A stretch of 64,000 nucleotides of DNA, taken from the NCBI RefSeq assembly GCF_040451425.1, contig NZ_CP144374.1, positions 1,528,501 to 1,592,500 on the forward strand, written 5' to 3'. The notes below the pieces were generated by a model. The model worked only from the letters and a program-made list of their open reading frames with translations. It made no database searches and had not been told where the DNA came from. This document shows positions 1 to 64,000 of the stretch, in pieces. Each line of letters begins with the position of its first letter. Position 1 is the stretch's first letter. The DNA is from Thermodesulfovibrio sp. 3462-1. GTDB taxonomy: Bacteria; Nitrospirota; Thermodesulfovibrionia; Thermodesulfovibrionales; Thermodesulfovibrionaceae. Both the position numbers and the translations under genes were made by a program.

Positions 1-1
1 T

Positions 2-76
2 GAAAATAAATACACTATTGAAAAAATGTGCAATGGAATGCTTGAAGTATATTTAAAGCATTTAAAAAAACTTTAA
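2..76 (+). CDS. C-terminal end of a probable glycosyltransferase (partial)
   Basis: An open frame runs in from the left edge and stops with TAA at 74-76, giving the last 24 residues of a protein. The tail contains KYTIEKMCNGMLEVYLKHLK, which resembles the amphipathic C-terminal helix of family 1 (GT-B) glycosyltransferases, where a TIE.M...L..VY pattern is common. It converges on the next gene and overlaps its end by 15 bp. Assignment rests only on this short tail and is tentative. Confidence 0.45.
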   Translation, partial: ENKYTIEKMCNGMLEVYLKHLKKL

Positions 77-355
77 AAATCCAATAAGAATACCTGTCTG
101 GGCAATTAAAAATCCTGCAACCCATTTAATAATGTCAACCTTAAATTGAGCAAGTTTTATTTCCATGTTTGCTTCAACTTCTCTGATTCTTGCTTCAACT
201 TCCTTAATTCTCAATTCAACTTCTTTTATATCTCTTTTTGTAGCAAGATCATCTTTTATTTCTCTCTCAAATTCTTTAAAAAATTCAATAAATGCATCTG
301 TTGCTTCTTCTCCGAGTCGCTCTCTTACAGATTTTGGCAGGGTTAAAACTGGCAT
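62..355 (-). CDS. Small coiled-coil membrane protein, DUF1640-like
   Basis: A 97-residue protein. Residues 30-70 are a charged heptad-like helix with repeated KEVEARIREVEAN-type units, typical of a coiled coil. Residues 75-97 are hydrophobic (WVAGFLIAQTGILIGFLKFF) and would make one C-terminal membrane anchor. This order, short head, coiled coil and tail anchor, matches the DUF1640/CCDC90-like small proteins common in Nitrospirota and Aquificota genomes, whose function is unknown. It is divergent from aroE and convergent with the upstream partial gene. Confidence 0.6.
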   Translation of the reverse strand: MPVLTLPKSVRERLGEEATDAFIEFFKEFEREIKDDLATKRDIKEVELRIKEVEARIREVEANMEIKLAQFKVDIIKWVAGFLIAQTGILIGFLKFF

Positions 356-414
356 GTTTCATTATAATAAAATTTTGAAAATAATGGCAATCTTACCAAA
401 AATTTTTTATATTT

Positions 415-423
415 TGTTAAAAT
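415..423 (+). promoter_or_regulatory. Extended -10 promoter of aroE, predicted leaderless
   Basis: TGtTAAAAT ends 7 nt before the aroE ATG at 431. There is no purine-rich Shine-Dalgarno sequence between them, so the transcript would begin at or next to the start codon. No strong -35 is visible. Confidence 0.45.
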
Positions 424-430
424 ACTTACC

Positions 431-1258
431 ATGATTACTGGAAAAACAAAAATAATTGGGATATTCGCTGATCCCGTTGAGCATACCTTGTCTCCTTCAA
501 TTCATAATGAAGCTTTTCAATATCTCGGGCTTAACTATTGTTATGTGCCATTCCATGTAAAAAAAGAATATTTAAAAGATGCTATTTTTGCCATCAAAGC
601 TTTGAACATAAAGGGTGTGAATATAACAGTTCCCCACAAAGAAGCAGTCATTAAATATCTTGACGAAGTTTCAGATGAAGCTAAATATATTGGAGCAGTC
701 AATACAATTTTAAATAATGAAGAAACTCTGAAAGGGTTCAATACAGATGCAAAGGGCTTTGTTTTGTCACTTAAGAATGAAAAGATACTGATTAAAGATA
801 AAATTTTTCTGGTGCTTGGTGCAGGAGGTGCTGCAAAAGCCATAGTTTACGGAATTTTAAAAGAAGGTGGAAGAGTTTACATTTATAATAGAACTCTGGC
901 TAAAGCCATGGCAATAAAAGAAAGGTTTAGTAACTTAGGATTTATAGAGGTAGTAAGCATCATTGACAAATCTGTTACTGAAAAAGTACAGACAATAGTA
1001 AATGCCACTTCTCTTGGGTTAAAAAAGGATGATCCGATGCCTCTAAGCCCTGAATTATTAAAATCCGAGCATGTATACTGTGATATTGTTTATCCTGAAA
1101 CTCATTTAATGAAAGAAGCAGAAAAAATTGGATGCAAAGTTATTGGAGGCACTGGAATGCTACTGTGGCAGGCCGTAGCTGCCTTTGAAATATGGACTGG
1201 GCTGCAGGCTCCTGTCGAGATCATGAAAAAAACTCTGAATAAAGTATTGACAAAATAG
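431..1258 (+). CDS. aroE: Shikimate dehydrogenase
   Basis: A 275-residue cytoplasmic enzyme that reduces 3-dehydroshikimate to shikimate with NADPH in chorismate synthesis. Chorismate also feeds the futalosine menaquinone pathway encoded further along. The shikimate-binding loop SLSPSIHN lies near residue 18, the catalytic Lys is in NITVPHKEA near residue 66, and the nucleotide-binding loop is GAGGAAKAI near residue 130. Length is normal. The ATG follows an extended -10 box by 7 nt and has no Shine-Dalgarno sequence. It lies just upstream of the pil operon without being part of that pathway. Confidence 0.95.
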
Positions 1259-1284
1259 TAATTTTGTAGTATAAAACTTAAAAA

Positions 1285-2223
1285 ATGATTCTTGGCATAG
1301 AAATAGAAACTTCTTCTATCAGGGTTGCTTACATAGGGAAAAAGTATGAACTGACTGAGTGGGAGATCTTTGAACTTCCTGAAGGAGCAATCGGTTCTGA
1401 AGGAATAATTGATACTGACAGTGTTGTAAAAACTCTTATAAAAATCCCGTCTAAATTTAATTTGAAAAATCCAAAAGCAGCATTCGCAGTTTCAGGACCT
1501 GCCTACACAGCAGTAAGAATAATTCAGGTTCCTTTTATTGATAAAGATGAAATTACTTTAAATCTTCCAATGGAACTTGACAAATACATTCCATTTAATG
1601 CGAAAGAAGTTTACTATGACTTTCACATACTTGAAGCAGTAAAAGATAAAAATTTAACAGAACTTCTTGTAGCAGTGGCAAACAGGCAGATTGTAACCGA
1701 ATATGTTAATGTTTTTGAAAAAGCAGGCATAACTCCTCAGGTTGTAGATATTGGAGCCTTAGCTCTTTATAATGTATATGAATTGAATTACAGAGAGACT
1801 GACACCACTCTTATTGTAAATGTTGGAGAAAATGTTATTAACTTCATTATTGCCAGAGATGATAAACCTCTTTATGTAAGAGATAGCACAATTACTTTCA
1901 AGATTAACATACATGAAGCTCAGGAAGAAGAAATAAGGAATTTTGCAGATGATATTTCTGCAGAAATCTACAGGCAAATTGAATACTTTAAATCTTTTTT
2001 AACAGAAAGACCCGTAAAAAAGATATATCTTACAGGCTATCCCGTGATTTCTCCCATTTTTGTTTCATCAATTGAAGAAAGACTGGATCAGGAAGTCTTC
2101 ATATTGAATCCTTTTAGAAAAATCAAAATAAATAAAAAAATTGCATCAAAGATGCATAAATATTCAAATATAGCTGCTATATCAATCGGATTGTCTCTCA
2201 GGGGAACGGAGAAGATAAAATGA
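1285..2223 (+). CDS. pilM: Type IV pilus inner-membrane assembly protein PilM
   Basis: A 312-residue actin-like ATPase fold protein that sits on the cytoplasmic face of the inner membrane and binds the N-terminal tail of PilN. It begins MILGIEIETSSIRVAYI, the phosphate-1 loop of the fold, and contains VVDIGALALYN and TTLIVNVGENVINFII, the second phosphate region. It overlaps pilN by 4 bp (ATGA) and opens the pilM-N-O-P-Q operon. A TATAAA box at 1270-1275 lies just upstream. Assignment is firm from family features plus gene order. Confidence 0.93.
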   Translation: MILGIEIETSSIRVAYIGKKYELTEWEIFELPEGAIGSEGIIDTDSVVKTLIKIPSKFNLKNPKAAFAVSGPAYTAVRIIQVPFIDKDEITLNLPMELDKYIPFNAKEVYYDFHILEAVKDKNLTELLVAVANRQIVTEYVNVFEKAGITPQVVDIGALALYNVYELNYRETDTTLIVNVGENVINFIIARDDKPLYVRDSTITFKINIHEAQEEEIRNFADDISAEIYRQIEYFKSFLTERPVKKIYLTGYPVISPIFVSSIEERLDQEVFILNPFRKIKINKKIASKMHKYSNIAAISIGLSLRGTEKIK

Positions 2224-2774
2224 TAAAAATAAATCTTTTACCAAAAAAAGAGGTAAAAAAAGAGGGCAAAAAAATTGAAATTAAATTATCAGGAGATATT
2301 GTTAAAAAACTATCAATTCCCGCAGGTTTAACTTTGATTGTCCTGGCAGCCATTTTATTCTACTGTGAGCTTACAAAATCAGCTCTTGAAAAAGATATTC
2401 AGCTACAAAAAAGAACCATTGAAGGGCTTCAGAAAAAAATGCAGGAAGTTAAAAAATTTGAAGCAATGAACAAAGATATAGAAGCAAAGGCAAAATTAAT
2501 TGAAAACCTTAAAAAAATGCAGTCAGCACCTGTTAGTATTTTAAGTATTGTGGTAAAAAAACTTCCCGATGGAGTATGGCTTACAGGAGTCGCATTTGAT
2601 AATACAGTTACAGTGGAAGGAATAGGATTTTCAAACCTGAATGTTGTCCAGTTTGTTGATAATCTTAAAGCAACACCAGAGTTACAGGATGTTTATCTTG
2701 TAGAATCACAACAAACTGAGTTTGAAAAACAGGCTGTTTATAAATTCACCGTAAAATTCAAGTTAAAGGTATAA
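2220..2774 (+). CDS. pilN: Type IV pilus assembly protein PilN
   Basis: A 184-residue bitopic inner-membrane protein. The start MIKINLLP is the conserved PilN motif that docks on PilM. One membrane helix lies near residues 34-52, followed by a periplasmic coiled coil (about 55-95) and a ferredoxin-like domain typical of Fimbrial_PilN. It pairs with PilO to form the alignment subcomplex of the pilus machine. It is coupled to pilM by a 4-bp overlap and followed by pilO after 4 bp. Confidence 0.93.
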   Translation: MIKINLLPKKEVKKEGKKIEIKLSGDIVKKLSIPAGLTLIVLAAILFYCELTKSALEKDIQLQKRTIEGLQKKMQEVKKFEAMNKDIEAKAKLIENLKKMQSAPVSILSIVVKKLPDGVWLTGVAFDNTVTVEGIGFSNLNVVQFVDNLKATPELQDVYLVESQQTEFEKQAVYKFTVKFKLKV

Positions 2775-2778
2775 TATT

Positions 2779-3366
2779 ATGGATTGGGAAGGACTTTCAA
2801 AGAGCAAAAGAATTCTTTTAATGATTCTACCATGTCTTGTTCTATTTGTTCTTTTCAGTTCTGTTTATTTATTGCCAGCTGTTGAAACTATTAATAGATT
2901 AAACTCTGAAAAAAAGAGCCTGAAAGAGGAAATAGATAAAGCCAATATGATTGTCAATAAATATGAAGACTTAAAAGCTCTTAATGAGCAACTTCAGAAA
3001 AAAATGGAGTTTTTAAAAACACTTCTTCCAAAGGAAGCAGAGGTTTCCGATGTGTTAAAAAAGGTTTCTGAGATAGGACTACAAAAAGGACTGGTTGTAA
3101 CATCATGGAAACCCAAGGAAAAAATACCCCATTCCTCCAATGAAGTCTATGAAATTCCTGTTGAAGTATCCATGCGCGGGAAATATCATACATTTGGAAC
3201 ATTTTTCGCCGATATTACAAAAATAGAAAGAATAATCAACATAAAAAAGATGGAAATTAAAAAAGGAGAAAAAGATCCGACAATGCTTAATGCAAATTTA
3301 ACTGCAGTAACCTATTCATTGATACCTGAAGAAGAAAAGAAAAAAATACAGCAAAAGAAAAAATGA
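2779..3366 (+). CDS. pilO: Type IV pilus assembly protein PilO
   Basis: A 195-residue inner-membrane protein with one N-terminal membrane helix (about residues 11-32), a periplasmic coiled coil (about 35-75) and a C-terminal ferredoxin-like domain. The phrase FLKTLLPKEAEVSDVLKKVS and the later VEVSMRGKYHTFGTFF are typical of PilO. It forms heterodimers with PilN and contacts PilP. The gene overlaps the pilP-like gene by 4 bp. Confidence 0.92.
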   Translation: MDWEGLSKSKRILLMILPCLVLFVLFSSVYLLPAVETINRLNSEKKSLKEEIDKANMIVNKYEDLKALNEQLQKKMEFLKTLLPKEAEVSDVLKKVSEIGLQKGLVVTSWKPKEKIPHSSNEVYEIPVEVSMRGKYHTFGTFFADITKIERIINIKKMEIKKGEKDPTMLNANLTAVTYSLIPEEEKKKIQQKKK

Positions 3367-3839
3367 TGGAAAGAAAGAGAATTTTAATTATTACTGGAGC
3401 ATTGGTATTATTAGCGGTTCTACTAATAGGATTTTTATTACTTAACAAAGAGGAAAAATCTCAACAGATAATAATAAAAACTCCAAAAAGACAACCAGTT
3501 CAAATAAATCAACCTAATATTGTATTTCCCACATACAACTATGATGCCCAACAATTAAGAGATCCCTTTGCACCATTAATCGTTAAAAGAGAGGCAAGAA
3601 AAAAAGGTGCTTCACCTCTTGAAACTTACGAAATAGAAGAACTTAAACTTACTGGAATTGCTAAGGATAAAAAAGGTGCTTTAGCACTCCTTCAGGCACC
3701 TGATGGAAGATTTTATATTGTGAGAGAAAACGATAGAATAGGATATACCGGAGGAAAAGTAATAAAAATTTTAATGGATAGTATTGAAATTAGAGAAAAC
3801 AACAAAGTTAAATACTTAAAACTCAAGACGGAGGAATAG
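3363..3839 (+). CDS. pilP: Type IV pilus PilP-like protein
   Basis: A 158-residue protein with an N-terminal hydrophobic helix (residues 6-26), a proline-rich linker, then RDPFAPL and LETYEIEELKLTGI, the PilP hallmarks. The C-terminal domain (about 75-158) should be the small beta-sandwich that bridges PilNO to the PilQ secretin in the periplasm. Classical PilP is a lipoprotein; here no lipobox Cys is visible, so it appears to be anchored by a membrane helix instead. It ends 2 bp before pilQ. Confidence 0.85.
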   Translation: MMERKRILIITGALVLLAVLLIGFLLLNKEEKSQQIIIKTPKRQPVQINQPNIVFPTYNYDAQQLRDPFAPLIVKREARKKGASPLETYEIEELKLTGIAKDKKGALALLQAPDGRFYIVRENDRIGYTGGKVIKILMDSIEIRENNKVKYLKLKTEE

Positions 3840-3841
3840 AA

Positions 3842-5839
3842 ATGATAAATAAAATTTTCTTTATTTTAATCTTCATATTTCTTTTTGCATTAAATGCTCT
3901 GGCAGTAGAAATCAGCAACATAATTACCGAAGGAGACACATTAAAAATAAAGCTTACAGAAAAAACCGAGTTTAATCTTCTTCCTTGTGAAGACCCATTT
4001 AAAATAAAAATAGAGCTTAAAAATACAAACCCAGGTATTTTAGAAAAAAAAATGTTTTTAAGAGAAGGGATAGTGAGTGAAATTTCCGCTCAGGTAAAGG
4101 ACAATAACACCGAGATAGAACTTCTTGTGAGTGAACCTGTCAGACCTGAAATTAAAATGGAAGATAATATTCTCACAGTTTCTTTTAATTCTCCTCCAGC
4201 TCAACCATCCACAGCTACAAAAATCATTGAAATGGCAATGGATAAAACAGAAGAAGGCTTTGAAATATCAATCCAGGCAGATAATGAACTTCCTGAGCCA
4301 TCGGTAAGTAAAGTTGATGATTATATCAATGTGGATTTTCAAGGAGTAAGTTTTGAAACAGAAACTGGAAATATTCCTGTTTCTGTAAAAAGACAGGGTG
4401 ATGAGCTTATATTAAGCTTCTTTTTTGGAAAAGATTTTGATGTTGAACCTGTTTATCTCGGAGATGAAGTAATTCTAAATGTTAAAAAGGTTAAAAAGCT
4501 TAAAGTTGCTAAATTAGAACAAGAGCCTTCTTACGAGACAATTATACCAAATATTAAAAGTGAAAAACCTGTTTCTCTTGACCTTCAGGATGCTGACATT
4601 GTAGGAGTTTTCAGACTTCTTGGAGACATAGGAGGATACAATATTGTCATACATCCTGAGGTAAAGGGCAAAGTAACGCTTAAGCTTATAAATGTTCCAT
4701 GGATAAAGGCTATTGATGTAATATGTAAAACATTTCAACTTGAAAAAAACTTTGAAGGAAACATAATAAGAATTGCTCCAATTAAAGTCTTTCAGGAGGA
4801 GAAAAAACTTGAAGCAGAAACAAAAGATCTTTTCAAAAAAGCAGAGGAGGAACAGATTCGTATATTTGTTTTGAAATATGCTGCTGTTGATAAGGTAAAA
4901 ACAACCATAGAGGGATCAAAAATTCTTTCACCTAAAGGCAATATCTCCACTGATGAAAGAACAAGAACAGTGATTGTTAGAGATGTTCCTTCAGTGCTCG
5001 CTCAGGTAGCCTCCCTTATTCAGGATCTTGATAAACCCACAAGGCAGATACTTCTTGAAACAAGAATTGTAGAGATATCAAGCAGTTTTTCAAAAGCTTT
5101 TGGATTTGAATGGGGTATTTTCTGGCAGCCTCCTGATACAAGAACAACAATTACTGGCTCTGTAGGAGCATCTACCACAGGCACATTACAAAACTCATCA
5201 ATAAATTTTGCTGGAGTGCCAGGTGGAATAACTCCTCTTGGAGTAAATCTTCCTGCTTCAACAGGAAGTGTCACCTCACCAACAACTGCATTCACAATTG
5301 GATATATTAATGCAGCTCGCACACTTGCTCTTGATTTAAGAATTTCAGCGCTCCAACAATCAGGAAAAGGCAAGGTTATATCAAATCCAAAGGTTATCAC
5401 TCTTGACAATCAGAAGGCAAAAATAGTTCAGGGAGCAAGTATCCCCTATGGAGAAAAAGATGTTCAGAGTGGACAGATATCAACAAAGTTTAAAGATGTT
5501 GCCATAACAGTTGAGGCAACTCCCCATCTTATTGATGATAAATCAATGCTCCTTGATGTAAATGTAGTAAAAGAAGACCTTGTTGAGTTTGTAAACATTG
5601 GAGGAGTTTATGCTCCGAGAACTCAAAAAATAGAAGGAAATACAAAGGTTTCTCTTAAAGATGGAGAAACTCTTGTCATAGGTGGAATATATAAGAAAAC
5701 TGACAGTACAACAGAATCAAAGGTCCCAGGGCTTGGGGATATTCCTCTGGTTGGCGAATTATTCAAGAGTCGTGGAAGAGATGAGAGTCTTTATGAAGTT
5801 ATGATATTCATTACTCCAAGAATCCTGAAGTATGAGTGA
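3842..5839 (+). CDS. pilQ: Type IV pilus secretin PilQ
   Basis: A 665-residue outer-membrane secretin that forms the pore for the pilus. An N-terminal signal peptide ends near residue 21 (ALAVE). AMIN-type beta domains fill about 20-220. The STN/N0 domain is at about 245-310 (VSLDLQDADIVGVFRLLGDI), N1 at about 330-400, and the secretin barrel at about 400-660 (KVISNPKVITLDNQKAKI, then VPGLGDIPLVGELFKSR). The size fits PilQ rather than GspD. The last gene of the pilMNOPQ run; its TGA overlaps the start of the response regulator gene. Confidence 0.95.
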   Translation: MINKIFFILIFIFLFALNALAVEISNIITEGDTLKIKLTEKTEFNLLPCEDPFKIKIELKNTNPGILEKKMFLREGIVSEISAQVKDNNTEIELLVSEPVRPEIKMEDNILTVSFNSPPAQPSTATKIIEMAMDKTEEGFEISIQADNELPEPSVSKVDDYINVDFQGVSFETETGNIPVSVKRQGDELILSFFFGKDFDVEPVYLGDEVILNVKKVKKLKVAKLEQEPSYETIIPNIKSEKPVSLDLQDADIVGVFRLLGDIGGYNIVIHPEVKGKVTLKLINVPWIKAIDVICKTFQLEKNFEGNIIRIAPIKVFQEEKKLEAETKDLFKKAEEEQIRIFVLKYAAVDKVKTTIEGSKILSPKGNISTDERTRTVIVRDVPSVLAQVASLIQDLDKPTRQILLETRIVEISSSFSKAFGFEWGIFWQPPDTRTTITGSVGASTTGTLQNSSINFAGVPGGITPLGVNLPASTGSVTSPTTAFTIGYINAARTLALDLRISALQQSGKGKVISNPKVITLDNQKAKIVQGASIPYGEKDVQSGQISTKFKDVAITVEATPHLIDDKSMLLDVNVVKEDLVEFVNIGGVYAPRTQKIEGNTKVSLKDGETLVIGGIYKKTDSTTESKVPGLGDIPLVGELFKSRGRDESLYEVMIFITPRILKYE

Positions 5840-6483
5840 TGAGGATTCTTCTTATAGAAGATGATAGAATTTTCGGAGAAACACTCAAAGATTATCTCAA
5901 AATTGAAAATATAGAAACTGTATGGCTATGGGATGAAAGAGGGCTTCCAAAAATTATCACCCAATATGAATTTGATGTAATAGTTATAGACCTTATATTA
6001 AACTTTAGCTCTGGCGAAGACATAATAGCTGTATTGAGAAAAGCAGGCATTGAAACCCCGATAATGGTAATCACTGCCAAAAAAACTTTAAATGACAAAG
6101 AAGAATGCTTCCTTAGGGGAGCAGATGATTATCTTACAAAGCCTTTTGAATTCAAGGAATTTGTCCTGAGGCTGAAAGCATTAAACAGGAGAAAGCATTT
6201 ACCCAGTGTTTTTACCATTGGTGATGTTATTGTAAATATTGATGCCAAAACAATCCACAGAGGCAGTGAAGAAATAAAGATTTCAAAAAAAGCATGGCAA
6301 CTTCTTGAATTTCTTCTTAAAAATAGAGGAGAAATTGTAAGTTCTGAAAAAATCCTGAACTATGTCTGGTCAGGAAAAGCAGTGGGAGATGAAATTGTAA
6401 GAGCCTACATTAAAGAACTGAGAAAAGTGCTACCACCAGACAGCATAATAACCTATCCAGGAAGAGGATATAAACTCAGTTGA
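5839..6483 (+). CDS. OmpR-family response regulator
   Basis: A 214-residue two-component regulator with a receiver domain (residues 1-118) and a winged-helix DNA-binding domain (about 125-214). The acidic pair is in LLIEDD, the phospho-acceptor Asp in VIVIDL, and the conserved Lys in YLTKPFE. The C-terminal domain ends VRAYIKELRKVL...YPGRGYKL, an OmpR/PhoB wing. An upstream GTG (5836) is possible, but the ATG at 5839 overlaps the pilQ stop as TGATG and gives the standard N-terminus. Its position between pilQ and the pilin suggests control of pilus genes (inference). Confidence 0.9.
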   Translation: MRILLIEDDRIFGETLKDYLKIENIETVWLWDERGLPKIITQYEFDVIVIDLILNFSSGEDIIAVLRKAGIETPIMVITAKKTLNDKEECFLRGADDYLTKPFEFKEFVLRLKALNRRKHLPSVFTIGDVIVNIDAKTIHRGSEEIKISKKAWQLLEFLLKNRGEIVSSEKILNYVWSGKAVGDEIVRAYIKELRKVLPPDSIITYPGRGYKLS

Positions 6484-7292
6484 AATTCCAAATTAAAATA
6501 ATCATTGTTTTTTCTCTGGCTTTAGCCCTGATTCTTTTTTATTTAAACACAGTGATCTTGAATTTTCTGGATTCTTTTAAAGAAGACTATGTATTGCAAT
6601 CTTTAACTGAAAAAAATTTCATTGAGCAGAAATTTCAGGAATATGTAAAGAATGTATTGCTATGGGAATTTCTGCTTGTTTTAAGTTTAATGCTCATTTT
6701 ATACAAGATTATTGAAAAAATGCTTAAGCAAGAAAGAGAGTATATGGATTTTTTAGAATTAATTCTTTTAAATATCTCTCACAAATTTGGTAATTTTTTA
6801 GCCACTCATAAAGGCAATATAGAGATCTTAAAAATCAAATACGATAAGAAAGCCATTCAAAGACTTGAGACCAGTTATAATTACATTCACAATGATTTTT
6901 GTAAAATTTTAGAAACAATAAATCGTTTTAAAAGTTTCTCATCAAACAAAGAAAAAGTTAATTTAAAGGAAATAGTAGAAAAAAATCTTTCAATATTTGA
7001 AATAAATAAAAAACTCCTAATTAATCTGAAAGATGTTTTTATCTATACAAACAGGCAGATGTTGGACAATATTGTATTTTCACTTATAGAGAATGCTATC
7101 AAATATTCCAGTGAAACAATTCATATAAGGCTGACAAAAAACTTTCTTGCAATAAGAAATGACATTTCAGAAAAAGAAAAAGGCTCTGGAGTAGGATTAA
7201 AAATTACAGAAGCTCTTGTAAAAAAACAGGAATTTAAACTAAAATATCGGGCAAAGGAGAATAAATTTATTGTAGTTTTAAAATTCACATAA
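6480..7292 (+). CDS. Membrane sensor histidine kinase, compact type
   Basis: A 270-residue partner of the preceding response regulator; its TTG start overlaps that gene's TGA. Two membrane helices (about 5-28 and 56-78) bracket a very short periplasmic loop of roughly 25 residues, too small for a classic ligand domain. The phospho-acceptor His is in NISHKFGNF near residue 100. The ATPase domain has an N-box (FSLIENAIKYS) and a G-box (GSGVGLKI), but the usual DxGxG G1 motif between them is reduced or missing. The ATPase domain is therefore short. Confidence 0.82.
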   Translation: MKFQIKIIIVFSLALALILFYLNTVILNFLDSFKEDYVLQSLTEKNFIEQKFQEYVKNVLLWEFLLVLSLMLILYKIIEKMLKQEREYMDFLELILLNISHKFGNFLATHKGNIEILKIKYDKKAIQRLETSYNYIHNDFCKILETINRFKSFSSNKEKVNLKEIVEKNLSIFEINKKLLINLKDVFIYTNRQMLDNIVFSLIENAIKYSSETIHIRLTKNFLAIRNDISEKEKGSGVGLKITEALVKKQEFKLKYRAKENKFIVVLKFT

Positions 7293-7321
7293 TTTTCACA
7301 ACTGATTTAAAATTTTTTGTT

Positions 7322-7327
7322 TATAAT
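7322..7327 (+). promoter_or_regulatory. Putative -10 box of the pilin gene
   Basis: A perfect TATAAT lies 52 nt before the pilin start codon, in the gap after the kinase gene. No good -35 and no sigma-54 GG/GC element were found at the right spacing. The predicted leader carries the hairpin at 7338-7354. Confidence 0.4.
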
Positions 7328-7337
7328 TTTTCATAGA

Positions 7338-7354
7338 AGGCTTCCTTGAAGCCT
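7338..7354 (+). promoter_or_regulatory. Leader hairpin upstream of the pilin gene
   Basis: AGGCTTC, a 3-nt loop CTT, then GAAGCCT make a perfect 7-bp stem in the predicted 5' leader of the prepilin mRNA. It lies between the -10 box and the Shine-Dalgarno GGAGG at 7367-7371. It could stabilise the abundant pilin mRNA or mark a small terminator for the upstream operon; the sequence does not decide. Confidence 0.4.
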
Positions 7355-7378
7355 GAAAAATCTTCTGGAGGTTTAACT

Positions 7379-7813
7379 ATGAAAAAAGTATTTTTAAGAG
7401 ACCAGAAAGGTTTCACCCTGATTGAACTATTAATCGTCATCGCAATTATTGCAATTCTTGCCTCAATTGCTATCCCCCAGTACATGAAGTATCAGCAAAA
7501 AGCAAAGGTATCCTCTTATGCAGAACCAATGGCAAGAGCATGCATGATGGATGCTGCTGCATACTGTGTTGAACATCCTGATACAGGAAGCGGTTACACA
7601 ATTCCTGTGGCAAGTCTTAAAAACTGCTCACAAGCAAATATTACAATCCAAACTCCTGGTGGAAACGTTATATTATCTGGAAATGATGCTATTACCTGTG
7701 ATTCTACAGGTTCAATTGCTTCTGGTACTGTAATAGGTTCTTTAGAGGGTGTGACTGCTTACCAAGCATACTGCTCTGTTGCTGGTGGTGGATTTAAGTG
7801 CGAAGTTAAATAA
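7379..7813 (+). CDS. pilA: Type IV major prepilin (PilA-like)
   Basis: A 144-residue prepilin. The ATG at 7379 is chosen because a strong GGAGG lies 7 nt upstream and it gives a short basic leader, [11 protein letters not shown], cut by prepilin peptidase before [20 protein letters not shown]. The Glu at mature position 5 is present. The globular part has Cys residues at the N-terminal side ([17 protein letters not shown]) and the C-terminus (GFKCEVK), allowing a disulfide-bounded D-region. It has its own -10 box upstream and a terminator downstream, so it is expected to be expressed separately and strongly. Mature length is about 133 residues. Confidence 0.93.
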
Positions 7814-7820
7814 TTTAATA

Positions 7821-7840
7821 GGGCAGGCATGAGCCTGCCC
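7821..7840 (+). terminator. Hairpin terminator after the pilin gene
   Basis: GGGCAGGC, loop ATGA, GCCTGCCC: a perfect 8-bp GC-rich stem 8 nt after the pilin stop codon, followed by a mixed A/T stretch rather than a clean T run. It probably ends or protects the pilin transcript. Confidence 0.65.
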
Positions 7841-7874
7841 ATTCAATTCTTATGAAATTCAAAAACTCTTATAT

Positions 7875-9773
7875 ATGAATTTTAAAAACTTTTTCCTTCC
7901 TGCTTCTTTCTTTTTTATTATCTTCCTTTATCTCTTCTCACTTCCTCCAATTCTTTCAACAGGTGATGGAGGAGAACTTATAGCAGCATCATTCGGACTT
8001 GGCAGTCCTCATCCTTCAGGCTATCCTCTTTATGTTCAGATTGGTAAAATATTCAGTCTTCTTCCTGCTGGGAACATTGGAATCAGAGTTGAGTTAATCT
8101 CAGTTTTTTTCTCAATACTTACACTTTTTCTCGTATACTTTATGGTTTTTAAACTTTCAGGACAGAATCTTGAGGCATCCTTTGCTGCTATTGCATCTGT
8201 GATTTTTCTTGCTCTGTCCTACTCATTCTTTGGACAGAGCATAGTGGCAAAGTTTTATACTTTAAACTCTTTTTTTGTTATGCTTTTAATTTTATGTGGG
8301 ACAATTGTAGTTTTAAATGGATATGACAGAAGAATGCAATTTATTGCTTCATTTATTTTGGGGCTTACGCTTTCAGCGCATCATACAGGATTTATGATGA
8401 TTGTACCCCTTGGTGTTCTTGGATTTTTTTATTTCAGAAATTTTTTACGAAATCTTCCATTGAGTTTTCTCTTTTTCTTCCTTGGCTTTTCAGTTAATCT
8501 TTATCTCTTTATAAGAGACATGAAAGGAAATCTTTTCACCATGATACCTGTAATTGACATGGATTCTTTCTTAAAGGTTTTTTTAAGAAAAAACTATGGA
8601 GCAGGTTCATCAATTGATGTTACAGCCTCTGGTTTTGTTAATTTTTATGGATATTTCTACGCTTTTAAAAACTATCTTTACCTTATTGAAAAAAATTTTA
8701 CTTTGTTTTCTATACCTTTTTTTATTCTTGGAGTTGTGTGGCTCTTTAAAAAATCAAAAAAACTTTTTATATTTGTTTTAACATCCTTTTTTATCTATTC
8801 AATTTTTCTTGCAAAGTTAACATTTTCAATGCAAAATCCTGACATTCATGAACTTTATGTGATAGGACATCAATATTTTATTCCATCCTTTGCCATTTAC
8901 TGTGGTATAGTCGGGTTGGGGAGTTATTTTATATATAGCATTTTTGAAAAATATGGTTTTTACTCTCTTAAAAAAATTGTTCCAATTATTGTAATTTTCT
9001 TCCCTTTATTAATGATATTTGACAGGCTCACAGATCAGTATCAGGGAAAAAACTATGTTCCCTATTCGCATACAAAAGGGATTTTTACATCTCTACCAGT
9101 AGCATCAATTTATATGACCTACGGAGACAATCATGCTTTTCAGGGATGGTATTTAAAACTTGTTGGAAGATACAGAGAAGACATATGTCATATTGTTCTT
9201 GATGACTATAAAACCATGGTCTGGGCACTGCATGGCTGTAAACCCTATAGCCTTTACAGAGGACTTTTTCCTGAATTTTTTGATGGAAATTTGATAGATC
9301 TCACTGAAAAATACAGATATTACTCAATCATTGCTTTATCAGAAAAACATCCCCTTTATACCGTGGTTGACAGTTACCCTTATTTTTATATCTTCATTTA
9401 TCTTGGAAAATCATCGGATAAAAGAAATTTTGATACATTTTTCATGGAAAGGATGAAAAAAATTGAACCTTTTTTAAATTATGAAGACTGCCTCACCCAT
9501 ACAACAGACGATGTTTACACGCTTCAGCTATGTAATTTTTCTACAATTGGATATATAAGCATCGCAAAAGCATATGAAAAAGCATCCGATAAAGACATAG
9601 CAGAAGTGGTATTTGATCAGAAATTAAGCTACGGCGATTTTACAGCACCCTTTAGGATGAAGCTTAAGGTTAATGATGAAAATGAAAAATATCTCAGCAT
9701 TTACAATGCAGTAAAAAAATACAATAAAATGGATAAATTTCACCTATCAGGGAAAAAAAATGAAAAAGATTAG
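7875..9773 (+). CDS. DUF2723 / TMEM260-like multi-span membrane glycosyltransferase
   Basis: A 632-residue protein with about ten membrane helices in its first 390 residues and a soluble C-terminal part. The first loop reads TGDGGELIAASFGLGSPHPS followed by GYPLY, the hallmark of DUF2723 proteins, which belong to the GT-C fold and include the TMEM260 protein O-mannosyltransferases. The acidic residues in this loop would be catalytic. It lies between the pilin gene and a GT9 glycosyltransferase, so a role in glycosylating pilin or a surface polymer is plausible, but the donor and acceptor are unknown. It overlaps the next gene by 14 bp. Confidence 0.8.
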   Translation: MNFKNFFLPASFFFIIFLYLFSLPPILSTGDGGELIAASFGLGSPHPSGYPLYVQIGKIFSLLPAGNIGIRVELISVFFSILTLFLVYFMVFKLSGQNLEASFAAIASVIFLALSYSFFGQSIVAKFYTLNSFFVMLLILCGTIVVLNGYDRRMQFIASFILGLTLSAHHTGFMMIVPLGVLGFFYFRNFLRNLPLSFLFFFLGFSVNLYLFIRDMKGNLFTMIPVIDMDSFLKVFLRKNYGAGSSIDVTASGFVNFYGYFYAFKNYLYLIEKNFTLFSIPFFILGVVWLFKKSKKLFIFVLTSFFIYSIFLAKLTFSMQNPDIHELYVIGHQYFIPSFAIYCGIVGLGSYFIYSIFEKYGFYSLKKIVPIIVIFFPLLMIFDRLTDQYQGKNYVPYSHTKGIFTSLPVASIYMTYGDNHAFQGWYLKLVGRYREDICHIVLDDYKTMVWALHGCKPYSLYRGLFPEFFDGNLIDLTEKYRYYSIIALSEKHPLYTVVDSYPYFYIFIYLGKSSDKRNFDTFFMERMKKIEPFLNYEDCLTHTTDDVYTLQLCNFSTIGYISIAKAYEKASDKDIAEVVFDQKLSYGDFTAPFRMKLKVNDENEKYLSIYNAVKKYNKMDKFHLSGKKNEKD

Positions 9774-10383
9774 TTTATTTTTTCTCACAGTGCTTTTCAT
9801 AATGCTTTTAATTCTTTATCTAAGACTTTTTTTACAGCAAAAAGACTTTATTAATGAAGCAAAACAAACAAATAGTCCAGTAAAAGCAATCAGTTATTAT
9901 GAAAGAGTTATTCTGTCATATATCCCATTGAGTCCTTATAACAGAGAGGCAGTTAATGGAATTCTTGAGCAATGTAAAAAAATTGATAATGAACAGAAAC
10001 TTTACTGTTATGAAACATTGAGAAGCGCTCTTTATCAAGTAAGAAGCTTTTATCAGCCCTACAGAGAGGAAATTAAAAGGCTTGAACCTCTTATCGCAGA
10101 GATTAAGACACATGAGATGATTCAATGGAAATATAATAATCTTTCAGAGAGGGATTATCAGCGTCTTTACAATTATAATATTGAAATCCTACGTTATGAT
10201 GGTTCTCCATCTGTATTCTGGAGCATGGTGTCTGTTTTATCTCTTTTTGCATGGATTTGTTCTATTTGCTTTATAATTTTTAAAGGATTTAAAACTCCAA
10301 TAAATAAAAGATATCTCCTATGGGGATTGACAGGATTCATAGTGTTTTTTAGCCTATGGATTATAGGGCTTTATAATGCATAA
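9760..10383 (+). CDS. Hypothetical membrane protein
   Basis: A 207-residue protein of no family I recognise. One helix at the N-terminus (about residues 4-24) and two at the C-terminus (about 149-170 and 185-205) flank a helical, charged extracytoplasmic region of about 120 residues (KQTNSPVKAISYYERVILSY...). The middle resembles a short TPR-like helical segment. It is translationally coupled to the DUF2723 gene by overlap and is followed after 3 bp by the GT9 gene, so it likely acts with them. Confidence 0.7.
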   Translation: MKKISLFFLTVLFIMLLILYLRLFLQQKDFINEAKQTNSPVKAISYYERVILSYIPLSPYNREAVNGILEQCKKIDNEQKLYCYETLRSALYQVRSFYQPYREEIKRLEPLIAEIKTHEMIQWKYNNLSERDYQRLYNYNIEILRYDGSPSVFWSMVSVLSLFAWICSICFIIFKGFKTPINKRYLLWGLTGFIVFFSLWIIGLYNA

Positions 10384-10386
10384 GCC

Positions 10387-11421
10387 ATGAAAATTCTTAT
10401 TTTACCACTTTACGGAATAGGCGATACATTGATGACAACTCCAGCAATTGAGACTCTGAAAAAATCCATTGACTGCAAGATTGTCAATATATGCATGTTC
10501 AAAAGCACTTATGAAGTCCTTCAAAACAATCCCTTCATTGATGAACTCATTTATTTTCCATTTTTAGAACAGAGTTTTTTTAATTCGTTAAAATTTGTTT
10601 TTGCACTGAAAAGATTTGATTGCGCAATAAATTTTTATCCTTCAAACAGAAGGGAGTATAATTTATTGAGCTTTTTTACCAGAGCAAAAATCAGACTGGG
10701 GCATAGATATTTAAAAAGAGATTTAAGAGAGCTTAACTTTCTTAAAAATCGCACTTTAAAGGAAAACCCGGATCTCCACAATGTAGAAGAAAATCTCAGA
10801 ATTCTTGAGCTTCTTGGGATAAAAACAGATAATGCTCCAGCAATGAAGATTTATCTTGATCAAGAGGAAATTCAACAAGGAAAGGCATTTGTAAAAAAAC
10901 TTTCTCAAAAGTCAGTAAAAGTGGGTATTCATACAGGAACAAGTAGTTTTAAGGGACACAGACAGAGAAGATGGCAAAAGGAGAATTTTCTGGAACTTAT
11001 AAATAGTCTGCCAGATGTAGATTTTTTCCTCTTTGGCACAATAGAAGAAGAACAGGAAAATAAATTTATATTCAATAATGCGAAATATGGTAATGTAATT
11101 ATTATTCAAAATACACCTATTCGTAAAGTGGCATCAATCATTGCTCATCTTGATGCATTTGTTTCAAATGATTCAGGACTTATGCATCTTGCTGCTGCGG
11201 TAAAAGTACCTGTCGCAGCTATTTTTGGCCCTACAAATCCAAAATGGGTTTATCCATGGGGTGTAAAACACAGAATAGTAAGAGTTAATTTAAATTGTTC
11301 TCCATGTTTTTATTACTCTCCAGAACCTCTAAAATGTAAATCCGGGCTTGATTTTAAATGTTTAAAAGATATTGATGTTTCAATGGTAAAATCAGCATTG
11401 GAGTCATTAATTAAATCATAA
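10387..11421 (+). CDS. Glycosyltransferase family 9 (heptosyltransferase-like)
   Basis: A 344-residue GT-B enzyme related to ADP-heptose:LPS heptosyltransferases. The N-terminus MKILILPLYGIGDTLMTTPA is the GT9 signature, and the C-terminal donor-binding region has VSNDSGLMHLAAAVKVPVAA and IFGPTNP. A Cys-containing tail (NCSPCFYY...CLKDI) is common in heptosyltransferase-like proteins. It may act in LPS core or surface glycan assembly; the sugar cannot be told from sequence. Third gene of a likely glycosylation operon starting at 7875. Confidence 0.88.
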   Translation: MKILILPLYGIGDTLMTTPAIETLKKSIDCKIVNICMFKSTYEVLQNNPFIDELIYFPFLEQSFFNSLKFVFALKRFDCAINFYPSNRREYNLLSFFTRAKIRLGHRYLKRDLRELNFLKNRTLKENPDLHNVEENLRILELLGIKTDNAPAMKIYLDQEEIQQGKAFVKKLSQKSVKVGIHTGTSSFKGHRQRRWQKENFLELINSLPDVDFFLFGTIEEEQENKFIFNNAKYGNVIIIQNTPIRKVASIIAHLDAFVSNDSGLMHLAAAVKVPVAAIFGPTNPKWVYPWGVKHRIVRVNLNCSPCFYYSPEPLKCKSGLDFKCLKDIDVSMVKSALESLIKS

Positions 11422-11521
11422 ATCTAATTTTACCCTTTCCTTCTCTTTTAGCTAAATAAGCGCATTGGTCAGCTTCTTTTAAAAGAAAATTTGACATTCC
11501 CATAATTTTTTCTGGCATCAT
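11411..11521 (-). pseudogene. Relic of a GGDEF (diguanylate cyclase) C-terminus
   Basis: On the minus strand the gap between the GT9 and DUF1992 genes encodes about 30 residues ending NFLLKEADQCAYLAKREGKG and KIRFMI, then stop. This matches the last helix and strand of GGDEF domains (LL..AD.ALY.AK..GKNRV). Nothing upstream in this frame continues the domain: the frame runs into the opposite strand of the DUF1992 gene. It is best read as the leftover 3' end of a deleted diguanylate cyclase gene. Confidence 0.6.
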
Positions 11522-11528
11522 AAAATTA

Positions 11529-11897
11529 ATGAACATATTTGAAAAAATTGCTGAAGAAAAAATCCGGGAAGCAATGCAGCAGGGAATTTTTGATAACCTT
11601 CCCAATAAAGGAAAACCTTTAGAACTGGAAGACTTTAGCTGGGTTCCTGAAGATTTAAGACTTGCCTATAAGATTCTTAAAAATGCAGGATGTATTCCAC
11701 CAGAGATGGAAATTAGAAAAGAAATAATTGACCTTAAAGAACTTCTCAAAACAATAGATGACGATGAAGAGAGAATTAAAAAAATCAGAGAGCTCAATTT
11801 TAAGTTACTGAAGTTCAACATTGGAAGAAAACAGCCCTTTTATCTTGAAGACTTCCCTGAATATGAAGATAAAATAATAAAAAAATTTATAGGATAA
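11529..11897 (+). CDS. DUF1992 protein (DnaJ-homologue C28-type domain)
   Basis: A 122-residue protein consisting of the DUF1992 domain: FEKIAEEKIREAMQQGIFDN, then LPNKGKPLELED and the VPEDLRLAYKILKNAG segment. The family is widespread, and its human relative is DNAJC28, but no biochemical role is established. A charged helix fills the C-terminal half. It ends 1 nt before the minus-strand tRNA-Ser. Confidence 0.85.
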   Translation: MNIFEKIAEEKIREAMQQGIFDNLPNKGKPLELEDFSWVPEDLRLAYKILKNAGCIPPEMEIRKEIIDLKELLKTIDDDEERIKKIRELNFKLLKFNIGRKQPFYLEDFPEYEDKIIKKFIG

Positions 11898-11982
11898 CGG
11901 AGAGGGAGGGATTCGAACCCCCGGTGGTTTTACCCACAGCGGTTTTCGAGACCGCCCCAATCGTCCACTCTGGCACCTCTCC
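11898..11982 (-). tRNA. tRNA-Ser (CGA)
   Basis: On the minus strand a full class II tRNA folds: acceptor GGAGAGG with CCTCTCC, discriminator G, anticodon stem GCGGT/ACCGC with loop CTCGAAA giving anticodon CGA, a long variable arm (TGTGGGTAAAACCACCG region) and T-loop GTTCGAATC. The long variable arm confirms serine. The CCA end is not encoded, so it needs the CCA-adding activity, perhaps from the gene at 18963. Confidence 0.95.
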
Positions 11983-12016
11983 AGAAGGTTTATAATAAAT
12001 TATATCACTTATAAAA
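11983..12016. promoter_or_regulatory. Divergent promoter region between tRNA-Ser and mnmA
   Basis: Only 34 bp separate the 5' end of the tRNA gene from the mnmA ATG. The stretch is nearly all A/T with a plus-strand TATAAT at 11991-11996 and TATAA-like boxes on both strands, so divergent promoters must share it. No Shine-Dalgarno sequence precedes the mnmA ATG. Confidence 0.4.
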
Positions 12017-13045
12017 ATGGAAAAAGTAGTTGTTGCGATGAGTGGAGGTATTGACTCAGCTGTTACAGCCTATTTATTTATCAAAGAAAAAAGGGCTGTA
12101 GAAGGAGTTTTTTTTATTCTCTTTGACGAGCCACCAAACATAGAACTGGCAAAGAAAACTGCGGATTTTCTCAGAATAAAGCTTCATATTGAAGACCTAA
12201 GAGAAGATTTTAAAAGATATGTTATCAATCCCTTTTTTGAAAGATACAAAAAGGGACTCACGCCAAATCCATGTATTCTTTGCAATAAATACATAAAATT
12301 TCCCGCTCTTAAAAAAATTGCTGATAAGGTATCTGCGAATTTTTTTGCCACAGGTCATTATGCGAGAGTGTTGAAAAAAAACGACAAATGCTTTCTTCTT
12401 AAAGGTATTGACAAAAAAAAAGATCAATCCTACTTTCTTTATGGAATAAACAGATTATTTCTTAATCAACTTCTTTTACCTCTTGGAGAATATACAAAAC
12501 AGCAAGTTAAAGAAATTGCTCAGCAGGCTCAAATTCCTTCTAAAGTTGCTGAGGAAAGTGCAGAAGTCTGCTTTCTCAAAGACAAAAGATACTATGAGAT
12601 TCTTAAGCCAGCATCTTATGGCCCTATAATTGAAGCATCAACTGGAAAAATTATTGGACAGCATAGAGGAATACATCTTTTTACCATTGGACAAAGAAAA
12701 AGACTGGGAATTTCATCTCCCTATCCTCTTTACGTAGTAAAAATAGAGCCGGCTATAAATGCAGTCTATGTTGATTCAAAGGAAAAGGCTTTTATGAAAG
12801 AATTTTATGTTAATCAACTGAACTGGCTTGTTGAGCCTGAAACTAATAGTTTTACCTGTGATGTTAAAATTCGCTATGCCATGAATCCTGAGAAAGCCTT
12901 CGTAATCATAATTGATAAAGACAGAGTCAGAGTAACTTTTGATGAGCCTCAGTTTGCACCAACACCCGGGCAGAGTGCTGTTTTTTATAATGATGAAGTT
13001 GTTTTAGGTGGAGGAATAATTACGGAGACAGTGCAAGGCTTCTGA
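12017..13045 (+). CDS. mnmA: tRNA-specific 2-thiouridylase MnmA
   Basis: A 342-residue cytoplasmic enzyme that thiolates U34 of tRNA-Lys, -Glu and -Gln. The ATP PP-loop is MSGGIDSA near residue 8. The catalytic Cys pair is seen in NPCILCNKYIKF (about residue 85) and SAEVCFLKD (about residue 183). The C-terminal beta domain includes GQHRGIHLFTIGQRKRLGI and ends near the conserved GQSAVFY. Length is normal. Its last 26 bp overlap the convergent argC gene. Confidence 0.95.
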   Translation: MEKVVVAMSGGIDSAVTAYLFIKEKRAVEGVFFILFDEPPNIELAKKTADFLRIKLHIEDLREDFKRYVINPFFERYKKGLTPNPCILCNKYIKFPALKKIADKVSANFFATGHYARVLKKNDKCFLLKGIDKKKDQSYFLYGINRLFLNQLLLPLGEYTKQQVKEIAQQAQIPSKVAEESAEVCFLKDKRYYEILKPASYGPIIEASTGKIIGQHRGIHLFTIGQRKRLGISSPYPLYVVKIEPAINAVYVDSKEKAFMKEFYVNQLNWLVEPETNSFTCDVKIRYAMNPEKAFVIIIDKDRVRVTFDEPQFAPTPGQSAVFYNDEVVLGGGIITETVQGF

Positions 13046-14060
13046 GAGCCTTTGTCTCATCAATTCCAAACATAATGTTCATGTTCTGCACAGCCTGTCC
13101 TGATGCACCTTTTACAAGATTGTCTATAGCAGAGACAAGAATAAGCCTTTTTGTGCGGGGATTAACAACTGTACCAATGTAACAGTAGTTTGTTCCTTTT
13201 ACATGCTTTATACCAGGGATTTCACCTTCTGGCAGAATCTGAATAAATGGCTCATTCTGATACTGTTGTCTAAGAATTTCTATTGCATCAGCAGTGGATA
13301 AATCTTTGTTCATACTGGCATATATTGTTGATAAAATTCCTCTGTTTAAGGGCAATAGATGGGTTGTAAAATCAATGGTTATTGAACTGCCAAAGGCAAA
13401 ACCAAGTTCCTGCTCTATCTCAGGTGTGTGTCTATGTTTTGCCACATTGTAAGCCCTGAAATCCTCATTTACCTCACAATAGTTTAAACTGATTTCAGCT
13501 TTCCTTCCTGCTCCAGAAACACCAGAGCAGGAATCAATAATAATTGTAGATGCCTCAATCAGTTTATTCTTTAAAAAAGGATAAAGAGGAAGAATCACAC
13601 TTGTAGGATAACATCCTGGATTGGCTATGAGTGTTGCTTTCTTTATTTGTTCCCTGTAAATTTCTGGCAATCCATAAACTGCTTCTTTAAGTAGCTCAGG
13701 ATATAAATGTTGAGTTTTATACCATTGTTCATAAATACTTGCATTCTTAATTCTGAAATCAGCAGAAAGGTCAATTACTTTTTTGCCAGCCTGAAAAAGT
13801 TCTGCAGCCACCTGTTGAGATTTTCCATGGGGGAGTGCAAGAAAATAAACATCTGCCCTACTTTTGATTTTTTCAATTTGAAGACTTTCAAATTTAAGCT
13901 CTTTATAAATAAAAAAAGCAGGGAAAATCTCTGAAACTTTTATCCCTGCTGATTTTTCAGAAGTAACTCCGACTATCTCAACTTCATCATGCAGAGCAAG
14001 AATTCTTAAAAGCTCACTTCCTGTATAGCCACTTCCTCCGCATATGAAAACTTTTAGCAT
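13020..14060 (-). CDS. argC: N-acetyl-gamma-glutamyl-phosphate reductase
   Basis: A 346-residue NADPH-dependent enzyme of arginine synthesis. The Rossmann loop CGGSGYTGSELLR starts at residue 7, and the catalytic Cys is in IANPGCYPTS near residue 150. The conserved HRHTPEIEQEL and the C-terminal KGASGQAVQNMN segment are present. It follows rpsI by 1 nt, so arginine synthesis is read from the ribosomal-protein operon rplM-rpsI-argC. Confidence 0.95.
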   Translation of the reverse strand: MLKVFICGGSGYTGSELLRILALHDEVEIVGVTSEKSAGIKVSEIFPAFFIYKELKFESLQIEKIKSRADVYFLALPHGKSQQVAAELFQAGKKVIDLSADFRIKNASIYEQWYKTQHLYPELLKEAVYGLPEIYREQIKKATLIANPGCYPTSVILPLYPFLKNKLIEASTIIIDSCSGVSGAGRKAEISLNYCEVNEDFRAYNVAKHRHTPEIEQELGFAFGSSITIDFTTHLLPLNRGILSTIYASMNKDLSTADAIEILRQQYQNEPFIQILPEGEIPGIKHVKGTNYCYIGTVVNPRTKRLILVSAIDNLVKGASGQAVQNMNIMFGIDETKALRSLALSP

Positions 14061-14061
14061 T

Positions 14062-14457
14062 TTATCTCTTGGAGAACTGAAATCTCTTTCTTGCCTTTGG
14101 CTGTCCGTATTTCTTTCTCTCTACCTCTCTTGGGTCTCTTGTAAGAAGTCCTTCTTTTTTGAGCTTTGGCTTAAGGTCTGGATTAAGATTTACAAGAGCT
14201 CTTGCAATTCCATGCCTGATAGCTCCAGCCTGACCACTTAAACCACCTCCATCAACTTTTACAATTGCATCATACTTGCCAGTCACACCTGCTACATGAA
14301 AAGGTTGCATAAGTATCATTCTCAGGGTTTCTCTTGGAAAATACTCTTCCACTGGTTTTTCATTAACTGTGATTTTCCCTGAGCCAGGCATTAGGATTAC
14401 CCTTGCGATTGACCTTTTTCTTCTTCCTGTAGCTAAATTTTCAGCCATTATCTTCAC
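14062..14457 (-). CDS. rpsI: 30S ribosomal protein S9
   Basis: A 131-residue small-subunit protein. [18 protein letters not shown] and the basic C-terminal tail [12 protein letters not shown], which reaches the decoding centre, are diagnostic. The start could also be the ATG four codons downstream ([13 protein letters not shown]), which gives the usual N-terminus. It is paired with rplM as in nearly all bacteria. Confidence 0.96.
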
Positions 14458-14465
14458 CTCAAAAA

Positions 14466-14897
14466 TTAACTTATTTTCAGAGGTTCAGGCTTCTGTGCAG
14501 CATGAGGATGCTCCGAACCTCTGTAAACTTTCAGTTTTTTTATCATTTTTCTGCCCAGTCTTGTTTTTGGAAGCATGCCCCAGACAGCATCAACAATAAC
14601 TTCCTCAGGTTCTTTTTCAAGCCTTTCTTTAAGAGTTTCTGCTTTGAGATTGCCCATAAAACCAGTGTGATGATAATAAACTTTGTCAGTAAGTTTTTTT
14701 CCAGTTATCTTAATCTTCTCAGCATTGATAATTATAACAAAGTCTCCATTATCTACATTGGGAGTATAAGTTGGTTTGTGCTTGCCCATCAAAATCTTTG
14801 CGATTCTTGATGCAAATCTCCCAAGAGTCTGCCCATTTGCATCTGCAATATACCACTGTCTGTTAACTTCTTCTTTTTTTACAAAAGCGGTTTTCAT
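14466..14897 (-). CDS. rplM: 50S ribosomal protein L13
   Basis: A 143-residue large-subunit protein with [20 protein letters not shown] near the N-terminus, [12 protein letters not shown] in the middle and [15 protein letters not shown] near residue 105. First gene of rplM-rpsI-argC; a Shine-Dalgarno GAGG is upstream. Normal length. Confidence 0.97.
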
Positions 14898-14950
14898 TTT
14901 TATACCTCACCCCTAAAAATTTAATTATGAGCTAAAATTATAAAATACCT

Positions 14951-14980
14951 TAAAAATTAATTATTTGTCAAATAATTAAG
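14951..14980 (-). terminator. A/T-rich terminator of the metallo-hydrolase gene
   Basis: Read on the minus strand, TTAATTATTT, loop GAC, AAATAATTAA forms a perfect 10-bp stem that starts at the stop codon of the 14976 gene and is followed by TTTTTA. The stem is A/T only, so strength is uncertain. Confidence 0.5.
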
Positions 14981-15716
14981 GGATTGTCTCTATAAATGCA
15001 TATTTTGGTTCATGAAGAGGAATAACCATATCAGTCATCTCTTTAGCTTTTAAAACTATGTCATAGGCTTCATAGGAATTTATAAGGGTTCCTGGAGGAA
15101 TCACCTCCATGCCCATACCAAGGATTTTTGGTGGAGGATTAAGGTTTTCTTCAATTATACAAAATCCTGTTATTAAAAAATTGCCTTTTTCAGTATTTAT
15201 GAGAACAGACATACCGCCCGGAGTATGGGCTGGCATATGAATCATTTTTATTCCTGGAAGAACTTCTGTATCTTCCTTTAATGGTATAATCTGACCATTG
15301 CTTTCAATCTCAGTAATAAAGTCTTCGTTGTATCTAAAATCAAGGGGATGAGGATTATGAACCTGCTTAAGCTCATTTTCATGAACATAAAATATGGCAT
15401 TCACGCATTTTGAATCATTTTCACAATGGTCATTATGTAGATGTGTGTGTATTACAATATCAATATCTTCAGGCTTTAACCCCCATTTTGCAAGCCCTTC
15501 CTCAAATTTGTAAACTTTTCCAACAGCTTTTTCAATCTCAGTTGAACTACGAGGAGCAAACTCTCCTGTATCCACCAGAATGTTCTTGTTTCCACCCTCA
15601 ATATACCATGAAAATATAGGTATAACAAATGGTTTACCATAGTCATGTTGATAGGTCATCATACCTTTGTCAAAAATTTTTGCTCCTACTACAATTGGAT
15701 GAATCCTGTAAATCAT
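14976..15716 (-). CDS. Metallo-beta-lactamase-fold hydrolase, N-acyl homoserine lactonase-like
   Basis: A 246-residue hydrolase with the zinc motif HTHLHNDHCEN (HxHxxDH-type with an extra His), a later AHTPGG loop His and a C-terminal PLHEPKY His. These are the ligands of the AHL-lactonase branch. The substrate is not known; lactonase annotation is by family only, and relatives in anaerobes may hydrolyse other esters or lactones. It is a single-gene unit with its own terminator. Confidence 0.82.
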   Translation of the reverse strand: MIYRIHPIVVGAKIFDKGMMTYQHDYGKPFVIPIFSWYIEGGNKNILVDTGEFAPRSSTEIEKAVGKVYKFEEGLAKWGLKPEDIDIVIHTHLHNDHCENDSKCVNAIFYVHENELKQVHNPHPLDFRYNEDFITEIESNGQIIPLKEDTEVLPGIKMIHMPAHTPGGMSVLINTEKGNFLITGFCIIEENLNPPPKILGMGMEVIPPGTLINSYEAYDIVLKAKEMTDMVIPLHEPKYAFIETIP

Positions 15717-15830
15717 TTTATTATATTAAGTATTTTTTACAAAATTATGTCAAGTTCATTTTCTAATTTAAAAATTCCTTTCGGAAATGATCTAATAAAA
15801 TAACAGAGAAAGTCATCTGTCCTAAAAATT

Positions 15831-16535
15831 TTAAACTATTAATAAAGCGAGGTATTCTCTTATTGCTTTTGATGAAAGCGCAAAATTGCTAAATTTTGGT
15901 AAAAAACTGTAAATATTGTAATGGTTACTTTTTTTGAAATCTGCAGGATAAGGCAATACATTAAGGCCTGTTTTTTTAAAAAGTTTTTCTGCCCTCTTCA
16001 TATGATAGGCTGATGTAACAAGAATTAATTTTTTAAAATTCTTTTGCCTGCATATTTCACTGACATAAAAAGCATTCTGAGATGTATCCTTGCTTTTACT
16101 TTCTTCAATAATTTTACCAGATTCAACTCCCAATTCTTTTAACATTTGAGCAATTGCTGCTGCCTCTGAAATCTTTCCTTCTATAGCTCCACCAGAAACA
16201 ATAACAGGAAGTTTAGTTTTTTTATAAACCACATAGCCTGCAAATAACCTGTTTAATGTATCCTCATTAAGAGAGCCTACGGAATAGGTACCTCCTCCAA
16301 GTATAACAATGGCATCAGCATTTAATTCTTCAAAAGCTTTATGTCTTTCAAGTGGATAAAACAACAAATCCTTTACAGGCTCAATAGATATTAAATAAAC
16401 AAATAAAGCTGATAAAATTGCTAAAAAGCGAATAAATTTTCTTTTTTTCTCTAATACTGCTATCAAAAGAAAAATTATTATTAAGATGCCAGGTGGCAAA
16501 ATCAAGGAAGTCAGAAATTTTTTCAGAAAAAACAT
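15831..16535 (-). CDS. DUF218 (YdcF/SanA/ElyC-type) membrane protein
   Basis: A 234-residue protein with two N-terminal membrane helices (about 8-26 and 34-50) and a DUF218 domain: ADAIVILGGGTYSVGS near residue 75, LPVIVSGGA, then LVTSAYHMKRAEKLFKKTGL. ElyC and SanA, the characterised relatives, affect envelope integrity and undecaprenyl-phosphate-linked processes. The exact reaction is unsettled. Its ATG lies 7 nt after an extended -10 box, with divergent panC on the other side. Confidence 0.85.
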   Translation of the reverse strand: MFFLKKFLTSLILPPGILIIIFLLIAVLEKKRKFIRFLAILSALFVYLISIEPVKDLLFYPLERHKAFEELNADAIVILGGGTYSVGSLNEDTLNRLFAGYVVYKKTKLPVIVSGGAIEGKISEAAAIAQMLKELGVESGKIIEESKSKDTSQNAFYVSEICRQKNFKKLILVTSAYHMKRAEKLFKKTGLNVLPYPADFKKSNHYNIYSFLPKFSNFALSSKAIREYLALLIV

Positions 16536-16542
16536 AAAATTA

Positions 16543-16571
16543 AGTATAGCAAAATTGCCTGTTCAATGCAA
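16543..16571 (-). promoter_or_regulatory. Promoter of the DUF218 gene, predicted leaderless
   Basis: On the minus strand an extended -10, TGcTATACT, has its hexamer at 16543-16548. A weak -35 (TTGCAT, 16566-16571) lies 17 nt upstream. Only 7 nt separate the -10 from the ATG at 16535 and no Shine-Dalgarno is present. Its elements interleave with the panC promoter. Confidence 0.55.
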
Positions 16572-16584
16572 AATTAAGTATAAT
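16555..16584 (+). promoter_or_regulatory. Promoter of panC, predicted leaderless
   Basis: -35 TTGCCT (16555-16560), an 18-nt spacer and a perfect -10 TATAAT (16579-16584). The ATG at 16593 is 8 nt past the -10, so transcription should start within about 2 nt of the start codon. No Shine-Dalgarno sequence. Confidence 0.6.
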
Positions 16585-16592
16585 TTTAAATT

Positions 16593-17438
16593 ATGGAAAC
16601 AATAAGAATACCAAGAATAATGAGGGAAATATCCAAAGATTTAAGAGCAAAGGGGAAATCTATAGGATTTGTTCCCACAATGGGTGCTCTTCATGAAGGA
16701 CATATCTCTTTGATAAAAAGAGCAAAGCAAGAAAATGATATTACTGTTGTAAGCATCTTTGTAAATCCAACACAGTTTGCTCCAGGAGAAGATTATGAAA
16801 AATATCCAAGAGATGTGGAGTCAGACAAAGAAAAACTACAAACTATTGAAATTGATTATCTATTTCTACCCGATGTTGAATCTCTTTATCCAAAAGGATA
16901 CAGCACTTATGTAACAGTAGAAGGTCTCAGTGACAAACTTTGTGGAAAATTTAGACCGGGCCATTTCCGAGGTGTTGCCACAGTGGTTTGCAAGCTTTTT
17001 AACATTGTAAGACCTACAAGGGCATATTTTGGCCAGAAAGATTACCAGCAATCATTAATAATCAGGAGAATGGTTGAGGACTTAAATTTTGACATTGACA
17101 TTGTTGTCTGTCATACAATAAGGCATGAAGATGGATTAGCAATGAGTTCACGAAATCTCTATTTAAATGAACAAGAGAGAAAATCAGCAACTGTTATATA
17201 CAAAGCTTTACAGCAAGGGGAAAAACTTTTAAAAGAAGGAGCTGAACCATTGGATGTAAAGTTGAAAATGATGGAAGTTATTAAAAAAGAATCACTTGTA
17301 AAAGAAATCCAATATGTTGGAGTCTTTGATCCAGAGACACTTGATGAAGCAAAAGAAAAACAGAAAAAATACTTACTTGCTGTTGCTTTAAAAATTGGAG
17401 ATACAAGATTGATTGACAATCTTCTTGTTGAAGTCTAA
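16593..17438 (+). CDS. panC: Pantothenate synthetase
   Basis: A 281-residue enzyme that joins pantoate and beta-alanine with ATP. FVPTMGALHEGH near residue 25 holds the HxGH nucleotidyl-transfer motif. VSIFVNPTQF, FRGVATVVCKLF, FGQKDYQQ and the KMSKS-like MSSRNLYL all follow in order. Length is typical. Its last bases overlap the convergent HD-GYP gene by 4 bp. Confidence 0.96.
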   Translation: METIRIPRIMREISKDLRAKGKSIGFVPTMGALHEGHISLIKRAKQENDITVVSIFVNPTQFAPGEDYEKYPRDVESDKEKLQTIEIDYLFLPDVESLYPKGYSTYVTVEGLSDKLCGKFRPGHFRGVATVVCKLFNIVRPTRAYFGQKDYQQSLIIRRMVEDLNFDIDIVVCHTIRHEDGLAMSSRNLYLNEQERKSATVIYKALQQGEKLLKEGAEPLDVKLKMMEVIKKESLVKEIQYVGVFDPETLDEAKEKQKKYLLAVALKIGDTRLIDNLLVEV

Positions 17439-18499
17439 TCTTTAAATGTTTCCCTGATTTTAAGAAATTCATCAAAATTATTAAGGAAAATATCTAAAAG
17501 TTGAGGATCAAAATGGCTTTCCCTGCCTTTTTTCATAATATCAATTGCTTGCTCAATACTAAAAGCTGGCCTGTAAACCCTATCTGATGTTATAGCATCA
17601 AAAACATCGCATACAGCAACAATTCTTGCATAAATGTGTATTTCTTCTCCTTTTAGCCCGTAGGGATATCCAGAGCCATCCCATTTTTCATGGTGTTGTT
17701 CAGCAATTATTTTTCCTGCTTGTAAAGTGATAAATTTTGGCTGGGAAGTCAAAATTCTTCCACCTATAATAGTATGAAGCTTCATTATTTCAAATTCTTC
17801 AGGAGTTAGCGGACCAGGCTTTTTCAAAATATTGTCTGGAATCCCTACCTTACCAACATCATGTAATGGTGATGCATAAAATATAATATTTTGTTCTGAC
17901 TCTGGCAGTCCTATAAGCTGAGCAAGAAGCTTGGAATAATAACTAATTCTTCTAATGTGCTGTCCTGTTTCTTCGTCTCTGAATTCAGAAATCATACCAA
18001 ATTTTACCACCATTTCATACTCTGCTTCTTTTGCAAGCTCAAGTGCCTCTCTCAGTTCCTTTGTTTTTTTCATTAACTCTTTCTGCAAAACTTCATTTAT
18101 ATTTCTTACTAAATCTTGATATTTTTTAACCTGTAAATTGTTAATCACCCTGAGTTTTAGCTCTTCTGCATCAAAGGGTTTTGGAATAAAGTCATTTGCT
18201 CCATGTTTTAAAGCATTTTTTCTTTCCCTATCATCTCCAGAAAGAACAACAACAGGAATGTGTGATGTTCGAGAATCAGATTTTAAAACTTCTAAAACCT
18301 CTATCCCGTTCATTCTTGGCATTCTTATATCAAGAACAATGACATCAGGAGTGTGGTTTTTTAGAATTTCCAATGCTTCTACTCCATCCCTTGCTGTAAG
18401 AATCACAATATTTGGAGAATCTATAAAAATAGCAGATATTAATTCCAGGTTTACAGCTTCATCATCAACTACTAAAATTTGGGAAACTTCTTCAAACAT
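17435..18499 (-). CDS. Response regulator with HD-GYP cyclic-di-GMP phosphodiesterase domain
   Basis: A 354-residue protein with a receiver domain (residues 1-125; VVDDE, phospho-Asp in VIVLDIRMPRMNG, Lys in FIPKPFD), a linker coiled coil, and an HD-GYP domain (about 160-340) with HDVGKVGIPD and HHEKWDGSGYPYGLKG. It should cleave cyclic-di-GMP when phosphorylated. The ATG at 18499 is chosen because it gives the standard receiver N-terminus; the open frame continues 80 codons upstream only as the antisense of dtd. No partner kinase is adjacent. Confidence 0.9.
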   Translation of the reverse strand: MFEEVSQILVVDDEAVNLELISAIFIDSPNIVILTARDGVEALEILKNHTPDVIVLDIRMPRMNGIEVLEVLKSDSRTSHIPVVVLSGDDRERKNALKHGANDFIPKPFDAEELKLRVINNLQVKKYQDLVRNINEVLQKELMKKTKELREALELAKEAEYEMVVKFGMISEFRDEETGQHIRRISYYSKLLAQLIGLPESEQNIIFYASPLHDVGKVGIPDNILKKPGPLTPEEFEIMKLHTIIGGRILTSQPKFITLQAGKIIAEQHHEKWDGSGYPYGLKGEEIHIYARIVAVCDVFDAITSDRVYRPAFSIEQAIDIMKKGRESHFDPQLLDIFLNNFDEFLKIRETFKD

Positions 18500-18503
18500 G
18501 GTA

Positions 18504-18516
18504 TGATATATTAACA
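18504..18516. promoter_or_regulatory. Bidirectional promoter with overlapping -10 boxes (dtd / HD-GYP)
   Basis: TGATATATTAACA is a near-palindrome. On the plus strand it reads TGaTATATT (hexamer 18507-18512), 6 nt before the dtd ATG at 18519. On the minus strand it reads TGtTAATAT (hexamer 18508-18513), 8 nt before the HD-GYP ATG at 18499. The two start codons are only 19 nt apart, both would be leaderless, and neither has a Shine-Dalgarno sequence. Confidence 0.6.
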
Positions 18517-18518
18517 AA

Positions 18519-18959
18519 ATGATTGCATTATTGCAAAGAGTAAGTAAAGCAAGCATAGAAGTTGAAGGGAAAAAGGTATCAGAAATTGGGAAAGGTATTG
18601 TTGTTTTTATCGGGATACAGAAGCAGGACAGTGAAAAAGATGCCCAATATCTTGCAAATAAGATTATTAATCTGAGAATTTTTGAAGACAGCGAAGGTAA
18701 AATGAATTTGTCAGTAAAAGATATTTCTGGTGAAATCATGGTTGTATCAGAGTTTACTCTTGCAGGTGATTGTAAAAAAGGGCTGAGACCTTCCTTTGAC
18801 AGAGCAATGCCTCCTCTGCAGGCTCAGAAATTGTATAATCAATTTATTGACTTTTTGAAAAATACAGGAATCTCTGTAAAAACAGGAGTATTCAGAAGCT
18901 ATATGCATGTATATCTGGTAAATGAAGGACCTGTCACATTTATATTAAATACGAGGTGA
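18519..18959 (+). CDS. dtd: D-aminoacyl-tRNA deacylase
   Basis: A 146-residue enzyme that removes D-amino acids (or Gly) from mischarged tRNA. It starts MIALLQRVSKASIEVEG, with VSEFTL in the SQF position and NEGPVTF, the cross-subunit Gly-cisPro motif, near the C-terminus. Normal length. It is followed after 3 bp by a CCA-type nucleotidyltransferase gene, a tRNA-quality pairing. Confidence 0.95.
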   Translation: MIALLQRVSKASIEVEGKKVSEIGKGIVVFIGIQKQDSEKDAQYLANKIINLRIFEDSEGKMNLSVKDISGEIMVVSEFTLAGDCKKGLRPSFDRAMPPLQAQKLYNQFIDFLKNTGISVKTGVFRSYMHVYLVNEGPVTFILNTR

Positions 18960-18962
18960 GCC

Positions 18963-20168
18963 ATGTTTGAAAGATTAAGAGAAAATCAATATTTCAATGA
19001 AACTGTAAGTTTTTTAAAAGAAAAAAATCTTTATGAAAGCTCTTACCTCGTTGGTGGAAGTGTAAGAGATGTATTGCTTGAGCGTGAAATAAAAGATATT
19101 GATTTTGCAATACCCTCTGATACAATTGAGCTTGCACGGGAGTTTGCAAAAAAAATTAATGGAAGTTTTGTTTTACTTGATGAAGTTTTTTTAATTGGCA
19201 GAGTTGTAAAGGACAGTATAACAGTAGATTTTGCCCAATTAAGAGGTGGCTCAATTGAAGCAGATTTAGCAGAAAGAGACTTTACTGTAAATGCTATGGC
19301 AGTAACTCTTGATTGCAATAAATTGATTGATCCTTTTAATGGATTTCAGGACTTAAAAAACAAATTGATAAAAATGGTCAATGAAGAAAATTTAAAAGTA
19401 GACCCTCTGAGAGTGTTGAGAGCTTATAGATTCCATGCTACAATTGGTTTTGAAATAGAGGAAAATACCAGAGAAGCTTTAAAAAGAAATGCCCATTTAA
19501 TGAAGATAACCGCACGAGAAAGAATAAAGGAAGAACTCTGGAAGACTTTTTCAACCTCTCATAGCTTTAAAACAATTAAATTAATGGCTGAAGACGAAAT
19601 ATTTAAAGCTATTTTTAAAACAAGTGAACCTCCTGACATTGAAGCATTAAAATTTGCTGAAGCTATTCTGTCTAATTCAAAAAGAGAGATCAAAAATTTA
19701 AGTTGTTTCAAATTTGCCTGCTTATTTGACTTTCACGCAATTGAATTAATAAAACAAATAAAACCTTCACGAAAAGAGCAAAAATTTGTTGAAGATTTAA
19801 TTCAGGCTGGAGCAAAAATTAGAAAAATAGAGACATTGCTTGATAAAGTAAAATTTATAAGAGATTTTGAAAATATTCTTTATCCAGCTTTAATATTCGG
19901 AATGAGCAAGGATCCACTAAAAACAGCAAGAAAATGGTTTTATGATGAGATTGAAAATTTTTATAAAAAAGTTTATTTAAAAAACAAAAAAAAGCTTCCG
20001 CTTTTAAAAGGCGAAGATATACTTTCACTCGGATTTAAGCCATCTGCTGTTGTTGGAGAAATTCTCGAAAGAATAGAAATCCTTGTCCTGGCAGGTAAAA
20101 TCTCAAATAAAGAGCAAGCAATTGAGGAAATAAAAAGGCGTTATCTTTTAAATATATCTGCTCCGTAA
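18963..20168 (+). CDS. CCA tRNA nucleotidyltransferase / poly(A) polymerase family protein
   Basis: A 401-residue class II nucleotidyltransferase. The head has YLVGGSVRDVLL and the metal-binding EIKDIDFAI (DxD); AERDFTVNAMAV and DPFNGFQDLKNK are family motifs, and DPLRVLRAYRFHATIGF the RNA-binding neck. No HD domain is visible. It could be a CCA-adding enzyme, an A-adding enzyme or a poly(A) polymerase; sequence alone does not separate these. The tRNAs in this window lack an encoded CCA, which requires such activity. It overlaps the convergent fumarase gene by 28 bp. Confidence 0.85.
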   Translation: MFERLRENQYFNETVSFLKEKNLYESSYLVGGSVRDVLLEREIKDIDFAIPSDTIELAREFAKKINGSFVLLDEVFLIGRVVKDSITVDFAQLRGGSIEADLAERDFTVNAMAVTLDCNKLIDPFNGFQDLKNKLIKMVNEENLKVDPLRVLRAYRFHATIGFEIEENTREALKRNAHLMKITARERIKEELWKTFSTSHSFKTIKLMAEDEIFKAIFKTSEPPDIEALKFAEAILSNSKREIKNLSCFKFACLFDFHAIELIKQIKPSRKEQKFVEDLIQAGAKIRKIETLLDKVKFIRDFENILYPALIFGMSKDPLKTARKWFYDEIENFYKKVYLKNKKKLPLLKGEDILSLGFKPSAVVGEILERIEILVLAGKISNKEQAIEEIKRRYLLNISAP

Positions 20169-20665
20169 CAGTCTATGGCAACAATCACAGGAAAATCTTT
20201 AAGTAAAAGTTTTTTCACTGATTCAGGACCAAGCTCAGGAAAAGCTATCTCCTGTGCTGAAACTATGTGTTTGCTTAGGAGTGCTCCAACTCCGCCTGTT
20301 GCAAGAAAATAAACAGCTTTGTATTTCTTTATAGCTTGCCTGACTTCTTCTGAACGTTGTCCCTTACCTATCATTCCTTTGAGTCCAAGGGAAAGAAGAA
20401 GGGGAGCATATGAATCCATCCTTGATGAAGTCGTTGGTCCTGCTGAACCTATAACCTTTCCTGGAGGCGCAGGTGTTGGTCCTACGTAGTATATTATCTG
20501 TCCTTTCAGGTCAAAGGGTAACGGTGCATCATTTTTTATTAATCCAACAATTTTTTTATGTGCCGCATCCCTTGCTGTATAGACATAGCCATTTATTAAA
20601 ACAATATCTCCTGCTTTTAAATTTTCCACCACTTCATCTGTAAGCGGTGTTTCAATATTTATCAT
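20141..20665 (-). CDS. Class I fumarate hydratase, beta subunit
   Basis: A 174-residue C-terminal-type subunit of the [4Fe-4S] two-subunit fumarase. The start at 20665 (MINIETPLTDEVVENLKAGD) is chosen because it has an AAGGAGG ribosome site and overlaps the alpha-subunit stop as ATGA; the longer open frame is alpha-subunit antisense phase. GSAGPTTSSRMD and the lysine-containing GMIGKGQRSEEV are the conserved substrate region. Some relatives are tartrate dehydratases, but gene context favours fumarase in a reductive TCA branch. Confidence 0.9.
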   Translation of the reverse strand: MINIETPLTDEVVENLKAGDIVLINGYVYTARDAAHKKIVGLIKNDAPLPFDLKGQIIYYVGPTPAPPGKVIGSAGPTTSSRMDSYAPLLLSLGLKGMIGKGQRSEEVRQAIKKYKAVYFLATGGVGALLSKHIVSAQEIAFPELGPESVKKLLLKDFPVIVAIDCYGADIFKR

Positions 20666-21504
20666 ATTTCTGCCTCCTTGTGTCTTGCACAATGGCACTG
20701 AATATTTACTGCAACAGGAAGTGATGCAATATGACATGGGGCATACTCAATGTGAACAGCCAGTGCTGTAGTATTACCACCAATGCCCATAGGACCGATA
20801 TTAAGAGAGTTTATTTCCTCCAACAATTCTCTCTCAAGCTGAGCATAGGCAGGATTCTTGTTAGGTTGTCCCAGCTTTCTTAAAAGAGCTTTCTTAGCGA
20901 GAATTGCTGATTTTTCAAAGTTTCCTCCAATGCCAACTCCAACTATTATTGGCGGACAGGGATTGCCTCCTGCATTTTTTACTGTTTCAATAACAAAATC
21001 TTTCACTCCCTGAAGTCCTTGAGCAGGTTTAAGCATCCGAAGAGCAGACATATTTTCACTACCTGCTCCTTTTGGTGCAAGTGTGATTTTTAGCTTGTCT
21101 CCAGGAGTTAATTCAAAATGAACAATGCAAGGGGTGTTGTCCTTTGTATTTTTTCTTTCAAAAACAGGATCATCCACTACCGAAGCCCTTAAATATCCAT
21201 CTCTTACTGCAAGCCTTACACCTTCATTGAAAGCATCCATAGGATCACCATCTTCATAAATTACTTCAGTTCCCCATTCAACAAAAATAACAACAACGCC
21301 TGTGTCCTGACAAAGGGGGATTTTATCTTCAATAGCTATTTTTTGATTTTCTATAATCTGTCTGAGTATTTCTTTTGCTAATCCAGATTCAACCTGATAA
21401 GCCTCGTTCAATGCCTTTGAAACATCCTCAGGCAGACAGATCACTGTATCCATGTAAAGTTTTCTAACTGTTTCTATAATCTCTTCCTTGCTGATTTTCC
21501 TCAT
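20662..21504 (-). CDS. Class I fumarate hydratase, alpha subunit
   Basis: A 280-residue subunit that carries the oxygen-sensitive [4Fe-4S] cluster. Cluster-type Cys residues are seen in PLCQDTGVV (near 65), GGNPCPP (near 185) and the C-terminal APCHIASLPVAVN. It interconverts fumarate and malate. Translationally coupled to the beta subunit by ATGA. Expected in a strict anaerobe. The upstream alcohol dehydrogenase-like gene overlaps it by 4 bp. Confidence 0.93.
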   Translation of the reverse strand: MRKISKEEIIETVRKLYMDTVICLPEDVSKALNEAYQVESGLAKEILRQIIENQKIAIEDKIPLCQDTGVVVIFVEWGTEVIYEDGDPMDAFNEGVRLAVRDGYLRASVVDDPVFERKNTKDNTPCIVHFELTPGDKLKITLAPKGAGSENMSALRMLKPAQGLQGVKDFVIETVKNAGGNPCPPIIVGVGIGGNFEKSAILAKKALLRKLGQPNKNPAYAQLERELLEEINSLNIGPMGIGGNTTALAVHIEYAPCHIASLPVAVNIQCHCARHKEAEI

Positions 21505-22508
21505 ATCTCAATTAAATACTTAATACCCTCCCCTCTTGATAGTTTTTCAAATGCTTGAGAAATCTCAGAAAGAGAAAATTTTCCTGAGATAAGCTCTTTG
21601 AGCTTTAGCTTACCAGATTTAATTAAATTCACAGCATCTTTAACATCCTCTGGAGTATAATGAAACACACCTTTAAGTGTTATTTCGCCATAGTGAAGTC
21701 TGCCTGCATCATAGCATACCTCTGTGCCAGTCTTGAGTCCTCCAAAAAGCAAACTCATGCCACCTTTTCTCACATAATTTACTGATTTAACCCATATTTC
21801 CTTTTGTCCTGTGCATTCAATAACACTGTCAAAACCGAAACCATCAGTAAAATCAACTGGATTTTCTTGATAATTGTAAACTTTATCAGCACCAAGGCTT
21901 TCAGCCAGAGCAAGCTTATTCTTATTTCTTCCCATAACTACCACACTTATACCCATACTTTTTAAAACCTGAAGAAAAAGAAGACCAACCGGACCTGTTC
22001 CTATTATGAGAATTCGGTCTTCCTTTTTGGGATTAAGAGCCTTTACTCCGTGAACTATACAGGAAAGAGGTTCTAAAAAAGCAGCTTCTTCAAAATCTAT
22101 ATTTTCTGGCTTGTGAAACATGTTCTGCCTTACAACTCTTTCCTTTACAACAATATATTCAGCAAAAGCACCAAGCATCATTTCCTTTGTTAGAGTATCG
22201 CAGAGATTAAAAAGTCCTCTTTTACAATACACGCAATCTCCACATGGTGCTGTGTGAACAAGCATAACTGCATCTCCGGTTTTGAAGCCATTTACACCTT
22301 TACCAACATCCTCAATAACTCCGGAAAATTCATGGCCAAAAGGTCCTGGCATGGGAATGAGAGGATGTCCTCTTAAATAGGCTTTAAGATCAGTGCCACA
22401 GGTAAGTGCTGCTTTTATGCGGACAAGAACTTCTCCTTCATTTATTGTGGGAACAGGTTTTTCTACAACTTCAATTTTATTTGGGCATATGAGATAGGCT
22501 GATTTCAT
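21501..22508 (-). CDS. Zinc-dependent medium-chain dehydrogenase
   Basis: A 335-residue MDR-family oxidoreductase. Catalytic zinc ligands are in TCGTDLKAY and PFGHEFSG; the structural zinc has four Cys in CGDCVYCKRGLFNLC. The Rossmann loop is IIGTGPVGLL near residue 170. It resembles sorbitol/threonine/alcohol dehydrogenases; the substrate cannot be assigned. It sits in a tight run rsmI - this gene - fumarase, each overlapping by 4 bp, so all are cotranscribed. Confidence 0.85.
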   Translation of the reverse strand: MKSAYLICPNKIEVVEKPVPTINEGEVLVRIKAALTCGTDLKAYLRGHPLIPMPGPFGHEFSGVIEDVGKGVNGFKTGDAVMLVHTAPCGDCVYCKRGLFNLCDTLTKEMMLGAFAEYIVVKERVVRQNMFHKPENIDFEEAAFLEPLSCIVHGVKALNPKKEDRILIIGTGPVGLLFLQVLKSMGISVVVMGRNKNKLALAESLGADKVYNYQENPVDFTDGFGFDSVIECTGQKEIWVKSVNYVRKGGMSLLFGGLKTGTEVCYDAGRLHYGEITLKGVFHYTPEDVKDAVNLIKSGKLKLKELISGKFSLSEISQAFEKLSRGEGIKYLIEI

Positions 22509-23338
22509 TGTATTTCATCCATTTTTAAGCTTTTTTCATAGAGTTCTTTTTTGCTCAATCCATAAAGCTCAGCTACTATTCTAACAGCTTCTTTTCTTCC
22601 TTTTCCTTTTTTCATAAGATCTTTTACTTCAATCAAAGCCTCTTCAAAGCTCTGAGTAGTCTCATGAGCACCTTCGATGATTATAACATATTCACCTGCT
22701 ATCTTAGAATTTTCAAGTTTTTCAATTACTTCTGAAAGCCTACCTCTTAAAACCTCTTCAAACATCTTAGTAAGCTCTCTTGCAACACAGCAAACTCTGT
22801 CTCCGAAGACATCCAGCATGTCTTCAAGGGTTTGCAAAATCCTGTGCGGTGCTTCATAAAAAACAAGGGTTCTTTTTTCTATGCTCAGTTCAAGAAGTTT
22901 CTTTTTTCTCTGCGACTGTTTAACAGGAAGAAAGCCTATAAAAGTGAATTCTTCTGTAGGAAGTCCAGAAATACTCAATGCAGTTATCAAGGCTGTTACA
23001 CCCGGGATTGGTATGAGTTCTATCCCTTCTTCAATAGCCCTTCCGATAACCACAGCACCAGGGTCTGATATTCCTGGAGTTCCAGCATCAGTAATAAGCG
23101 CAACTGAATGTCCTGAACGAATTTTTTCAATTATTTCTTCTGCACGCACTTTTTCTTTCTCTGACCAGTAACTTATAAGAGGTTTCTTTATTTCGTAATG
23201 GTTAAGAAGTTTTAGACTGTGCTCTGTATCTTCACAGGCAATATAGTCAACTTTTTTTAAAGTCTCAATTGCCCTTAAAGTTATGTCCTCAAGATTACCA
23301 ATTGGCGTTGCTACTATATAAAGCCTTCCCTGAGACAT
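22505..23338 (-). CDS. rsmI: 16S rRNA 2'-O-ribose methyltransferase RsmI
   Basis: A 277-residue tetrapyrrole-methylase-fold enzyme that methylates C1402 in the 16S decoding centre. GRLYIVATPIGNLEDITLRA at the start, ACEDTEHSLKLLNH near residue 35 and LITDAGTPGISDPG near residue 80 are diagnostic. The C-terminal YGLSKKELYEKSLKM is the usual tail domain. Overlaps the dehydrogenase gene by 4 bp. Confidence 0.95.
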   Translation of the reverse strand: MSQGRLYIVATPIGNLEDITLRAIETLKKVDYIACEDTEHSLKLLNHYEIKKPLISYWSEKEKVRAEEIIEKIRSGHSVALITDAGTPGISDPGAVVIGRAIEEGIELIPIPGVTALITALSISGLPTEEFTFIGFLPVKQSQRKKKLLELSIEKRTLVFYEAPHRILQTLEDMLDVFGDRVCCVARELTKMFEEVLRGRLSEVIEKLENSKIAGEYVIIIEGAHETTQSFEEALIEVKDLMKKGKGRKEAVRIVAELYGLSKKELYEKSLKMDEIQ

Positions 23339-23614
23339 TTATTCTTCCTTCAATAACTGTCTAAGGCGTTTGTCAGCTTTTATTATTTCATCTACATTCT
23401 CACCTGTGATATCCCAGCTGTATTCACCTTTTTTATCTCTGTGGAGTTTTATTTTAACAGGCTTTTTTGGCTTCGCATACTGAAGCGTTTTGTCTTTTTT
23501 AACCTGAACCTGCGGCTGACAAAAGGAATTATCTGGCAGAACAGTAAGCGCAAAAAATAAAAAGATTATAAAAATTACTCTCTTGAGAGACTTTAAATTA
23601 TACAATTCAGGCAT
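23339..23614 (-). CDS. Small exported hypothetical protein
   Basis: A 91-residue protein. The ATG at 23614 has GGAGG just upstream (inside the end of nadE), so it is preferred over a TTG four codons earlier. Residues 8-32 form a signal peptide or anchor (VIFIIFLFFALTVLPDNSFC); the Cys after it could be a lipoprotein site but the lipobox is poor. The rest is basic and polar, with KKGEYSWDITGENVDEIIKA near the end. No family recognised. Lies between nadE and rsmI. Confidence 0.65.
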   Translation of the reverse strand: MPELYNLKSLKRVIFIIFLFFALTVLPDNSFCQPQVQVKKDKTLQYAKPKKPVKIKLHRDKKGEYSWDITGENVDEIIKADKRLRQLLKEE

Positions 23615-23615
23615 T

Positions 23616-25325
23616 CTATCCTCCAAACCTGTTTGTTATAGGAAAACGCCAGTCTTTACCAAGACAGACAGGGGATACCTTTATGCCCAAAGGTGCCTGT
23701 CGTCTTTTAAATTCTGCTCTTTTGACCATCTGTAGCACCTTTTTTACAGTGTCTCTGTCAAAATCTTTTTCAATTATTTCTTGCTGTCCCATACATTTTT
23801 CAATGTGAAGATATAAAATCCTGTCAAGCACTTCATAAGGTGGTAGTGTATCCTGATCAATCTGTCCTGGTTTAAGCTCTGCAGAAGGCGGCTTTTTAAA
23901 TACTCTTTCAGGAATCCTTCCACGGGATGCCCATCTTGCAACTCTGTAAACCTGAGTTTTATAAACATCCTTAATTACTGCATATCCACCAGCCATGTCA
24001 CCATACAGGGTTGCATAACCAACAGATAGTTCTGACTTATTTCCTGTTGTTATTACAAGCCATCCAAATTTGTTTGAAACTGCCATGAGAATGTTACCAC
24101 GGATTCTGCTCTGGATGTTTTCTTCTGTAACATCCTGGGGAAGGTCCTTAAAGGTATCTGAAAGGGATTTAAGATATTCCTCAAAAAGTTCATCAATGGA
24201 AACTTCAATTAATTCAATTCCAAGATTTTTTACAAGCTCATATACATCTTGTCTGCTTTCCTTTGATGTGTATCTTGATGGCATAAAAACACCAATAACT
24301 CTATCTCTACCCAGTGCCTCTACTGCAATCAATGCAACAAAGGAAGAGTCAATTCCTCCACTTAATCCAAGACATACTTTTTTAAAGCCATTTTTGTTAA
24401 CATAATCTCTCAATCCTGTGGTTAAAGCCTTGAAAATCTCCTCTTCTTCAGTCATTTCATATGCAGACTCTTTTCTGCTCAGAACGACTTTGCTTTTTGC
24501 TTTTCTTTTTAACGGAATTTTAATAATTTCTCTATCTCCAAAACAAATTTCCCATCTTATCTTTGGCTCACGCAGTCTTGTTCTTGTGACTTCCTCAATA
24601 TCAAGATCTGCAATTATTAAATCTTCCTCAAAGGCTTTTCCCATAGCCATAATATCACCTGATGGTGAAATAATAAGACTTCTCCCATCAAAAACTATCT
24701 CATCCTGTCCACCAACCATGTTTAAGTAGCAGACATAAACTCCCATGTCATAGGCTCTTGTTGTAAGCATTCTTGTTTTTTTCTGATACTTCCCTGCATA
24801 AAATGGTGATGCACTTATATTTATTATTAATTCCGCACTGTTTGCTACCTGAATAAGCCCGGGAAGAGAGGGATGAAAGATGTCTTCACATATATTCACA
24901 GCAAAAAATACTCCATCATATTCATAAACAGGAATTCTGCTTCCAGGCTTAAAATATCTCATCTCATCAAAGACACTGTAATTGGGAAGATAAATTTTAT
25001 GATAAACATCAATCAAGCTTTGATTTGCAATAATAGCAGCAGAGTTATAAAGATCATCCTTTTTCACTGGCAAACCAGCAATTACTATGAAATCTTTAAC
25101 ATTTTTAATTATCTCATTTAAAGCTTCCTCTGCTTTTTTTATAAAAGCTGGATAAAAAAGAAGGTCTTCAGGATTGTATCCGGTTATGGCAAGCTCTGGA
25201 AAAACAATAATTTCTGCTTGTTTAGTCACTGCTTTATCAATGTATGAAAGAATCTTCTCAAGATTCCCTTCAATATCTCCAACAACAAGATTTATCTGGC
25301 ATAGTGCTAATCTCAGGGTTCTCAT
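23616..25325 (-). CDS. nadE: Glutamine-dependent NAD+ synthase
   Basis: A 569-residue enzyme that amidates nicotinate adenine dinucleotide. The N-terminal nitrilase-fold glutaminase (about 1-255) has FPELAITGY, a Lys in YHKIYLPN and catalytic Cys in AVNICEDIFHP. The C-terminal synthetase has the PP-loop GLSGGIDSSFVA near residue 320 and TTGNKSELSVGYATLYGDMA near residue 430. Length fits the fused form. Overlaps the upstream gene by 4 bp. Confidence 0.96.
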   Translation of the reverse strand: MRTLRLALCQINLVVGDIEGNLEKILSYIDKAVTKQAEIIVFPELAITGYNPEDLLFYPAFIKKAEEALNEIIKNVKDFIVIAGLPVKKDDLYNSAAIIANQSLIDVYHKIYLPNYSVFDEMRYFKPGSRIPVYEYDGVFFAVNICEDIFHPSLPGLIQVANSAELIINISASPFYAGKYQKKTRMLTTRAYDMGVYVCYLNMVGGQDEIVFDGRSLIISPSGDIMAMGKAFEEDLIIADLDIEEVTRTRLREPKIRWEICFGDREIIKIPLKRKAKSKVVLSRKESAYEMTEEEEIFKALTTGLRDYVNKNGFKKVCLGLSGGIDSSFVALIAVEALGRDRVIGVFMPSRYTSKESRQDVYELVKNLGIELIEVSIDELFEEYLKSLSDTFKDLPQDVTEENIQSRIRGNILMAVSNKFGWLVITTGNKSELSVGYATLYGDMAGGYAVIKDVYKTQVYRVARWASRGRIPERVFKKPPSAELKPGQIDQDTLPPYEVLDRILYLHIEKCMGQQEIIEKDFDRDTVKKVLQMVKRAEFKRRQAPLGIKVSPVCLGKDWRFPITNRFGG

Positions 25326-25876
25326 ATATTACAGGTTGGACAGCATTTTATTGCATCAAAGGCATAAAGTATTCTTTTTTCCTTTGGTAGCTTTTCAGAA
25401 GGATATGGCATAAATTTCAGGGATGAAGCAAACAAATCCTCTTTTTTTGGAATATCCATTGTTTCTTTAACTTCTCCTGTAAGGATATTTATCAACCTTC
25501 CCTGTCTTCCATCTGTTACCATAGCAAATGGAATCTGATAGGGCTCAACAACTCTACAAAAAGCAAGCATAAATCTTTCCCATGACTCAATACTTGCAGG
25601 AGTGCATTTTATAGCATACAAAACCTTTTCCTGTAGCCTGATAAGTATATCTACACTGGTTATAAACCTTTCTTTCTCAGAAACAACAACTTCATAGCCT
25701 CTGTTAAGCTCAATGTTGTCCAATGTATAGCCACGCTCAATTAAATATTGAATCATTAACCTTTGAATGTATCCGATGCTTTGCGCAAAAAGTTCTTCCT
25801 GTTGCTTGAGAATATCTCCAATAAGTTCCTTCCTTTCTTCTGGAGAATCTGGCGTTTTATTAAGTGGTAAATACAT
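25322..25876 (-). CDS. HSDR_N-like (type I restriction R-subunit N-terminal fold) protein
   Basis: A 184-residue stand-alone protein resembling the HSDR_N_2 nuclease-like fold: helical start, then GYEVVVSEKERFITSVDILI and LYAIKC. The active-site Asp is present (SVDILI), but the expected Glu of the ExK pair is Ala (YAIKC), so catalysis is doubtful. No specificity or methylase subunits are near, so it is not a restriction system. It is cotranscribed with nadE (4-bp overlap). Function unknown. Confidence 0.65.
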   Translation of the reverse strand: MYLPLNKTPDSPEERKELIGDILKQQEELFAQSIGYIQRLMIQYLIERGYTLDNIELNRGYEVVVSEKERFITSVDILIRLQEKVLYAIKCTPASIESWERFMLAFCRVVEPYQIPFAMVTDGRQGRLINILTGEVKETMDIPKKEDLFASSLKFMPYPSEKLPKEKRILYAFDAIKCCPTCNI

Positions 25877-26019
25877 TTAAGCCTCCTTTTTCCAAAAAAT
25901 TCTTTATTTCAACACAAAAATAAAAGAAATTCAGTTTCATGCAAAAACTATCATCTTTCAATATTTTTAAACAATAAAGGCTAAAAAATCAAACTATAAA
26001 GAATGACAAATAATCATTT

Positions 26020-26754
26020 TTATTGAATAGCTTTATTTATTTTGCCACACACTGGGCAGGCGGGGTCTTTCTGGGCTTTGAAAGTTTTAAAGTCTTGGCT
26101 CATTCCATCCCAAACAAAAAGCTTGTTTTTAAGATTCTTGCCAATTCCTACCAGATACTTTATTGCTTCCAGTGCCTGAAGCGCTCCTATTACTCCAGGA
26201 GTTGCACCTACCACGGGAAATGTCTCTTTCGGTGGTGCTTCAGGAAAAAGACATTTAAGACATGGTGTTTCAGGAGGCTGAATAAAACTTAACATTCCCT
26301 GTGCTCCATAAATTGCACCAAAAACAAGAGGAATACCCTTGTTTATTGCAACTTCATTAAGAATATACCTTGTCTCAAGATTATCCATACAGTCCATGAT
26401 TATCTGTGAATCTGCTACAAGAGCATGAGCATTTTCTGCTGTAATCTTTTCGGTAACAGGAATTACTTCCACATCAGGATTTATTGCACTAAGGGTAATC
26501 TTTGCTGAAAGAGCTTTATTAATCCCGATTCTTGTATGACTGTGCAGTATCTGCCTATTTAAATTAGTAATTTCTACACTGTCAAAGTCACATATGATTA
26601 TTTTTCCCACTCCTGCAACAGCAAGATAAATTGAAACAGGGCTTCCAAGACCACCTGCACCAGCAATAAATACAGTGGAATTCTTAAGCTTTTTTTGACC
26701 TTCCTGTCCCCATCCATCTATTAGCATCTGACGGTTATATCTTAAGAAATCCAT
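26020..26754 (-). CDS. ThiF/MoeB/HesA-family adenylyltransferase
   Basis: A 244-residue E1-like enzyme that adenylates the C-terminus of a ubiquitin-like sulfur carrier such as ThiS or MoaD. The nucleotide loop is GAGGLGSPVSIYLA near residue 32, with NLNRQILH near residue 64. Zinc-binding Cys pairs are CLKC near residue 172 and CPVC at the C-terminus. The catalytic Cys region PPETPCLKC is present. Which carrier it serves is not shown by context. It overlaps trpS by 13 bp. Confidence 0.88.
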   Translation of the reverse strand: MDFLRYNRQMLIDGWGQEGQKKLKNSTVFIAGAGGLGSPVSIYLAVAGVGKIIICDFDSVEITNLNRQILHSHTRIGINKALSAKITLSAINPDVEVIPVTEKITAENAHALVADSQIIMDCMDNLETRYILNEVAINKGIPLVFGAIYGAQGMLSFIQPPETPCLKCLFPEAPPKETFPVVGATPGVIGALQALEAIKYLVGIGKNLKNKLFVWDGMSQDFKTFKAQKDPACPVCGKINKAIQ

Positions 26755-27728
26755 CCAATGACCTCTTTCATTTCTTTGAGAGTCTCTCCAGCTATTTTCT
26801 TTGCCTTTGTAGAGCCTTCACGGGCAATTTCAATCAGCAAAGAAGGATTATCAATTATATGCTGTCTTTTGTCCCATATGGGTTTTAAAGTATTAATTAC
26901 ATGTTTTATAAGAATTTTTTTACAGTCAACGCAGCCAATGCCTGCTGTACTGCAGCCTTCAATTATTTCCTTTTTTTCCTCCTCTGTGGAGAATATTTTG
27001 TGCAGATCAAAAACAGGGCATTTCTGAGGGTCTCCTTTGTCTGTTCTTCTTTTGCGTGCTGGGTCAGTAACCATTGTTCTTATTTTTTCTGTAACTGTTT
27101 TTTCATCATCACTTAGATAAATGGCATTTCCATAGCTCTTTGACATCTTTCTTCCATCAGTCCCGGGTACCTTCGGAAACTCTGTAAGCAAAGCCTCTGG
27201 CTCAGGGAAAAACTCTTTTCCATAAAGATAGTTAAATCTTCTTGCAATTTCACGAGAAATCTCAAGATGTGGAACTTGGTCAATTCCAACAGGTACATAC
27301 TTTGCCCGATAAATTATTATGTCTGCTGTCTGAAGTACTGGATAACCAAGAAATCCATAGGTATCAAGGTCTTTATCTTTAATCTGCTCTTTCTTCTCTT
27401 TGTAAGTGGGGACTCTTTCAAGCCATCCAAGTGGTGTAATCATGCTTAAAAATATATGAAGTTCTGCATGTTCAGGGACCTGTGACTGAATGAATATGGT
27501 TGATTTTTCAGGGTCAAGCCCTGCTGCAATAAAATTCATAAGAAGATCAACTGTCCATTGTTTTATCTGCGAAGGATTTCCATATCCAGTTGTCAATGCA
27601 TGCCAGTCTGCAACAAAAAAATAGCATTCATATTTGTCCTGAAGCCTCACCCAGTTTGAAAGAGCTCCAACAAGATTTCCAAGATGAAGTGGTCCGCTTG
27701 GCTGCATTCCACTTAGAACTCTGTCCAT
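26742..27728 (-). CDS. trpS: Tryptophanyl-tRNA synthetase
   Basis: A 328-residue class I synthetase. MQPSGPLHLGNLVGAL contains the HIGH-type motif and GRKMSKSYGNAI the KMSKS motif. YPVLQTADIIIY lines the tryptophan pocket. Normal length. Downstream of the M50 peptidase gene by 9 bp; no T-box leader is seen, and there is no room for one. Confidence 0.96.
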   Translation of the reverse strand: MDRVLSGMQPSGPLHLGNLVGALSNWVRLQDKYECYFFVADWHALTTGYGNPSQIKQWTVDLLMNFIAAGLDPEKSTIFIQSQVPEHAELHIFLSMITPLGWLERVPTYKEKKEQIKDKDLDTYGFLGYPVLQTADIIIYRAKYVPVGIDQVPHLEISREIARRFNYLYGKEFFPEPEALLTEFPKVPGTDGRKMSKSYGNAIYLSDDEKTVTEKIRTMVTDPARKRRTDKGDPQKCPVFDLHKIFSTEEEKKEIIEGCSTAGIGCVDCKKILIKHVINTLKPIWDKRQHIIDNPSLLIEIAREGSTKAKKIAGETLKEMKEVIGWIS

Positions 27729-27737
27729 TTATCCCTC

Positions 27738-28394
27738 CTAAAAAAGTGAAAGTATACTGAAAAAAAATTTTACCAACGGCCATACAAAAACAGTTGTCAA
27801 ACCTGTAATAATCATGAATATAACGATTAGAGAGCCAAATGGCTCGATTTTTTCCATCATCTGAGCATACTGTAAAGGTAGCACTCCCATTAAAATTCTT
27901 CCTCCATCAAGAGGTGGTATAGGAATTAGATTAAATGCCGCTAAAACTATGTTTATCATTATTGTGGATCTAAGAATTAAAATCAAAGGGTCAAAAATAT
28001 AATCAGGAATTGCGCCCATTAAAGGTAAAACAATCAATTTGAGCATAATTGTGCAAATTATTGCTACCAGAAGATTTGCCGCAGGACCACCTGCTGCTGT
28101 AAGTGCCATACCTGCTCGGGGATTTCTGAAATTGTAAGGATTTACAGGAACAGGTCTGGCATACCCAAATACCCACTGTCCATTTGTAAGAATAAGAAGC
28201 ATGAATGGCATAATTATCGTTCCAAAAGGGTCAATATGGGATAAAGGATTGAGAGTCAGCCTTCCTGAAAGCTTTGCTGTATTGTCACCAAGCCTGTAAG
28301 CTACCAAACCATGAGCAAGCTCATGAAAAACAATTGCAATAAGTATTGCAGGCGTCGAAATTATAATCTGTCTTAAAATTCCTGTAAAATCCAT
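27738..28394 (-). CDS. M50-family site-2-type intramembrane metalloprotease
   Basis: A 218-residue polytopic membrane protein with 5-6 helices. The zinc site HELAHG lies near residue 24, and the third ligand is in NLIPIPPLDGGRIL near residue 160. AARNFNP-like NFRNPRAGMALTAAGGPAAN marks the FwdE-type YwhC subgroup. Substrate unknown. Its ATG overlaps the end of the carboxyltransferase gene, so it is cotranscribed with the carboxylase subunits. Confidence 0.9.
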   Translation of the reverse strand: MDFTGILRQIIISTPAILIAIVFHELAHGLVAYRLGDNTAKLSGRLTLNPLSHIDPFGTIIMPFMLLILTNGQWVFGYARPVPVNPYNFRNPRAGMALTAAGGPAANLLVAIICTIMLKLIVLPLMGAIPDYIFDPLILILRSTIMINIVLAAFNLIPIPPLDGGRILMGVLPLQYAQMMEKIEPFGSLIVIFMIITGLTTVFVWPLVKFFFSILSLF

Positions 28395-30220
28395 TATCTT
28401 ATCCTTATCATTACTTCATCAGGGTTGACCATGTCACCCTCTTTAATATAAATCTCTTCAACTATGCCATCAATTGGTGAGTGAATCTCATTTTCCATCT
28501 TCATTGCCTCAACTATTACAATCGTGTCTCCAGCACTGACTTTGTCACCTTTTTTAACCTTAATTTTTACTACCGTACCAGGCATTGGGGAGGCTATGTC
28601 ACCAGGTTCTGAAGGTCTTGGTCTAACTGATTCTTTTGGTCTGATTTCCACTTTTCCTTCCTCACTGGGAACAATCTCCTGAAGAGGTTCAACAATTACT
28701 TCAACAAGTTGATTGTTTATATAGAGAAAATAAGGTCTTTTACCATCAACCTTGTGTCCTTTACCACCAACCTTTACATGATAGGACTCTCCATAAAGAT
28801 TTATGATAAACTCTGTTGGAGCAAGGCTTGGAGCAGGTTTTGCCTCTTCTTTCCTGGGCGCAGGGACTTCTTCTTTAATTCCTTTTTCCTTTGCATCGAG
28901 GAACTCAAGGAAAATCTTGGGGAAGAGGCAATAACTGAGCACATCTTCATCAGAGCGAGCCTTGTCTTTTAACTCTGCTTTTGCCTTTTCAAACTCTGGC
29001 TCAAGAAGGTCTGCGGGTCTGCAGGTTATAAATTCTTCATCGCCAAGAATTTTCTTTCTCACTTCCTCATTTACTGGCACAGGAGGCTTGCCATAAAGTC
29101 CTTTGAAGTAATTTTTCGTTTCTGTTGTGACCATTTTATATCTCTCACCTGTAAGAACATTCAAAGTTGCCTGCGTTCCCACAATCTGGCTTGAAGGAGT
29201 AACCAGAGGAGGATATCCAAAGTCTTCTCTTACACGAGGAATCTCTTCAAGGACTTCTTTTATTCTGTGCAAGGCATTCTGCTCTCTGAGTTGATTTACA
29301 AGATTGCTGAGCATTCCTCCAGGAACCTGATAAACAATGACTTTTGGATCAGGACCTATGTATTCACTTTCAAAGTGTTTATATTTTTTCCGTGTTTCAT
29401 AAAAATAGTCAGCAATCTCATCAAGAAGCTCCATATTGAATTTTGGGTCTCTTTCAGTCCCTTTAAGTATGTGACATATTGTCTCAAGAGGGGGTTGAGA
29501 TGTTCCACCAGCCATTGTTGAGATTGCTGTATCAACAATATCCACTCCTGCTTCTATTGCTTTTATTGTTGTTGCCACTGCCATTCCTGCTGTATCATGG
29601 GTATGAAGATGTATTGGTAGATTTATCTGTTCCTTTAGTTTTTTTACAAGTTCATAAGCAGTATAAGGATCAAGAAGCCCTGCCATGTCTTTTATGCAGA
29701 TGATATGAGCTCCCATGTCTCTTAAATTTTTGGCAATTTCAACAAAGTAATCAATTGTATAAATTGGTCCGATAGTATAGCAAAAGGCTGCCTCAACAGT
29801 ACCTCCATATTTTAATGTTGCTTCTATAGCCTTTTCCATGTTTCTTAAGTCATTTAAAGCATCAAAAATCCTGAAAATATCTATGCCATTTGCACAGGCT
29901 CTCTCAACAAATTTTTCAAGAACATCATCAGGATAGTGTCTATATCCAACAATATTCTGTCCTCTAAGAAGCATCTGAAGTTTTGTGTTTTTAACAAGCG
30001 CTCTTATTGTTCTCAGTCTTTCCCAGGGATCTTCTCTCAGAAATCTCAAACAGCTGTCAAAGGTTGCACCTCCCCATACTTCAAGAGAGTGAAACCCGAC
30101 TCTGTCCATCTTCTCAGCAATAGGCACTATATCCTCAAGCTTCATTCTTGTGGCATGAAGACTTTGATGGGCATCCCTCAATGTAGTATCCATTATTTTA
30201 ACAGGTGATGATTTTGACAT
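28394..30220 (-). CDS. Pyruvate carboxylase subunit B / oxaloacetate decarboxylase alpha-type
   Basis: A 608-residue protein. The carboxyltransferase barrel (about 1-300) begins MDTTLRDAHQSLHATRM, with catalytic Lys in IICIKDMAGLLDP and HTHDTAGM metal ligands. A conserved PYC_OADA segment follows, and a C-terminal biotinyl domain carries VEAMKMENEIHSP, the Lys that holds biotin. With the biotin carboxylase encoded 21 bp upstream it should make oxaloacetate from pyruvate. No sodium-pump beta/gamma decarboxylase subunits are nearby, which favours carboxylase over decarboxylase. Confidence 0.9.
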   Translation of the reverse strand: MSKSSPVKIMDTTLRDAHQSLHATRMKLEDIVPIAEKMDRVGFHSLEVWGGATFDSCLRFLREDPWERLRTIRALVKNTKLQMLLRGQNIVGYRHYPDDVLEKFVERACANGIDIFRIFDALNDLRNMEKAIEATLKYGGTVEAAFCYTIGPIYTIDYFVEIAKNLRDMGAHIICIKDMAGLLDPYTAYELVKKLKEQINLPIHLHTHDTAGMAVATTIKAIEAGVDIVDTAISTMAGGTSQPPLETICHILKGTERDPKFNMELLDEIADYFYETRKKYKHFESEYIGPDPKVIVYQVPGGMLSNLVNQLREQNALHRIKEVLEEIPRVREDFGYPPLVTPSSQIVGTQATLNVLTGERYKMVTTETKNYFKGLYGKPPVPVNEEVRKKILGDEEFITCRPADLLEPEFEKAKAELKDKARSDEDVLSYCLFPKIFLEFLDAKEKGIKEEVPAPRKEEAKPAPSLAPTEFIINLYGESYHVKVGGKGHKVDGKRPYFLYINNQLVEVIVEPLQEIVPSEEGKVEIRPKESVRPRPSEPGDIASPMPGTVVKIKVKKGDKVSAGDTIVIVEAMKMENEIHSPIDGIVEEIYIKEGDMVNPDEVMIRIR

Positions 30221-30241
30221 CTCTACACCTCTTAATTTTAT

Positions 30242-31657
30242 TTAAACTCTGCTATGAGCAATAATGGCAGCAGACAGTATCACTGCCATATCAAAAGGAT
30301 CTTTTTCTTCAATGTAAAGCAGGCTCGGAAGCTTTTCTTCTATATATCTTGTGCTGAAGTTGCCTTTAAAGAAATCCTCATCTTCCATGATCTTTATGTA
30401 AAGAGGAATTGTTGTTTTAACCCCTCTTATAATGTATTCACTCAAAGCGCGATGCATTCTTCTGACTGTCTCTTCCCATGTTCTTCCTCTGGCAACAAGC
30501 TTTGCCAGAAGAGAGTCATAATATGGTGAAACATTATACCCCTCAGTTACATGTCCATCAATTCTAATTCCGAAGCCACCAGGAGAGTAATAGGCAGTAA
30601 CAGTACCTGTAGAAGGAAGAAAATCGTTCAGAGGGTCTTCAGCATTTATTCTGCACTGAATGGCATATCCATTAAGAGTTACTTCATATTGCTTTATTTC
30701 AAGGGGCTCACCACAGGCAATTTTTATCATATTTTGCACGAGATCAATTCCTGTGATTTCCTCTGTAATTGTATGTTCCACCTGAATTCTCGTGTTCATC
30801 TCAAGAAAATAGTAGTTGAGATTTTCATCAACAAGAAACTCAACTGTGCCCACGTTATCGTAACCAACCTCATAGGCAAGTCTTTTTGCTGCTTCTCCCA
30901 TCTGGCATCTTACTTTTTCTGTAAGTAAGAGAGATGGTGCAATCTCAATCAGTTTTTGATGTCTTCTCTGAATTGAACAATCCCTTTCTCCAAGATGAAT
31001 AATTTTTCCGTATTTGTCAGCCACTATCTGTATTTCAATGTGATGGGGTCTTTCAAGATATTTTTCAATAAAAACTCTCTCATCACCAAAGGCTTTTTTT
31101 GCCTCTGACATAGCAATTGGTATCTGTCTCTTCAAGGATTCTTCATCATAACAGATTCTCAATCCTCTTCCACCACCTCCTGCAACAGCTTTAACCATTA
31201 CTGGATAACCGATTTCTCTGGCTGCACTCAATGCTTCATCTATACTCTGCAGAGGAGGTGTGCCTGGCAACAGAGGGATACCAAGCTTTTGAGCAATTTT
31301 ACGAGCTTCGTCTTTAAGCCCCATTTTTCTTATTGCCTGAGGATTTGGACCAATAAAGGTTATTCCAGCCTGTGCACAGGCTTCTGCAAACTGAGGATTT
31401 TCAGCAAGAAAACCATATCCTGGATGAATTGCATCCGCACCCACATTTTTTGCAAGCTCCACTATTCCGTAAATATTGAGGTAACCTCTTAAAGGGCCTG
31501 GAGTGACAAGATAGGCTTCATCGGCTTTTTTAACATATCTTGCTGTTGCATCGGGCTCACAGTATATGGCAACAGTGCGAATTCCCAGTTCTTTACAGGC
31601 ACGGATTATTCTTAATGCAATCTCTCCTCTGTTTGCAATTAAAACTTTTTTAAACAT
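30242..31657 (-). CDS. Biotin carboxylase subunit (pyruvate carboxylase A / AccC type)
   Basis: A 471-residue ATP-grasp enzyme that carboxylates biotin. The start at 31657 gives the canonical MFKKVLIANRGEIALRII with AAAGG-type ribosome site upstream; an open extension of 19 codons is dismissed. KAVAGGGGRGLRI is the ATP-grasp glycine loop and FLEMNTRIQVEHTITEEITG the catalytic region. It pairs with the downstream carboxyltransferase-biotin subunit, as in the two-subunit pyruvate carboxylases of Aquificales and methanogens; a shared role in acetyl-CoA carboxylase cannot be ruled out. Confidence 0.92.
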   Translation of the reverse strand: MFKKVLIANRGEIALRIIRACKELGIRTVAIYCEPDATARYVKKADEAYLVTPGPLRGYLNIYGIVELAKNVGADAIHPGYGFLAENPQFAEACAQAGITFIGPNPQAIRKMGLKDEARKIAQKLGIPLLPGTPPLQSIDEALSAAREIGYPVMVKAVAGGGGRGLRICYDEESLKRQIPIAMSEAKKAFGDERVFIEKYLERPHHIEIQIVADKYGKIIHLGERDCSIQRRHQKLIEIAPSLLLTEKVRCQMGEAAKRLAYEVGYDNVGTVEFLVDENLNYYFLEMNTRIQVEHTITEEITGIDLVQNMIKIACGEPLEIKQYEVTLNGYAIQCRINAEDPLNDFLPSTGTVTAYYSPGGFGIRIDGHVTEGYNVSPYYDSLLAKLVARGRTWEETVRRMHRALSEYIIRGVKTTIPLYIKIMEDEDFFKGNFSTRYIEEKLPSLLYIEEKDPFDMAVILSAAIIAHSRV

Positions 31658-31721
31658 AGCTTGCCTTTCAAAGGTAAATATAAAAATTTTAAATGAAAAC
31701 TTAAAATAAATCAATTAGCAG

Positions 31722-31730
31722 TGATATAAT
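31722..31730 (+). promoter_or_regulatory. Extended -10 promoter of mqnE, predicted leaderless
   Basis: TGaTATAAT, a perfect extended -10, ends 6 nt before the mqnE ATG at 31737. The predicted start point is the A of the ATG. No Shine-Dalgarno sequence is present. Confidence 0.6.
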
Positions 31731-31736
31731 AAGTTT

Positions 31737-32810
31737 ATGTTTGCTGAAATTAAAAGAAAAATCAGGAATGCAGAGAGAATTAATAAAGATGAAGCATTAG
31801 AGCTTTTTAATACAGATGAAATTCATGAGCTTGGTGAACTTGCAGATGAGGTATCAAGAAGTTTTAATTCAAATAGGGTTTATTTTATCGTAAACCGACA
31901 TATTAATCCTACCAACATATGCGTCAATCGTTGCAAATTCTGTGCTTTTTCCCGTTCAAAGGGAGAGGAAGGTGCCTATGAATTAAGCATTGATGATATA
32001 ATCGCTCAGATTAAAGAAGCTCATAATACTATTGGTTATATAAGCGAAGTTCATATTGTATCAGGACTTCATCCTGAATGGCAGTTTGAATACTATCTTG
32101 AAATGATTTCAAAAATAAAAAGAGAGTTTCCTTCAATTGGAATTAAGGCATTTACAGCTGTTGAAATTGATTACTTTGCAAAAAAATCTGGTTTGACTAT
32201 AGAGCAGACACTCATGAAACTGAAGGAAGCAGGACTTGATATAATGCCCGGAGGTGGAGCAGAAATTTTCAATCCTGAGGTAAGAAATAGAATATGTCCA
32301 GAAAAAATTTCTGGTAAAAGATGGCTTGAAATAATCAGAACTGCTCACAGGCTGGGGATAAAAACAAATGCTACGATGCTTTATGGTCATGTGGAAACAT
32401 TTGAGGATAGGGTTGACCATTTGATGAAATTGAGAGAACTTCAGGATGAAACAGGAGGTTTTCTTGCTTTCATTCCTTTAAGTTATCAGCCTGAAAATAC
32501 GGATATTAAAGTTCCCTATCCAAGTGGAATAGATGATTTAAAGACAATTGCTGTCTCAAGGATTGTGCTTGACAACATTCCACACATAAAGGCTTACTGG
32601 ATAATGCTTGGAGAAAAGCTTGCACAACTTGCCCTGCTTTATGGTGCTGATTGTCTTGAAGGAACAGTAATTGAAGAAAAAATTGCCCATTCAGCCGGTG
32701 CCCGCTCAAAAAAGGGAAATACCATTGAGGAACTTATTCATCTGATAAGGGAGGCAGGCAAAATTCCTGTGGAAAGAGACAGTTTCTATAATGTGGTAAG
32801 ATTATGGTAA
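31737..32810 (+). CDS. mqnE: Aminodeoxyfutalosine synthase
   Basis: A 357-residue radical-SAM enzyme of the futalosine route to menaquinone; it joins 3-[(1-carboxyvinyl)oxy]benzoate to SAM-derived adenosine. The [4Fe-4S] motif is CVNRCKFCAFSRS near residue 62 (CxxxCxxC). MPGGGAEIFNPEVRNRICP is shared with the MqnC/CofH group. Distinguished from MqnC by the GYISEVHIVSGLHPEW segment. Overlaps mqnC by 7 bp and heads the operon that ends in mqnA. Confidence 0.92.
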   Translation: MFAEIKRKIRNAERINKDEALELFNTDEIHELGELADEVSRSFNSNRVYFIVNRHINPTNICVNRCKFCAFSRSKGEEGAYELSIDDIIAQIKEAHNTIGYISEVHIVSGLHPEWQFEYYLEMISKIKREFPSIGIKAFTAVEIDYFAKKSGLTIEQTLMKLKEAGLDIMPGGGAEIFNPEVRNRICPEKISGKRWLEIIRTAHRLGIKTNATMLYGHVETFEDRVDHLMKLRELQDETGGFLAFIPLSYQPENTDIKVPYPSGIDDLKTIAVSRIVLDNIPHIKAYWIMLGEKLAQLALLYGADCLEGTVIEEKIAHSAGARSKKGNTIEELIHLIREAGKIPVERDSFYNVVRLW

Positions 32811-33856
32811 GAATTGACAAAAAACAAGCTCTTGAGATGCTTAAAGAAGCCTCTATCTATGAGCTGGGCAGAATTGCTGATAGCATAAGAAAAAAGCTTC
32901 ATCCAGAAGGCATTGTTACCTTTGTTGTTGACAGAAATATAAATTATACCAACATCTGTATTAACCGTTGTAAATTTTGCGCTTTCTGGAGACCAGCAGG
33001 ACATCCAGAAGCATATATTCTTACAAAAGAAGAGCTTGCACAGAAAATTCAGGAAACCGTTGAAAAAGGCGGTACCCAGATACTTCTTCAGGGTGGAGTG
33101 CATCCCGAGCTCGGATTAGATTTTTACATTGATATGCTTAAATTTATAAAGAGTAATTTCAAGATTCATGTGCATGGATTTTCTCCTCCAGAGATTTCCT
33201 TTCTTGCAAAAAAACAGGGCATGTCAGTAAAAGAAGTGCTTGAAATACTGAAAGAATCAGGGCTTGATTCAATTCCTGGTGGTGGCGCAGAGATTTTAAG
33301 TGACAGGGTGAGACAGCTTCAGTCACCAAATAAAATAACAGCAGCAGAATGGTTGAATGTGATGAAAGAAGCTCACATGGTCGGGATAAAGAGCTCGGCA
33401 ACAATGATGTTTGGAAGCATTGAAAAAGAGGAGGATATAATTGAGCATTTAGATGCATTAAGACAACTTCAGGATGAAACAGGTGGATTTACTGCCTTCA
33501 TTCCATGGAGTTTTCAGCCTTCCAATACAGAGCTCAAAAGAGAATTTCCTGAGCTTCATGCAGCAGGCTCTGTAAAGTATCTTAAAGTTCTCGCATTAAG
33601 CAGGATTTATCTTGACAATTTCCATAATATTCAGGTCTCCTGGGTTACCCAGGGTATAAAAATTGCTCAGGCAGGACTCAGGTTTGGTGCTAATGATTTT
33701 GGTTCAACCATGCTTGAGGAAAATGTTGTAAGGGCAGCAGGAGTTTGCTATCGTGTTAGCATGGATGAGATAATACAAGCTATAAAAAGCGCAGGATTTA
33801 GACCAGCCCAGAGGGATACATATTATAGAATTCTGAGATTTTTTGATGACAATTAA
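32804..33856 (+). CDS. mqnC: Cyclic dehypoxanthine futalosine synthase
   Basis: A 350-residue radical-SAM enzyme that cyclises dehypoxanthine futalosine. Cluster motif CINRCKFCAFWRP near residue 52; QILLQGGVHPELGLDFY and SIPGGGAEILSDRVR are MqnC-type. About as long as and clearly paralogous to the preceding mqnE. The step between them (futalosine hydrolase, mqnB or equivalent) is not encoded in the window. Confidence 0.92.
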   Translation: MVRIDKKQALEMLKEASIYELGRIADSIRKKLHPEGIVTFVVDRNINYTNICINRCKFCAFWRPAGHPEAYILTKEELAQKIQETVEKGGTQILLQGGVHPELGLDFYIDMLKFIKSNFKIHVHGFSPPEISFLAKKQGMSVKEVLEILKESGLDSIPGGGAEILSDRVRQLQSPNKITAAEWLNVMKEAHMVGIKSSATMMFGSIEKEEDIIEHLDALRQLQDETGGFTAFIPWSFQPSNTELKREFPELHAAGSVKYLKVLALSRIYLDNFHNIQVSWVTQGIKIAQAGLRFGANDFGSTMLEENVVRAAGVCYRVSMDEIIQAIKSAGFRPAQRDTYYRILRFFDDN

Positions 33857-33877
33857 GTGGAATTAAAGGGAGGCAAA

Positions 33878-34819
33878 ATGAATGAAATTTACGATGTAAT
33901 TATAATTGGTGGAGGACCTGCTGGACTCACAGCAGGGATATATGCAGCAAGGGCAAACCTTAAAACGCTAATTCTTGATAAATCTAAAACAGCAGGAGCT
34001 TTAGCCTATGCTTCTCTGATTGAAAACTATCCTGGACTTGAAAAACCACTGCCAGGCAAAGAACTTCTTGAAAGAATCAGAATGCAGGCGCTATCCTTTG
34101 GAGTTGAATACAAAGAGGAACAGGTTGTGGGAGTGGATTTAACATCAGAAATAAAGGAAGTTGTGACAATGAATGGTAGCTATAAGGGAAAAACTGTTAT
34201 AATCGCAACAGGCTCCATGGGAAGAAAACCAACAATTAAGGGTGAAGGTGAGCTTCTTGGTAGAGGTGTGAGTTACTGTGCAGTATGCGATGCTCCTTTT
34301 TTCAGAGGAAAGACTGTAGCAGTGCTTGGTGACAGTGAAGAAGCCACGAAAGAGGCAATGTATTTAACAGAATTTGCTGATAAAGTCTATTTAATAACAC
34401 CATCTTCAAAGTTAAAGGTGGAGCCAGAGCATCCAGTTTATCAGGCTGCAAAAATTGAGATACTCACATCCCATTCAGTAAAGGAAATCACAGGCACAGA
34501 TTTTGTTACAGGAATTTTATTGAAGGATCAGGTGGGGAATGAAAAAACTCTTGAAGTTACAGGAGTTTTTGTCTATCTTCAGGGATCACAACCTGTGGTG
34601 GATTTTCTTGGAGAGGCTTTAAAGCTTGATGAAAAGAGTTTTATAGTGGTGGATGAGTTCATGCAAACAAATATCCAGGGCGTTTTTGCAGCAGGTGATG
34701 TGGCAAGCCCTCATGCAAGACAGGTTGTTATAGCCTGTGCTCAGGGAGCTATTGCAGCACTTTCTGCTGAAAAATATATAAGAGGAAGAAGCCGAATAAA
34801 ATCTGATTGGCACGGGTGA
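33878..34819 (+). CDS. Thioredoxin reductase-like flavoprotein lacking NADPH motifs
   Basis: A 313-residue FAD protein. The ATG at 33878 follows AGGGAGG and gives the standard MNEIYDVIIIGGGPAGLTAG. The redox pair is CAVC in SYCAVCDAPFF near residue 132, and the C-terminal FAD motif is GVFAAGDVASPHARQV. However, the NADPH domain is atypical: where E. coli TrxB has GGGNTA and HRRDGFR, this protein has GDSEEA and TPSSKLK. It may use a donor other than NADPH. It sits in the mqn operon; no thioredoxin gene is adjacent. Confidence 0.85.
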   Translation: MNEIYDVIIIGGGPAGLTAGIYAARANLKTLILDKSKTAGALAYASLIENYPGLEKPLPGKELLERIRMQALSFGVEYKEEQVVGVDLTSEIKEVVTMNGSYKGKTVIIATGSMGRKPTIKGEGELLGRGVSYCAVCDAPFFRGKTVAVLGDSEEATKEAMYLTEFADKVYLITPSSKLKVEPEHPVYQAAKIEILTSHSVKEITGTDFVTGILLKDQVGNEKTLEVTGVFVYLQGSQPVVDFLGEALKLDEKSFIVVDEFMQTNIQGVFAAGDVASPHARQVVIACAQGAIAALSAEKYIRGRSRIKSDWHG

Positions 34820-34823
34820 AAAT

Positions 34824-35240
34824 ATGAATGGAAATGGCAATAATTTTAGCAACTGGGAAGGTGAAGCCTTTGAAGAGATGCTTTTTGACTACCTTGACAA
34901 TGGATATCTTGAAAACATCATAACCTTTTTTGAGCACGAACCTGAGCAGATTAAGTTAATACCGAAGATGCTTGCTGATGAGAGATTAAGAGTTAAGGTT
35001 GGAGCCTTTGCAATAATTGAGGAGTTGAAGGTAAAAAATCCTGTAGCACTACAAGAAATTGTTCCAGACATTATTAAGCTTTTGAATTCAAAGGAAAAAA
35101 ATGTTCGCGGTGATGCTGCCTATGCTCTTGAGATAATTGGTAATAAAGAAGCCAGACCAGCATTAATTGAAGCTTTAACAAAGGAAGAGGATCCTCAAGT
35201 AAAAGAATTCATTGAAGATGCCTTAAAAAGCATCCAATGA
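34824..35240 (+). CDS. HEAT-repeat protein
   Basis: A 138-residue, mostly helical protein. About two to three HEAT-type units are visible, e.g. NVRGDAAYALEIIGNKEARP followed by ALIEALTKEEDPQVKEFIEDAL. The acidic start and repeat scaffold suggest a protein-binding role; partner unknown. It is tightly packed after the flavoprotein gene and overlaps archease by 4 bp, so a role with RtcB or redox control is possible but unproven. Confidence 0.75.
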   Translation: MNGNGNNFSNWEGEAFEEMLFDYLDNGYLENIITFFEHEPEQIKLIPKMLADERLRVKVGAFAIIEELKVKNPVALQEIVPDIIKLLNSKEKNVRGDAAYALEIIGNKEARPALIEALTKEEDPQVKEFIEDALKSIQ

Positions 35241-35647
35241 GTTACAGAGTTATTGATGTTCGGGGAGATGTAGGGTTAAGAGCAGAGGGAAAAACAATTG
35301 AAGAATGCTTTGTAAATGCAGGCTTGGGGCTTTATAGTCTTATCACTGACATAAACCTTGTGAGACCAGAAGAAAAAAAAGAGATTACCCTGTCTGAACA
35401 AACTTTTGAAGATATGCTTGTAAGCTTTCTCAATGAGCTTATTTTTCAGTTTGATGCTTATGGATTTATTGGCAGGACAATAAAAGTAGATATTAAAGAA
35501 AACACTCTCAGAGCAGAAGTTTATGGAGAAACCTTTAATCCAGAAAAACATGAAAGAAAGCTTCTTGTAAAGGCAGCTACATACCATAATCTTGTTCTTA
35601 AAAAAGAAAACAGCCATTGGACTGCAGAGATAATTTTTGACATTTAA
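35237..35647 (+). CDS. Archease, RtcB activator
   Basis: A 136-residue archease. RVIDVRGDVGLRAEGKTIEE (the metal-binding Asp region), then FVNAGLGLYSLITD, and the C-terminal LLVKAATYHNLVLKKE are family hallmarks. Archease speeds guanylation and turnover of RtcB RNA ligase, encoded next. The pairing supports both assignments. Confidence 0.92.
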   Translation: MSYRVIDVRGDVGLRAEGKTIEECFVNAGLGLYSLITDINLVRPEEKKEITLSEQTFEDMLVSFLNELIFQFDAYGFIGRTIKVDIKENTLRAEVYGETFNPEKHERKLLVKAATYHNLVLKKENSHWTAEIIFDI

Positions 35648-35667
35648 AGATATTAAAGAGGTGCCCT

Positions 35668-37116
35668 ATGCCAAAAATTGAAGGGACAGAAAGAATAGAT
35701 CAATACAGAATCAGAGTGCCAAAAGGATTTGTGCAAGGAATGAGAACCGAAGGAATCATCTTCGTAGATGAAATCCTTGAACAGGAGCTTGAGCTTGACT
35801 CAGTCCGTCAAGTTGCAAATGTGGCAACACTGCCAGGAATTGTGGGTAAATCTCTTGCCATGCCTGATATTCACACAGGCTATGGTTTCCCTATTGGAGG
35901 AGTTGCAGCCTTTGATACAGAAGAAGGAATAATTTCACCAGGAGGTGTCGGCTACGACATCAACTGTGGTGTTAGACTCCTTAAAAGTAATCTAACACGG
36001 GATGAAATAGAACCCAGGATAAAAGAGCTTGTTGATTTGCTTTACATCCATATTCCCTCTGGAGTTGGTTCAACTGGAAAAATAAAGCTTAACTATGAAG
36101 AACTTAAAAAGGTTGCTCGTAAAGGTGCAATATGGGCAGTTGAGCAAGGTTATGGTGAGCCTGATGACCTTCAAAGAATTGAATCGCACGGATGTCTTGA
36201 AGGAGCAGACCCTGAAGTTATAAGTAAAAAAGCCTATGAGCGTGGTAAAGATCAATTAGGAACTCTTGGTTCAGGAAATCACTTTCTTGAAGTTCAGTAT
36301 GTGGCAGAAATTTATGAACCAGAGATTGCCGAGGCTATGGGATTGTTTAAAAATCAAGTTACTGTGATGATACATACTGGTTCTCGTGGTTTTGGGCATC
36401 AGATATGCGATGACTATGTAAGGGAGATGATACAGGCAACAAAGAAATATGGGATAGAGCTTCCTGATAAAGAGCTTGCCTGTGCTCCTTTTCTCAGCAA
36501 AGAAGGACAGAGATATTTTGCAGCAATGAAGGCAGCAGCCAATTATGCATGGGCAAACAGGCAGTGTTTAATGCACTGGACAAGAGAGGTTTTTCTTAGA
36601 GTTTTTAAACTTTCACCAAAAGAGCTTGCAATGAGTGTTGTCTATGATGTTGCTCACAATATTGCAAAAGAAGAGATTCATATGGTAAATGGAAAAAAAA
36701 TGCGAGTTGTTGTTCACAGAAAAGGTGCAACCCGTGCATTTCCAAAAGGGCATCCTGAACTTCCTCAGTGCTATACTCATATTGGACAGCCTGTAATTAT
36801 TCCTGGAGATATGGGAAGAGTTTCCTTTGTTCTAATAGGGCAAGACAAAGCAATGCAAGAGACCTTTGGTTCAACATGTCATGGAGCTGGGAGACTTCTG
36901 AGTAGAACCCAAGCAATAAAAAAGGCAAAAGGAAGGTCGATTAAGCAGGAGCTTGCTAACAGAGGTATAATAGTTAAGTCTGCTGGAAAAGAAACTCTGG
37001 CAGAGGAGATGCCAGAAGCTTATAAAGATGTATCAAATGTTGTTGATGTTGTTCACAATGCAGGATTGGCTCACAAAGTTGTAAAATTAAAACCAATGGG
37101 AGTGATAAAAGGATGA
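35668..37116 (+). CDS. rtcB: RNA-splicing ligase RtcB
   Basis: A 482-residue GTP-dependent 3'-phosphate RNA ligase. PDIHTGYGFPIGGVAAFD, GGVGYDINCGVRLL (metal site) and GSGNHFLEVQ (Asn/His) are present, and the guanylated His is in STCHGAGRLLSRTQA. Acts in RNA repair or tRNA splicing. A Shine-Dalgarno GAGGTG precedes the ATG. Overlaps mqnA by 4 bp, which places RNA repair inside a menaquinone operon. Confidence 0.95.
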   Translation: MPKIEGTERIDQYRIRVPKGFVQGMRTEGIIFVDEILEQELELDSVRQVANVATLPGIVGKSLAMPDIHTGYGFPIGGVAAFDTEEGIISPGGVGYDINCGVRLLKSNLTRDEIEPRIKELVDLLYIHIPSGVGSTGKIKLNYEELKKVARKGAIWAVEQGYGEPDDLQRIESHGCLEGADPEVISKKAYERGKDQLGTLGSGNHFLEVQYVAEIYEPEIAEAMGLFKNQVTVMIHTGSRGFGHQICDDYVREMIQATKKYGIELPDKELACAPFLSKEGQRYFAAMKAAANYAWANRQCLMHWTREVFLRVFKLSPKELAMSVVYDVAHNIAKEEIHMVNGKKMRVVVHRKGATRAFPKGHPELPQCYTHIGQPVIIPGDMGRVSFVLIGQDKAMQETFGSTCHGAGRLLSRTQAIKKAKGRSIKQELANRGIIVKSAGKETLAEEMPEAYKDVSNVVDVVHNAGLAHKVVKLKPMGVIKG

Positions 37117-37898
37117 AACTTAAAGTAGGATGGATTCAGTATGCTAATGTATATCCAATATTTTATGTTCTTGAAAAAGAAGGTTTGCTCACAGAAGATA
37201 TCCACCTTGTAAAAGGCGTTCCTTCTCAGCTTAATTGGGCATTGAGAAATGACTTGATTGATTTGAGTCCTTCTTCCTCTGTGGAGTATCTACTCAATCA
37301 AGAAATTTATGACTATGTTGATGGAATATGTATAAGCTCAAAGGAATATGTCCAGAGCGTGCTTTTTTTTACTGATTATGATTTGAAAGCTCTTGATGGA
37401 AAAAAAATACTGCTTACAGCTGAATCAGCGACTTCTCACTTTTTATTGAGAATTATACTTGAAAAATTCTTAGGACTAAAACCAGAATACGACATTTCAG
37501 CAGCACCATGGACAGGACAATCCTTTTTATTGATAGGTGATGATGCTCTCAAATACAGAAAAATCTTAAATAACAAGAAAATTTACGATCTTGCCAATTT
37601 ATGGTATAAGCATACAGGACTTCCCTTTGTTTTTGCTTTATGGATTGTAAGAAAAGAAATTACAGCGCCTGATAGTGAACTTTACGGAGTTTATACAAAA
37701 TTTAAGGAAAAACTTCTTTATGCAAAGGATAAATGGATAGAATATGCTCATGAGATGTTGAAAGATTACTACTTAAAGAAATTTATGACTGAGGAAGAAA
37801 TTTTATTTTACTGGAAAAAAAACATGGATTATAATCTTACAGAGATGCATAAAAAAAGTCTAACACTCTTTAGCTCATACATTAATTCACTGAAGTAG
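37113..37898 (+). CDS. mqnA: Chorismate dehydratase MqnA
   Basis: A 261-residue enzyme with the periplasmic-binding-protein fold that dehydrates chorismate at the first step of the futalosine pathway. GWIQYANVYPIFYVLE near the start, LRNDLIDLSPSSSVEYL (substrate pocket), and LPFVFALWIVRKE near residue 175 are typical. Completes mqnE-mqnC-...-mqnA. Its end overlaps the convergent kinase-like gene by 12 bp. Confidence 0.9.
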   Translation: MKLKVGWIQYANVYPIFYVLEKEGLLTEDIHLVKGVPSQLNWALRNDLIDLSPSSSVEYLLNQEIYDYVDGICISSKEYVQSVLFFTDYDLKALDGKKILLTAESATSHFLLRIILEKFLGLKPEYDISAAPWTGQSFLLIGDDALKYRKILNNKKIYDLANLWYKHTGLPFVFALWIVRKEITAPDSELYGVYTKFKEKLLYAKDKWIEYAHEMLKDYYLKKFMTEEEILFYWKKNMDYNLTEMHKKSLTLFSSYINSLK

Positions 37899-39443
37899 GA
37901 AATCAGAGTAAATCTTCTTAATCACTACTTCAGTTAAATCTTTAAACTCGGAAGTATCAACTTTTATTAATCTTCCCTCTTGTATTTCATCTGGAGGTTC
38001 AAATTTTTCCTTCTGCGCTAAATATATCTCCCAGCGGGCATCGGAGATATCTTCTGCTTCCTTTCTTTTCATAAACCTTTCCTTAACAACGCTGTCTTCT
38101 GCAGTGCACCATATAAAGTAGATCTCAGCAAAATTAAGCTCTCTCATTAGTGCCTGTCTTAAGACTCTTTCACGAAAGGTTGCATCTAAAATAACATCCC
38201 TGCCAAGGAGGAGATTTTCCCTTGCAATTTCTATCATTTTCATATAGGTTTTCTCTGTGAATTCTTTACTGTAAATACCCTTTTCAAAGGGCTCATAATG
38301 ATGCTCTGTTGGAGCAATTCCAACAAGGCTTTTTCTTACAATGTCAGAGGGAATCCATTTTGCAAGGGTCTTCTTAGCAAGGGCTCTTGCGAGGGTTGAC
38401 TTCCCAGTTCCAGAAAGTCCGAAAACAACAAAAACTTTTGGTTTCCCCTCAGCATAGAGATAGGCAAGGTCAAAGTATTTTTGCGCCTCCTGTAAAGCAT
38501 CCTTTTTTCTTTCTTCGGATAAAGCAGTATCCTCTGAGGTAAAACATCCGATTTTCCCCCTCACATAGGCACGGTAACATTTATAAAAATTCAAAAGTTT
38601 CAATAAATCTCTATCGTTAGATTTTTCCACATAGGTTCTAACAAAGTATTCTGAAAGCTCTTTATAGCTATGAAAATCCAGATCCATGCTTAAAAAAGCT
38701 ATGTCAGAGGCAACATCACCACATCTAAATCTTTCATTGAACTCAATGCAGTCAAATATGTAAACTTTTTTTAAATTATCAAAGCATATATTGGCTGAGT
38801 AAAGATCTCCATGACCTTCACGGATAAATTCTTCTTTAATGCGGGTTTCAAAGAGTGCTTTGTTTTCTTTTATAAAGTTTCTTGTCCAGCTAACAATCTC
38901 ATTATATCTCCATTTATTCAGAGCAATGCCAACAAAGCTCTCTGTCTGATTGAAGTTTTCTTCAGTATTAAAAGAAACTGTATCAATACAGCCATACTCA
39001 TTAACGCCTTTTCCTGTCCTGGCTGATTTATAAAAAGGGACGAGTAAATCCACAATTAAATCAATATGTTTTTCTGTTAATACTCTGTCTTTTAAAATTT
39101 TTTGCATCATTCCATCCTCTGGAAGCCTTTTCATTTTTACAGCATACTCAACAACATTTGAATTATCCTCAATTTTATAGCCATGCTCTGTTAAAGAAAT
39201 AGGAACAACGCCAAGATAAATCTCTGGGCAAAGCCTTCTGTTAAGTTCAACTTCTTTTTCCGAGTAAAGTTTTCTTAGCTCAACAGTTGTGAAATCAAGA
39301 AAACCAAAGTTCACAGATTTTTTAATTTTGTACACAACATGATCGGCAATAAAAACATAGGAAATATGAGTCTGTAAAATTTTTAATTCCTGCGGATTAT
39401 TTGGAAAAGACTCTTTTTTAAGCTCCTCTGCCCAGTTAATCAT
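37887..39443 (-). CDS. Fused aminoglycoside-phosphotransferase-like / P-loop kinase protein
   Basis: About 518 residues. The N-terminal half is a kinase-like fold (HGDLYSANICFDN near residue 215; DCIEFNERFRCGDVASDIAF). The C-terminal half is a P-loop NTPase with FGLSGTGKSTLARALAK near residue 352 and a DATFRERVLRQ segment. This two-domain AAA/APH-like architecture is widespread but has no proven function. The start at 39443 is preferred because the earlier start at 39509 overlaps the upstream gene; either is possible. Confidence 0.8.
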   Translation of the reverse strand: MINWAEELKKESFPNNPQELKILQTHISYVFIADHVVYKIKKSVNFGFLDFTTVELRKLYSEKEVELNRRLCPEIYLGVVPISLTEHGYKIEDNSNVVEYAVKMKRLPEDGMMQKILKDRVLTEKHIDLIVDLLVPFYKSARTGKGVNEYGCIDTVSFNTEENFNQTESFVGIALNKWRYNEIVSWTRNFIKENKALFETRIKEEFIREGHGDLYSANICFDNLKKVYIFDCIEFNERFRCGDVASDIAFLSMDLDFHSYKELSEYFVRTYVEKSNDRDLLKLLNFYKCYRAYVRGKIGCFTSEDTALSEERKKDALQEAQKYFDLAYLYAEGKPKVFVVFGLSGTGKSTLARALAKKTLAKWIPSDIVRKSLVGIAPTEHHYEPFEKGIYSKEFTEKTYMKMIEIARENLLLGRDVILDATFRERVLRQALMRELNFAEIYFIWCTAEDSVVKERFMKRKEAEDISDARWEIYLAQKEKFEPPDEIQEGRLIKVDTSEFKDLTEVVIKKIYSDFLLQ

Positions 39444-39468
39444 CTTTATTGTCTCCCTGAGGGTATAA

Positions 39469-41076
39469 TCACTGCCATATTGTCTCTGCAAGTTTTTTAG
39501 CTTCTTCAATAAGATAATTTTTCTCTTCCAGATTCTTTGTTTCTACATATATGCGAATTTTTGGTTCTGTTCCTGATGGTCTTATCATAATCCATGATAG
39601 GTCATCAAAAACAATTTTAATACCATCAATGTCTGTTATGTTGAGAATCTTTTTCTTAAGCATTCCCGCTTTAAATAAATCACCAGCTTTATAGTAATCT
39701 TTCAATACATATACCCGCTTTTTTATGTGGGGACCGAACTTTTCCCGTGGTATCTCAATGCCCGTTCTGTCTGAATAATATCTCCCATAAGTGGATTCAA
39801 TCTCTTCAAGATAATCACTCATGTTTTTATGGAGCGTAGCCATCATCTCAAGGGCGAGCAAACAACCAAAAATAGCATCTTTTTCAAGGATATGATTCTG
39901 GACTGAAATACCGTCAGATTCTTCAAATGCTACAATGGCTTTTTTTGTTGCTTCTGGCAGAAGATATGGTCTAAAATTCTTAAATCCCACTTTTGTTTCA
40001 ATAACTTCAACACCTCGAGCTACTGCAATGGCATTTACAAAGTTACTTGTTCCAACACTTTTTACAACAACTCCACGCATCCCTTTGTAATTATAAAGAT
40101 AATGGAAAGCCATTGCACCAAAATAATTCATTGGAATCTGTCTTTTCAGGTCTGCAAAACGAACTCTATCTGCATCAGGATCGATGATAGCTGCAAATCC
40201 TAAAGAGTCTTTATTTAAATACGATAGGGCAAGCTTTAAATTAGTCTCGCTTGGCTCTGGAGAAAGACCTTCAAAGAGGGGGTCATCCTCTTTTCTTAAA
40301 CATACAAAAGTTCCTGGCTTTAATGAAAGAATTCTTGCCAGCTTGCCTCTACTTGTTCCATACATATGGTCAATTGCACATATAGGTTTTTCAGTTTCCA
40401 TGAAATTTTTAATTTTTTCCAGGTCTAACACAGCTGTCTTTTTAATAAATTTTATGTAAAGCTCTGTCAGGTCTATTTTTTCAATGTTTTTTGGTTTTAT
40501 GCTTTTTACATCCTGAGCTTTTTTCATTATTTCATTCGCAATAGCTTCAACTGGTTTTGTAAGCTCTTCTGGAGCTGGTCCTCCATCTGCAGGGTTTAAT
40601 TTCAGTCCTCCATAGTTTGCTGGATTATGACTTGGAGTAAGATTAACTGAAGCTGCTGCTTTAAGTTCAATTATTCCCGCTGAAAACTCTGGAGTTGCTG
40701 CTTCGCCTGCATAGTAACATTTAACTCCTTCTGATTGAAATAATCCTATTACTTCATAGGCAAATTCTTTTCCGAAAATTCTATTATCATGTCCAACGAT
40801 CACTCCTCTTTCTTTGAATTCATTGAAAGAGTTCACTCCCATAGCATTTAAAATCATGGAGTCCTCGCTTTTTACTGCCTCAATGATTGCTTTTGTTAGC
40901 ACTCTTACATTCTGCATTGTAAAATCAGAACCAATCTCTCCACGCCATCCAGATGTGCCAAAATGAATTTCCGTAGGCTCAGTATTTTCCTTTGCCAGTT
41001 TTTCTATATCTTTTAAAAGTTCTTTTTTTTGTTTTGGAGCTTTTAAAATTTCCTTCCAGAGCTCTGATGCCTTCAT
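39469..41076 (-). CDS. Phosphoglucomutase/phosphomannomutase family protein
   Basis: A 535-residue alpha-D-phosphohexomutase. The phosphoserine loop is TPSHNPANYGGLKLNP near residue 148, the metal loop IDPDADRVRFAD near residue 300, the sugar loop EESDGI near residue 403 and the phosphate loop RPSGTEPKIRIY near residue 508. A GGAGG ribosome site precedes the ATG. Substrate (glucose, mannose or glucosamine phosphate) is not decidable. Confidence 0.9.
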   Translation of the reverse strand: MKASELWKEILKAPKQKKELLKDIEKLAKENTEPTEIHFGTSGWRGEIGSDFTMQNVRVLTKAIIEAVKSEDSMILNAMGVNSFNEFKERGVIVGHDNRIFGKEFAYEVIGLFQSEGVKCYYAGEAATPEFSAGIIELKAAASVNLTPSHNPANYGGLKLNPADGGPAPEELTKPVEAIANEIMKKAQDVKSIKPKNIEKIDLTELYIKFIKKTAVLDLEKIKNFMETEKPICAIDHMYGTSRGKLARILSLKPGTFVCLRKEDDPLFEGLSPEPSETNLKLALSYLNKDSLGFAAIIDPDADRVRFADLKRQIPMNYFGAMAFHYLYNYKGMRGVVVKSVGTSNFVNAIAVARGVEVIETKVGFKNFRPYLLPEATKKAIVAFEESDGISVQNHILEKDAIFGCLLALEMMATLHKNMSDYLEEIESTYGRYYSDRTGIEIPREKFGPHIKKRVYVLKDYYKAGDLFKAGMLKKKILNITDIDGIKIVFDDLSWIMIRPSGTEPKIRIYVETKNLEEKNYLIEEAKKLAETIWQ

Positions 41077-41155
41077 AGGTATCCTCCAGATTTTTTTATT
41101 TCCATTATAAATTCAAAGACAGATTAAATGCAAAGAATCGAATTGCCTTATTTAA

Positions 41156-41344
41156 AATCTACTTGAAATACCATTCGTTACAGGTTCCTTTTCGCACCCA
41201 CAAGGGATGCAAGGACAACACGGTGTCGAGAAAAAGGTAAAAACTCCTTTTGAGAGAGTTCTTGAACGAAAGGATGTAGCAGAAGAAATAAAAGAGGAAT
41301 TAAATATGAATAGATTTTTATGTGAGGCAATAAGTCCCTTTTAA
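41156..41344 (+). pseudogene. Truncated reading frame abutting the degenerate CRISPR repeat
   Basis: Sixty-two open codons without a credible start read ...VTGSFSHPQGMQGQHG..., then TPFERVLERKDVAEEIKEEL and FLCEAISPF, ending at a TAA inside the truncated repeat. The amino-acid make-up is protein-like (amphipathic helix near the end), but I recognise no family. Best read as the 3' remnant of a foreign or deleted gene joined to the broken end of the CRISPR array. Confidence 0.35.
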
Positions 41345-41363
41345 ATGAGGTCAAGTTTCCTAC
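41335..41363 (-). repeat. Terminal, 3'-truncated CRISPR repeat
   Basis: Twenty-nine bases are identical to positions 8-36 (plus-strand view) of the 36-nt repeats at 42367-42552, from TCCC to TTTCCTAC. On the minus (crRNA) strand this is the repeat's 5' 29 nt with its 3' end, including the handle, lost. Loss at the 3' end is normal for the last repeat of an array. It lies 1,003 bp from the next repeat instead of the usual 38-40. Confidence 0.9.
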
Positions 41364-42094
41364 TTCTCATCAGAGACCTCTTTGATAAACCCACGGGTCT
41401 TTGGTCCAAACTCTTTTTCAAACCAAGCTTTTATTTCAGGCTCAAGCTTGATCTCTGAAAAAATGAAACTTGCAAAAATTGCAGATAAAAAAGGATATTC
41501 ATCAGAAATTTTAAAAGGATCAAGAGGAGCCTGCTCTTTACCACCTAAAGTTATACGATATTGGGTTATTGGCCAGTGTTTCTCAAGTGAAACAAATGGG
41601 CATCTAACAACAACTGTTTGATTAAACAGGTCGCCTTCACCTTCAAGAAAACACACTGGGGCAGTAGGAGGAACCTTTTTTACTAAGTCCGCCTGCTTTG
41701 GATTGCTAACTCTCCGAATGTTAAGTCCTTTTCCTAAGTAATGTAAAGCCCACGAATAACGTATTCCTTTTTCTTTTGAAGGATCGTAGATTACAAGTGT
41801 TAAGCCTGTTGTCTTTTTCACTTCGTCTAAGTCAAAAGCAGGCACAATGAAACATCCTAAAGCTGCCATTTGTTCTTCTTTTGCTCTTAGCTTGAAGAGA
41901 TCAACAAAAAGAGCTTTGTCCTTTTCAAGATCAAAAGTGGTTCTCCCTGCTATCTGTTGTCTCATGGCATCTCTCATTAGCACTATCTCCTTAAACAGGG
42001 CATTACAATTAGTTTGCTCTTCAGTAGCAAAAGCAGTACAGGTAAAACTAAACAGAACTGCTAATAAGCATACAATTTTTACCACTGATTTCAA
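41360..42094 (-). CDS. Exported hypothetical protein inside the CRISPR array interval
   Basis: A 244-residue protein starting at TTG with a strong AAAGGAGG site 9 nt upstream. Residues 1-23 are a clear signal peptide (VVKIVCLLAVLFSFTCTAFA). The mature part has three Cys and the phrases FIVPAFDLDEVKKTTGLTLV and CPFVSLEKHWPITQYRI; no family recognised. Its last codon and TAG stop are formed by the 5' end of the degenerate CRISPR repeat, so the natural C-terminus may be missing. It follows a dsbC-like fragment by 30 bp, suggesting a periplasmic redox or conjugation-linked role (inference). Confidence 0.7.
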   Translation of the reverse strand: MKSVVKIVCLLAVLFSFTCTAFATEEQTNCNALFKEIVLMRDAMRQQIAGRTTFDLEKDKALFVDLFKLRAKEEQMAALGCFIVPAFDLDEVKKTTGLTLVIYDPSKEKGIRYSWALHYLGKGLNIRRVSNPKQADLVKKVPPTAPVCFLEGEGDLFNQTVVVRCPFVSLEKHWPITQYRITLGGKEQAPLDPFKISDEYPFLSAIFASFIFSEIKLEPEIKAWFEKEFGPKTRGFIKEVSDEK

Positions 42095-42366
42095 CTGTTT
42101 TAACCTCCTTTCCTTAATTTTATGCTACTTTGACTCCTTTGATTGTAGTCCAGACAAAGCTTCCTGTATCCGAAGAATATCAGCTCCCTGGATAACTTTG
42201 CCTTCTATTATGAAGAATGGGGTGCCTCTAACTCCAAGATTTCTTGCTATTTCACTGCTTTTTTGAAGAATTTTGTCTACTTTGCTTTTACATTCCTGGG
42301 TAACCTTGATAGGTTTGGTATCAAGTTTTCCCGTGTAAGCATCATCCAGTGTCTTTGCTGGGTTTT
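41364..42366 (-). other. 1,003-bp gene-bearing interval between CRISPR repeats
   Basis: This segment fills the place of a spacer between the full repeat at 42367-42402 and the truncated terminal repeat at 41335-41363, both in the same direction. It starts inside a dsbC-like gene and ends inside or at the end of the exported-protein gene. No inverted terminal repeats, target-site duplication or transposase is visible. Transcription from the array promoter would read straight into it in the sense direction of both genes. Confidence 0.8.
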
Positions 42367-42373
42367 GTCGCAA
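42125..42373 (-). pseudogene. C-terminal fragment of a DsbC-like thiol:disulfide protein
   Basis: About 80 codons, the first ones lying in the CRISPR repeat. NPAKTLDDAYTGKL, a Cys in QECKSKVD, and NLGVRGTPFFIIEGKVIQGA match the last half of the DsbC/DsbG thioredoxin domain, including the cis-Pro GTP motif. The dimerisation domain and the CxxC active site, which should come before, are absent: the repeat replaces them. The only start is a TTG within the repeat. Not a working enzyme as it stands. Confidence 0.75.
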
Positions 42374-42552
42374 TCCCTTTTAAATGAGGTCAAGTTTCCT
42401 ACTTAAGTTAACAAAATTGATTCGGTTCCTCCTCCTCCACGAGTCGCAATCCCTTTTAAATGAGGTCAAGTTTCCTACGTAATTCTGGATCATGAGCATT
42501 TAGAAAATTCGTTCGGGTCGCAATCCCTTTTAAATGAGGTCAAGTTTCCTAT
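42367..42552 (-). CRISPR. Short CRISPR array: three 36-nt repeats, two spacers
   Basis: Full repeats at 42367-42402, 42443-42478 and 42517-42552, in plus-strand view GTCGCAATCC ... TTTCCTAC; the third has a single C-to-T change at its last base. Spacers are 40 nt (42403-42442) and 38 nt (42479-42516). The crRNA strand is inferred to be minus: repeats then end in ATTGCGAC, a typical 8-nt 5' handle, a promoter lies on that strand at 42618-42647, and the truncated repeat is at the far end. A type III-A csm operon lies upstream on the same strand. Confidence 0.95.
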
Positions 42553-42617
42553 TTTCAATATTTTCAGCTCTTGTTTAAATTTAATCCAGACTTGTCAAAG
42601 ACCAAAATTTTTTATAA

Positions 42618-42647
42618 ATTAAAGCACAAATTAATAAAAAAAGTCAA
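42618..42647 (-). promoter_or_regulatory. CRISPR leader promoter
   Basis: On the minus strand: -35 TTGACT (42642-42647), 18-nt spacer, extended -10 TGcTTTAAT (hexamer 42618-42623). Transcription should begin near 42611, about 59 nt before the first repeat. The surrounding 42553-42701 is A/T-rich as expected for a leader. The block closely resembles the promoter before the cas operon at 52491-52521. Confidence 0.65.
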
Positions 42648-42701
42648 TCTTTAGCATTATCGATAGGAGCTAAAACCATCTTTAACAACGAGAAAAGACA
42701 A

Positions 42702-42926
42702 TTATTTAGAATTGCTCATATAAATTCCATTCCTTCTGAGTCTCTTTTCCAATACCCACGAATGAAAGAGAGATTCATCTTTCAAATTTTTAAGTTGTTG
42801 TGGTGTCAGAACGCAATAAAAAACAGAGTATTGAAGATGTAGTCCCTTGCCTTTCATAAATCTGTATATTCTGGCAAGCCTTTTTTCGTCTGCAATGTCA
42901 TAACATACAAGATAAGCTGCTTTCAT
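42702..42926 (-). CDS. cas2: Cas2, short and divergent at the C-terminus
   Basis: A 74-residue Cas2. The N-terminal ferredoxin-like half is good: AAYLVCYDIADEKRLARIYR with the conserved Asp, then GLHLQYSVFYCVLTPQQLKN. The usual last strands (acidic DDV-IY type and a C-terminal Cas1-contacting tail) are replaced by EKRLRRNGIYMSNSK, and the protein is about 15-20 residues short. It overlaps the cas1 relic as ATGA. Integration partner activity is doubtful because the only Cas1 here is broken. Confidence 0.8.
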   Translation of the reverse strand: MKAAYLVCYDIADEKRLARIYRFMKGKGLHLQYSVFYCVLTPQQLKNLKDESLFHSWVLEKRLRRNGIYMSNSK

Positions 42927-43495
42927 TTTCTTAAATCCTTCATAATTTCAAAAAACTCATCAATAACAGTTTCAACTAATTGAGAAATATTTTGCCTTCT
43001 TGATTCAAATCTGTCAATAATGCTTTTTATGTTTTCATTTGAAAGTTCGTTATCTTCAATCTTTACACTATTAGAGTGGAAAAACTTTATTGTTTGAAAA
43101 TCTACTTCTGGTTCAAAAATCAATGAAAAATCAAGTAAAAAGCCAAAATTGACTCTCCGGTTGATTATTCCAAAATGAGGGTCTAATCCAGCATGAAGCA
43201 TTCTTCCTAAAAGTATCGCTCTAATAAAGTTTTCAATTATGTCATGGATAATGTTCCAATGCGGGTGAGCCTGAATAAACTTATTTATGACAAATTGATA
43301 ATTTCCTTCACCAATTTCATCGGGGATATTGAATCTCTGGAATATTTCTCTTAAAACTTGAATTTGCATCATGGTTCTTCTTGTCTGAAGCCATTTTTTA
43401 TATCTCCTTAGAGTTCCTATGCTGTATGATTTCAAAAAATATCTAATCTGTGCAAGCCTTCGTTCATCAGTGATGTCATAAGCAATGATAAAAAG
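42923..43495 (-). pseudogene. In-frame relic: Cas2 N-terminus joined to Cas1 C-terminus
   Basis: One open frame. Its first part (43412-43495) reads FIIAYDITDERRLAQIRYF then LKSYSIGT, a clear Cas2 N-terminus; no start codon exists upstream, only TAA at 43496-43498, though a TTG at 43435 could start a 170-residue product. The rest resembles the Cas1 C-terminal domain: LLGRMLHAGLDPHFGIINRR and FLLDFSLIFEPEVDF. The Cas1 N-terminal domain and catalytic Glu are gone, and the catalytic His (GFLH) is Asn (GIIN); only the Asp of LLDF remains. Almost surely unable to integrate spacers. Confidence 0.7.
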
Positions 43496-43543
43496 TTAAT
43501 GTATTGAAATACAATATTGCAGAAATATTTCTTTTTGTTTTTC

Positions 43544-43577
43544 TATAAAGGAGCACTGAATATAAAGGAGCACTGAA
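43544..43577. repeat. Perfect 17-bp tandem duplication
   Basis: TATAAAGGAGCACTGAA occurs twice head to tail (43544-43560, 43561-43577) in the 246-bp region between cas6 and the cas2-cas1 relic. It does not resemble the CRISPR repeat. Nothing else recognisable lies between 43578 and 43681. Confidence 0.85.
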
Positions 43578-43681
43578 GACAACATTTTAAAGCGATTTAA
43601 AGTTAGATTGCCAAAGTCGCATTTTGTGGTTATCCAGAGGAAGTGAATTTTAAACAGACTAAAGGATATTGAATGATAAAA

Positions 43682-44584
43682 TTAAAGTTTTATTTGATGG
43701 TTAACTATTTCATATTTGCCTAAGCCAAAGCTCGTTCCTTTACCTACATGGAGAATTTCACAAGCTTTAAGAAATGGGATAAATGGAGTGATGTCTCCTT
43801 CATAGGTAATTTCTCCAACTACTCCACCAAGTTTCATTCTGGTGTCCTGCCTGCTTGAGTAACGCTCCCAGTCATACCAACGTGTGTTGTCATCTAATAT
43901 TTTGACTTTTTCTGCTTTTTCAATCAATGAGTTTACATCAACCTGTAAAGGTTCTTTTTTACAATGAAAATAATACAATAATGAAATTCTTCTTAGAATT
44001 GACCGAATAAGAACATGAAAATCAAGTTGATTGACAAGTGAACGATTATATTTTATCCTGATAGGAGTAAGAATATTTAAAGACAATTTTGTAAAATTTT
44101 GCTCTAAATTGACAGAATTTAATGATATTGTCTCTAAATTAGATGATGATATGTTGGAAATGATAAATTTTCCCTTAGCTTTACCAATGCCTACCTTGCC
44201 AAGTTCTTTAATTGTAACAACAAAGTATGGTAAATACTCTATTGCTTTTCCAATAAGGATTATTTTAAATTTAAATTCTTCTGCTGGCTGGTATAATTTT
44301 TTCTTGTTTAAGGGTGGTTCAAAGACAAAGGGATGAGGCACTTTTTCATATTTATGCATGTTTAAAAAATTTGCTGTAGTATCAGAAACAGTTTCAAAAA
44401 CATAGGCATAAATACACTTTGTTTTAATGGGGCAGTCTATACATTGCTGTCTTTTAAGAACGCATGTAATTTGTCTGAGAATATTTCCAAAACCTCCTCT
44501 AAAAGCAGAGCCTTTAAAATCTGGCAAATTTATTTCTGTCTCAGCTTTCAGTGTAAACTCAACAATTTTATAGTGTATCTGCAT
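43682..44584 (-). CDS. cas6: CRISPR endoribonuclease Cas6
   Basis: A 300-residue RAMP protein that cuts pre-crRNA within repeats. The N-terminal FKGSAFRGGFGNILRQITC and the Cys cluster CVLKRQQCIDCPIKTKCIYA are typical of the Cas6 (PF10040-type) group, and the C-terminus ends with the G-rich loop HVGKGTSFGLGKYEI. The catalytic His cannot be fixed from sequence alone. It overlaps csm5 by 17 bp and is the last interference-side gene before the adaptation relics. Confidence 0.85.
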   Translation of the reverse strand: MQIHYKIVEFTLKAETEINLPDFKGSAFRGGFGNILRQITCVLKRQQCIDCPIKTKCIYAYVFETVSDTTANFLNMHKYEKVPHPFVFEPPLNKKKLYQPAEEFKFKIILIGKAIEYLPYFVVTIKELGKVGIGKAKGKFIISNISSSNLETISLNSVNLEQNFTKLSLNILTPIRIKYNRSLVNQLDFHVLIRSILRRISLLYYFHCKKEPLQVDVNSLIEKAEKVKILDDNTRWYDWERYSSRQDTRMKLGGVVGEITYEGDITPFIPFLKACEILHVGKGTSFGLGKYEIVNHQIKL

Positions 44585-45668
44585 TTACTACCTCAAGCAT
44601 AACCCATCCAAAAGGTATTGCTTGACTAAGATTAGCTGGTTTTTTGTTCTGAGAGGCAAGCCAGATGGTTGTCGGTGTTTTATCCCATATTGAGCCTTTT
44701 GCTGTTCTTATCTTTATCTTTCTTACACTTTCTATTGTAACAGCCTCTGCACCTGAGTGTTTCCCGATGCGAATTAGAAAATATTTGATTTTTAATTCAT
44801 TTTTAAATTGCTCTATAAGAGGCCGTCTAAAACCTTTATTTTTTCTCAAATCAACTTCCCTATTAAAAATCTCGGCGTAATGGGCATGAACTTTGGTAAG
44901 AAGAGATTTAAAGTCAAAAGGCTTTTTTATATCAGAATTTTCTATCAAACTGTCTAATTTTACAGTGCCCTTAAATATACTTCCCTCAGGAATGACTTCT
45001 ATAGGAATAGAAAGGGTTGAACGAATGTTGTCTTTCAATTTGTTCACATTTATTTGATATATCACTTTTGTTTTTACTTGTCCTTCAGGTTCCAAATCTG
45101 AAATTTTTAAGAGTCTAAAAGGATCTGTTGACATTTGACCTTCAAGAATTTTCGCCTCCAGTTGCTCAGGATTCCTGGGATCTGCATTTTTTATTAAATT
45201 CTCTTTATCTGGAGACTCTGCAAGCGTTTTATCAAGATAGCCAGTTCTTAAAGAGCCTTTTAAAGAACTTCCAGGAATTATGGGAGTTTGTGTGTAGGGA
45301 TTGAAAAAAGTTCTTGGTATCTCAAACTCATTGAATTTTTTTAAAATTTCTTTTTCATCGTTCAGTTGCTTTACTTCTCTGTATCTTTCAGCTAATTCTT
45401 TAGGAATGGAAATAATTCGTCCTTTTACTTTTTCCTTAACTTTTGAATAAAATCTATACAATTGCACAAGACAGGCAACTGTGTCTTTTTCAGATATATT
45501 TTCAAATTCCTTCCATTCTTTATCATTAAGAGTTTTTATAAATTGCCATAAATCAAAATGAATCATTATGCTTTTGTCAACATCTATGACAAATTCTGTA
45601 GGAGTATAGCACTCATTACATCCAATGTGAACTGGACTTAAAATATGAAGCTTTATCTCATAAAGCAT
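44568..45668 (-). CDS. csm5: Type III-A Csm5 RAMP protein
   Basis: A 366-residue Cas7-like cap of the Csm complex, which holds the 3' part of the crRNA. LHILSPVHIGCNECYTPTEF at the start and PIIPGSSLKGSLRTGYLDK near residue 128 are the family motifs. Assigned as Csm5 by length, divergence from csm3 and position after csm4. Overlaps csm4 by 11 bp. Confidence 0.9.
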   Translation of the reverse strand: MLYEIKLHILSPVHIGCNECYTPTEFVIDVDKSIMIHFDLWQFIKTLNDKEWKEFENISEKDTVACLVQLYRFYSKVKEKVKGRIISIPKELAERYREVKQLNDEKEILKKFNEFEIPRTFFNPYTQTPIIPGSSLKGSLRTGYLDKTLAESPDKENLIKNADPRNPEQLEAKILEGQMSTDPFRLLKISDLEPEGQVKTKVIYQINVNKLKDNIRSTLSIPIEVIPEGSIFKGTVKLDSLIENSDIKKPFDFKSLLTKVHAHYAEIFNREVDLRKNKGFRRPLIEQFKNELKIKYFLIRIGKHSGAEAVTIESVRKIKIRTAKGSIWDKTPTTIWLASQNKKPANLSQAIPFGWVMLEVVNADTL

Positions 45669-46584
45669 CTTGCACCTCCACAGGTAAAACTAAGGAGTAT
45701 CCCTGTGTTACTGCTTCAGGGATAGCTTTTGAAAGATTCTGTATGCTCATTCCAATGTAAGGTTTTTTAATATCTTCGTTTGGAATTAATACTGCTGCTT
45801 CATCAGCAAATACAACAGGATTTTTAAATGGATTTTTTAATTTTGCAAAAATGCTTCCGAAACGACCAAATCTAATAAAAGGGGTGAAATAAATATCTTT
45901 TACTTCTTCTTTCTTTGGTACTGAAGGAGAAAGGGTATACAAAGCATTATAATTACCGGAGCTTGCCAAAAGTTGAATTTCTTTGATATCCTCTACTTCA
46001 AATTTACCATATCCAGCTGTTGCATCTTTGCCATACCCGTAATTTCCTACTCTTTTAAGTGCTTCTTTAAATGATTCAACTGCTATATCCTGTCTCAGCC
46101 CTATAAATATGGCAAGTTTTGTCTTGAAATAAATTTTATCAACTGTGTAAGGAGTAAATGGAGCTTCACCTGTTGTGCCTGTTAATCTGTTTATGGTGCA
46201 TCTTATTTGGCTGTCTTCTTCAATAAAATTTATCTTCTCGTATGTAATCTCATTCAGGGGCTTAAGGGGAATTTCAAAGGCAAAGTAATTTTTGCTTTTT
46301 AATTCCTTCCTCTTTTGTATGAATTCTTTCTCTGAAATTTTAAATAGCTTATACAATGGCATTGATGGACGTTTCAGATAAATTTTTTCCTTCACTACAG
46401 GAAAAGCTGAAGAAACAACAATAAAAGGATTTTCTTCATAGTCTTTAAGAAGCTCCTGAAGAGATTTACCAAAAAGTTGAGAATCCTCAAAGGCTTGCCA
46501 GCAAAGGTGTCCAAAAAGAGTATCTCCCTTTATAGGACTTCCAAAACCTGTCAAAGGCTTTATCTTTACAATATAGGTTTTCAA
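45658..46584 (-). CDS. csm4: Type III-A Csm4 RAMP protein
   Basis: A 308-residue Cas5-like subunit that binds the crRNA 5' handle and contacts Cas10. PLTGFGSPIKGDTLFGHLCW at the N-terminus and GYGKDATAGYGKFEVEDIKE in the middle are diagnostic; a C-terminal LSKAIPEAVTQGYSLVLPV closes it. Lies 2 bp after csm3. Confidence 0.92.
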   Translation of the reverse strand: MKTYIVKIKPLTGFGSPIKGDTLFGHLCWQAFEDSQLFGKSLQELLKDYEENPFIVVSSAFPVVKEKIYLKRPSMPLYKLFKISEKEFIQKRKELKSKNYFAFEIPLKPLNEITYEKINFIEEDSQIRCTINRLTGTTGEAPFTPYTVDKIYFKTKLAIFIGLRQDIAVESFKEALKRVGNYGYGKDATAGYGKFEVEDIKEIQLLASSGNYNALYTLSPSVPKKEEVKDIYFTPFIRFGRFGSIFAKLKNPFKNPVVFADEAAVLIPNEDIKKPYIGMSIQNLSKAIPEAVTQGYSLVLPVEVQDAL

Positions 46585-46586
46585 AG

Positions 46587-47321
46587 TTACCCCCAGAGCT
46601 TTAAAGAGTTGAATTTATTTTTTAAGGCTTCATCATCAAATTGAAACTCAATTTTTCCATATCCACGACTTCCAGAGCCTCCAAGAGAGTCAAGCTCAAG
46701 GAGTTTAAGTCCTTTTAATAAATAGTCTTCAAAAAGTTTTTCATCTTCATCATCCAGAACTTTAAAATATACTTCAAAGTCAAATACAGTTCCTGCTGGA
46801 ACTCTTTCAATAAATCTTGGATCCTTTGCTGTTCCTGTGATACGATTTATTCTGTTTTCAGATTTTACTTCAATATAGCTCCAATGATTTTGTTCAGCTT
46901 GTTTTTTGAAATCTTCATTTAATCTACAATCACTAAATGAGACTCTTGTTGGTCCAATTTCTATAATCAAGTTCTCATCAGTTTCTCCTGCACCTGCACC
47001 AAATACTTTTAGTATATTTTTGATGTGATTTTTTATCTCACCATCTGCATTTTTAAGCATCTTTGGAGTTGCCAGCCCACCTGAATTCTTAAAATCTTCT
47101 GATTTTGCTGCTTCTTGAACAATGCCATAGTAATACTCCAGAAGACTTCTTATTTTTCCTTTTAGAGATGAACCTGGAATATATGGCTCTTGTGTAAAGG
47201 GGTGTTTTATAACAGGGTTGTCTGTTCCACCTATTTGCATTTCCATGTTGCCTGAACCTATGTGCAATCCTGTTTTGATGATTATTTTACCTTTAATTGC
47301 TTTAATTTCTTTTAGTTTCAT
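46587..47321 (-). CDS. csm3: Type III-A Csm3 backbone RNase subunit
   Basis: A 244-residue Cas7-type subunit that forms the filament and cuts target RNA every 6 nt. TGLHIGSGNMEMQIGGTDNP then VIKHP holds the Asp expected to be catalytic, followed by YIPGSSLKGKIRSLLEYYYG. The RITGTAKDPRFIERVPAGT loop and a final LGGSGSRGYGKIEF are family features. So target-RNA cutting appears intact. Confidence 0.93.
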   Translation of the reverse strand: MKLKEIKAIKGKIIIKTGLHIGSGNMEMQIGGTDNPVIKHPFTQEPYIPGSSLKGKIRSLLEYYYGIVQEAAKSEDFKNSGGLATPKMLKNADGEIKNHIKNILKVFGAGAGETDENLIIEIGPTRVSFSDCRLNEDFKKQAEQNHWSYIEVKSENRINRITGTAKDPRFIERVPAGTVFDFEVYFKVLDDEDEKLFEDYLLKGLKLLELDSLGGSGSRGYGKIEFQFDDEALKNKFNSLKLWG

Positions 47322-47333
47322 CAGTTGCCTCCT

Positions 47334-47738
47334 TTATTTCATTTTTTCGTCATAATACCTGTAAAAACCCATAAAAGCTTCAAAAAACTTAACAAAGACA
47401 TCAAAATCTTTTTTACTCCGAATTTGATTTATACATTCCTTAAGAAACATTCTAAATTCTTCTGTAATAAGATTTCTGCCTTCAGCATAGTAGGCTTTTG
47501 CATTAAGAATTTTAATGTAGGGAAGCATTTTCTGAAATTCTTCATCATTTTTTATTCTTCCATGAAAAGTTAAAACTTCATCATAAAATTTCCTTAATTG
47601 AGAAATCTTGTTTTTATCTTTCTTTTTCTTACCACTTTCTTTTATGTCTTTTGCCCATTTATCAGCTATTTCAGAAAACAGCTCTGGATTTACAATTTCT
47701 CTGGCTTCATCTTCCCAGAATTTGATTTTGTTGTTCAT
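47334..47738 (-). CDS. csm2: Type III-A Csm2 small subunit
   Basis: A 134-residue all-helical protein. The ATG at 47738 has AAGGAGG 6 nt upstream and overlaps csm1, so it is preferred over an in-frame ATG ten codons earlier. ISQLRKFYDEVLTFHGRIKN and the C-terminal FVKFFEAFMGFYRYY match Csm2. It forms the inner filament of the complex. Confidence 0.88.
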   Translation of the reverse strand: MNNKIKFWEDEAREIVNPELFSEIADKWAKDIKESGKKKKDKNKISQLRKFYDEVLTFHGRIKNDEEFQKMLPYIKILNAKAYYAEGRNLITEEFRMFLKECINQIRSKKDFDVFVKFFEAFMGFYRYYDEKMK

Positions 47739-50314
47739 GCTTTCCTCCTTATATAAATTGTATGCCATAAAGGAATCCTAAAGGATTCCTTGTATGTCTC
47801 TATCCAGTTTGCAAGTTTGGATAAAATTTCTTCTGTAATTTTGATTCTTTCTTCTTTGTTTTTTCCCTTTCCAATATTTCTTATAGCAAAGTAATAGAGT
47901 TTAGCTCTCCAGGTTAAAGGATTCAGATTTTTGTGAATTGACTGCTCCTTCAGTATTTTTTCTGCTTCCTCTGCAAGCTCTCTAATTTCATTCAATTTAT
48001 ATATGAATGAATTGGTTATAATTTCCTTGCTAAGCCAGCTGTCTAATTCTTTTATAATCTCGTTAAATTCTTTTAATTTATTCCACTCCACTGGACAATT
48101 AAAGATTGTTATTCTGTTTTTCCCGCTGTATTTTGATTGCTCTAATGCCTTTTCTGAAATCTCAGCCATTGTCATCACAGAAGTTTCAGGCTTTGTAATA
48201 TATACTCCAGCTGAAAGCGTAATTTCGCTGTTTTCACAGCAGTATTTGTAAAAATCTTCAGAAATTCTCATAGAAAATCTGATTATTTCCTTCCATGGAG
48301 CAATAAGAAAAAGATCATCTCCACCTGCAAAAATTGTGTATATATTTTTAAACTCTGTTTTACATAGATAAGGCAAATAAAGAGTAAAAAAGAGATTAAG
48401 TTGCCGTGAAAGTGTGGCATATCTTGAAAAGGTTCTTTTCTCTGGTCTTAATCCTTTTGCAAATATTGTTCCAAGATTATCAATGTCTGCTTTGAAAACG
48501 CCAAGAGCATCAACTCCAGCAAATCCAGAGGGAGTCTCCTGCAATGAGAGTTTTGCAATATGATGAAAGCTAAGAATTGATTGTTTCTGAATAGCTTCCC
48601 TTGTTTCCTTGTTATCTTGCTCTGAGTCTTTATAAGTAAGTTTCTCAATCTCTTTTTCATACTCCGGTGTAAATTTTGGAACATAGCCATTTATCAGTTT
48701 GATCGAAGCAAAATTTTCAAGGATGCTACTGTCTTTCCAGAGAGAGTTAATATTCCAATAATGAACTATTTTATTTTGTCTTAAAAGTTCTGAAAGTTTA
48801 CCTGATACAAAGCTTACCTGATATTTATCAAAAATTGGCACCTTAAGTTTTTCAGGAAGCGCTGCATCAGCTGTAGCTATTGTAACAATATCTTTTTTAA
48901 CAAGATTTTCGCCAATTTTTACATGATCGTAACAAATATCACAGAGGTATTCTTCTTTTATTTTATTTTCATGATTTGCTGCTCTACGATTGCAAAGAGG
49001 GCATACCCCAGCATCTGAAAATTTATCAAGATATTTCTCTGTATATTTTGTTCCTCCGTATTGGATAAGATCTATTTTCTTGTATTTGCGTTCCTCTGAA
49101 GCTCTGCCTATCTCCCTTAAAAGTTTTTCAAGACTGTCTTTACTGCAAATAAAATCCTCTGGTGATGCTTCCACCCAGCTAAAACCAATACTTACCTCTC
49201 CATAAAAGTTTTCCATAAGCCAATGATTTATTTCATACTCTGTTGATTTTAATGCATCAATATGTTTTTTCGTGTTTGGAGCCAGAATTTTAAATTTTCC
49301 TGCTGCATTTGTAACAACTGATGTAAAAGGTAACCCGAGTCTGTCAAGTAAAAAATCTGCAGCAAGCTCACTGAGTAAAGAAACATAAAAGGATCTGCCT
49401 CTCAGCATTTTGGCTGCATATTTAGCTGTAGAACCACCTTCTGAAAATATAAAATCCTGAATGCCGTAAAAATTTCCTTCAATTAAAAGAAACTTCTTTT
49501 CATCCGTCTTTTCTATTGAATTTTTATCCATTGAATCTGTTAACAGATGATAAAGATACATTGAAACAGCAAATGCAGAGGTAAGTCTGCCATGGTCATA
49601 AAGAGAAATGTCTGATATAATTTCCTCAAATCTACCATCAGAGTGTTTTAGTGTTGCCGATGGGATTGAAGTGGTAAAAACAAAAAGTAATGAATCAAAA
49701 TGTTCCATCCAGAGTTTAAGACATTCTTTATGAGGAAGACTTTTAAAGACTTGAATAAATTTTTGATAAAGCTCACCATAAGCCAGTTGCTGAGAATCCT
49801 GCTTTTTTACAGGAAAGATGTTTAATGGAGAAATTTCTTTCAGAGGATAGGAAAAAATAAAGTTTTCAGGTTTATTTTCCTTCCATTTTTCAGCAACTGA
49901 TATATCTTCAAGTATCGGGAATAATGGAATTTCCTTTGCTTTTTTTGCAATCCATTTTTCTTCTTCAAATTCTTTTCTTTCAACTCCGCTGCTAAGGCAA
50001 TCTGCTTCATGAATTATTAGTTGTTCAGGAGAGTCAGAGTCTGGTTTGTGATGTTTTGCAGCAAGATTTATAAAAGAATCCCTTGAAGAGGCATATTCTG
50101 TAATTTCTCGAGGAAAATATTTAACCATTTCATCAATAAAGTAAGCTGTGTAAAGGGCATGTTTGTGAGTGTATTGCCAATTAGTTTTTGGTTGATACAG
50201 GGATTGATTGCCATCTATGTATTCAGATGGGATATCTATTCCAGCTCTTTCCATAAATTTTCCAATATCATGAAGAAGTCCTGCCAATGCAATTTTTAAA
50301 ACTTTAATATCCAT
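47735..50314 (-). CDS. csm1: Cas10/Csm1, type III-A signature subunit
   Basis: An 859-residue protein. The N-terminal HD nuclease domain has AGLLHDIGKFMERAG and AAKHHKPDS. A zinc finger has Cys pairs CPLC and CDIC near residues 430-455. The cyclase palm has GVFKADIDNLGTIFAKGL and FAGGDDLFLIAPW near residue 660, the intact GGDD motif. Both DNA cleavage and cyclic oligoadenylate synthesis are therefore expected. A GGGAG ribosome site and a separate promoter-like element (50371-50398) precede it. Confidence 0.96.
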   Translation of the reverse strand: MDIKVLKIALAGLLHDIGKFMERAGIDIPSEYIDGNQSLYQPKTNWQYTHKHALYTAYFIDEMVKYFPREITEYASSRDSFINLAAKHHKPDSDSPEQLIIHEADCLSSGVERKEFEEEKWIAKKAKEIPLFPILEDISVAEKWKENKPENFIFSYPLKEISPLNIFPVKKQDSQQLAYGELYQKFIQVFKSLPHKECLKLWMEHFDSLLFVFTTSIPSATLKHSDGRFEEIISDISLYDHGRLTSAFAVSMYLYHLLTDSMDKNSIEKTDEKKFLLIEGNFYGIQDFIFSEGGSTAKYAAKMLRGRSFYVSLLSELAADFLLDRLGLPFTSVVTNAAGKFKILAPNTKKHIDALKSTEYEINHWLMENFYGEVSIGFSWVEASPEDFICSKDSLEKLLREIGRASEERKYKKIDLIQYGGTKYTEKYLDKFSDAGVCPLCNRRAANHENKIKEEYLCDICYDHVKIGENLVKKDIVTIATADAALPEKLKVPIFDKYQVSFVSGKLSELLRQNKIVHYWNINSLWKDSSILENFASIKLINGYVPKFTPEYEKEIEKLTYKDSEQDNKETREAIQKQSILSFHHIAKLSLQETPSGFAGVDALGVFKADIDNLGTIFAKGLRPEKRTFSRYATLSRQLNLFFTLYLPYLCKTEFKNIYTIFAGGDDLFLIAPWKEIIRFSMRISEDFYKYCCENSEITLSAGVYITKPETSVMTMAEISEKALEQSKYSGKNRITIFNCPVEWNKLKEFNEIIKELDSWLSKEIITNSFIYKLNEIRELAEEAEKILKEQSIHKNLNPLTWRAKLYYFAIRNIGKGKNKEERIKITEEILSKLANWIETYKESFRIPLWHTIYIRRKA

Positions 50315-50370
50315 TTTTCAGTCTCCCTTCATGATTTATTATTATTTTAATTTTATTTAAAAATTGTTAA

Positions 50371-50398
50371 ATTATACTAAAAAACAATGTTGCTGCAA
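50371..50398 (-). promoter_or_regulatory. Putative internal promoter before csm1
   Basis: On the minus strand: -35 TTGCAG (50393-50398), 16-nt spacer, -10 TATAAT (50371-50376), about 55 nt before the csm1 ATG, in the 88-bp gap after the CARF gene. Confidence 0.45.
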
Positions 50399-50402
50399 TA
50401 TT

Positions 50403-51536
50403 TCAATTGATTTTTATTTTTGTTTTGTCAACGGCAATTCCATAGATTGTTGCACCATATTTTCTGACAGACTTAATTTTACATGGTGTAGCCTCATCAT
50501 TTAATGCCTTAGAGATTTCTCTATTTATCTTACTTATGTAAGTTCTTAAGGTATAGAGATTCAGTTTCTTTTTGACATACTCTATTATTTCCTCTTCTGC
50601 AATGTTTAAAGGATTATAAGTTTTTGAATAAAATTTGGCAAACTCTTTTGCAAAAGGCTCCTCAGTAATCTGCCCTAAGGATACATAGCAATCAGTGCAA
50701 CTACCGCAAAGAGCATCCTTTGGACATAAAATTTTCTGTTGTAAAAATGTGGCATAAAGAGTAATTAAAATAGGACTCATGGTAAATGAAACTCCAGCAA
50801 TTTCAATTTTTCTATCTTTTATATAAAGGATTATCTCAGGTTGAGTGAGGACAAGATCAATTTCTGATTGAGTCTCTTGTATAAGTTCTTTAAAGTTTTT
50901 TCCATGAAGCTGAATTTTTCCTGAAAATTTTATAAAAGGAAGTTCCATAATTTCAATTTTTGCTTTTTCTGTGCTTATTTCTTGCACTGTTCCATTAGCA
51001 AGCCTGCATTTTATAAATCTTTCCTGTTTTGGTTTATAGAAAAACTCAGGGTGTGATTCAAATTCAGGGCTTACCAAAACATGATAGAGTTTATCCCAGC
51101 TTCTACCAAAAAGTTGAAGTGCAGAGCCAAGATAAAAACTCATTGTTTTTCTTCCACCTGCAAGACAGCAGTGAAGCCTTACTGAATTATCTGTTGTAAG
51201 TTCTCTTATTAAAGAGATAATTGTATCCGCTGTTGCCTCACTCTGGGAAGAATCTCTTATGTCATCAATTTCATTGCCATCTTTATCTTTTATTACAATA
51301 ATTGAGGAAGGCTTTATCTCAATTTGAGGAAGGTCATATTCAGTGAGAAACTGTTTTAGAATTCCTTTTTCAATCAATGCATTTTCAATCTGCTTTTTTC
51401 CTGTTGATGTGGTAATTATATACATTTCCTCAATGTTTACTGGCGGAGTGCTTTGTGATAAAGCATAAAGAGTCTCTGTAATAATTTGAGGAATTCCACC
51501 TATAACACAAACAAGGATTTCTTTAAATTTTTCCAT
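50403..51536 (-). CDS. CARF protein of the Cas_NE0113 family (Csm6-labelled ring-nuclease type)
   Basis: A 377-residue type III accessory protein. The N-terminal CARF domain has LVCVIGGIPQIITETLYALS, then CCLAGGRKTMSFYLGSALQL and LFGRSWDKLYHVLVSPEFES, the Cas_NE0113 pattern. A Cys cluster (CPKDALCGSCTDC) near residue 285 and a helical C-terminus (LYTLRTYISKINREISKAL) follow. No HEPN-type Rx4-6H outside the CARF domain is seen, so it may bind or degrade cyclic oligoadenylate rather than act as an RNase. Confidence 0.78.
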   Translation of the reverse strand: MEKFKEILVCVIGGIPQIITETLYALSQSTPPVNIEEMYIITTSTGKKQIENALIEKGILKQFLTEYDLPQIEIKPSSIIVIKDKDGNEIDDIRDSSQSEATADTIISLIRELTTDNSVRLHCCLAGGRKTMSFYLGSALQLFGRSWDKLYHVLVSPEFESHPEFFYKPKQERFIKCRLANGTVQEISTEKAKIEIMELPFIKFSGKIQLHGKNFKELIQETQSEIDLVLTQPEIILYIKDRKIEIAGVSFTMSPILITLYATFLQQKILCPKDALCGSCTDCYVSLGQITEEPFAKEFAKFYSKTYNPLNIAEEEIIEYVKKKLNLYTLRTYISKINREISKALNDEATPCKIKSVRKYGATIYGIAVDKTKIKIN

Positions 51537-51649
51537 ATTTTAAAAATATTTTTTTAATGAAATTTCTTCCGTGAAAATCGCCTTCTCCAGGTAAAAATTC
51601 GGAATATTTAACATAGTTTTTCCGCAACATTCTTAAAATTTTTAATAAA

Positions 51650-52462
51650 TCATGATTGTTCATGAATAAATAAAAGTCCTTTATTAGTTATCCACAGAGT
51701 CTTTTGGAACTCATCAGGGAGTCTTCCAATTAGGCCGTAAATTTCAAGTCTTTCAATTTCTTCAGAGTATTCCTTTTCTAAGATTTCATACTCTTCATAT
51801 CGAACAACTCTTTTACTGGATAATTTTTTGAGAAGTTCCAGCTCCTTTCCTTTTGGAATATAAAATAGTTTTGGTAAAAATACTACTTCATGAAACTCTT
51901 CATTCATGTAATAGATTTCACAATCCGTAATAATTCCTACAAGAGCAGTAGCAATTACATGAGCCTTTAGTCCACCTGTGGGGTTGAAAAATACTTTATA
52001 GTTTTCTTTCTGTTTTTTCTTCGCAATATAAATTAATCTGTCAACAAGCTCTGATATACCAAGTTTAAATCTGTCAAGAGCATAGGATGGATCATAGTAT
52101 TTTGCTTCCCAGAAGTATCCACTTATTTCATAGGGAGTATAAATTGAATATCCTGAGTCTTTTAAAAATTTTTCAATTGCAACCCTGCAAAGTTCATTTG
52201 ATGCTGTCTTTGTGCCAAATAAATAAACTTCTATGAGCTCCTTCGGTTTACCTTGCGTAATTCTTAAAAATGTATTCATTTCTGCAGAATGCTTATAAGG
52301 CGCGCTTTTAAGAAACTCTACAAGGCGGTTAATTTCCTGAGGATTCTCAAGCAAACTCCTCCAGTAATCTTCTTCAGAAGTTTTTCTTTCAGGAAAAACT
52401 CCAGCCTTTTGAGCATTTGTTAAAAGAGAATTGCCTGTGCTTATGATGTGAAACTCTTTCAA
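51650..52462 (-). CDS. CARF protein of the APE2256 / TIGR02619 family
   Basis: A 270-residue type III accessory protein with a TTG start and a GGAGG site upstream. FHIISTGNSLLTN at the N-terminus and FFNPTGGLKAHVIATALVGI near residue 160 are the CARF ligand-binding motifs of this family. The C-terminal 70 residues look like a winged helix (ILEKEYSEEIERLEIYGLIG). No HEPN RNase motif is visible. Could be a ring nuclease or a cyclic-oligoadenylate-sensing regulator. First gene of the cas operon. Confidence 0.78.
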   Translation of the reverse strand: MKEFHIISTGNSLLTNAQKAGVFPERKTSEEDYWRSLLENPQEINRLVEFLKSAPYKHSAEMNTFLRITQGKPKELIEVYLFGTKTASNELCRVAIEKFLKDSGYSIYTPYEISGYFWEAKYYDPSYALDRFKLGISELVDRLIYIAKKKQKENYKVFFNPTGGLKAHVIATALVGIITDCEIYYMNEEFHEVVFLPKLFYIPKGKELELLKKLSSKRVVRYEEYEILEKEYSEEIERLEIYGLIGRLPDEFQKTLWITNKGLLFIHEQS

Positions 52463-52490
52463 TGATTTCCTCCAGAATTTTTATTTTTAG

Positions 52491-52521
52491 ATTAAAAACA
52501 TAAAATTAATAAAAAAGTCAA
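52491..52521 (-). promoter_or_regulatory. Promoter of the type III-A cas operon
   Basis: On the minus strand: -35 TTGACT (52516-52521), 19-nt spacer, -10 TTTAAT (52491-52496), about 29 nt before the first cas start codon. The run TTGACTTTTTT-ATTAATTT is shared, but for one T, with the CRISPR leader promoter at 42618-42647. Confidence 0.6.
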
Positions 52522-52600
52522 GGTGCTAAATTAAAGTATATTTCTGCAATTCTGTTTAATTTTTTAAATTCTACTTCCCCGCATGTAAAAATAATAAAAA

Positions 52601-53320
52601 TCAGTCTCCAACATTTTTATAATCATGCTTAAGCTTAACATTTTTTTTACTTAGCTCAATATCTTCTACAATTTTACCATCCAACATTTTAATAATTCTT
52701 TCTGCCTTTTCAGTCAGTTCTATCTCATGAGTTACCATGATTACTGTCCTGCCTTCAAGATATAACTTGCAGAAAATATCCATAACAATAGCCGTATTCT
52801 TTGAATCCAAATTACCAGTAGGCTCATCAGCTATTATTACAATTGGGTCATTTGCAAGAGCTCTTGCAATTGCTACTCTCTGCTGCTCTCCTCCTGAAAT
52901 CTGAAAAGGCTTTCTTTTCTCCTTTCCATTGAGCCCTAACTTTTTAAGAAGCGAATAGGCTTTTTCCGTAGCTTCCTTTTTTGTCTTTCCTGCTTTTAAC
53001 ATGGGAACCATAACATTCTCAAGCAAAGTAAATTCTCCGACAAGATAATGAAATTGAAAGATGAATCCAAACTTCATATTTCTTAAATGAGCAATTTTAT
53101 TTTTTTCTTCGAAATCTATTTTTTGTTTTTCAACGAATACTTCACCCTCGCTTGGTGTGTCTAAAAGTCCGATTATATACAGAAGAGAACTTTTACCTGA
53201 TCCGGATGGTCCAACTATGCTTATGAATTCTCCTTTATTTACAGATAAATTGATATCTTTGAGTATTGTTTCATCTTTTATTTTTTTATTAACATTCTTA
53301 AGTTGAATAATGCTACTCAA
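52601..53320 (-). CDS. ABC transporter ATP-binding protein (LolD/MacB type)
   Basis: A 239-residue ATPase. Walker A GPSGSGKSSLLYIIGLLD near residue 37, signature ISGGEQQRVAIARALANDP near residue 142, Walker B VIIADEPTGNLDS. It pairs with the FtsX-like permease upstream, whose stop it overlaps by 4 bp. Expected to drive extrusion or lipoprotein-type transfer from the inner membrane. The C-terminal tail of about 20 residues is lysine-rich. Confidence 0.93.
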   Translation of the reverse strand: MSSIIQLKNVNKKIKDETILKDINLSVNKGEFISIVGPSGSGKSSLLYIIGLLDTPSEGEVFVEKQKIDFEEKNKIAHLRNMKFGFIFQFHYLVGEFTLLENVMVPMLKAGKTKKEATEKAYSLLKKLGLNGKEKRKPFQISGGEQQRVAIARALANDPIVIIADEPTGNLDSKNTAIVMDIFCKLYLEGRTVIMVTHEIELTEKAERIIKMLDGKIVEDIELSKKNVKLKHDYKNVGD

Positions 53321-54570
53321 ACACTGCTCCTGAAAATATCAACAGGATTAAGTTTTGAAGCTTTATAGGAAGGATAAAATGCTGCTAAAGTTGAAAAAGT
53401 AAAAGCAAATAAAATTCCATAGAGAAAATACAGAGGGTTTCTGTCGAGGGCAAATCCTTTTGTTTTTACTAAGCCTTCTACACTAACATTCACAGAAGCA
53501 AGAAATTCCTGCAAAGCATAACCTAATAGACATCCAAGTATTGCTCCAAGAAAACCAATGATTATTCCATGAAAAACAAATATCTTTATTATATCAATAT
53601 TTTCATAACCCAATGCCTTGAGTATTGCTATATCCCTTTTCTTTTCAAGGACTGTCATCATTATAATATTAAAAATTCCAAAAGCAGAGACCACAAGAAT
53701 AGCAAAAACAATCATGTAGGTAATGTAGTTTTGGATTTTGAAAAGTTGTAAAAAATTCCTGAATGCTTTCTGCCAGCTTTCTGTATAATAACCAGTTTCC
53801 CTATTTATCCTGTCAGCAATTTCATTCGCACGATAAACATCCTTTATTTTAAAAATTATTTCATTGACTTCATTAGGTTTATTGAGAATGGTTTGTAGGG
53901 TTTTCAAATTCATATATATTCTTGTTTGGTCAAGCATGGTAATACCAGATTCAAAAAAATCAACAACCTTAAAAAGATGGGTAATTCCATAAGATGATGT
54001 TATAATCACCTTTTTACCTACTTCATCAACTCCAAGATCTCTTGCAAGGAGCTTGCCCATAATAATGCTGTCTTTGTCAGAGATTAGCATGTCAAGTTTT
54101 TTGTTTAAAACGAACTTATCAATAACAGAAGCTTTTCTTTCCATTACAGGATCTATCCCGATAAGAGATGCTGATTTATCAACAGTTCCATACTTTACAA
54201 TTCCCTGTCCTGTAAGATGAGGTGCAATACCTATTATTTCTTTATCCTTTTTATATTTTTCTATTAAAAACTTATAATCTACAATTTTATCCTTCAACTC
54301 CTTGGGTTTTGCTCCATAAACTTTAAAGTATGAGTTATCTCCATAAACCTTCTTGAGTATTTTTTCTTTATCAAATTCATCTTTTGCTTTTAAGGTTATA
54401 TGGGCATTTACATCTAAGGCCTGCTCAATAAAATATTTTTGAAAACCATTCATAAGTGAAGCCATTGCAATAAAAATTCCCACTCCAATAGAAACTCCTA
54501 CTATAGCTACGATGGTTTGCCTTTTTCTTTCAAAAAGTAACTTTAAAGTAACAAAAACAATATGTTTCAT
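53317..54570 (-). CDS. ABC transporter permease, LolC/FtsX-MacB type
   Basis: A 417-residue protein with one membrane helix near the N-terminus (about 18-40), a large periplasmic domain (about 45-270), and three helices at the C-terminus (FtsX domain). FERKRQTIVAIVGVSIGVGI and MTVLEKKRDIAILKALGYEN are characteristic. It forms a tripartite set with the adaptor upstream and the ATPase downstream, each overlapping by 4 bp. Confidence 0.9.
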   Translation of the reverse strand: MKHIVFVTLKLLFERKRQTIVAIVGVSIGVGIFIAMASLMNGFQKYFIEQALDVNAHITLKAKDEFDKEKILKKVYGDNSYFKVYGAKPKELKDKIVDYKFLIEKYKKDKEIIGIAPHLTGQGIVKYGTVDKSASLIGIDPVMERKASVIDKFVLNKKLDMLISDKDSIIMGKLLARDLGVDEVGKKVIITSSYGITHLFKVVDFFESGITMLDQTRIYMNLKTLQTILNKPNEVNEIIFKIKDVYRANEIADRINRETGYYTESWQKAFRNFLQLFKIQNYITYMIVFAILVVSAFGIFNIIMMTVLEKKRDIAILKALGYENIDIIKIFVFHGIIIGFLGAILGCLLGYALQEFLASVNVSVEGLVKTKGFALDRNPLYFLYGILFAFTFSTLAAFYPSYKASKLNPVDIFRSSV

Positions 54571-55571
54571 CTTATTACTAACTCCTGGTTTTCTTCTAAA
54601 CCTTCTATAACAAGAAGATAACCATTGTATTTTTCTGGAGAAACCTTTACTTTTATTTTTTTCACTCTATTGCCATCTAAAACCTCTACGTAACCGTTCT
54701 GGTAAGCTTTCTCTGGGATAAAAATTCCTTCAATTTCATCTATTATTATATTTGCCTCCACAGTTAAGCCAAAAAAAACTGGCTTTCCATAGTTAACATC
54801 AGCCTTTACCTTAACTGTCCTTGTAGCTCTATCAGATTGACTCTCAAGGCTCTTTATTCTACCTTCAAAAATCTCTCCGGGATAAGAATCAAGAGTAATA
54901 TAAACTTTCATTCCAGTTTTAACCTTGGGAATATATTCCTCATCTACAAAAAGCACTGTTTCAAGATTTTTCTCGTTTCCCACAGAAAATAAAGCACTGT
55001 TCTGTTGCAGAGGATTGACATACTCGCCTTCATTAACAAATTTTCTTAAAATTTTACCACTAATTGGAGATTTAATGTAGTATTTATCAATCTCGGATTT
55101 AAGTGCTTTTCTCTTAGCGTTGAGACTTTCTAATTGATAATTTAAGTTTTTAATTGCATCGTTATATTGGTTAATCTGCCTTTCATAGTCCCTTTTTGCA
55201 ACTTCATATTCTCTTTTAATTTCTTCAAATTTTTCTTTTGAAATTAGTTCTTCTTCATATAAAGCTTTTCTTCTTATAAAATTTTTCTCAACATTTTCAA
55301 AAATTGCTTTTTTTATCTCAATATTGTGAAGTAAATCTTTCTTAAAATCCGAATTTGGTGCCAATCTCTCTTTCACTAAGGCAATTTGAGCATCTAAATC
55401 TTTTAAATTTTCCATAAGTGTTTCATTTGATATAATTAAAAGTAGCTGCCCCTTTTTAACCTCCTGCCCTTCTTTAACCATTATTTTTTTAACATAACCT
55501 GAAACTTCAGTTTTGATAGCTAAACTGTCTGAAGAGTCGATAAAGCCTGAAGCATAAACAGACTTTACCAT
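54567..55571 (-). CDS. HlyD/MacA-type periplasmic adaptor, N-terminal anchor out of frame
   Basis: From its first in-frame ATG this gene encodes 334 residues: a biotinyl-lipoyl half (VSGYVKKIMVKEGQEVKKGQ), a long coiled-coil hairpin (about 45-160), the second lipoyl half (YYIKSPISGKILRKFVNEGE) and beta-barrel domains. This product lacks the usual membrane anchor. The missing anchor is encoded just upstream but lies behind an apparent -1 shift (see 55572-55693). It would link the ABC permease to an outer-membrane channel. Confidence 0.85.
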   Translation of the reverse strand: MVKSVYASGFIDSSDSLAIKTEVSGYVKKIMVKEGQEVKKGQLLLIISNETLMENLKDLDAQIALVKERLAPNSDFKKDLLHNIEIKKAIFENVEKNFIRRKALYEEELISKEKFEEIKREYEVAKRDYERQINQYNDAIKNLNYQLESLNAKRKALKSEIDKYYIKSPISGKILRKFVNEGEYVNPLQQNSALFSVGNEKNLETVLFVDEEYIPKVKTGMKVYITLDSYPGEIFEGRIKSLESQSDRATRTVKVKADVNYGKPVFFGLTVEANIIIDEIEGIFIPEKAYQNGYVEVLDGNRVKKIKVKVSPEKYNGYLLVIEGLEENQELVIR

Positions 55572-55693
55572 TTTTCTTTTCTCTATTTTGTATTTATCTT
55601 TGATGGAAGGTCTGGATAAAAAGACAATAAATAATGCGGCAATGAAAATTAAAAGTAATAAAAAAAAGAGTTTGAGTTTTTTTTAAAATTCAT
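55572..55693 (-). pseudogene. Frame-shifted 5' end of the adaptor gene at an A8 tract
   Basis: Upstream of the in-frame ATG, the adaptor frame stays open to a TAA at 55683-55685 and encodes KKLKLFFLLLLIFIAALFIV, then FLSRPSIKDKYKIEKRK, a perfect signal anchor, but contains no start codon. The natural ATG at 55691-55693 opens MNFKKN and hits a stop 14 codons later. Adding one A to the A8 run (T8 at 55677-55684 on the plus strand) would join them as MNFKKKLKLFF.... Sequencing error, mutation or slippage could explain it. Confidence 0.7.
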
Positions 55694-55796
55694 CTAAATT
55701 ATTTTAACATATATTTAAATTTAACAATAAATTTCTAAATAATACCTCGAAAACAAATCACTGTAGCGCTTCATAAAGACAATAGCAAAAGGAGTT

Positions 55797-57875
55797 TTAT
55801 CCATCTCTGAGGATCGCTCCTGTATGAGCAATAATTTTTTCAACCAATTTAGTGTGAAGTTCGTCAACTTCTTCTGCGGTTAGTGTTCTATCAAAGGCTC
55901 TATAGATAATTCGAAAAGCTATACTTTTATGACCTTCCGGAATGCCCTTCCCCTGATATACGTCAAAAATAAAAGCGTCTTCAATAAGTTCGCTATCAAA
56001 GGATTTTATAAGCTCAAATATTTTCTGAGATTCAAAATCAGCTGGCAGTATTAATGCTACATCTCTCTTAACTGGAGGATATGTGGAAAAAGGTTTATAC
56101 TTTACTTCTGTTTTAACGAATGAGAACAACTTATCAAGATCAAGTTCTGTTATACATATGTAAGGCTTTGTCTTAAAATCAAGTTTTGATAAAACCCTTG
56201 GAGAAAGCACTCCAATGAATCCAATTTTTTCGTCCTTTACAAAAATATCCGCTGATTGTCCAGGATGTAAAAATGTTTCTTTAGACCTGATATATTGAAC
56301 ATTGTTTATTTTGAAATACCTGAAAACTCCGTCAATCAAACCCTTCAGAGCATAAAAATCATAAGGGTCGTCTTTAAAAGGAGATTTAAAATCCTCTTTC
56401 TTTGTTATTACGGCAAGATGGACAGGTTCTTCAGGAAGAGAAGCACTCTGCTGAGCTATAAATACTCTTCCTATTTCAAAAAGCTTTAAATTTTCTATAC
56501 CACGGGCAGTGTTTTTTTCAGTATTCTTCAAAAGCCCTGGAAAAAGCATTGTTCGCATTACTGATTCTTCCTGCCTTAAAGGATTAAGAAGGCAGATAAA
56601 TTTTCTTCTTCTGTCATTCTGTGGAATTTCAAATAAATCAAGATCATCGGCAGACATAAAGCTAAAATTAACAGCCTCGCTAAAGCCAAGAGAAATCATG
56701 TAATTTCTTATAAGATCTAAAAATTTTCTCTTTTTTGTAAGTTCATAATTTTCTTCAACATATTTAAATGCCTGAGGTAACTCTGCAGGGATTCTGTCAT
56801 AACCGTAAATTCTTGCTACTTCCTCAGCAATGTCTTCTTCAATTGATATGTCCTGTCTGTGAGACGGAATTTTAGCAATATAAAAACTGTCTTTTTTTTC
56901 AAGTTGTATTTCAAGAAGTTCAAGAATTCTTAAAATTTCTTCCTCTGAAAGATTTACACCAATAAATTTACATATCTTTTCTGTATTGAAAGCAATATTT
57001 TTATATGGAATTTTTTTGGGATATACATCTATTGCTTCGTAAATTTCACCGCCTGCAAACTGCTGAATTAAAAAAGCTGCCCTGTCAAGAGCTTCTTTAA
57101 GAGCTTCAATGTCAGTACCCCTTTCAAATCTATAAGAGGCTTCTGTTGAAAGTCCGAGTTTTTTTGATGTCTTTCTTATTCTTTCAGGTTTAAAATAAGC
57201 GCTCTCAAGAAGAACATTGACTGTTTTATCAGTAACCTCAGTATTTGCACCACCCATAATTCCTGCAATCGCAACGGGTTTTACTGCATCCCATATTAAA
57301 AGGTCATGACAGTCAAGTTTTCTTTTTACTCCATCAAGAGTGGTAATCTCTACTTCAGTCATACCAAAATCTCGTGGAGTTCCTACTCTGATTTGCGCAC
57401 CTTCAATGAGATCAAGATCAAAGGCATGAAGGGGATGCCCATACTCAAGCAAAACATAGTTAGTTACATCAACCACATTATTTATTGAGCGTATGCCTGA
57501 GGCTTCAAGCCTTTTTTTAAGCCATTCTGGAGATGAAGAAACTTTAACCCCCTTTACAATTCTTCCTGCATATCTATAGCAGAGTTCTGAATTTGCAATC
57601 GAAATCTTAAAATTTGTCTCTTTTAATTCTTTTTGAATTTTAAACGATGGCTTTTTGAGTTTTAATCCGAGTATTGCTTTAATCTCTCTTGCTATTCCAA
57701 TAAGGCTGAGACAGTCTGCTCTATTTGGTGTTATTTCTAAATCAACAACTGCATCGCCTTGAAAATCCTCAATTGCTCCTACTTCAAGCCCTGCCATTGT
57801 AAGGGACTCAGCAACTCTCTTTAATTCTATCTCTCCTTCAATGTATTCTTTTAACCAGCTAAATAAAACTTTCAT
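55797..57875 (-). CDS. pheT: Phenylalanyl-tRNA synthetase, beta subunit
   Basis: A 692-residue subunit in the short form lacking the N-terminal EMAP-type tRNA-binding insertion seen in the ~800-residue E. coli protein. B1 (about 1-100: MKVLFSWLKEYIEGEI), B3/B4 editing (about 200-390: GVKRKLDCHDLL, AIAGIMGGANTEVTD), B5, catalytic-like B6/7, and a C-terminal FDX-ACB domain (about 600-692: YPPVKRDVALILP). The start of pheT overlaps the pheS stop by 1 nt. Confidence 0.95.
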   Translation of the reverse strand: MKVLFSWLKEYIEGEIELKRVAESLTMAGLEVGAIEDFQGDAVVDLEITPNRADCLSLIGIAREIKAILGLKLKKPSFKIQKELKETNFKISIANSELCYRYAGRIVKGVKVSSSPEWLKKRLEASGIRSINNVVDVTNYVLLEYGHPLHAFDLDLIEGAQIRVGTPRDFGMTEVEITTLDGVKRKLDCHDLLIWDAVKPVAIAGIMGGANTEVTDKTVNVLLESAYFKPERIRKTSKKLGLSTEASYRFERGTDIEALKEALDRAAFLIQQFAGGEIYEAIDVYPKKIPYKNIAFNTEKICKFIGVNLSEEEILRILELLEIQLEKKDSFYIAKIPSHRQDISIEEDIAEEVARIYGYDRIPAELPQAFKYVEENYELTKKRKFLDLIRNYMISLGFSEAVNFSFMSADDLDLFEIPQNDRRRKFICLLNPLRQEESVMRTMLFPGLLKNTEKNTARGIENLKLFEIGRVFIAQQSASLPEEPVHLAVITKKEDFKSPFKDDPYDFYALKGLIDGVFRYFKINNVQYIRSKETFLHPGQSADIFVKDEKIGFIGVLSPRVLSKLDFKTKPYICITELDLDKLFSFVKTEVKYKPFSTYPPVKRDVALILPADFESQKIFELIKSFDSELIEDAFIFDVYQGKGIPEGHKSIAFRIIYRAFDRTLTAEEVDELHTKLVEKIIAHTGAILRDG

Positions 57876-58879
57876 CAGAATTGCCTCAAAAATCTTATGT
57901 CATTTTCAAAGAATAATCTTATATCATCTATCCCGTATTTAAGCATTGTAAGTCTTTCCACGCCCATTCCAAAGGCAAAACCTGTGTATTTTCCTTCAGG
58001 ATATCCTGCAAATCTGAATACATTTGGATGAACCATTCCAGCACCAAGAACTTCAAGCCATCCTGTTGCTTTACAAACTCTGCATCCACTTCCACCACAA
58101 ATAATACAGCCAATGTCTACTTCAGTTGATGGTTCTGTAAAAGGAAAAAAGCTTGGTCTAAATCTCACAGGAATGTTTCCAAAAAGTCTTCTTAAAAAAT
58201 AAACAAGAACACCTTTTAAATGGGAAAAAGAAATATTCTCATCAACCATCAGACCCTCAACCTGATGAAACATTGGAGTATGCGTTACATCAGAGTCACA
58301 GCGATAAACCTTTCCAGGAGAAATAAATCTAAGTGGTGGATTTTTCTTCTCCATTACCCTCACCTGAACAGGTGAAGTGTGAGTTCTTAAAACAACATCT
58401 TCGCTTATATAAAAGGTATCCTGCATGTCTCTGGCAGGATGCTCTTTTGGAATGTTTAATGCTTCAAAGTTATAGTAATCAAGCTCTACTTCAGGACCTT
58501 CTTCAACAGTAAATCCGAGTTCTTTGAAAATATCTATGATTTCAATAAGAGTTTGGTTTACAGGATGACTTCCACCAAAATAAAAATCCTTGCCTGGAAG
58601 GGTAATGTCAATGAATTCTTTTTTTAAAGCTTCTGATATTTCTTTTTGTCTGATTTCTTCTTCTTTATTTTTAATGGTTTGTTCAATAAAATTTTTAAGT
58701 TCATTAAGAGTCTTTCCCTGTAATTTCCTTTCTTCAGGAGGAAGTTTGCCTAAATTTTTAATTTTTTCTGTAATTATACCTTTTTTACCAATGTATTTTG
58801 CTTTTAGATTAACAAGTTCAACAGCAGAGCTAATCTCATTTATTTCTTTAACAAAGGCTTGCGCTAAAGGGTCTTGCAT
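57875..58879 (-). CDS. pheS: Phenylalanyl-tRNA synthetase, alpha subunit
   Basis: A 334-residue class II synthetase. N-terminal coiled coil (about 1-90), motif 1 near GGSHPVNQTLIEIIDIF, motif 2 PGKVYRCDSDVTHTPMFHQV, motif 3 FGMGVERLTMLKYGIDDIR. A Cys cluster CIICGGSGCRVCKATGW near residue 260 is a zinc-type insertion found in thermophilic PheS. It follows rplT directly (start next to the rplT stop). Confidence 0.96.
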   Translation of the reverse strand: MQDPLAQAFVKEINEISSAVELVNLKAKYIGKKGIITEKIKNLGKLPPEERKLQGKTLNELKNFIEQTIKNKEEEIRQKEISEALKKEFIDITLPGKDFYFGGSHPVNQTLIEIIDIFKELGFTVEEGPEVELDYYNFEALNIPKEHPARDMQDTFYISEDVVLRTHTSPVQVRVMEKKNPPLRFISPGKVYRCDSDVTHTPMFHQVEGLMVDENISFSHLKGVLVYFLRRLFGNIPVRFRPSFFPFTEPSTEVDIGCIICGGSGCRVCKATGWLEVLGAGMVHPNVFRFAGYPEGKYTGFAFGMGVERLTMLKYGIDDIRLFFENDIRFLRQF

Positions 58880-59242
58880 TTATGCTGCTTTTACAAAAGG
58901 TTTTACTTTTTCAACTAATGCTCCAAAGGCATTTATATCATTGTAAGCAATCTGAGCAAGAGCTTTTCTGTTAAGTGAAATATTAGCTTTTTTCAATCCA
59001 TTGATGAATTGACTGTAAGTTAATCCAAACATTCTCGCTGCAGCATTTATTCTTGTAATCCAGAGTGCTCTGAAGTCTCTTTTTTTAAGTCTCCTGTCTT
59101 TATATGCGTGCTCTAATGCCTTTTCTACTGCTTTGGCAGCCACTTTATATGAACGATGTCTGGCACTGTAGTAGCCTTTAGCCATTGAAAGAATTTTCTT
59201 ATGATACCTTCTTGTTTTAAATCCACCTTTTGCTCTTGGCAT
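58880..59242 (-). CDS. rplT: 50S ribosomal protein L20
   Basis: A 120-residue basic protein: [20 protein letters not shown], the long N-terminal helix, then [20 protein letters not shown]-type [20 protein letters not shown]. Early 50S assembly protein. Unusually, infC and rpmI are not upstream; the gene instead follows tRNA-Asn. It is read with pheS-pheT, a common partnership. Confidence 0.96.
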
Positions 59243-59280
59243 CTATTCCTCCATTGATTTCTTTTTTATAAAAATTTAAA

Positions 59281-59353
59281 CTCCTGGGGAGGGATTCGAA
59301 CCCCCGACCAAGTGGTTAACAGCCACCCGCTCTGCCTGCTGAGCTACCCAGGA
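59281..59353 (-). tRNA. tRNA-Asn (GTT)
   Basis: Minus strand, 73 nt. Acceptor TCCTGGG/CCCAGGA with discriminator G, anticodon loop CTGTTAA (anticodon GTT), T-arm GGGTTCGAATCCC. CCA is not encoded. A good promoter precedes it at 59363-59392, and rplT begins 39 nt after it on the same strand. Confidence 0.95.
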
Positions 59354-59362
59354 ATTATTTTA

Positions 59363-59392
59363 AAAATATCAGATTTTGCTAAGTTATGTCAA
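59363..59392 (-). promoter_or_regulatory. Promoter of tRNA-Asn (and probably rplT-pheST)
   Basis: On the minus strand: consensus -35 TTGACA (59387-59392), 18-nt spacer, extended -10 TGaTATTTT (hexamer 59363-59368). The start point falls 1-3 nt before the mature tRNA 5' end. No terminator is evident between the tRNA and rplT, so readthrough is likely. Confidence 0.65.
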
Positions 59393-59406
59393 ATTTTCAA
59401 GCTCTA

Positions 59407-59796
59407 CTATTCTGATTTTTTCTCTTGCTTTTCAGGTTTCTTATAATCTACAAATTCCAGAATAGCCATTGGCGCGCTGTCTTTTATTCTAAATCCTGTT
59501 CTTACAACTCTTACATATCCACCGTTTCGGTCTCGAAAACGAGGAGCAATTTCTGTAAAAAGCTTTCTTATTAACTCTTTATCTGGTAAATAACTAAGTG
59601 CAAGCCTTCTTGAGTGCAGATCTCCCTTTTTCCCAAAGGTAACAAGTCTATCAGCAAGCTCTTTAACAGCTTTTGCTTTTGCTACAGTGGTTTCAATTCT
59701 TTCATACTTAATAAGAGAGGCTAACAATCCCCTTAAAAGAGCCTTCCGCTGATTGGCAGTTCTTCCAAAATGTCTTCCATCAACTCTATGCCTCAT
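59407..59796 (-). CDS. rplQ: 50S ribosomal protein L17
   Basis: A 129-residue protein: MRHRVDGRHFGRTANQRKAL at the start and the middle FGKKGDLHSRRLALSYL are diagnostic; a short charged tail (PEKQEKKSE) ends it. Last gene of the secY...rpoA-rplQ operon; 3 nt separate it from rpoA. Confidence 0.97.
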   Translation of the reverse strand: MRHRVDGRHFGRTANQRKALLRGLLASLIKYERIETTVAKAKAVKELADRLVTFGKKGDLHSRRLALSYLPDKELIRKLFTEIAPRFRDRNGGYVRVVRTGFRIKDSAPMAILEFVDYKKPEKQEKKSE

Positions 59797-59799
59797 CCA

Positions 59800-60831
59800 T
59801 TACCCCCTCTGAACTTTTTCCTTAAATTTTTCAAGTAATTCTTGATTTATTCTCATTCCAAGCTTTAAACCCAATGTGTTCAATACTTCCTTTATTTCCT
59901 CAAGTGAACGTTTACCAAAATTTTTAGTTTTCAGTAGTTCATTTTCATTTTTCTGAACAAGTTCAGCAATTGTATTGATTCCTGCACTCTTTAAACAATT
60001 ATATGCTCTAACAGATAATTCAAGATCTTCAATTGGCTTAAAAATATTTTCATTTAATGTATCAAAGGTTAAATCTTCTTCTATGTTAGTAACACCCTCT
60101 TCTGACTTGTTATTTTGAACTTCAGATTCTTTGAAAAACCTTAGATATTCAAAATGATTGATGAGTATATTAGAAGCCTCGCTGATTGCTCTCTCAGGCG
60201 TCATACTTCCATCAGTCCAGATCTCTAAAATCAATCTATCATAATCTGTGAGTTCTCCAACTCTGGTCTTTTCCACTCTAAAATTGACCTTTTTAATAGG
60301 ACTGAATATAGCATCAATAGTAATCGCATCTACGGGCAAATCCTCATCTTTAATTGCCTCTGAAGGAACATATCCCCTACCTTTTGTTAAATAAAGCGTC
60401 ATTTCCAGTGAAGCATCCTGATCAAGAGAGCAAATATACTGAGATTTATTCAAAATTTCATATGTTCCATCTGTTTGAATAGCTTCTGCAGTAACTTCAG
60501 CCGGACCTTTTACATTAATAGTAGCTATTTTTTTATCAGCACTCTGAGAATAGTATTTAAATCTTAATTTTTTAACATTCAAAACAATATCCAGTATGTC
60601 TTCCTTTACTCCTTTTATTGAACTGAATTCATGTAAAACACCATTTATTTTTATGGCATAAACTGCTGCTCCTTCAAGAGAAGAAAGCAATACCCTTCTT
60701 AATGAATTCCCAAGTGTTATTCCATATCCTCTCTCAAGAGGCTCTATTATAAGCTTTCCATATGTATCAGTTAAACTTTCCTGTTCAAACTCAACTTTTT
60801 TTGGCATTTGAAATTCTTTATATAAACTCAT
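59800..60831 (-). CDS. rpoA: RNA polymerase alpha subunit
   Basis: A 343-residue subunit. N-terminal dimerisation domain (about 1-235: [19 protein letters not shown]), linker, and C-terminal helix-hairpin domain (about 260-325: [34 protein letters not shown]) that touches UP elements and activators. The start [17 protein letters not shown] has a GAGG site; the ATG at residue 9 (MPKK) is an alternative. Confidence 0.97.
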
Positions 60832-60858
60832 TTACTGCCTCCCAATTTTCACTATAAA

Positions 60859-61485
60859 TTATTTTGAATAAAACTCAACAATTAATTGTTCTTGCACTGG
60901 AAGCTGTATTTCATCTCTTTCGGGAAGTCTCAAAAATTTACCCTTCATTTCTTCAGTATTCACTTCTACCCATTCAGGGAATCCTCTTTGCTCAGCCAAA
61001 GTAAAACTTTCTTTAATGATTTCTAATTCTTTACCTGATGGGATAATTTCAATTATATCTCCAGGTCTTACCAGATAAGATGGAATATCAACTTTTCTGC
61101 CATTAACCAAAAAATATCCATGCTTTACTAACTGCCTTGCCTGTCTTCTGTTCTGAGCAAATCCCATCCTGTAAACCACATTGTCAAGCCTTCTTTCAAG
61201 AAGTTTCAATAGATTTTCACCAGTTACACCCTTCATTTTTGTGGCTTTTTCAAAGTAGTTCTTAAACTGCCTTTCCATAACACCATAAATTCTCTTGACT
61301 TTCTGTTTTTCTCTTAACTGTAAGCCATAATCTGAGAGTTTCCCCCTGTTATGTCCATGCTGTCCAGGAGGATATTTCCTTCTTTCAAAAGCACATTTTT
61401 CTGTATAGCATCTTGTACCTTTTAGAAACAGTTTCATACCTTCTCTTCTGCAAAGCCTACAAAGCGGACCTGTATATCTTGCCAT
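60859..61485 (-). CDS. rpsD: 30S ribosomal protein S4
   Basis: A 208-residue primary rRNA-binding protein. The ATG at 61485 has AAGGAGG 8 nt upstream and gives the normal [16 protein letters not shown]; an earlier start lies inside rpsK. Four Cys (CRLC and CYTEKC) form the zinc-binding version of S4. The S4 RNA-binding domain is [20 protein letters not shown] through [15 protein letters not shown]. Confidence 0.97.
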
Positions 61486-61487
61486 TT

Positions 61488-61874
61488 TTAAACCCTCCTT
61501 CTTTTTGGAGGTCTGCACCCGTTATGGGGCACAGGTGTTACATCTTTAATTAAATTAATTTCAAGCCCTGCTGCCTGTAGAGCTCTTATTGCAGTTTCTC
61601 TTCCTGCTCCAGGACCTTTAATAAAAACATCTATCTGTTTCATTCCCATATCTATAACTCTCTTTGCAACTGTCTCTGCTGCTATCTGAGCTGCATAAGG
61701 AGTTCCTTTTCTTGAACCCTTAAAGCCGCAACTTCCTGCAGAAGCCCATGCTACTACATTGCCATTCTGATCTGTAATAGTTATTATTGTATTGTTAAAT
61801 GTTGTTTGCACATGTGCTATGCCATGTGGGATATTTTTTTTAACTTTTTTTATGCCCTTTCTTTTCTGTGCCAT
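61488..61874 (-). CDS. rpsK: 30S ribosomal protein S11
   Basis: A 128-residue protein: [20 protein letters not shown] near the start, then [20 protein letters not shown], and the C-terminal [15 protein letters not shown]. Standard position between rpsM and rpsD. Confidence 0.97.
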
Positions 61875-61907
61875 TAATTTATATAACCTCCTTTATATTT
61901 TTATTTT

Positions 61908-62273
61908 TTATTTTTTCTTCATGAGCTTTCTTCTTGGACCTTTACGAGTTCTTGCATTTGTTCTTGTTCTCTGTCCTCTTACAGGTAAATTAGCCATGTG
62001 TCTTAATCCTCTATAACAGCCTATATCCATCAGTCTTTTGATATTCATGGATATTTCTTTTCTGAGCTCACCTTCAACCTTGTAATTTCTCTCTATTTCA
62101 CTTCTTATCTTTACTATTTCTTCATCTGTAAGGTCTTTTACTCTTTTGTCGGGATCCACTCCTGTTTCTTTCAATATTCTATTTGACAAGCTTCTACCTA
62201 TGCCGAAAATTCTTGTCAGTCCTATTTCAACTCTTTCATTTTTTGGTATATCAACGCCTGCTATTCTTGCCAT
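61908..62273 (-). CDS. rpsM: 30S ribosomal protein S13
   Basis: A 121-residue protein: [20 protein letters not shown], then [20 protein letters not shown] and the basic tail [16 protein letters not shown]. Contacts the 50S subunit and P-site tRNA. A GGAG site precedes the ATG; rpmJ lies 14 nt upstream. Confidence 0.97.
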
Positions 62274-62287
62274 ACTTTACTCCTTTC

Positions 62288-62401
62288 TTATCCCTGTCTT
62301 TGTTTATGCTTTGGATTTTCACAAATAACTCTAATAACTCCTTTTCTCTTAATTATCTTACACTTTGAGCAAATCTTTTTTACTGAGGCTCTTACTTTCA
62401 A
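62288..62401 (-). CDS. rpmJ: 50S ribosomal protein L36
   Basis: A 37-residue protein missed by length-based gene finding. It starts at TTG with GGAGG 7 nt upstream and reads [20 protein letters not shown] then [16 protein letters not shown]. The Cys-Cys-Cys-His zinc ribbon (CSKC...C...H) of the C+ form is intact. Standard place between infA and rpsM. Confidence 0.95.
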
Positions 62402-62411
62402 TTAACACCTC

Positions 62412-62630
62412 CTATTTAAATCTATAAATTATTCTACCTTTGGTAAGGTCATAGGGAGATATTTCAACCAGAACTTTATCTCCTGGTAAAATTTTTATAA
62501 AATGCATTCTCATCTTTCCAGACACATATGCGAGTATAACATGCCCATTTTCAAGCCTTACTCTAAACATGGCATTGGGTAAGGCCTCCTCAATGGTTCC
62601 TTGCATTTCTATATGTTCTTCTTTCGGCAT
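62412..62630 (-). CDS. infA: Translation initiation factor IF-1
   Basis: A 72-residue OB-fold protein: [20 protein letters not shown], then [20 protein letters not shown] and [18 protein letters not shown]. No Shine-Dalgarno is evident; a TATATT box lies about 10 nt before the ATG, so it may also have its own near-leaderless promoter in the 25-bp gap after map. Confidence 0.97.
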
Positions 62631-62655
62631 ATAACTTGTTAATATATCTATATTT

Positions 62656-63405
62656 TTATAATTTAGTCAAGATTTCTGGTTCATTATCAGTAACTGCAAT
62701 AGTATGCTCAAAGTGAGCTGAAAGAGAACCATCCTCAGTAACAGTTGTCCATCCATCTGAGAGAATTTTTACTCCATAGGTTCCTGCATTCACCATGGGT
62801 TCAATAGCAAGGGTCATGCCTTTTTTTAGTTTTGGACCAACTCCCCTTGTACCAAAATTTGGAATTTGAGGTTCTTCATGAAGAGACCTCCCTATCCCAT
62901 GACCTACAAATGCTCGCACAACAGAAAATCCATTGGATTCAACATGTCTTTGAATTGCACTTGATATATCACCAATTCTATTGCCAACCCTTGCTTCCGC
63001 AATTCCTTTATATAAAGCTTCTTCAGTAACCTTTAGTAACCTCTGAGCTTCATCTGAAATTTTACCAACAGGATAGGTATATGCAGCATCCCCGTAAAAG
63101 CTTTCATACAAAACTCCTACATCAACGCTCACAATATCTCCTTCTTTAACAAAAACTTTTTCTGATGGTATTCCATGAACAACCTGCTCATTTATTGAAA
63201 TACATGCACTAGCAGGATAACCTCTGTAACCTTTAAATGCAGGAATTCCTCCCATTTTAATTATCAAATTTTCAATAAATTGCTCTATCTGTTTTGTTGT
63301 TAATCCTTCTTTTATATATGTTTTAAGCTCTTCAAGAACTTTTGCCACTATCCGACAGGACTGTCGCATTTTTTTTATCTCTTCAGGACTTTTTAATATG
63401 ATCAC
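62656..63405 (-). CDS. map: Methionine aminopeptidase, type I
   Basis: A 249-residue enzyme that removes N-terminal Met. Metal ligands are in [19 protein letters not shown] (two Asp), [15 protein letters not shown] (His), TLAIEPMVN (Glu) and the final Glu in [17 protein letters not shown]. No zinc-finger extension. It directly follows secY (7 bp); the adk gene usually between them is absent. Confidence 0.97.
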
Positions 63406-63412
63406 TACTTGA

Positions 63413-64000
63413 TTAGTCCTTCCTACCTTTTATTCTGAATTTTTTGAAGAATCCCTCGTAAGATCTGCTTATCATGTGAGTTTCAATTTGAGAAACTGTA
63501 TCAAGAGCCACGCCAACTGCTATAAGAAGGGAAGTTCCACCAAAATAAAATGGGACTTTAAATTTGGCAATAAGAATTTCTGGCAGGACACAAACAGCAC
63601 TTAAATAAAGAGCACCGATGAATGTAAGGCGTGAAAGAACACGATAAATATATTCAGATGTTTTCTGACCAGGTCTTACTCCTGTAATATATCCTCCATT
63701 TTTCTGAAGATTTTCAGCAATTTCAACTGGATTGTAAATTACAGCTGTGTAAAAATATGTAAAAAAGATTATCAAACCAATGTAAAGTATGATATGAAGA
63801 AGGCTTCCTGGAGAAAGCTGTTTTGCCAGTGCCTGAACCCATGGAACAGCTATAAATCCTGCTACGGTAGCTGGAAACATCAATACTGATGAAGCAAAAA
63901 TCGGTGGAATAACTCCTGCCGAATTAATCTTCAATGGAAGATATGTGGTATATCCACCATACATCTTTCTTCCAACAACTCTTTTTGCATATTGAATCGG
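63413..64000 (-). CDS. secY: Protein translocase subunit SecY (C-terminal part)
   Basis: The gene runs off the right edge; the visible 195 codons begin [20 protein letters not shown] (cytosolic loop C4/C5 region) and continue [20 protein letters not shown]. Membrane helices 7-10 are visible, with [12 protein letters not shown] and a C-terminal basic tail. SecY is the channel of the general secretory pathway. The 5' part lies outside the window. Confidence 0.96.

Follow-up and report, generated by a model that had tools for sequence, protein, structure and literature searches.

Foreign DNA is known to enter CRISPR loci in several ways. During Cas1-Cas2 spacer acquisition it is placed between repeats of the same orientation whose facing edges are whole, and integration normally takes place at the leader-proximal end of the array. 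At the opposite, leader-distal end, arrays degenerate, so that the terminal repeat is clipped and insertions collect there (PMC4869251, PMC8047081). Insertion sequences also place mobile-type elements at CRISPR loci, as described for cas genes (PMC10359306), and recombination between a spacer and its target, a form of array-mobile element recombination, can move CRISPR-adjacent DNA (Varble et al. 2019, as cited in PMC8616872).

We analyzed a 64,000-nucleotide stretch of the Thermodesulfovibrio sp. 3462-1 genome (the window) whose CRISPR array resembles each of these systems and departs from each of them. Two of its repeats enclose an interval that, like an acquired spacer, lies between whole facing edges, but it is 1,003 bp long rather than 30-43, sits at the leader-distal end and accompanies adaptation genes that are now broken. 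Its clipped terminal repeat and its position recall a degenerating array end, whereas the interval itself is gene-length foreign DNA in which the repeat edge truncates a dsbC-like disulfide-bond gene, and related species carry different genes at the same place. It also differs from an insertion sequence or transposon in lacking a transposase, terminal inverted repeats and any target duplication, and the MITE-like element at the locus lies outside it. Spacer-target recombination predicts joints inside a spacer, whereas the joint that can be tested here is a repeat edge. Within the literature that we searched, we found no description of gene-length inserts between CRISPR repeats, a result that reflects the limit of the searches and is not proof of absence.

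The window array contains four copies of a 36-nt repeat, GTCGCAATCCCTTTTAAATGAGGTCAAGTTTCCTAC, in one shared orientation (Table 1). The earlier note on this DNA had described two same-orientation repeats 1,003 bp apart, ordinary spacers of 38 and 40 nt, an interval that begins inside a dsbC-like gene, and a repeat that supplies the stop codon of a gene for an exported protein; we reproduced all four points, and the observation stands as genuine and beyond chance. Nearly all spacers of this system measure 30-43 nt, and the interval is about 26 times as long as a spacer. Both the identity of the sequence beyond position 42553 with the leader of a second array and the cas genes farther out place the leader on that side, which makes the interval leader-distal today. 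The clipped repeat has had 7 nt replaced at its far edge. Because the best match to the repeat inside the interval (18/36) is no better than the shuffled expectation (about 18.5), the interval is not a series of decayed repeats, and we ruled out hidden degenerate copies. At the DNA level it is single-copy in the genome and has no relative in 60 other genomes.

Table 1. Features of the window array and its surroundings (positions are those of the window, except in the first row, which gives contig positions).
Feature	Position	Strand	Remarks
Window	1,528,501-1,592,500		single 1.82-Mb contig
pgm-like gene	39469-41076	-	array's new neighbor since the inversion
MITE-like dispersed element, ~197 bp	41138-41334		imperfect terminal inverted repeats; apparently intact copy
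CRISPR repeat, clipped, 29/36 nt	41335-41363	+	distal edge of interval
Exported-protein ORF, 244 aa	41360-42094	-	stop codon from clipped repeat
Oversized interval, 1,003 bp	41364-42366		between two same-orientation repeats
dsbC-like gene, 3' half	42125-42373	-	cut at repeat edge; foreign homology stops at 42366
CRISPR repeat, whole, 36 nt	42367-42402	+	leader-side edge of interval
Spacer, 40 nt	42403-42442		
CRISPR repeat, whole	42443-42478	+	
Spacer, 38 nt	42479-42516		
CRISPR repeat, leader-proximal	42517-42552	+	final base variant
Leader	42553-42649	-	97.9% identity over 96 nt with second array's leader
Second cas2	42720-42926	-	C-terminal part lost (comparison with intact G012 copy)
Diverged second cas1, C-terminal remnant	42923-43435	-	78% identity to G012 gene over 163 aa
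First cas2, N-terminal remnant	43436-43495	-	fused to cas1 remnant (comparison with G012)
Type III-A effector genes cas6, csm5, csm4, csm3, csm2, cas10 and two CARF genes (Csx1-like, Csm6-like)	43682-52462	-	

The second array of the same repeat family lies at 327.5-329.8 kb and has 32 recognizable repeats. One of its spacers (L009 6675-6712) and the 40-nt spacer of the window array have 26 of 27 nt in common when offset by 5, before the two diverge, so both probably derive from related targets; no plasmid match to either window spacer was found. The second array has an irregularity of its own, a 106-bp interval (L009 6822-6927, genome ~328,821-328,926) composed of a 38-nt spacer, a mangled 36-nt repeat of which only GTCGCAATC is kept, and a 32-nt spacer, with a 31-nt stretch present in two copies. 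Elsewhere, a lone CRISPR repeat with a few substitutions lies in an intergenic region with no array attached (L010 4681-4716, genome ~1,290,680).

On the minus strand, the interval reads as the dsbC piece, a gap of 30 bp and the 244-aa ORF, and both genes are co-oriented with the array, whose direction of transcription we take from the leader. In protein alignments with full-length relatives, the first aligned codon of the dsbC piece directly follows the conserved CS/CA and spans the repeat edge: the repeat contributes one of its bases and the interval the other two. Foreign homology therefore comes within 2 nt of the repeat. The proposal that both joints coincide with repeat ends thus holds by homology on the dsbC side, while the exported-protein side is without relatives to compare. 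The 244-aa ORF has a signal-peptide-like start and a plausible ribosome-binding site, and we found no convincing relatives of its product among 149 relatives, 396 genomes of the phylum, plasmids, genome contigs and viral contigs. We treated its weak matches, several of which align with FliP proteins, as chance, and a fold prediction from the single sequence was uninformative (pLDDT 38). Promoter-like sites are not commoner across the stretch than in shuffles. None of 192 spacers matches the interval, and an inverted match between the interval and a neighboring spacer was one among many pairs at chance level. Nothing that we found indicates a function for the interval, or a part as a guide, and we regard it as a passenger.

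Where did this DNA come from? Within the genus, G001 and G012 are the only other genomes with relatives of the dsbC piece, and also the only two with F-type TraC. In both, dsbC adjoins genes for a signal peptidase, TraF and TraC in F-type conjugation loci. Plasmid matches came only from Candidatus Manganitrophus, in two records, and in the record that we inspected the match lies within a TraF-TraH-TraN cluster. More distant dsbC relatives are also found away from conjugation genes (in G076, for example); F-type TraC was not found in this genome, and the fragment itself has no tra genes. The confinement of dsbC relatives in the genus to F-type conjugation loci makes a mobile element the likely source, and by homology the interval probably derives from the transfer region of a conjugative element. 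Searches at the DNA level (61 genomes) and the protein level (149 and 396 genomes), together with plasmids, genome contigs and viral contigs, found no donor with both genes, so that the intact dsbC and exported-protein pair which had been suggested as a search target did not turn up in plasmids or related genomes. An intact dsbC at this site in relatives lacking CRISPR, which would have spoken against capture, was not found either: in the relatives examined the upstream neighbors of pgm differ, and none has dsbC beside it.

The array adjoins the genes of a type III-A system, namely cas10/csm1, csm2-csm5 and cas6. Intact cas1 and cas2, common in type III-A although not obligatory, are reduced to remnants by comparison with G012, the closest relative, and the canonical cas1 is deleted. 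G012 carries an intact order of cas2, cas1, a second diverged cas1 and cas2 from cas6 to the array, indicating that the window locus once had an adaptation module. Judged by these gene remains, adaptation from the III-A module of the window is broken. The sole Cas1 detected in the genome by a Pfam search is at 593 kb, in a different cas neighborhood. In G012, the second, diverged Cas1 (L135 10352-11149) adjoins the canonical one; its GFxH motif reads GIIN, without the histidine, and its PADLOC match is 'Cas1, diverged variant, second in the loci'.

Comparison with G012 also revealed a large rearrangement. There, the orthologous array lies between a radical-SAM-type gene, which we take to be DUF512, and the cas genes, and pgm and a lon-like gene, 102 kb from the array, are oriented divergently. 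Here, pgm adjoins the array and the lon-like gene adjoins the DUF512 gene. Collinearity blocks show the intervening segment, ~102 kb in G012 and 130 kb here, to be inverted, with further rearrangement inside it. One breakpoint is the array end, at the clipped repeat, and the other is the gap between pgm and lon, placed within ~30 bp. Since G014 also has the pgm-lon adjacency, we take this genome as the derived state. A lone repeat with two substitutions at 1,700,055, between DUF512 and lon and ~130 kb from the array, is probably the original terminal repeat. A search for ABC transporters as an aid to synteny was too noisy to inform.

A MITE-like element, outside the interval, ends at 41334 directly on the clipped repeat. 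About 10 more copies, complete or partial and 90-98% identical, are present in the genome. As a short dispersed sequence with terminal inverted repeats, the element resembles a MITE; no target duplication was seen. In some copies, 12 nt of the element's ends (CCTCATTTAAAA) also occur in the CRISPR repeat. The claim of the earlier note that transposase, inverted repeats and target duplication are absent is thus right for the interval, but the locus is touched by this element. Its proposal that a large piece of DNA was captured at a repeat is still the best reading, given the dsbC edge at the repeat edge, but it was incomplete: it missed the MITE-like element, the inversion, the loss of adaptation genes and the recurrence in related species, and this context turns a unique capture into a case of a trailing-end relic.

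To define that recurrence, we surveyed 16 arrays or array ends of the same repeat family in the genus and called intervals above 60 bp oversized. The leader-distal-most interval was oversized in 7 of the 16 arrays, compared to 1 of 185 other intervals (Fisher p ~4e-8, a guide only, since we compared related arrays, contig ends truncate some of them and the cut-off was set post hoc). The seven measure 101, 187, 334, 345, 432, 513 and 1,003 bp. At G014 L138 (3450-3962), a 513-bp interval encoding HicB-like and ASCH proteins lies between two whole repeats, and the oversized interval of G011 L066, 334 bp long, holds a single small uncharacterized gene, whose stop codon the repeat supplies, and is likewise faced by whole repeats. 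By contrast, G008 L141 carries a gene for a 23S-rRNA-intervening-sequence protein with inverted repeats that breaks its repeat, and G010 has a 75% identical relative beside a clipped repeat. The oversized interval of G009 L052 contains a short element with inverted repeats, and those of G014 L137 and L139 contain REP-like sequence. These cargoes therefore divide into insertions that break the repeat, as inverted-repeat elements have done to the distal repeat in G008, G009 and G010, and inserts whose facing repeat edges are whole; the window interval falls in the latter class. Different oversized inserts at the same array position in related species look like a recurrent accident rather than normal spacers.

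Two features of the G014 arrays are described here in their own right. The HicB-like and ASCH genes are a possible toxin-antitoxin-like pair with a near-consensus promoter. In L137, L138 and L139, one and the same REP-like sequence, ending in GCTCAACAyTrAAr, directly precedes a CRISPR repeat in several places, as if the two were fused into one dispersed unit.

What joined the 1,003 bp to the array? Our leading reading, to which we give a probability of about 40%, is that an over-long foreign fragment was integrated at repeat edges by Cas1-Cas2 and later overtaken by decay and inversion. From the features above, we infer the following course. About 1 kb of foreign DNA, probably from a conjugative transfer region, would have been joined to repeat edges of the type III-A array, most likely because Cas1-Cas2, encoded by adaptation genes that were still intact, made an aberrant, over-long integration product. 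The interval may then have been retained at the leader-distal end, as the region least often deleted by recombination between repeats. Afterwards, the adaptation genes would have been broken, the array would have shrunk to two ordinary spacers, and an inversion of ~100-130 kb with a breakpoint at the array end would have put the interval beside pgm, where the MITE-like element lies against the clipped repeat at the new joint.

Integration fits the dsbC cut at the repeat edge, the whole facing edges, the single orientation and the likely mobile source, and the distal intervals of G014 and G011, where whole repeats enclose other genes, also speak for it. Against it stand the absence of a donor with both genes from our searches, the fact that homology speaks to only one of the two joints, and the REP-like and inverted-repeat elements that explain several of the other oversized intervals. 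All seven oversized intervals are distal, whereas new spacers normally enter beside the leader, so integration needs a survival bias. Arrays are stable at their trailer end (PMC8047081), and survival could thus explain the distal location of the interval. The Cas1-Cas2 length ruler also counts against integration of 1,003 bp (PMC13034035).

A serious contender is recombination between repeats, in which a repeat-bearing molecule or stray repeat crossed with the array and the DNA next to the second repeat was trapped; the inversion itself may have arisen in this way, with the array crossing over with a stray repeat close to pgm. This would put the joints at repeat edges automatically. Duplicated spacer blocks in several arrays indicate that such recombination is active, a lone repeat is present at each relevant genome location, the inversion breakpoint falls at a repeat, and large inversions in Thermotogales have been reported with CRISPR (DeBoy 2006, as cited in PMC5637354). 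However, it requires a donor with a repeat inside dsbC, and none was found in our searches. We lean slightly toward Cas1-Cas2 integration over recombination between repeats, with decay of the trailing end as the main remaining alternative.

Such decay, in which foreign or mobile DNA inserted non-specifically into the last spacer, would make the edge precision partly a coincidence, and we consider it unlikely. Although the leader-distal end is known to collect insertions and deletions (PMC4869251), inverted-repeat elements broke distal repeats in three relatives and the MITE-like element abuts the clipped repeat here, no spacer remnant separates the repeat edge from the dsbC cut, which is at most 2 nt away, and the interval has neither terminal inverted repeats nor a transposase. 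A misjoin at the 36-nt repeat or the ~197-bp element, conceivable because both joints lie at repeated sequence, is a highly improbable source of the interval or the inversion, as the genome is one contig and 99.98% complete, the interval is single-copy, the joints at the two ends of the inversion agree with each other, and independently assembled genomes also show oversized distal intervals.

If the joints were made by the integrase, as Cas1-Cas2 integration holds, CRISPR adaptation can overrun its length ruler more than tenfold, and arrays can serve as sites of gene capture. A stronger version, in which the III-A module of this genus, when intact and with its second, diverged Cas1 beside the canonical one, can integrate gene-length foreign fragments between repeats and arrays gather small gene cargoes at their old ends (the dsbC piece with the exported protein, HicB-like with ASCH, and others), seems doubtful to us. 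Even if the joints are recombination scars, the genus provides a natural set of cases in which foreign genes enter array ends, and these cases also show, in a testable form, array ends that coincide with the breakpoints of chromosomal inversions.

Follow-up and report, generated by a model that had tools for sequence, protein, structure and literature searches.

The canonical CRISPR integrase is assembled from four Cas1 and two Cas2 subunits, and the known Cas1-Cas2 complexes are, to our knowledge, each built from the products of one cas1 gene and one cas2 gene. When all Cas1 subunits come from one gene, the orientation of spacer insertion and the role of the non-catalytic Cas1 subunit are hard to test. 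The locus described here lies in a window of 64,000 nucleotides from the genome of Thermodesulfovibrio sp. 3462-1 and retains the remains of a module that is intact in relatives as cas2a-cas1-cas1x-cas2b. This module has in common with the canonical integrase the Cas1 fold, the Cas2 fold and the adjacency to csm genes and an array, but differs from it in holding two genes each for Cas1 and Cas2.

A solved complex with both active and inactive Cas1 subunits is described in PMC12259127. That a diverged second Cas1 has already been noticed by profile makers is evident from the existence of the PADLOC model PDLC01185, described as “Cas1, diverged variant, second in the loci,” and Cas1x does take second place in its locus. 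This model is the best match for five of the eight second Cas1 proteins tested, all five of them proteobacterial (2e-29 for L153), whereas the Nitrospirota-type Cas1x proteins show weak similarity to it (5.5e-10 to 2.8e-3 among those listed), score better against general Cas1 profiles and have it as best match in none of the cases tested. The model's description is silent on paired Cas2 genes and on function. One contig is given as cas2-cas1-cas1-RT-csm3..., without comment, in PMC11742911, and our search of the open-access literature, which took in PMC12669027 and PMC3150331, found no description of the four-gene module and no account of paired Cas2 genes or of the function of a second Cas1.

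The analysis of the minus strand from 43495 to 42923 reveals a frame that runs from stop to stop over 190 aa; on the plus strand, the first frame over this stretch is closed. The open frame called here by an earlier, sequence-only reading is real. Comparison with the closest intact relative (genome G012, locus L063) divides the frame into a cas2a remnant at 43420..43495 on the minus strand (LFIIAYDITDERRLAQIRYFLKS..., about the first 27 residues, recognized from the cas2a alignment and from 80% nucleotide identity to L063 10344-10269), a deletion junction at 43410..43419, and a cas1x tail of about 161 codons at 42923..43409, again on the minus strand, which encodes a Cas1-like C-terminal domain (GLDPHFGIIN...LLDF). 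The proposal that a Cas2 start had been fused in frame to a Cas1 tail is confirmed by homology to the G012 cas2a and cas1x genes, but the front part needs correction: an 11-nt gap relative to L063 removes the cas2a ATG, the first ATG, GTG or TTG of the frame would yield a product of just 170 aa, and residues 2-24 match the Pfam Cas2 family (PF09827) weakly and below its cut-off (E 0.0094). The Pfam Cas1 family (PF01867) has no match to the frame at E 0.1, and the Cas1 kinship of the tail is drawn instead from its identity to the intact G012 Cas1x protein, which amounts to 78.3% over 161 codons and is far beyond chance. At the DNA level, window positions 43409-42771 correspond to the second Cas1 and second cas2 genes of G012 (L063 8838-8201; 82.5% identity over 640 nt), and the intervening L063 10268-8839, about 1,430 bp that comprise the rest of cas2a, the whole of cas1 and the first ~103 codons of cas1x, is missing from the window. 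A perfect 17-nt tandem duplication (TATAAAGGAGCACTGAA) is also present at 43544-43577, between cas6 and the cas2a remnant.

The short cas2 that had been noted behind the fusion is indeed there, and it is itself truncated. This gene, cas2b, lies at 42702..42926 on the minus strand and is identified by a match to PF09827 over the cut-off, by alignment and by DNA comparison; its frame encodes 74 aa compared with 91 aa in the intact gene, and homology ends near residue 50, after which an internal deletion and a frameshift are seen relative to G012. The PF09827 match covers residues 12-58 of the stop-to-stop translation and just profile positions 3-49 of 74, which falls short of a full-length Cas2 domain. 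A single deletion of about 1.43 kb, with one end in cas2a and the other in cas1x, took out the entire catalytic cas1, and the comparison with G012 shows that the cas2a start codon and the end of cas2b disappeared in events apart from it. Taken together, the deletion, the lost ATG and the broken cas2b amount to at least three lesions in the module.

We consider the frame at 42923-43495 to be, very probably, a non-functional and recent deletion relic of a cas2a-cas1-cas1x-cas2b adaptation module. A functional product, such as a dominant-negative or repurposed Cas1x C-terminal domain carrying a Cas2 tag, was weighed against this. Its 190 codons are open, and the dN/dS of the tail against G012 (0.157) is comparable to that of the intact neighbors cas6 (0.169), csm3 (0.129), csm4 (0.134) and cas10 (0.173), with window-only changes at 15 of 161 positions in the tail and 27 of 292 in cas6; such values suggest either that decay is recent or that the tail is still constrained, and a recent deletion would predict the same. 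The structure model (pLDDT 82 overall) likewise gives the helical core with fair confidence, including a confident helical tail, but leaves the Cas2 start disordered (pLDDT 38 over residues 1-10). With the cas2a start codon absent, cas2b likewise broken, and the fusion confined to this one genome while the 20 other relative loci fetched are all intact, a functional fusion appears very improbable.

The origin of the relic is further illuminated by these relatives. A protein search with the fusion tail in 101 related genomes found it in 22, the present genome included, and 20 of the 21 other tail-bearing loci were fetched at length. All 20 carry cas2a-cas1-cas1x-cas2b in identical order, with typical sizes of ~93 aa for cas2a, ~317 aa for Cas1, ~270 aa for Cas1x and ~92 aa for cas2b, and the module often adjoins cas6 and csm genes; in Thermodesulfovibrio and its relatives it serves type III-A (csm) systems. 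The gene order in relatives and the G012 junction bear out the suggestion that an ancestral set with two cas2 genes and Cas1 genes had collapsed by deletion.

As a seed for a scan of a genome collection of 84,980 species, the fusion tail alone found no relatives, whereas a Cas2a seed, used as an alignment, succeeded: 156 relatives were confirmed and 80 of them were kept. By record title these 80 loci come from Nitrospirota, “Deltaproteobacteria,” Aminicenantes, Acidobacteriota and several classes of Proteobacteria, although most are metagenome bins whose taxon labels may be wrong. The strict order cas2a-cas1-cas1x-cas2b is found in 64 of the 80, and all four genes in 66, the two additional loci (L154 and L155) having open frames that overlap out of order. 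Outside the strict count there are also six loci cut by contig ends (L120, L124, L127, L135, L141 and L147) and L161, where the start of cas1x was seen by eye only. Since Cas2a seeding selects loci that bear cas2a, co-occurrence across 295 genomes of the phylum offers a less biased check: Cas1x and Cas2a are each present in 35 genomes and occur together in 33, counts that retain a weak match in G134 (51 bits) and one in G231 (46 bits) that may be a canonical Cas1. The two genomes with Cas1x only are the present one and one with a weak match.

Two further arrangements outside the strict 64 were observed. Five loci from Nitrospira metagenome-assembled genomes (L133, L137, L138, L139 and L142) have a cas2a-like gene with no cas1 nearby, and in L137 this gene is preceded by a 451-aa frame. 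The loci of a Thiobacillus metagenome-assembled genome (L144) and of Cardiobacterium hominis (L157) read cas2a-cas1-cas2b with no room for cas1x, and the two-Cas2 state can therefore stand without Cas1x, which is not required by every two-Cas2 module.

The two Cas1 proteins of the module are distinct. A tree of 132 rows places Cas1 and Cas1x on opposite sides of a branch with support of 100; the tree was built by a quick method, the remoter Cas1x proteins sit on long branches, and the Cas1/Cas1x split alone is used here. The predicted structure of an intact Cas1x (L083, from Thermodesulfovibrio sp. N1; pLDDT 92.2) has the full Cas1 fold, aligning with 4wj0_A over 264 residues at Z 24.6 and rmsd 3.1 and with 4xtk_B also at Z 24.6, the alignments to solved Cas1 covering 263-264 residues, and four of five intact Cas1x proteins tested exceed the PF01867 cut-off (39.3-58.3 bits), the fifth, from L082, scoring 19.1 bits against a cut-off of 22.3. 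Glu, His and Asp are all present in the catalytic Cas1 of every one of the 66 loci that have all four genes (66 of 66), whereas all three are found together in only 5 of 51 Nitrospirota-type Cas1x proteins, a count made on 51 of the 66 loci after the 15 with a profile score below 120 bits had been left out. Among these 51, E occupies the Glu site in 10 and D the Asp site in 50; the His site has H in 26 and something else in 25 (N in 13, Y in 4, others, and one gap), and a Glu stands one helical turn from the Glu site in 40. Most of the 15 remoter proteins, which are chiefly proteobacterial, have no active-site motif recognizable by eye, L146 being an exception.

These patterns alter how the fusion tail is to be understood. 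It had been taken for the end of a catalytic Cas1 whose His had disappeared in a change from GFLH to GIIN, but the tail belongs to Cas1x, a family mostly without the active site, and while the GIIN is real, it was not lost in this lineage; it is inherited, as the intact cas1x of G012 also reads GIIN. Nor did the deletion take away the region of the catalytic Glu, which had been called missing: the Glu-site stretch (...IPDEIGEGNYQ...) is present and has D at the aligned Glu position, a position where E is in any case found in just the 10 of 51 Cas1x proteins mentioned above.

A loss of catalytic activity in Cas1x is likely on these residues, and short of proven because the Asp persists in 50 of 51 and the nearby Glu in 40 of 51. 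The same residues could be read to mean that Cas1x is still active, its active site modified, in which case the intact module would encode two catalytic integrases, and this reading could also draw on the 26 conserved His sites and the five complete triads. We regard it as unlikely, given the rarity of E at the Glu site, the 25 proteins without the His, the lack of a recognizable motif in most of the remoter Cas1x proteins beside an invariant neighboring Cas1, and the faster divergence of Cas1x (mean distance 0.647, compared with 0.448 for Cas1). The distribution of conservation within Cas1x fits a structural role, though it is no proof of one: mean pairwise identity is 0.445 in the N-terminal and 0.318 in the C-terminal domain of Cas1x, a better-kept N-terminal domain to a degree not matched by Cas1 (0.589 and 0.539).

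Considering gene order, divergence and co-variation together, we find it rather probable that the intact modules encode a heteromeric integrase that is asymmetric from the start. In such an assembly, Cas1 would carry out catalysis, Cas1x would stand in each Cas1 dimer where the non-catalytic subunit otherwise sits, and the bridge would consist of Cas2a and Cas2b, so that with one active Cas1, one inactive Cas1 and two Cas2 proteins each gene would determine the role of its product. Among the four proteins Cas2a shows the highest conservation (mean distance 0.329), and the alignment reveals a conserved C-terminal tail particular to it, both of which would be anticipated for a component whose partners are fixed. 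The distance matrices of all four proteins correlate across the 51 loci (Mantel r 0.66-0.80, with 0 of 999 permutations as high), the Cas1-Cas1x pair giving r 0.80 (again 0 of 999). The paralogues are nevertheless distinct and each is conserved, and some loci hold two Cas2 genes without Cas1x, both of which would suit a separate machine in which Cas1x and Cas2b act outside the Cas1-Cas2a integrase, for example in prespacer trimming or selection. The strict 1:1:1:1 order in 64 of 80 loci and the correlation among all four proteins fit one complex better, without being decisive, and a separate machine seems to us rather doubtful. If the integrase is indeed heteromeric, each Cas1 role and each Cas2 half could be mutated independently of the others.

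The type III-A effector beside the relic is preserved. On the minus strand, cas6 (43682..44584; PF10040 over cut-off) lies next to open frames for csm5-csm4-csm3-csm2-cas10/csm1 at 44568..50314, which exceed the cut-offs of five NCBIfam models (TIGR01899, TIGR01903, TIGR02582, TIGR01870 and TIGR02578) and qualify the locus as type III-A. The earlier reading, in which csm genes stay intact next to an adaptation module that is dead, is supported. At 42367..42556, on the minus strand, there is a CRISPR mini-array of three repeats (36-nt repeat, 74-76 nt period), and its leader is placed at 42516..42701 on the same strand. The suggested search for arrays with the same repeat was productive: the repeat core has 38 copies in the genome at up to 3 mismatches, of which 32 form an array at C1:327477-329832, 4 lie in the window and 2 stand alone. 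The leader portion at 42516-42649 (134 bp, first repeat included) is 97% identical to C1:329800-329932. The small size of the mini-array had been attributed to a system that cannot learn, an explanation that finds no support, given this large array and its nearly identical leader. The common repeat and leader give the III-A effector a spacer store in trans, and the effector probably still works with the spacers of both arrays.

The sequence-only reading had also proposed looking for a second cas1-cas2 set acting in trans, and this was only half rewarded. The genome does hold one PF01867 Cas1, of type I-B (C1:593337-594176), but its single neighboring cas2 gene is interrupted: the three Cas2 matches in the genome are the window cas2b and two pieces of this one I-B gene. 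The interruption consists of an exact 30-nt direct duplication around 37 unrelated nt (L039 8051-8147, equal to C1:593050-593146), and the five closest I-B cas2 relatives (L164-L168) are uninterrupted. The neighboring I-B array has 168 repeats of 30 nt, the nearest ending at 592722, 328 bp from the insert, and spacers of 35-42 nt, most commonly 37 (63 of 161); the duplication thus has the length of the array repeat and the insert that of the commonest spacer. We take the interruption to be, probably, the integration of a spacer by the I-B Cas1-Cas2 into the gene for its own Cas2, with 30 nt duplicated as a repeat would be. Replication slippage or repair could have produced the additional 67 nt instead, and it would be in keeping with this that no source for the 37-nt insert was found in the genome itself, in viral contigs (exact 33-mers) or in phage records. 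The double match to the dimensions of an array 328 bp away speaks against it, as does the 64-kb window, in which no exact direct repeat of at least 25 nt at 60-80 nt spacing was found outside the mini-array, and we hold slippage or repair to be improbable. At L039 9186-17708 there is a mixed locus in which I-B cas7, cas5, cas3, cas4 and cas1 come immediately after genes for III-D-like Csx19, Csx7 and a TIGR03986 RAMP protein; no cas8 was seen there among the listed frames.

Spacer integration away from the array also occurs in living E. coli, and self-damage by the integrase as a cost of adaptation is known mainly from assays. In vitro, off-target spacer integration is reported for S. thermophilus Cas1-Cas2 in PMC6895254, and off-target integration by a V-C Cas1 is cited in PMC13034035; no paper on neo-CRISPR with Cas1-Cas2 was found in the open-access literature. 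The I-B insert resembles these events in lying outside the array and differs from them in being apparently natural and in falling in the machine's own cas2. If truly a spacer, it would constitute a natural case of an integrase disabling itself, and thus a cost of adaptation.

No intact Cas2 for either the III-A or the I-B system was found in the genome, and adaptation is for this reason probably dead in both. The encompassing picture, to which we would give about an even chance, is that relatives possess an obligately heteromeric integrase, composed of a catalytic Cas1, an eroded Cas1x and a Cas2a-Cas2b heterodimer, in which insertion orientation is possibly built into the proteins, and that the present genome lost this machine by deletion and its I-B machine by self-integration into cas2, leaving a cell that would remember but could not learn.

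Signs of a possible rearrangement were also noticed near the repeats. A lone partial copy of the mini-array repeat lies 1 kb away at 41328..41364 on the minus strand, and the stretch 41328-42373 comprises this copy, a frame of 244 aa that looks secreted, and a DsbA-like fragment that breaks off at the first mini-array repeat. For the genes of 41360-42373, no match was found in the G012 locus, near the lone repeats or next to the large array, and the stretch possibly reflects a rearrangement with breakpoints in repeats. The two repeat cores that stand alone, at C1:1290688 and C1:1700059 (L037 and L038), have one mismatch each and lie far from the arrays.
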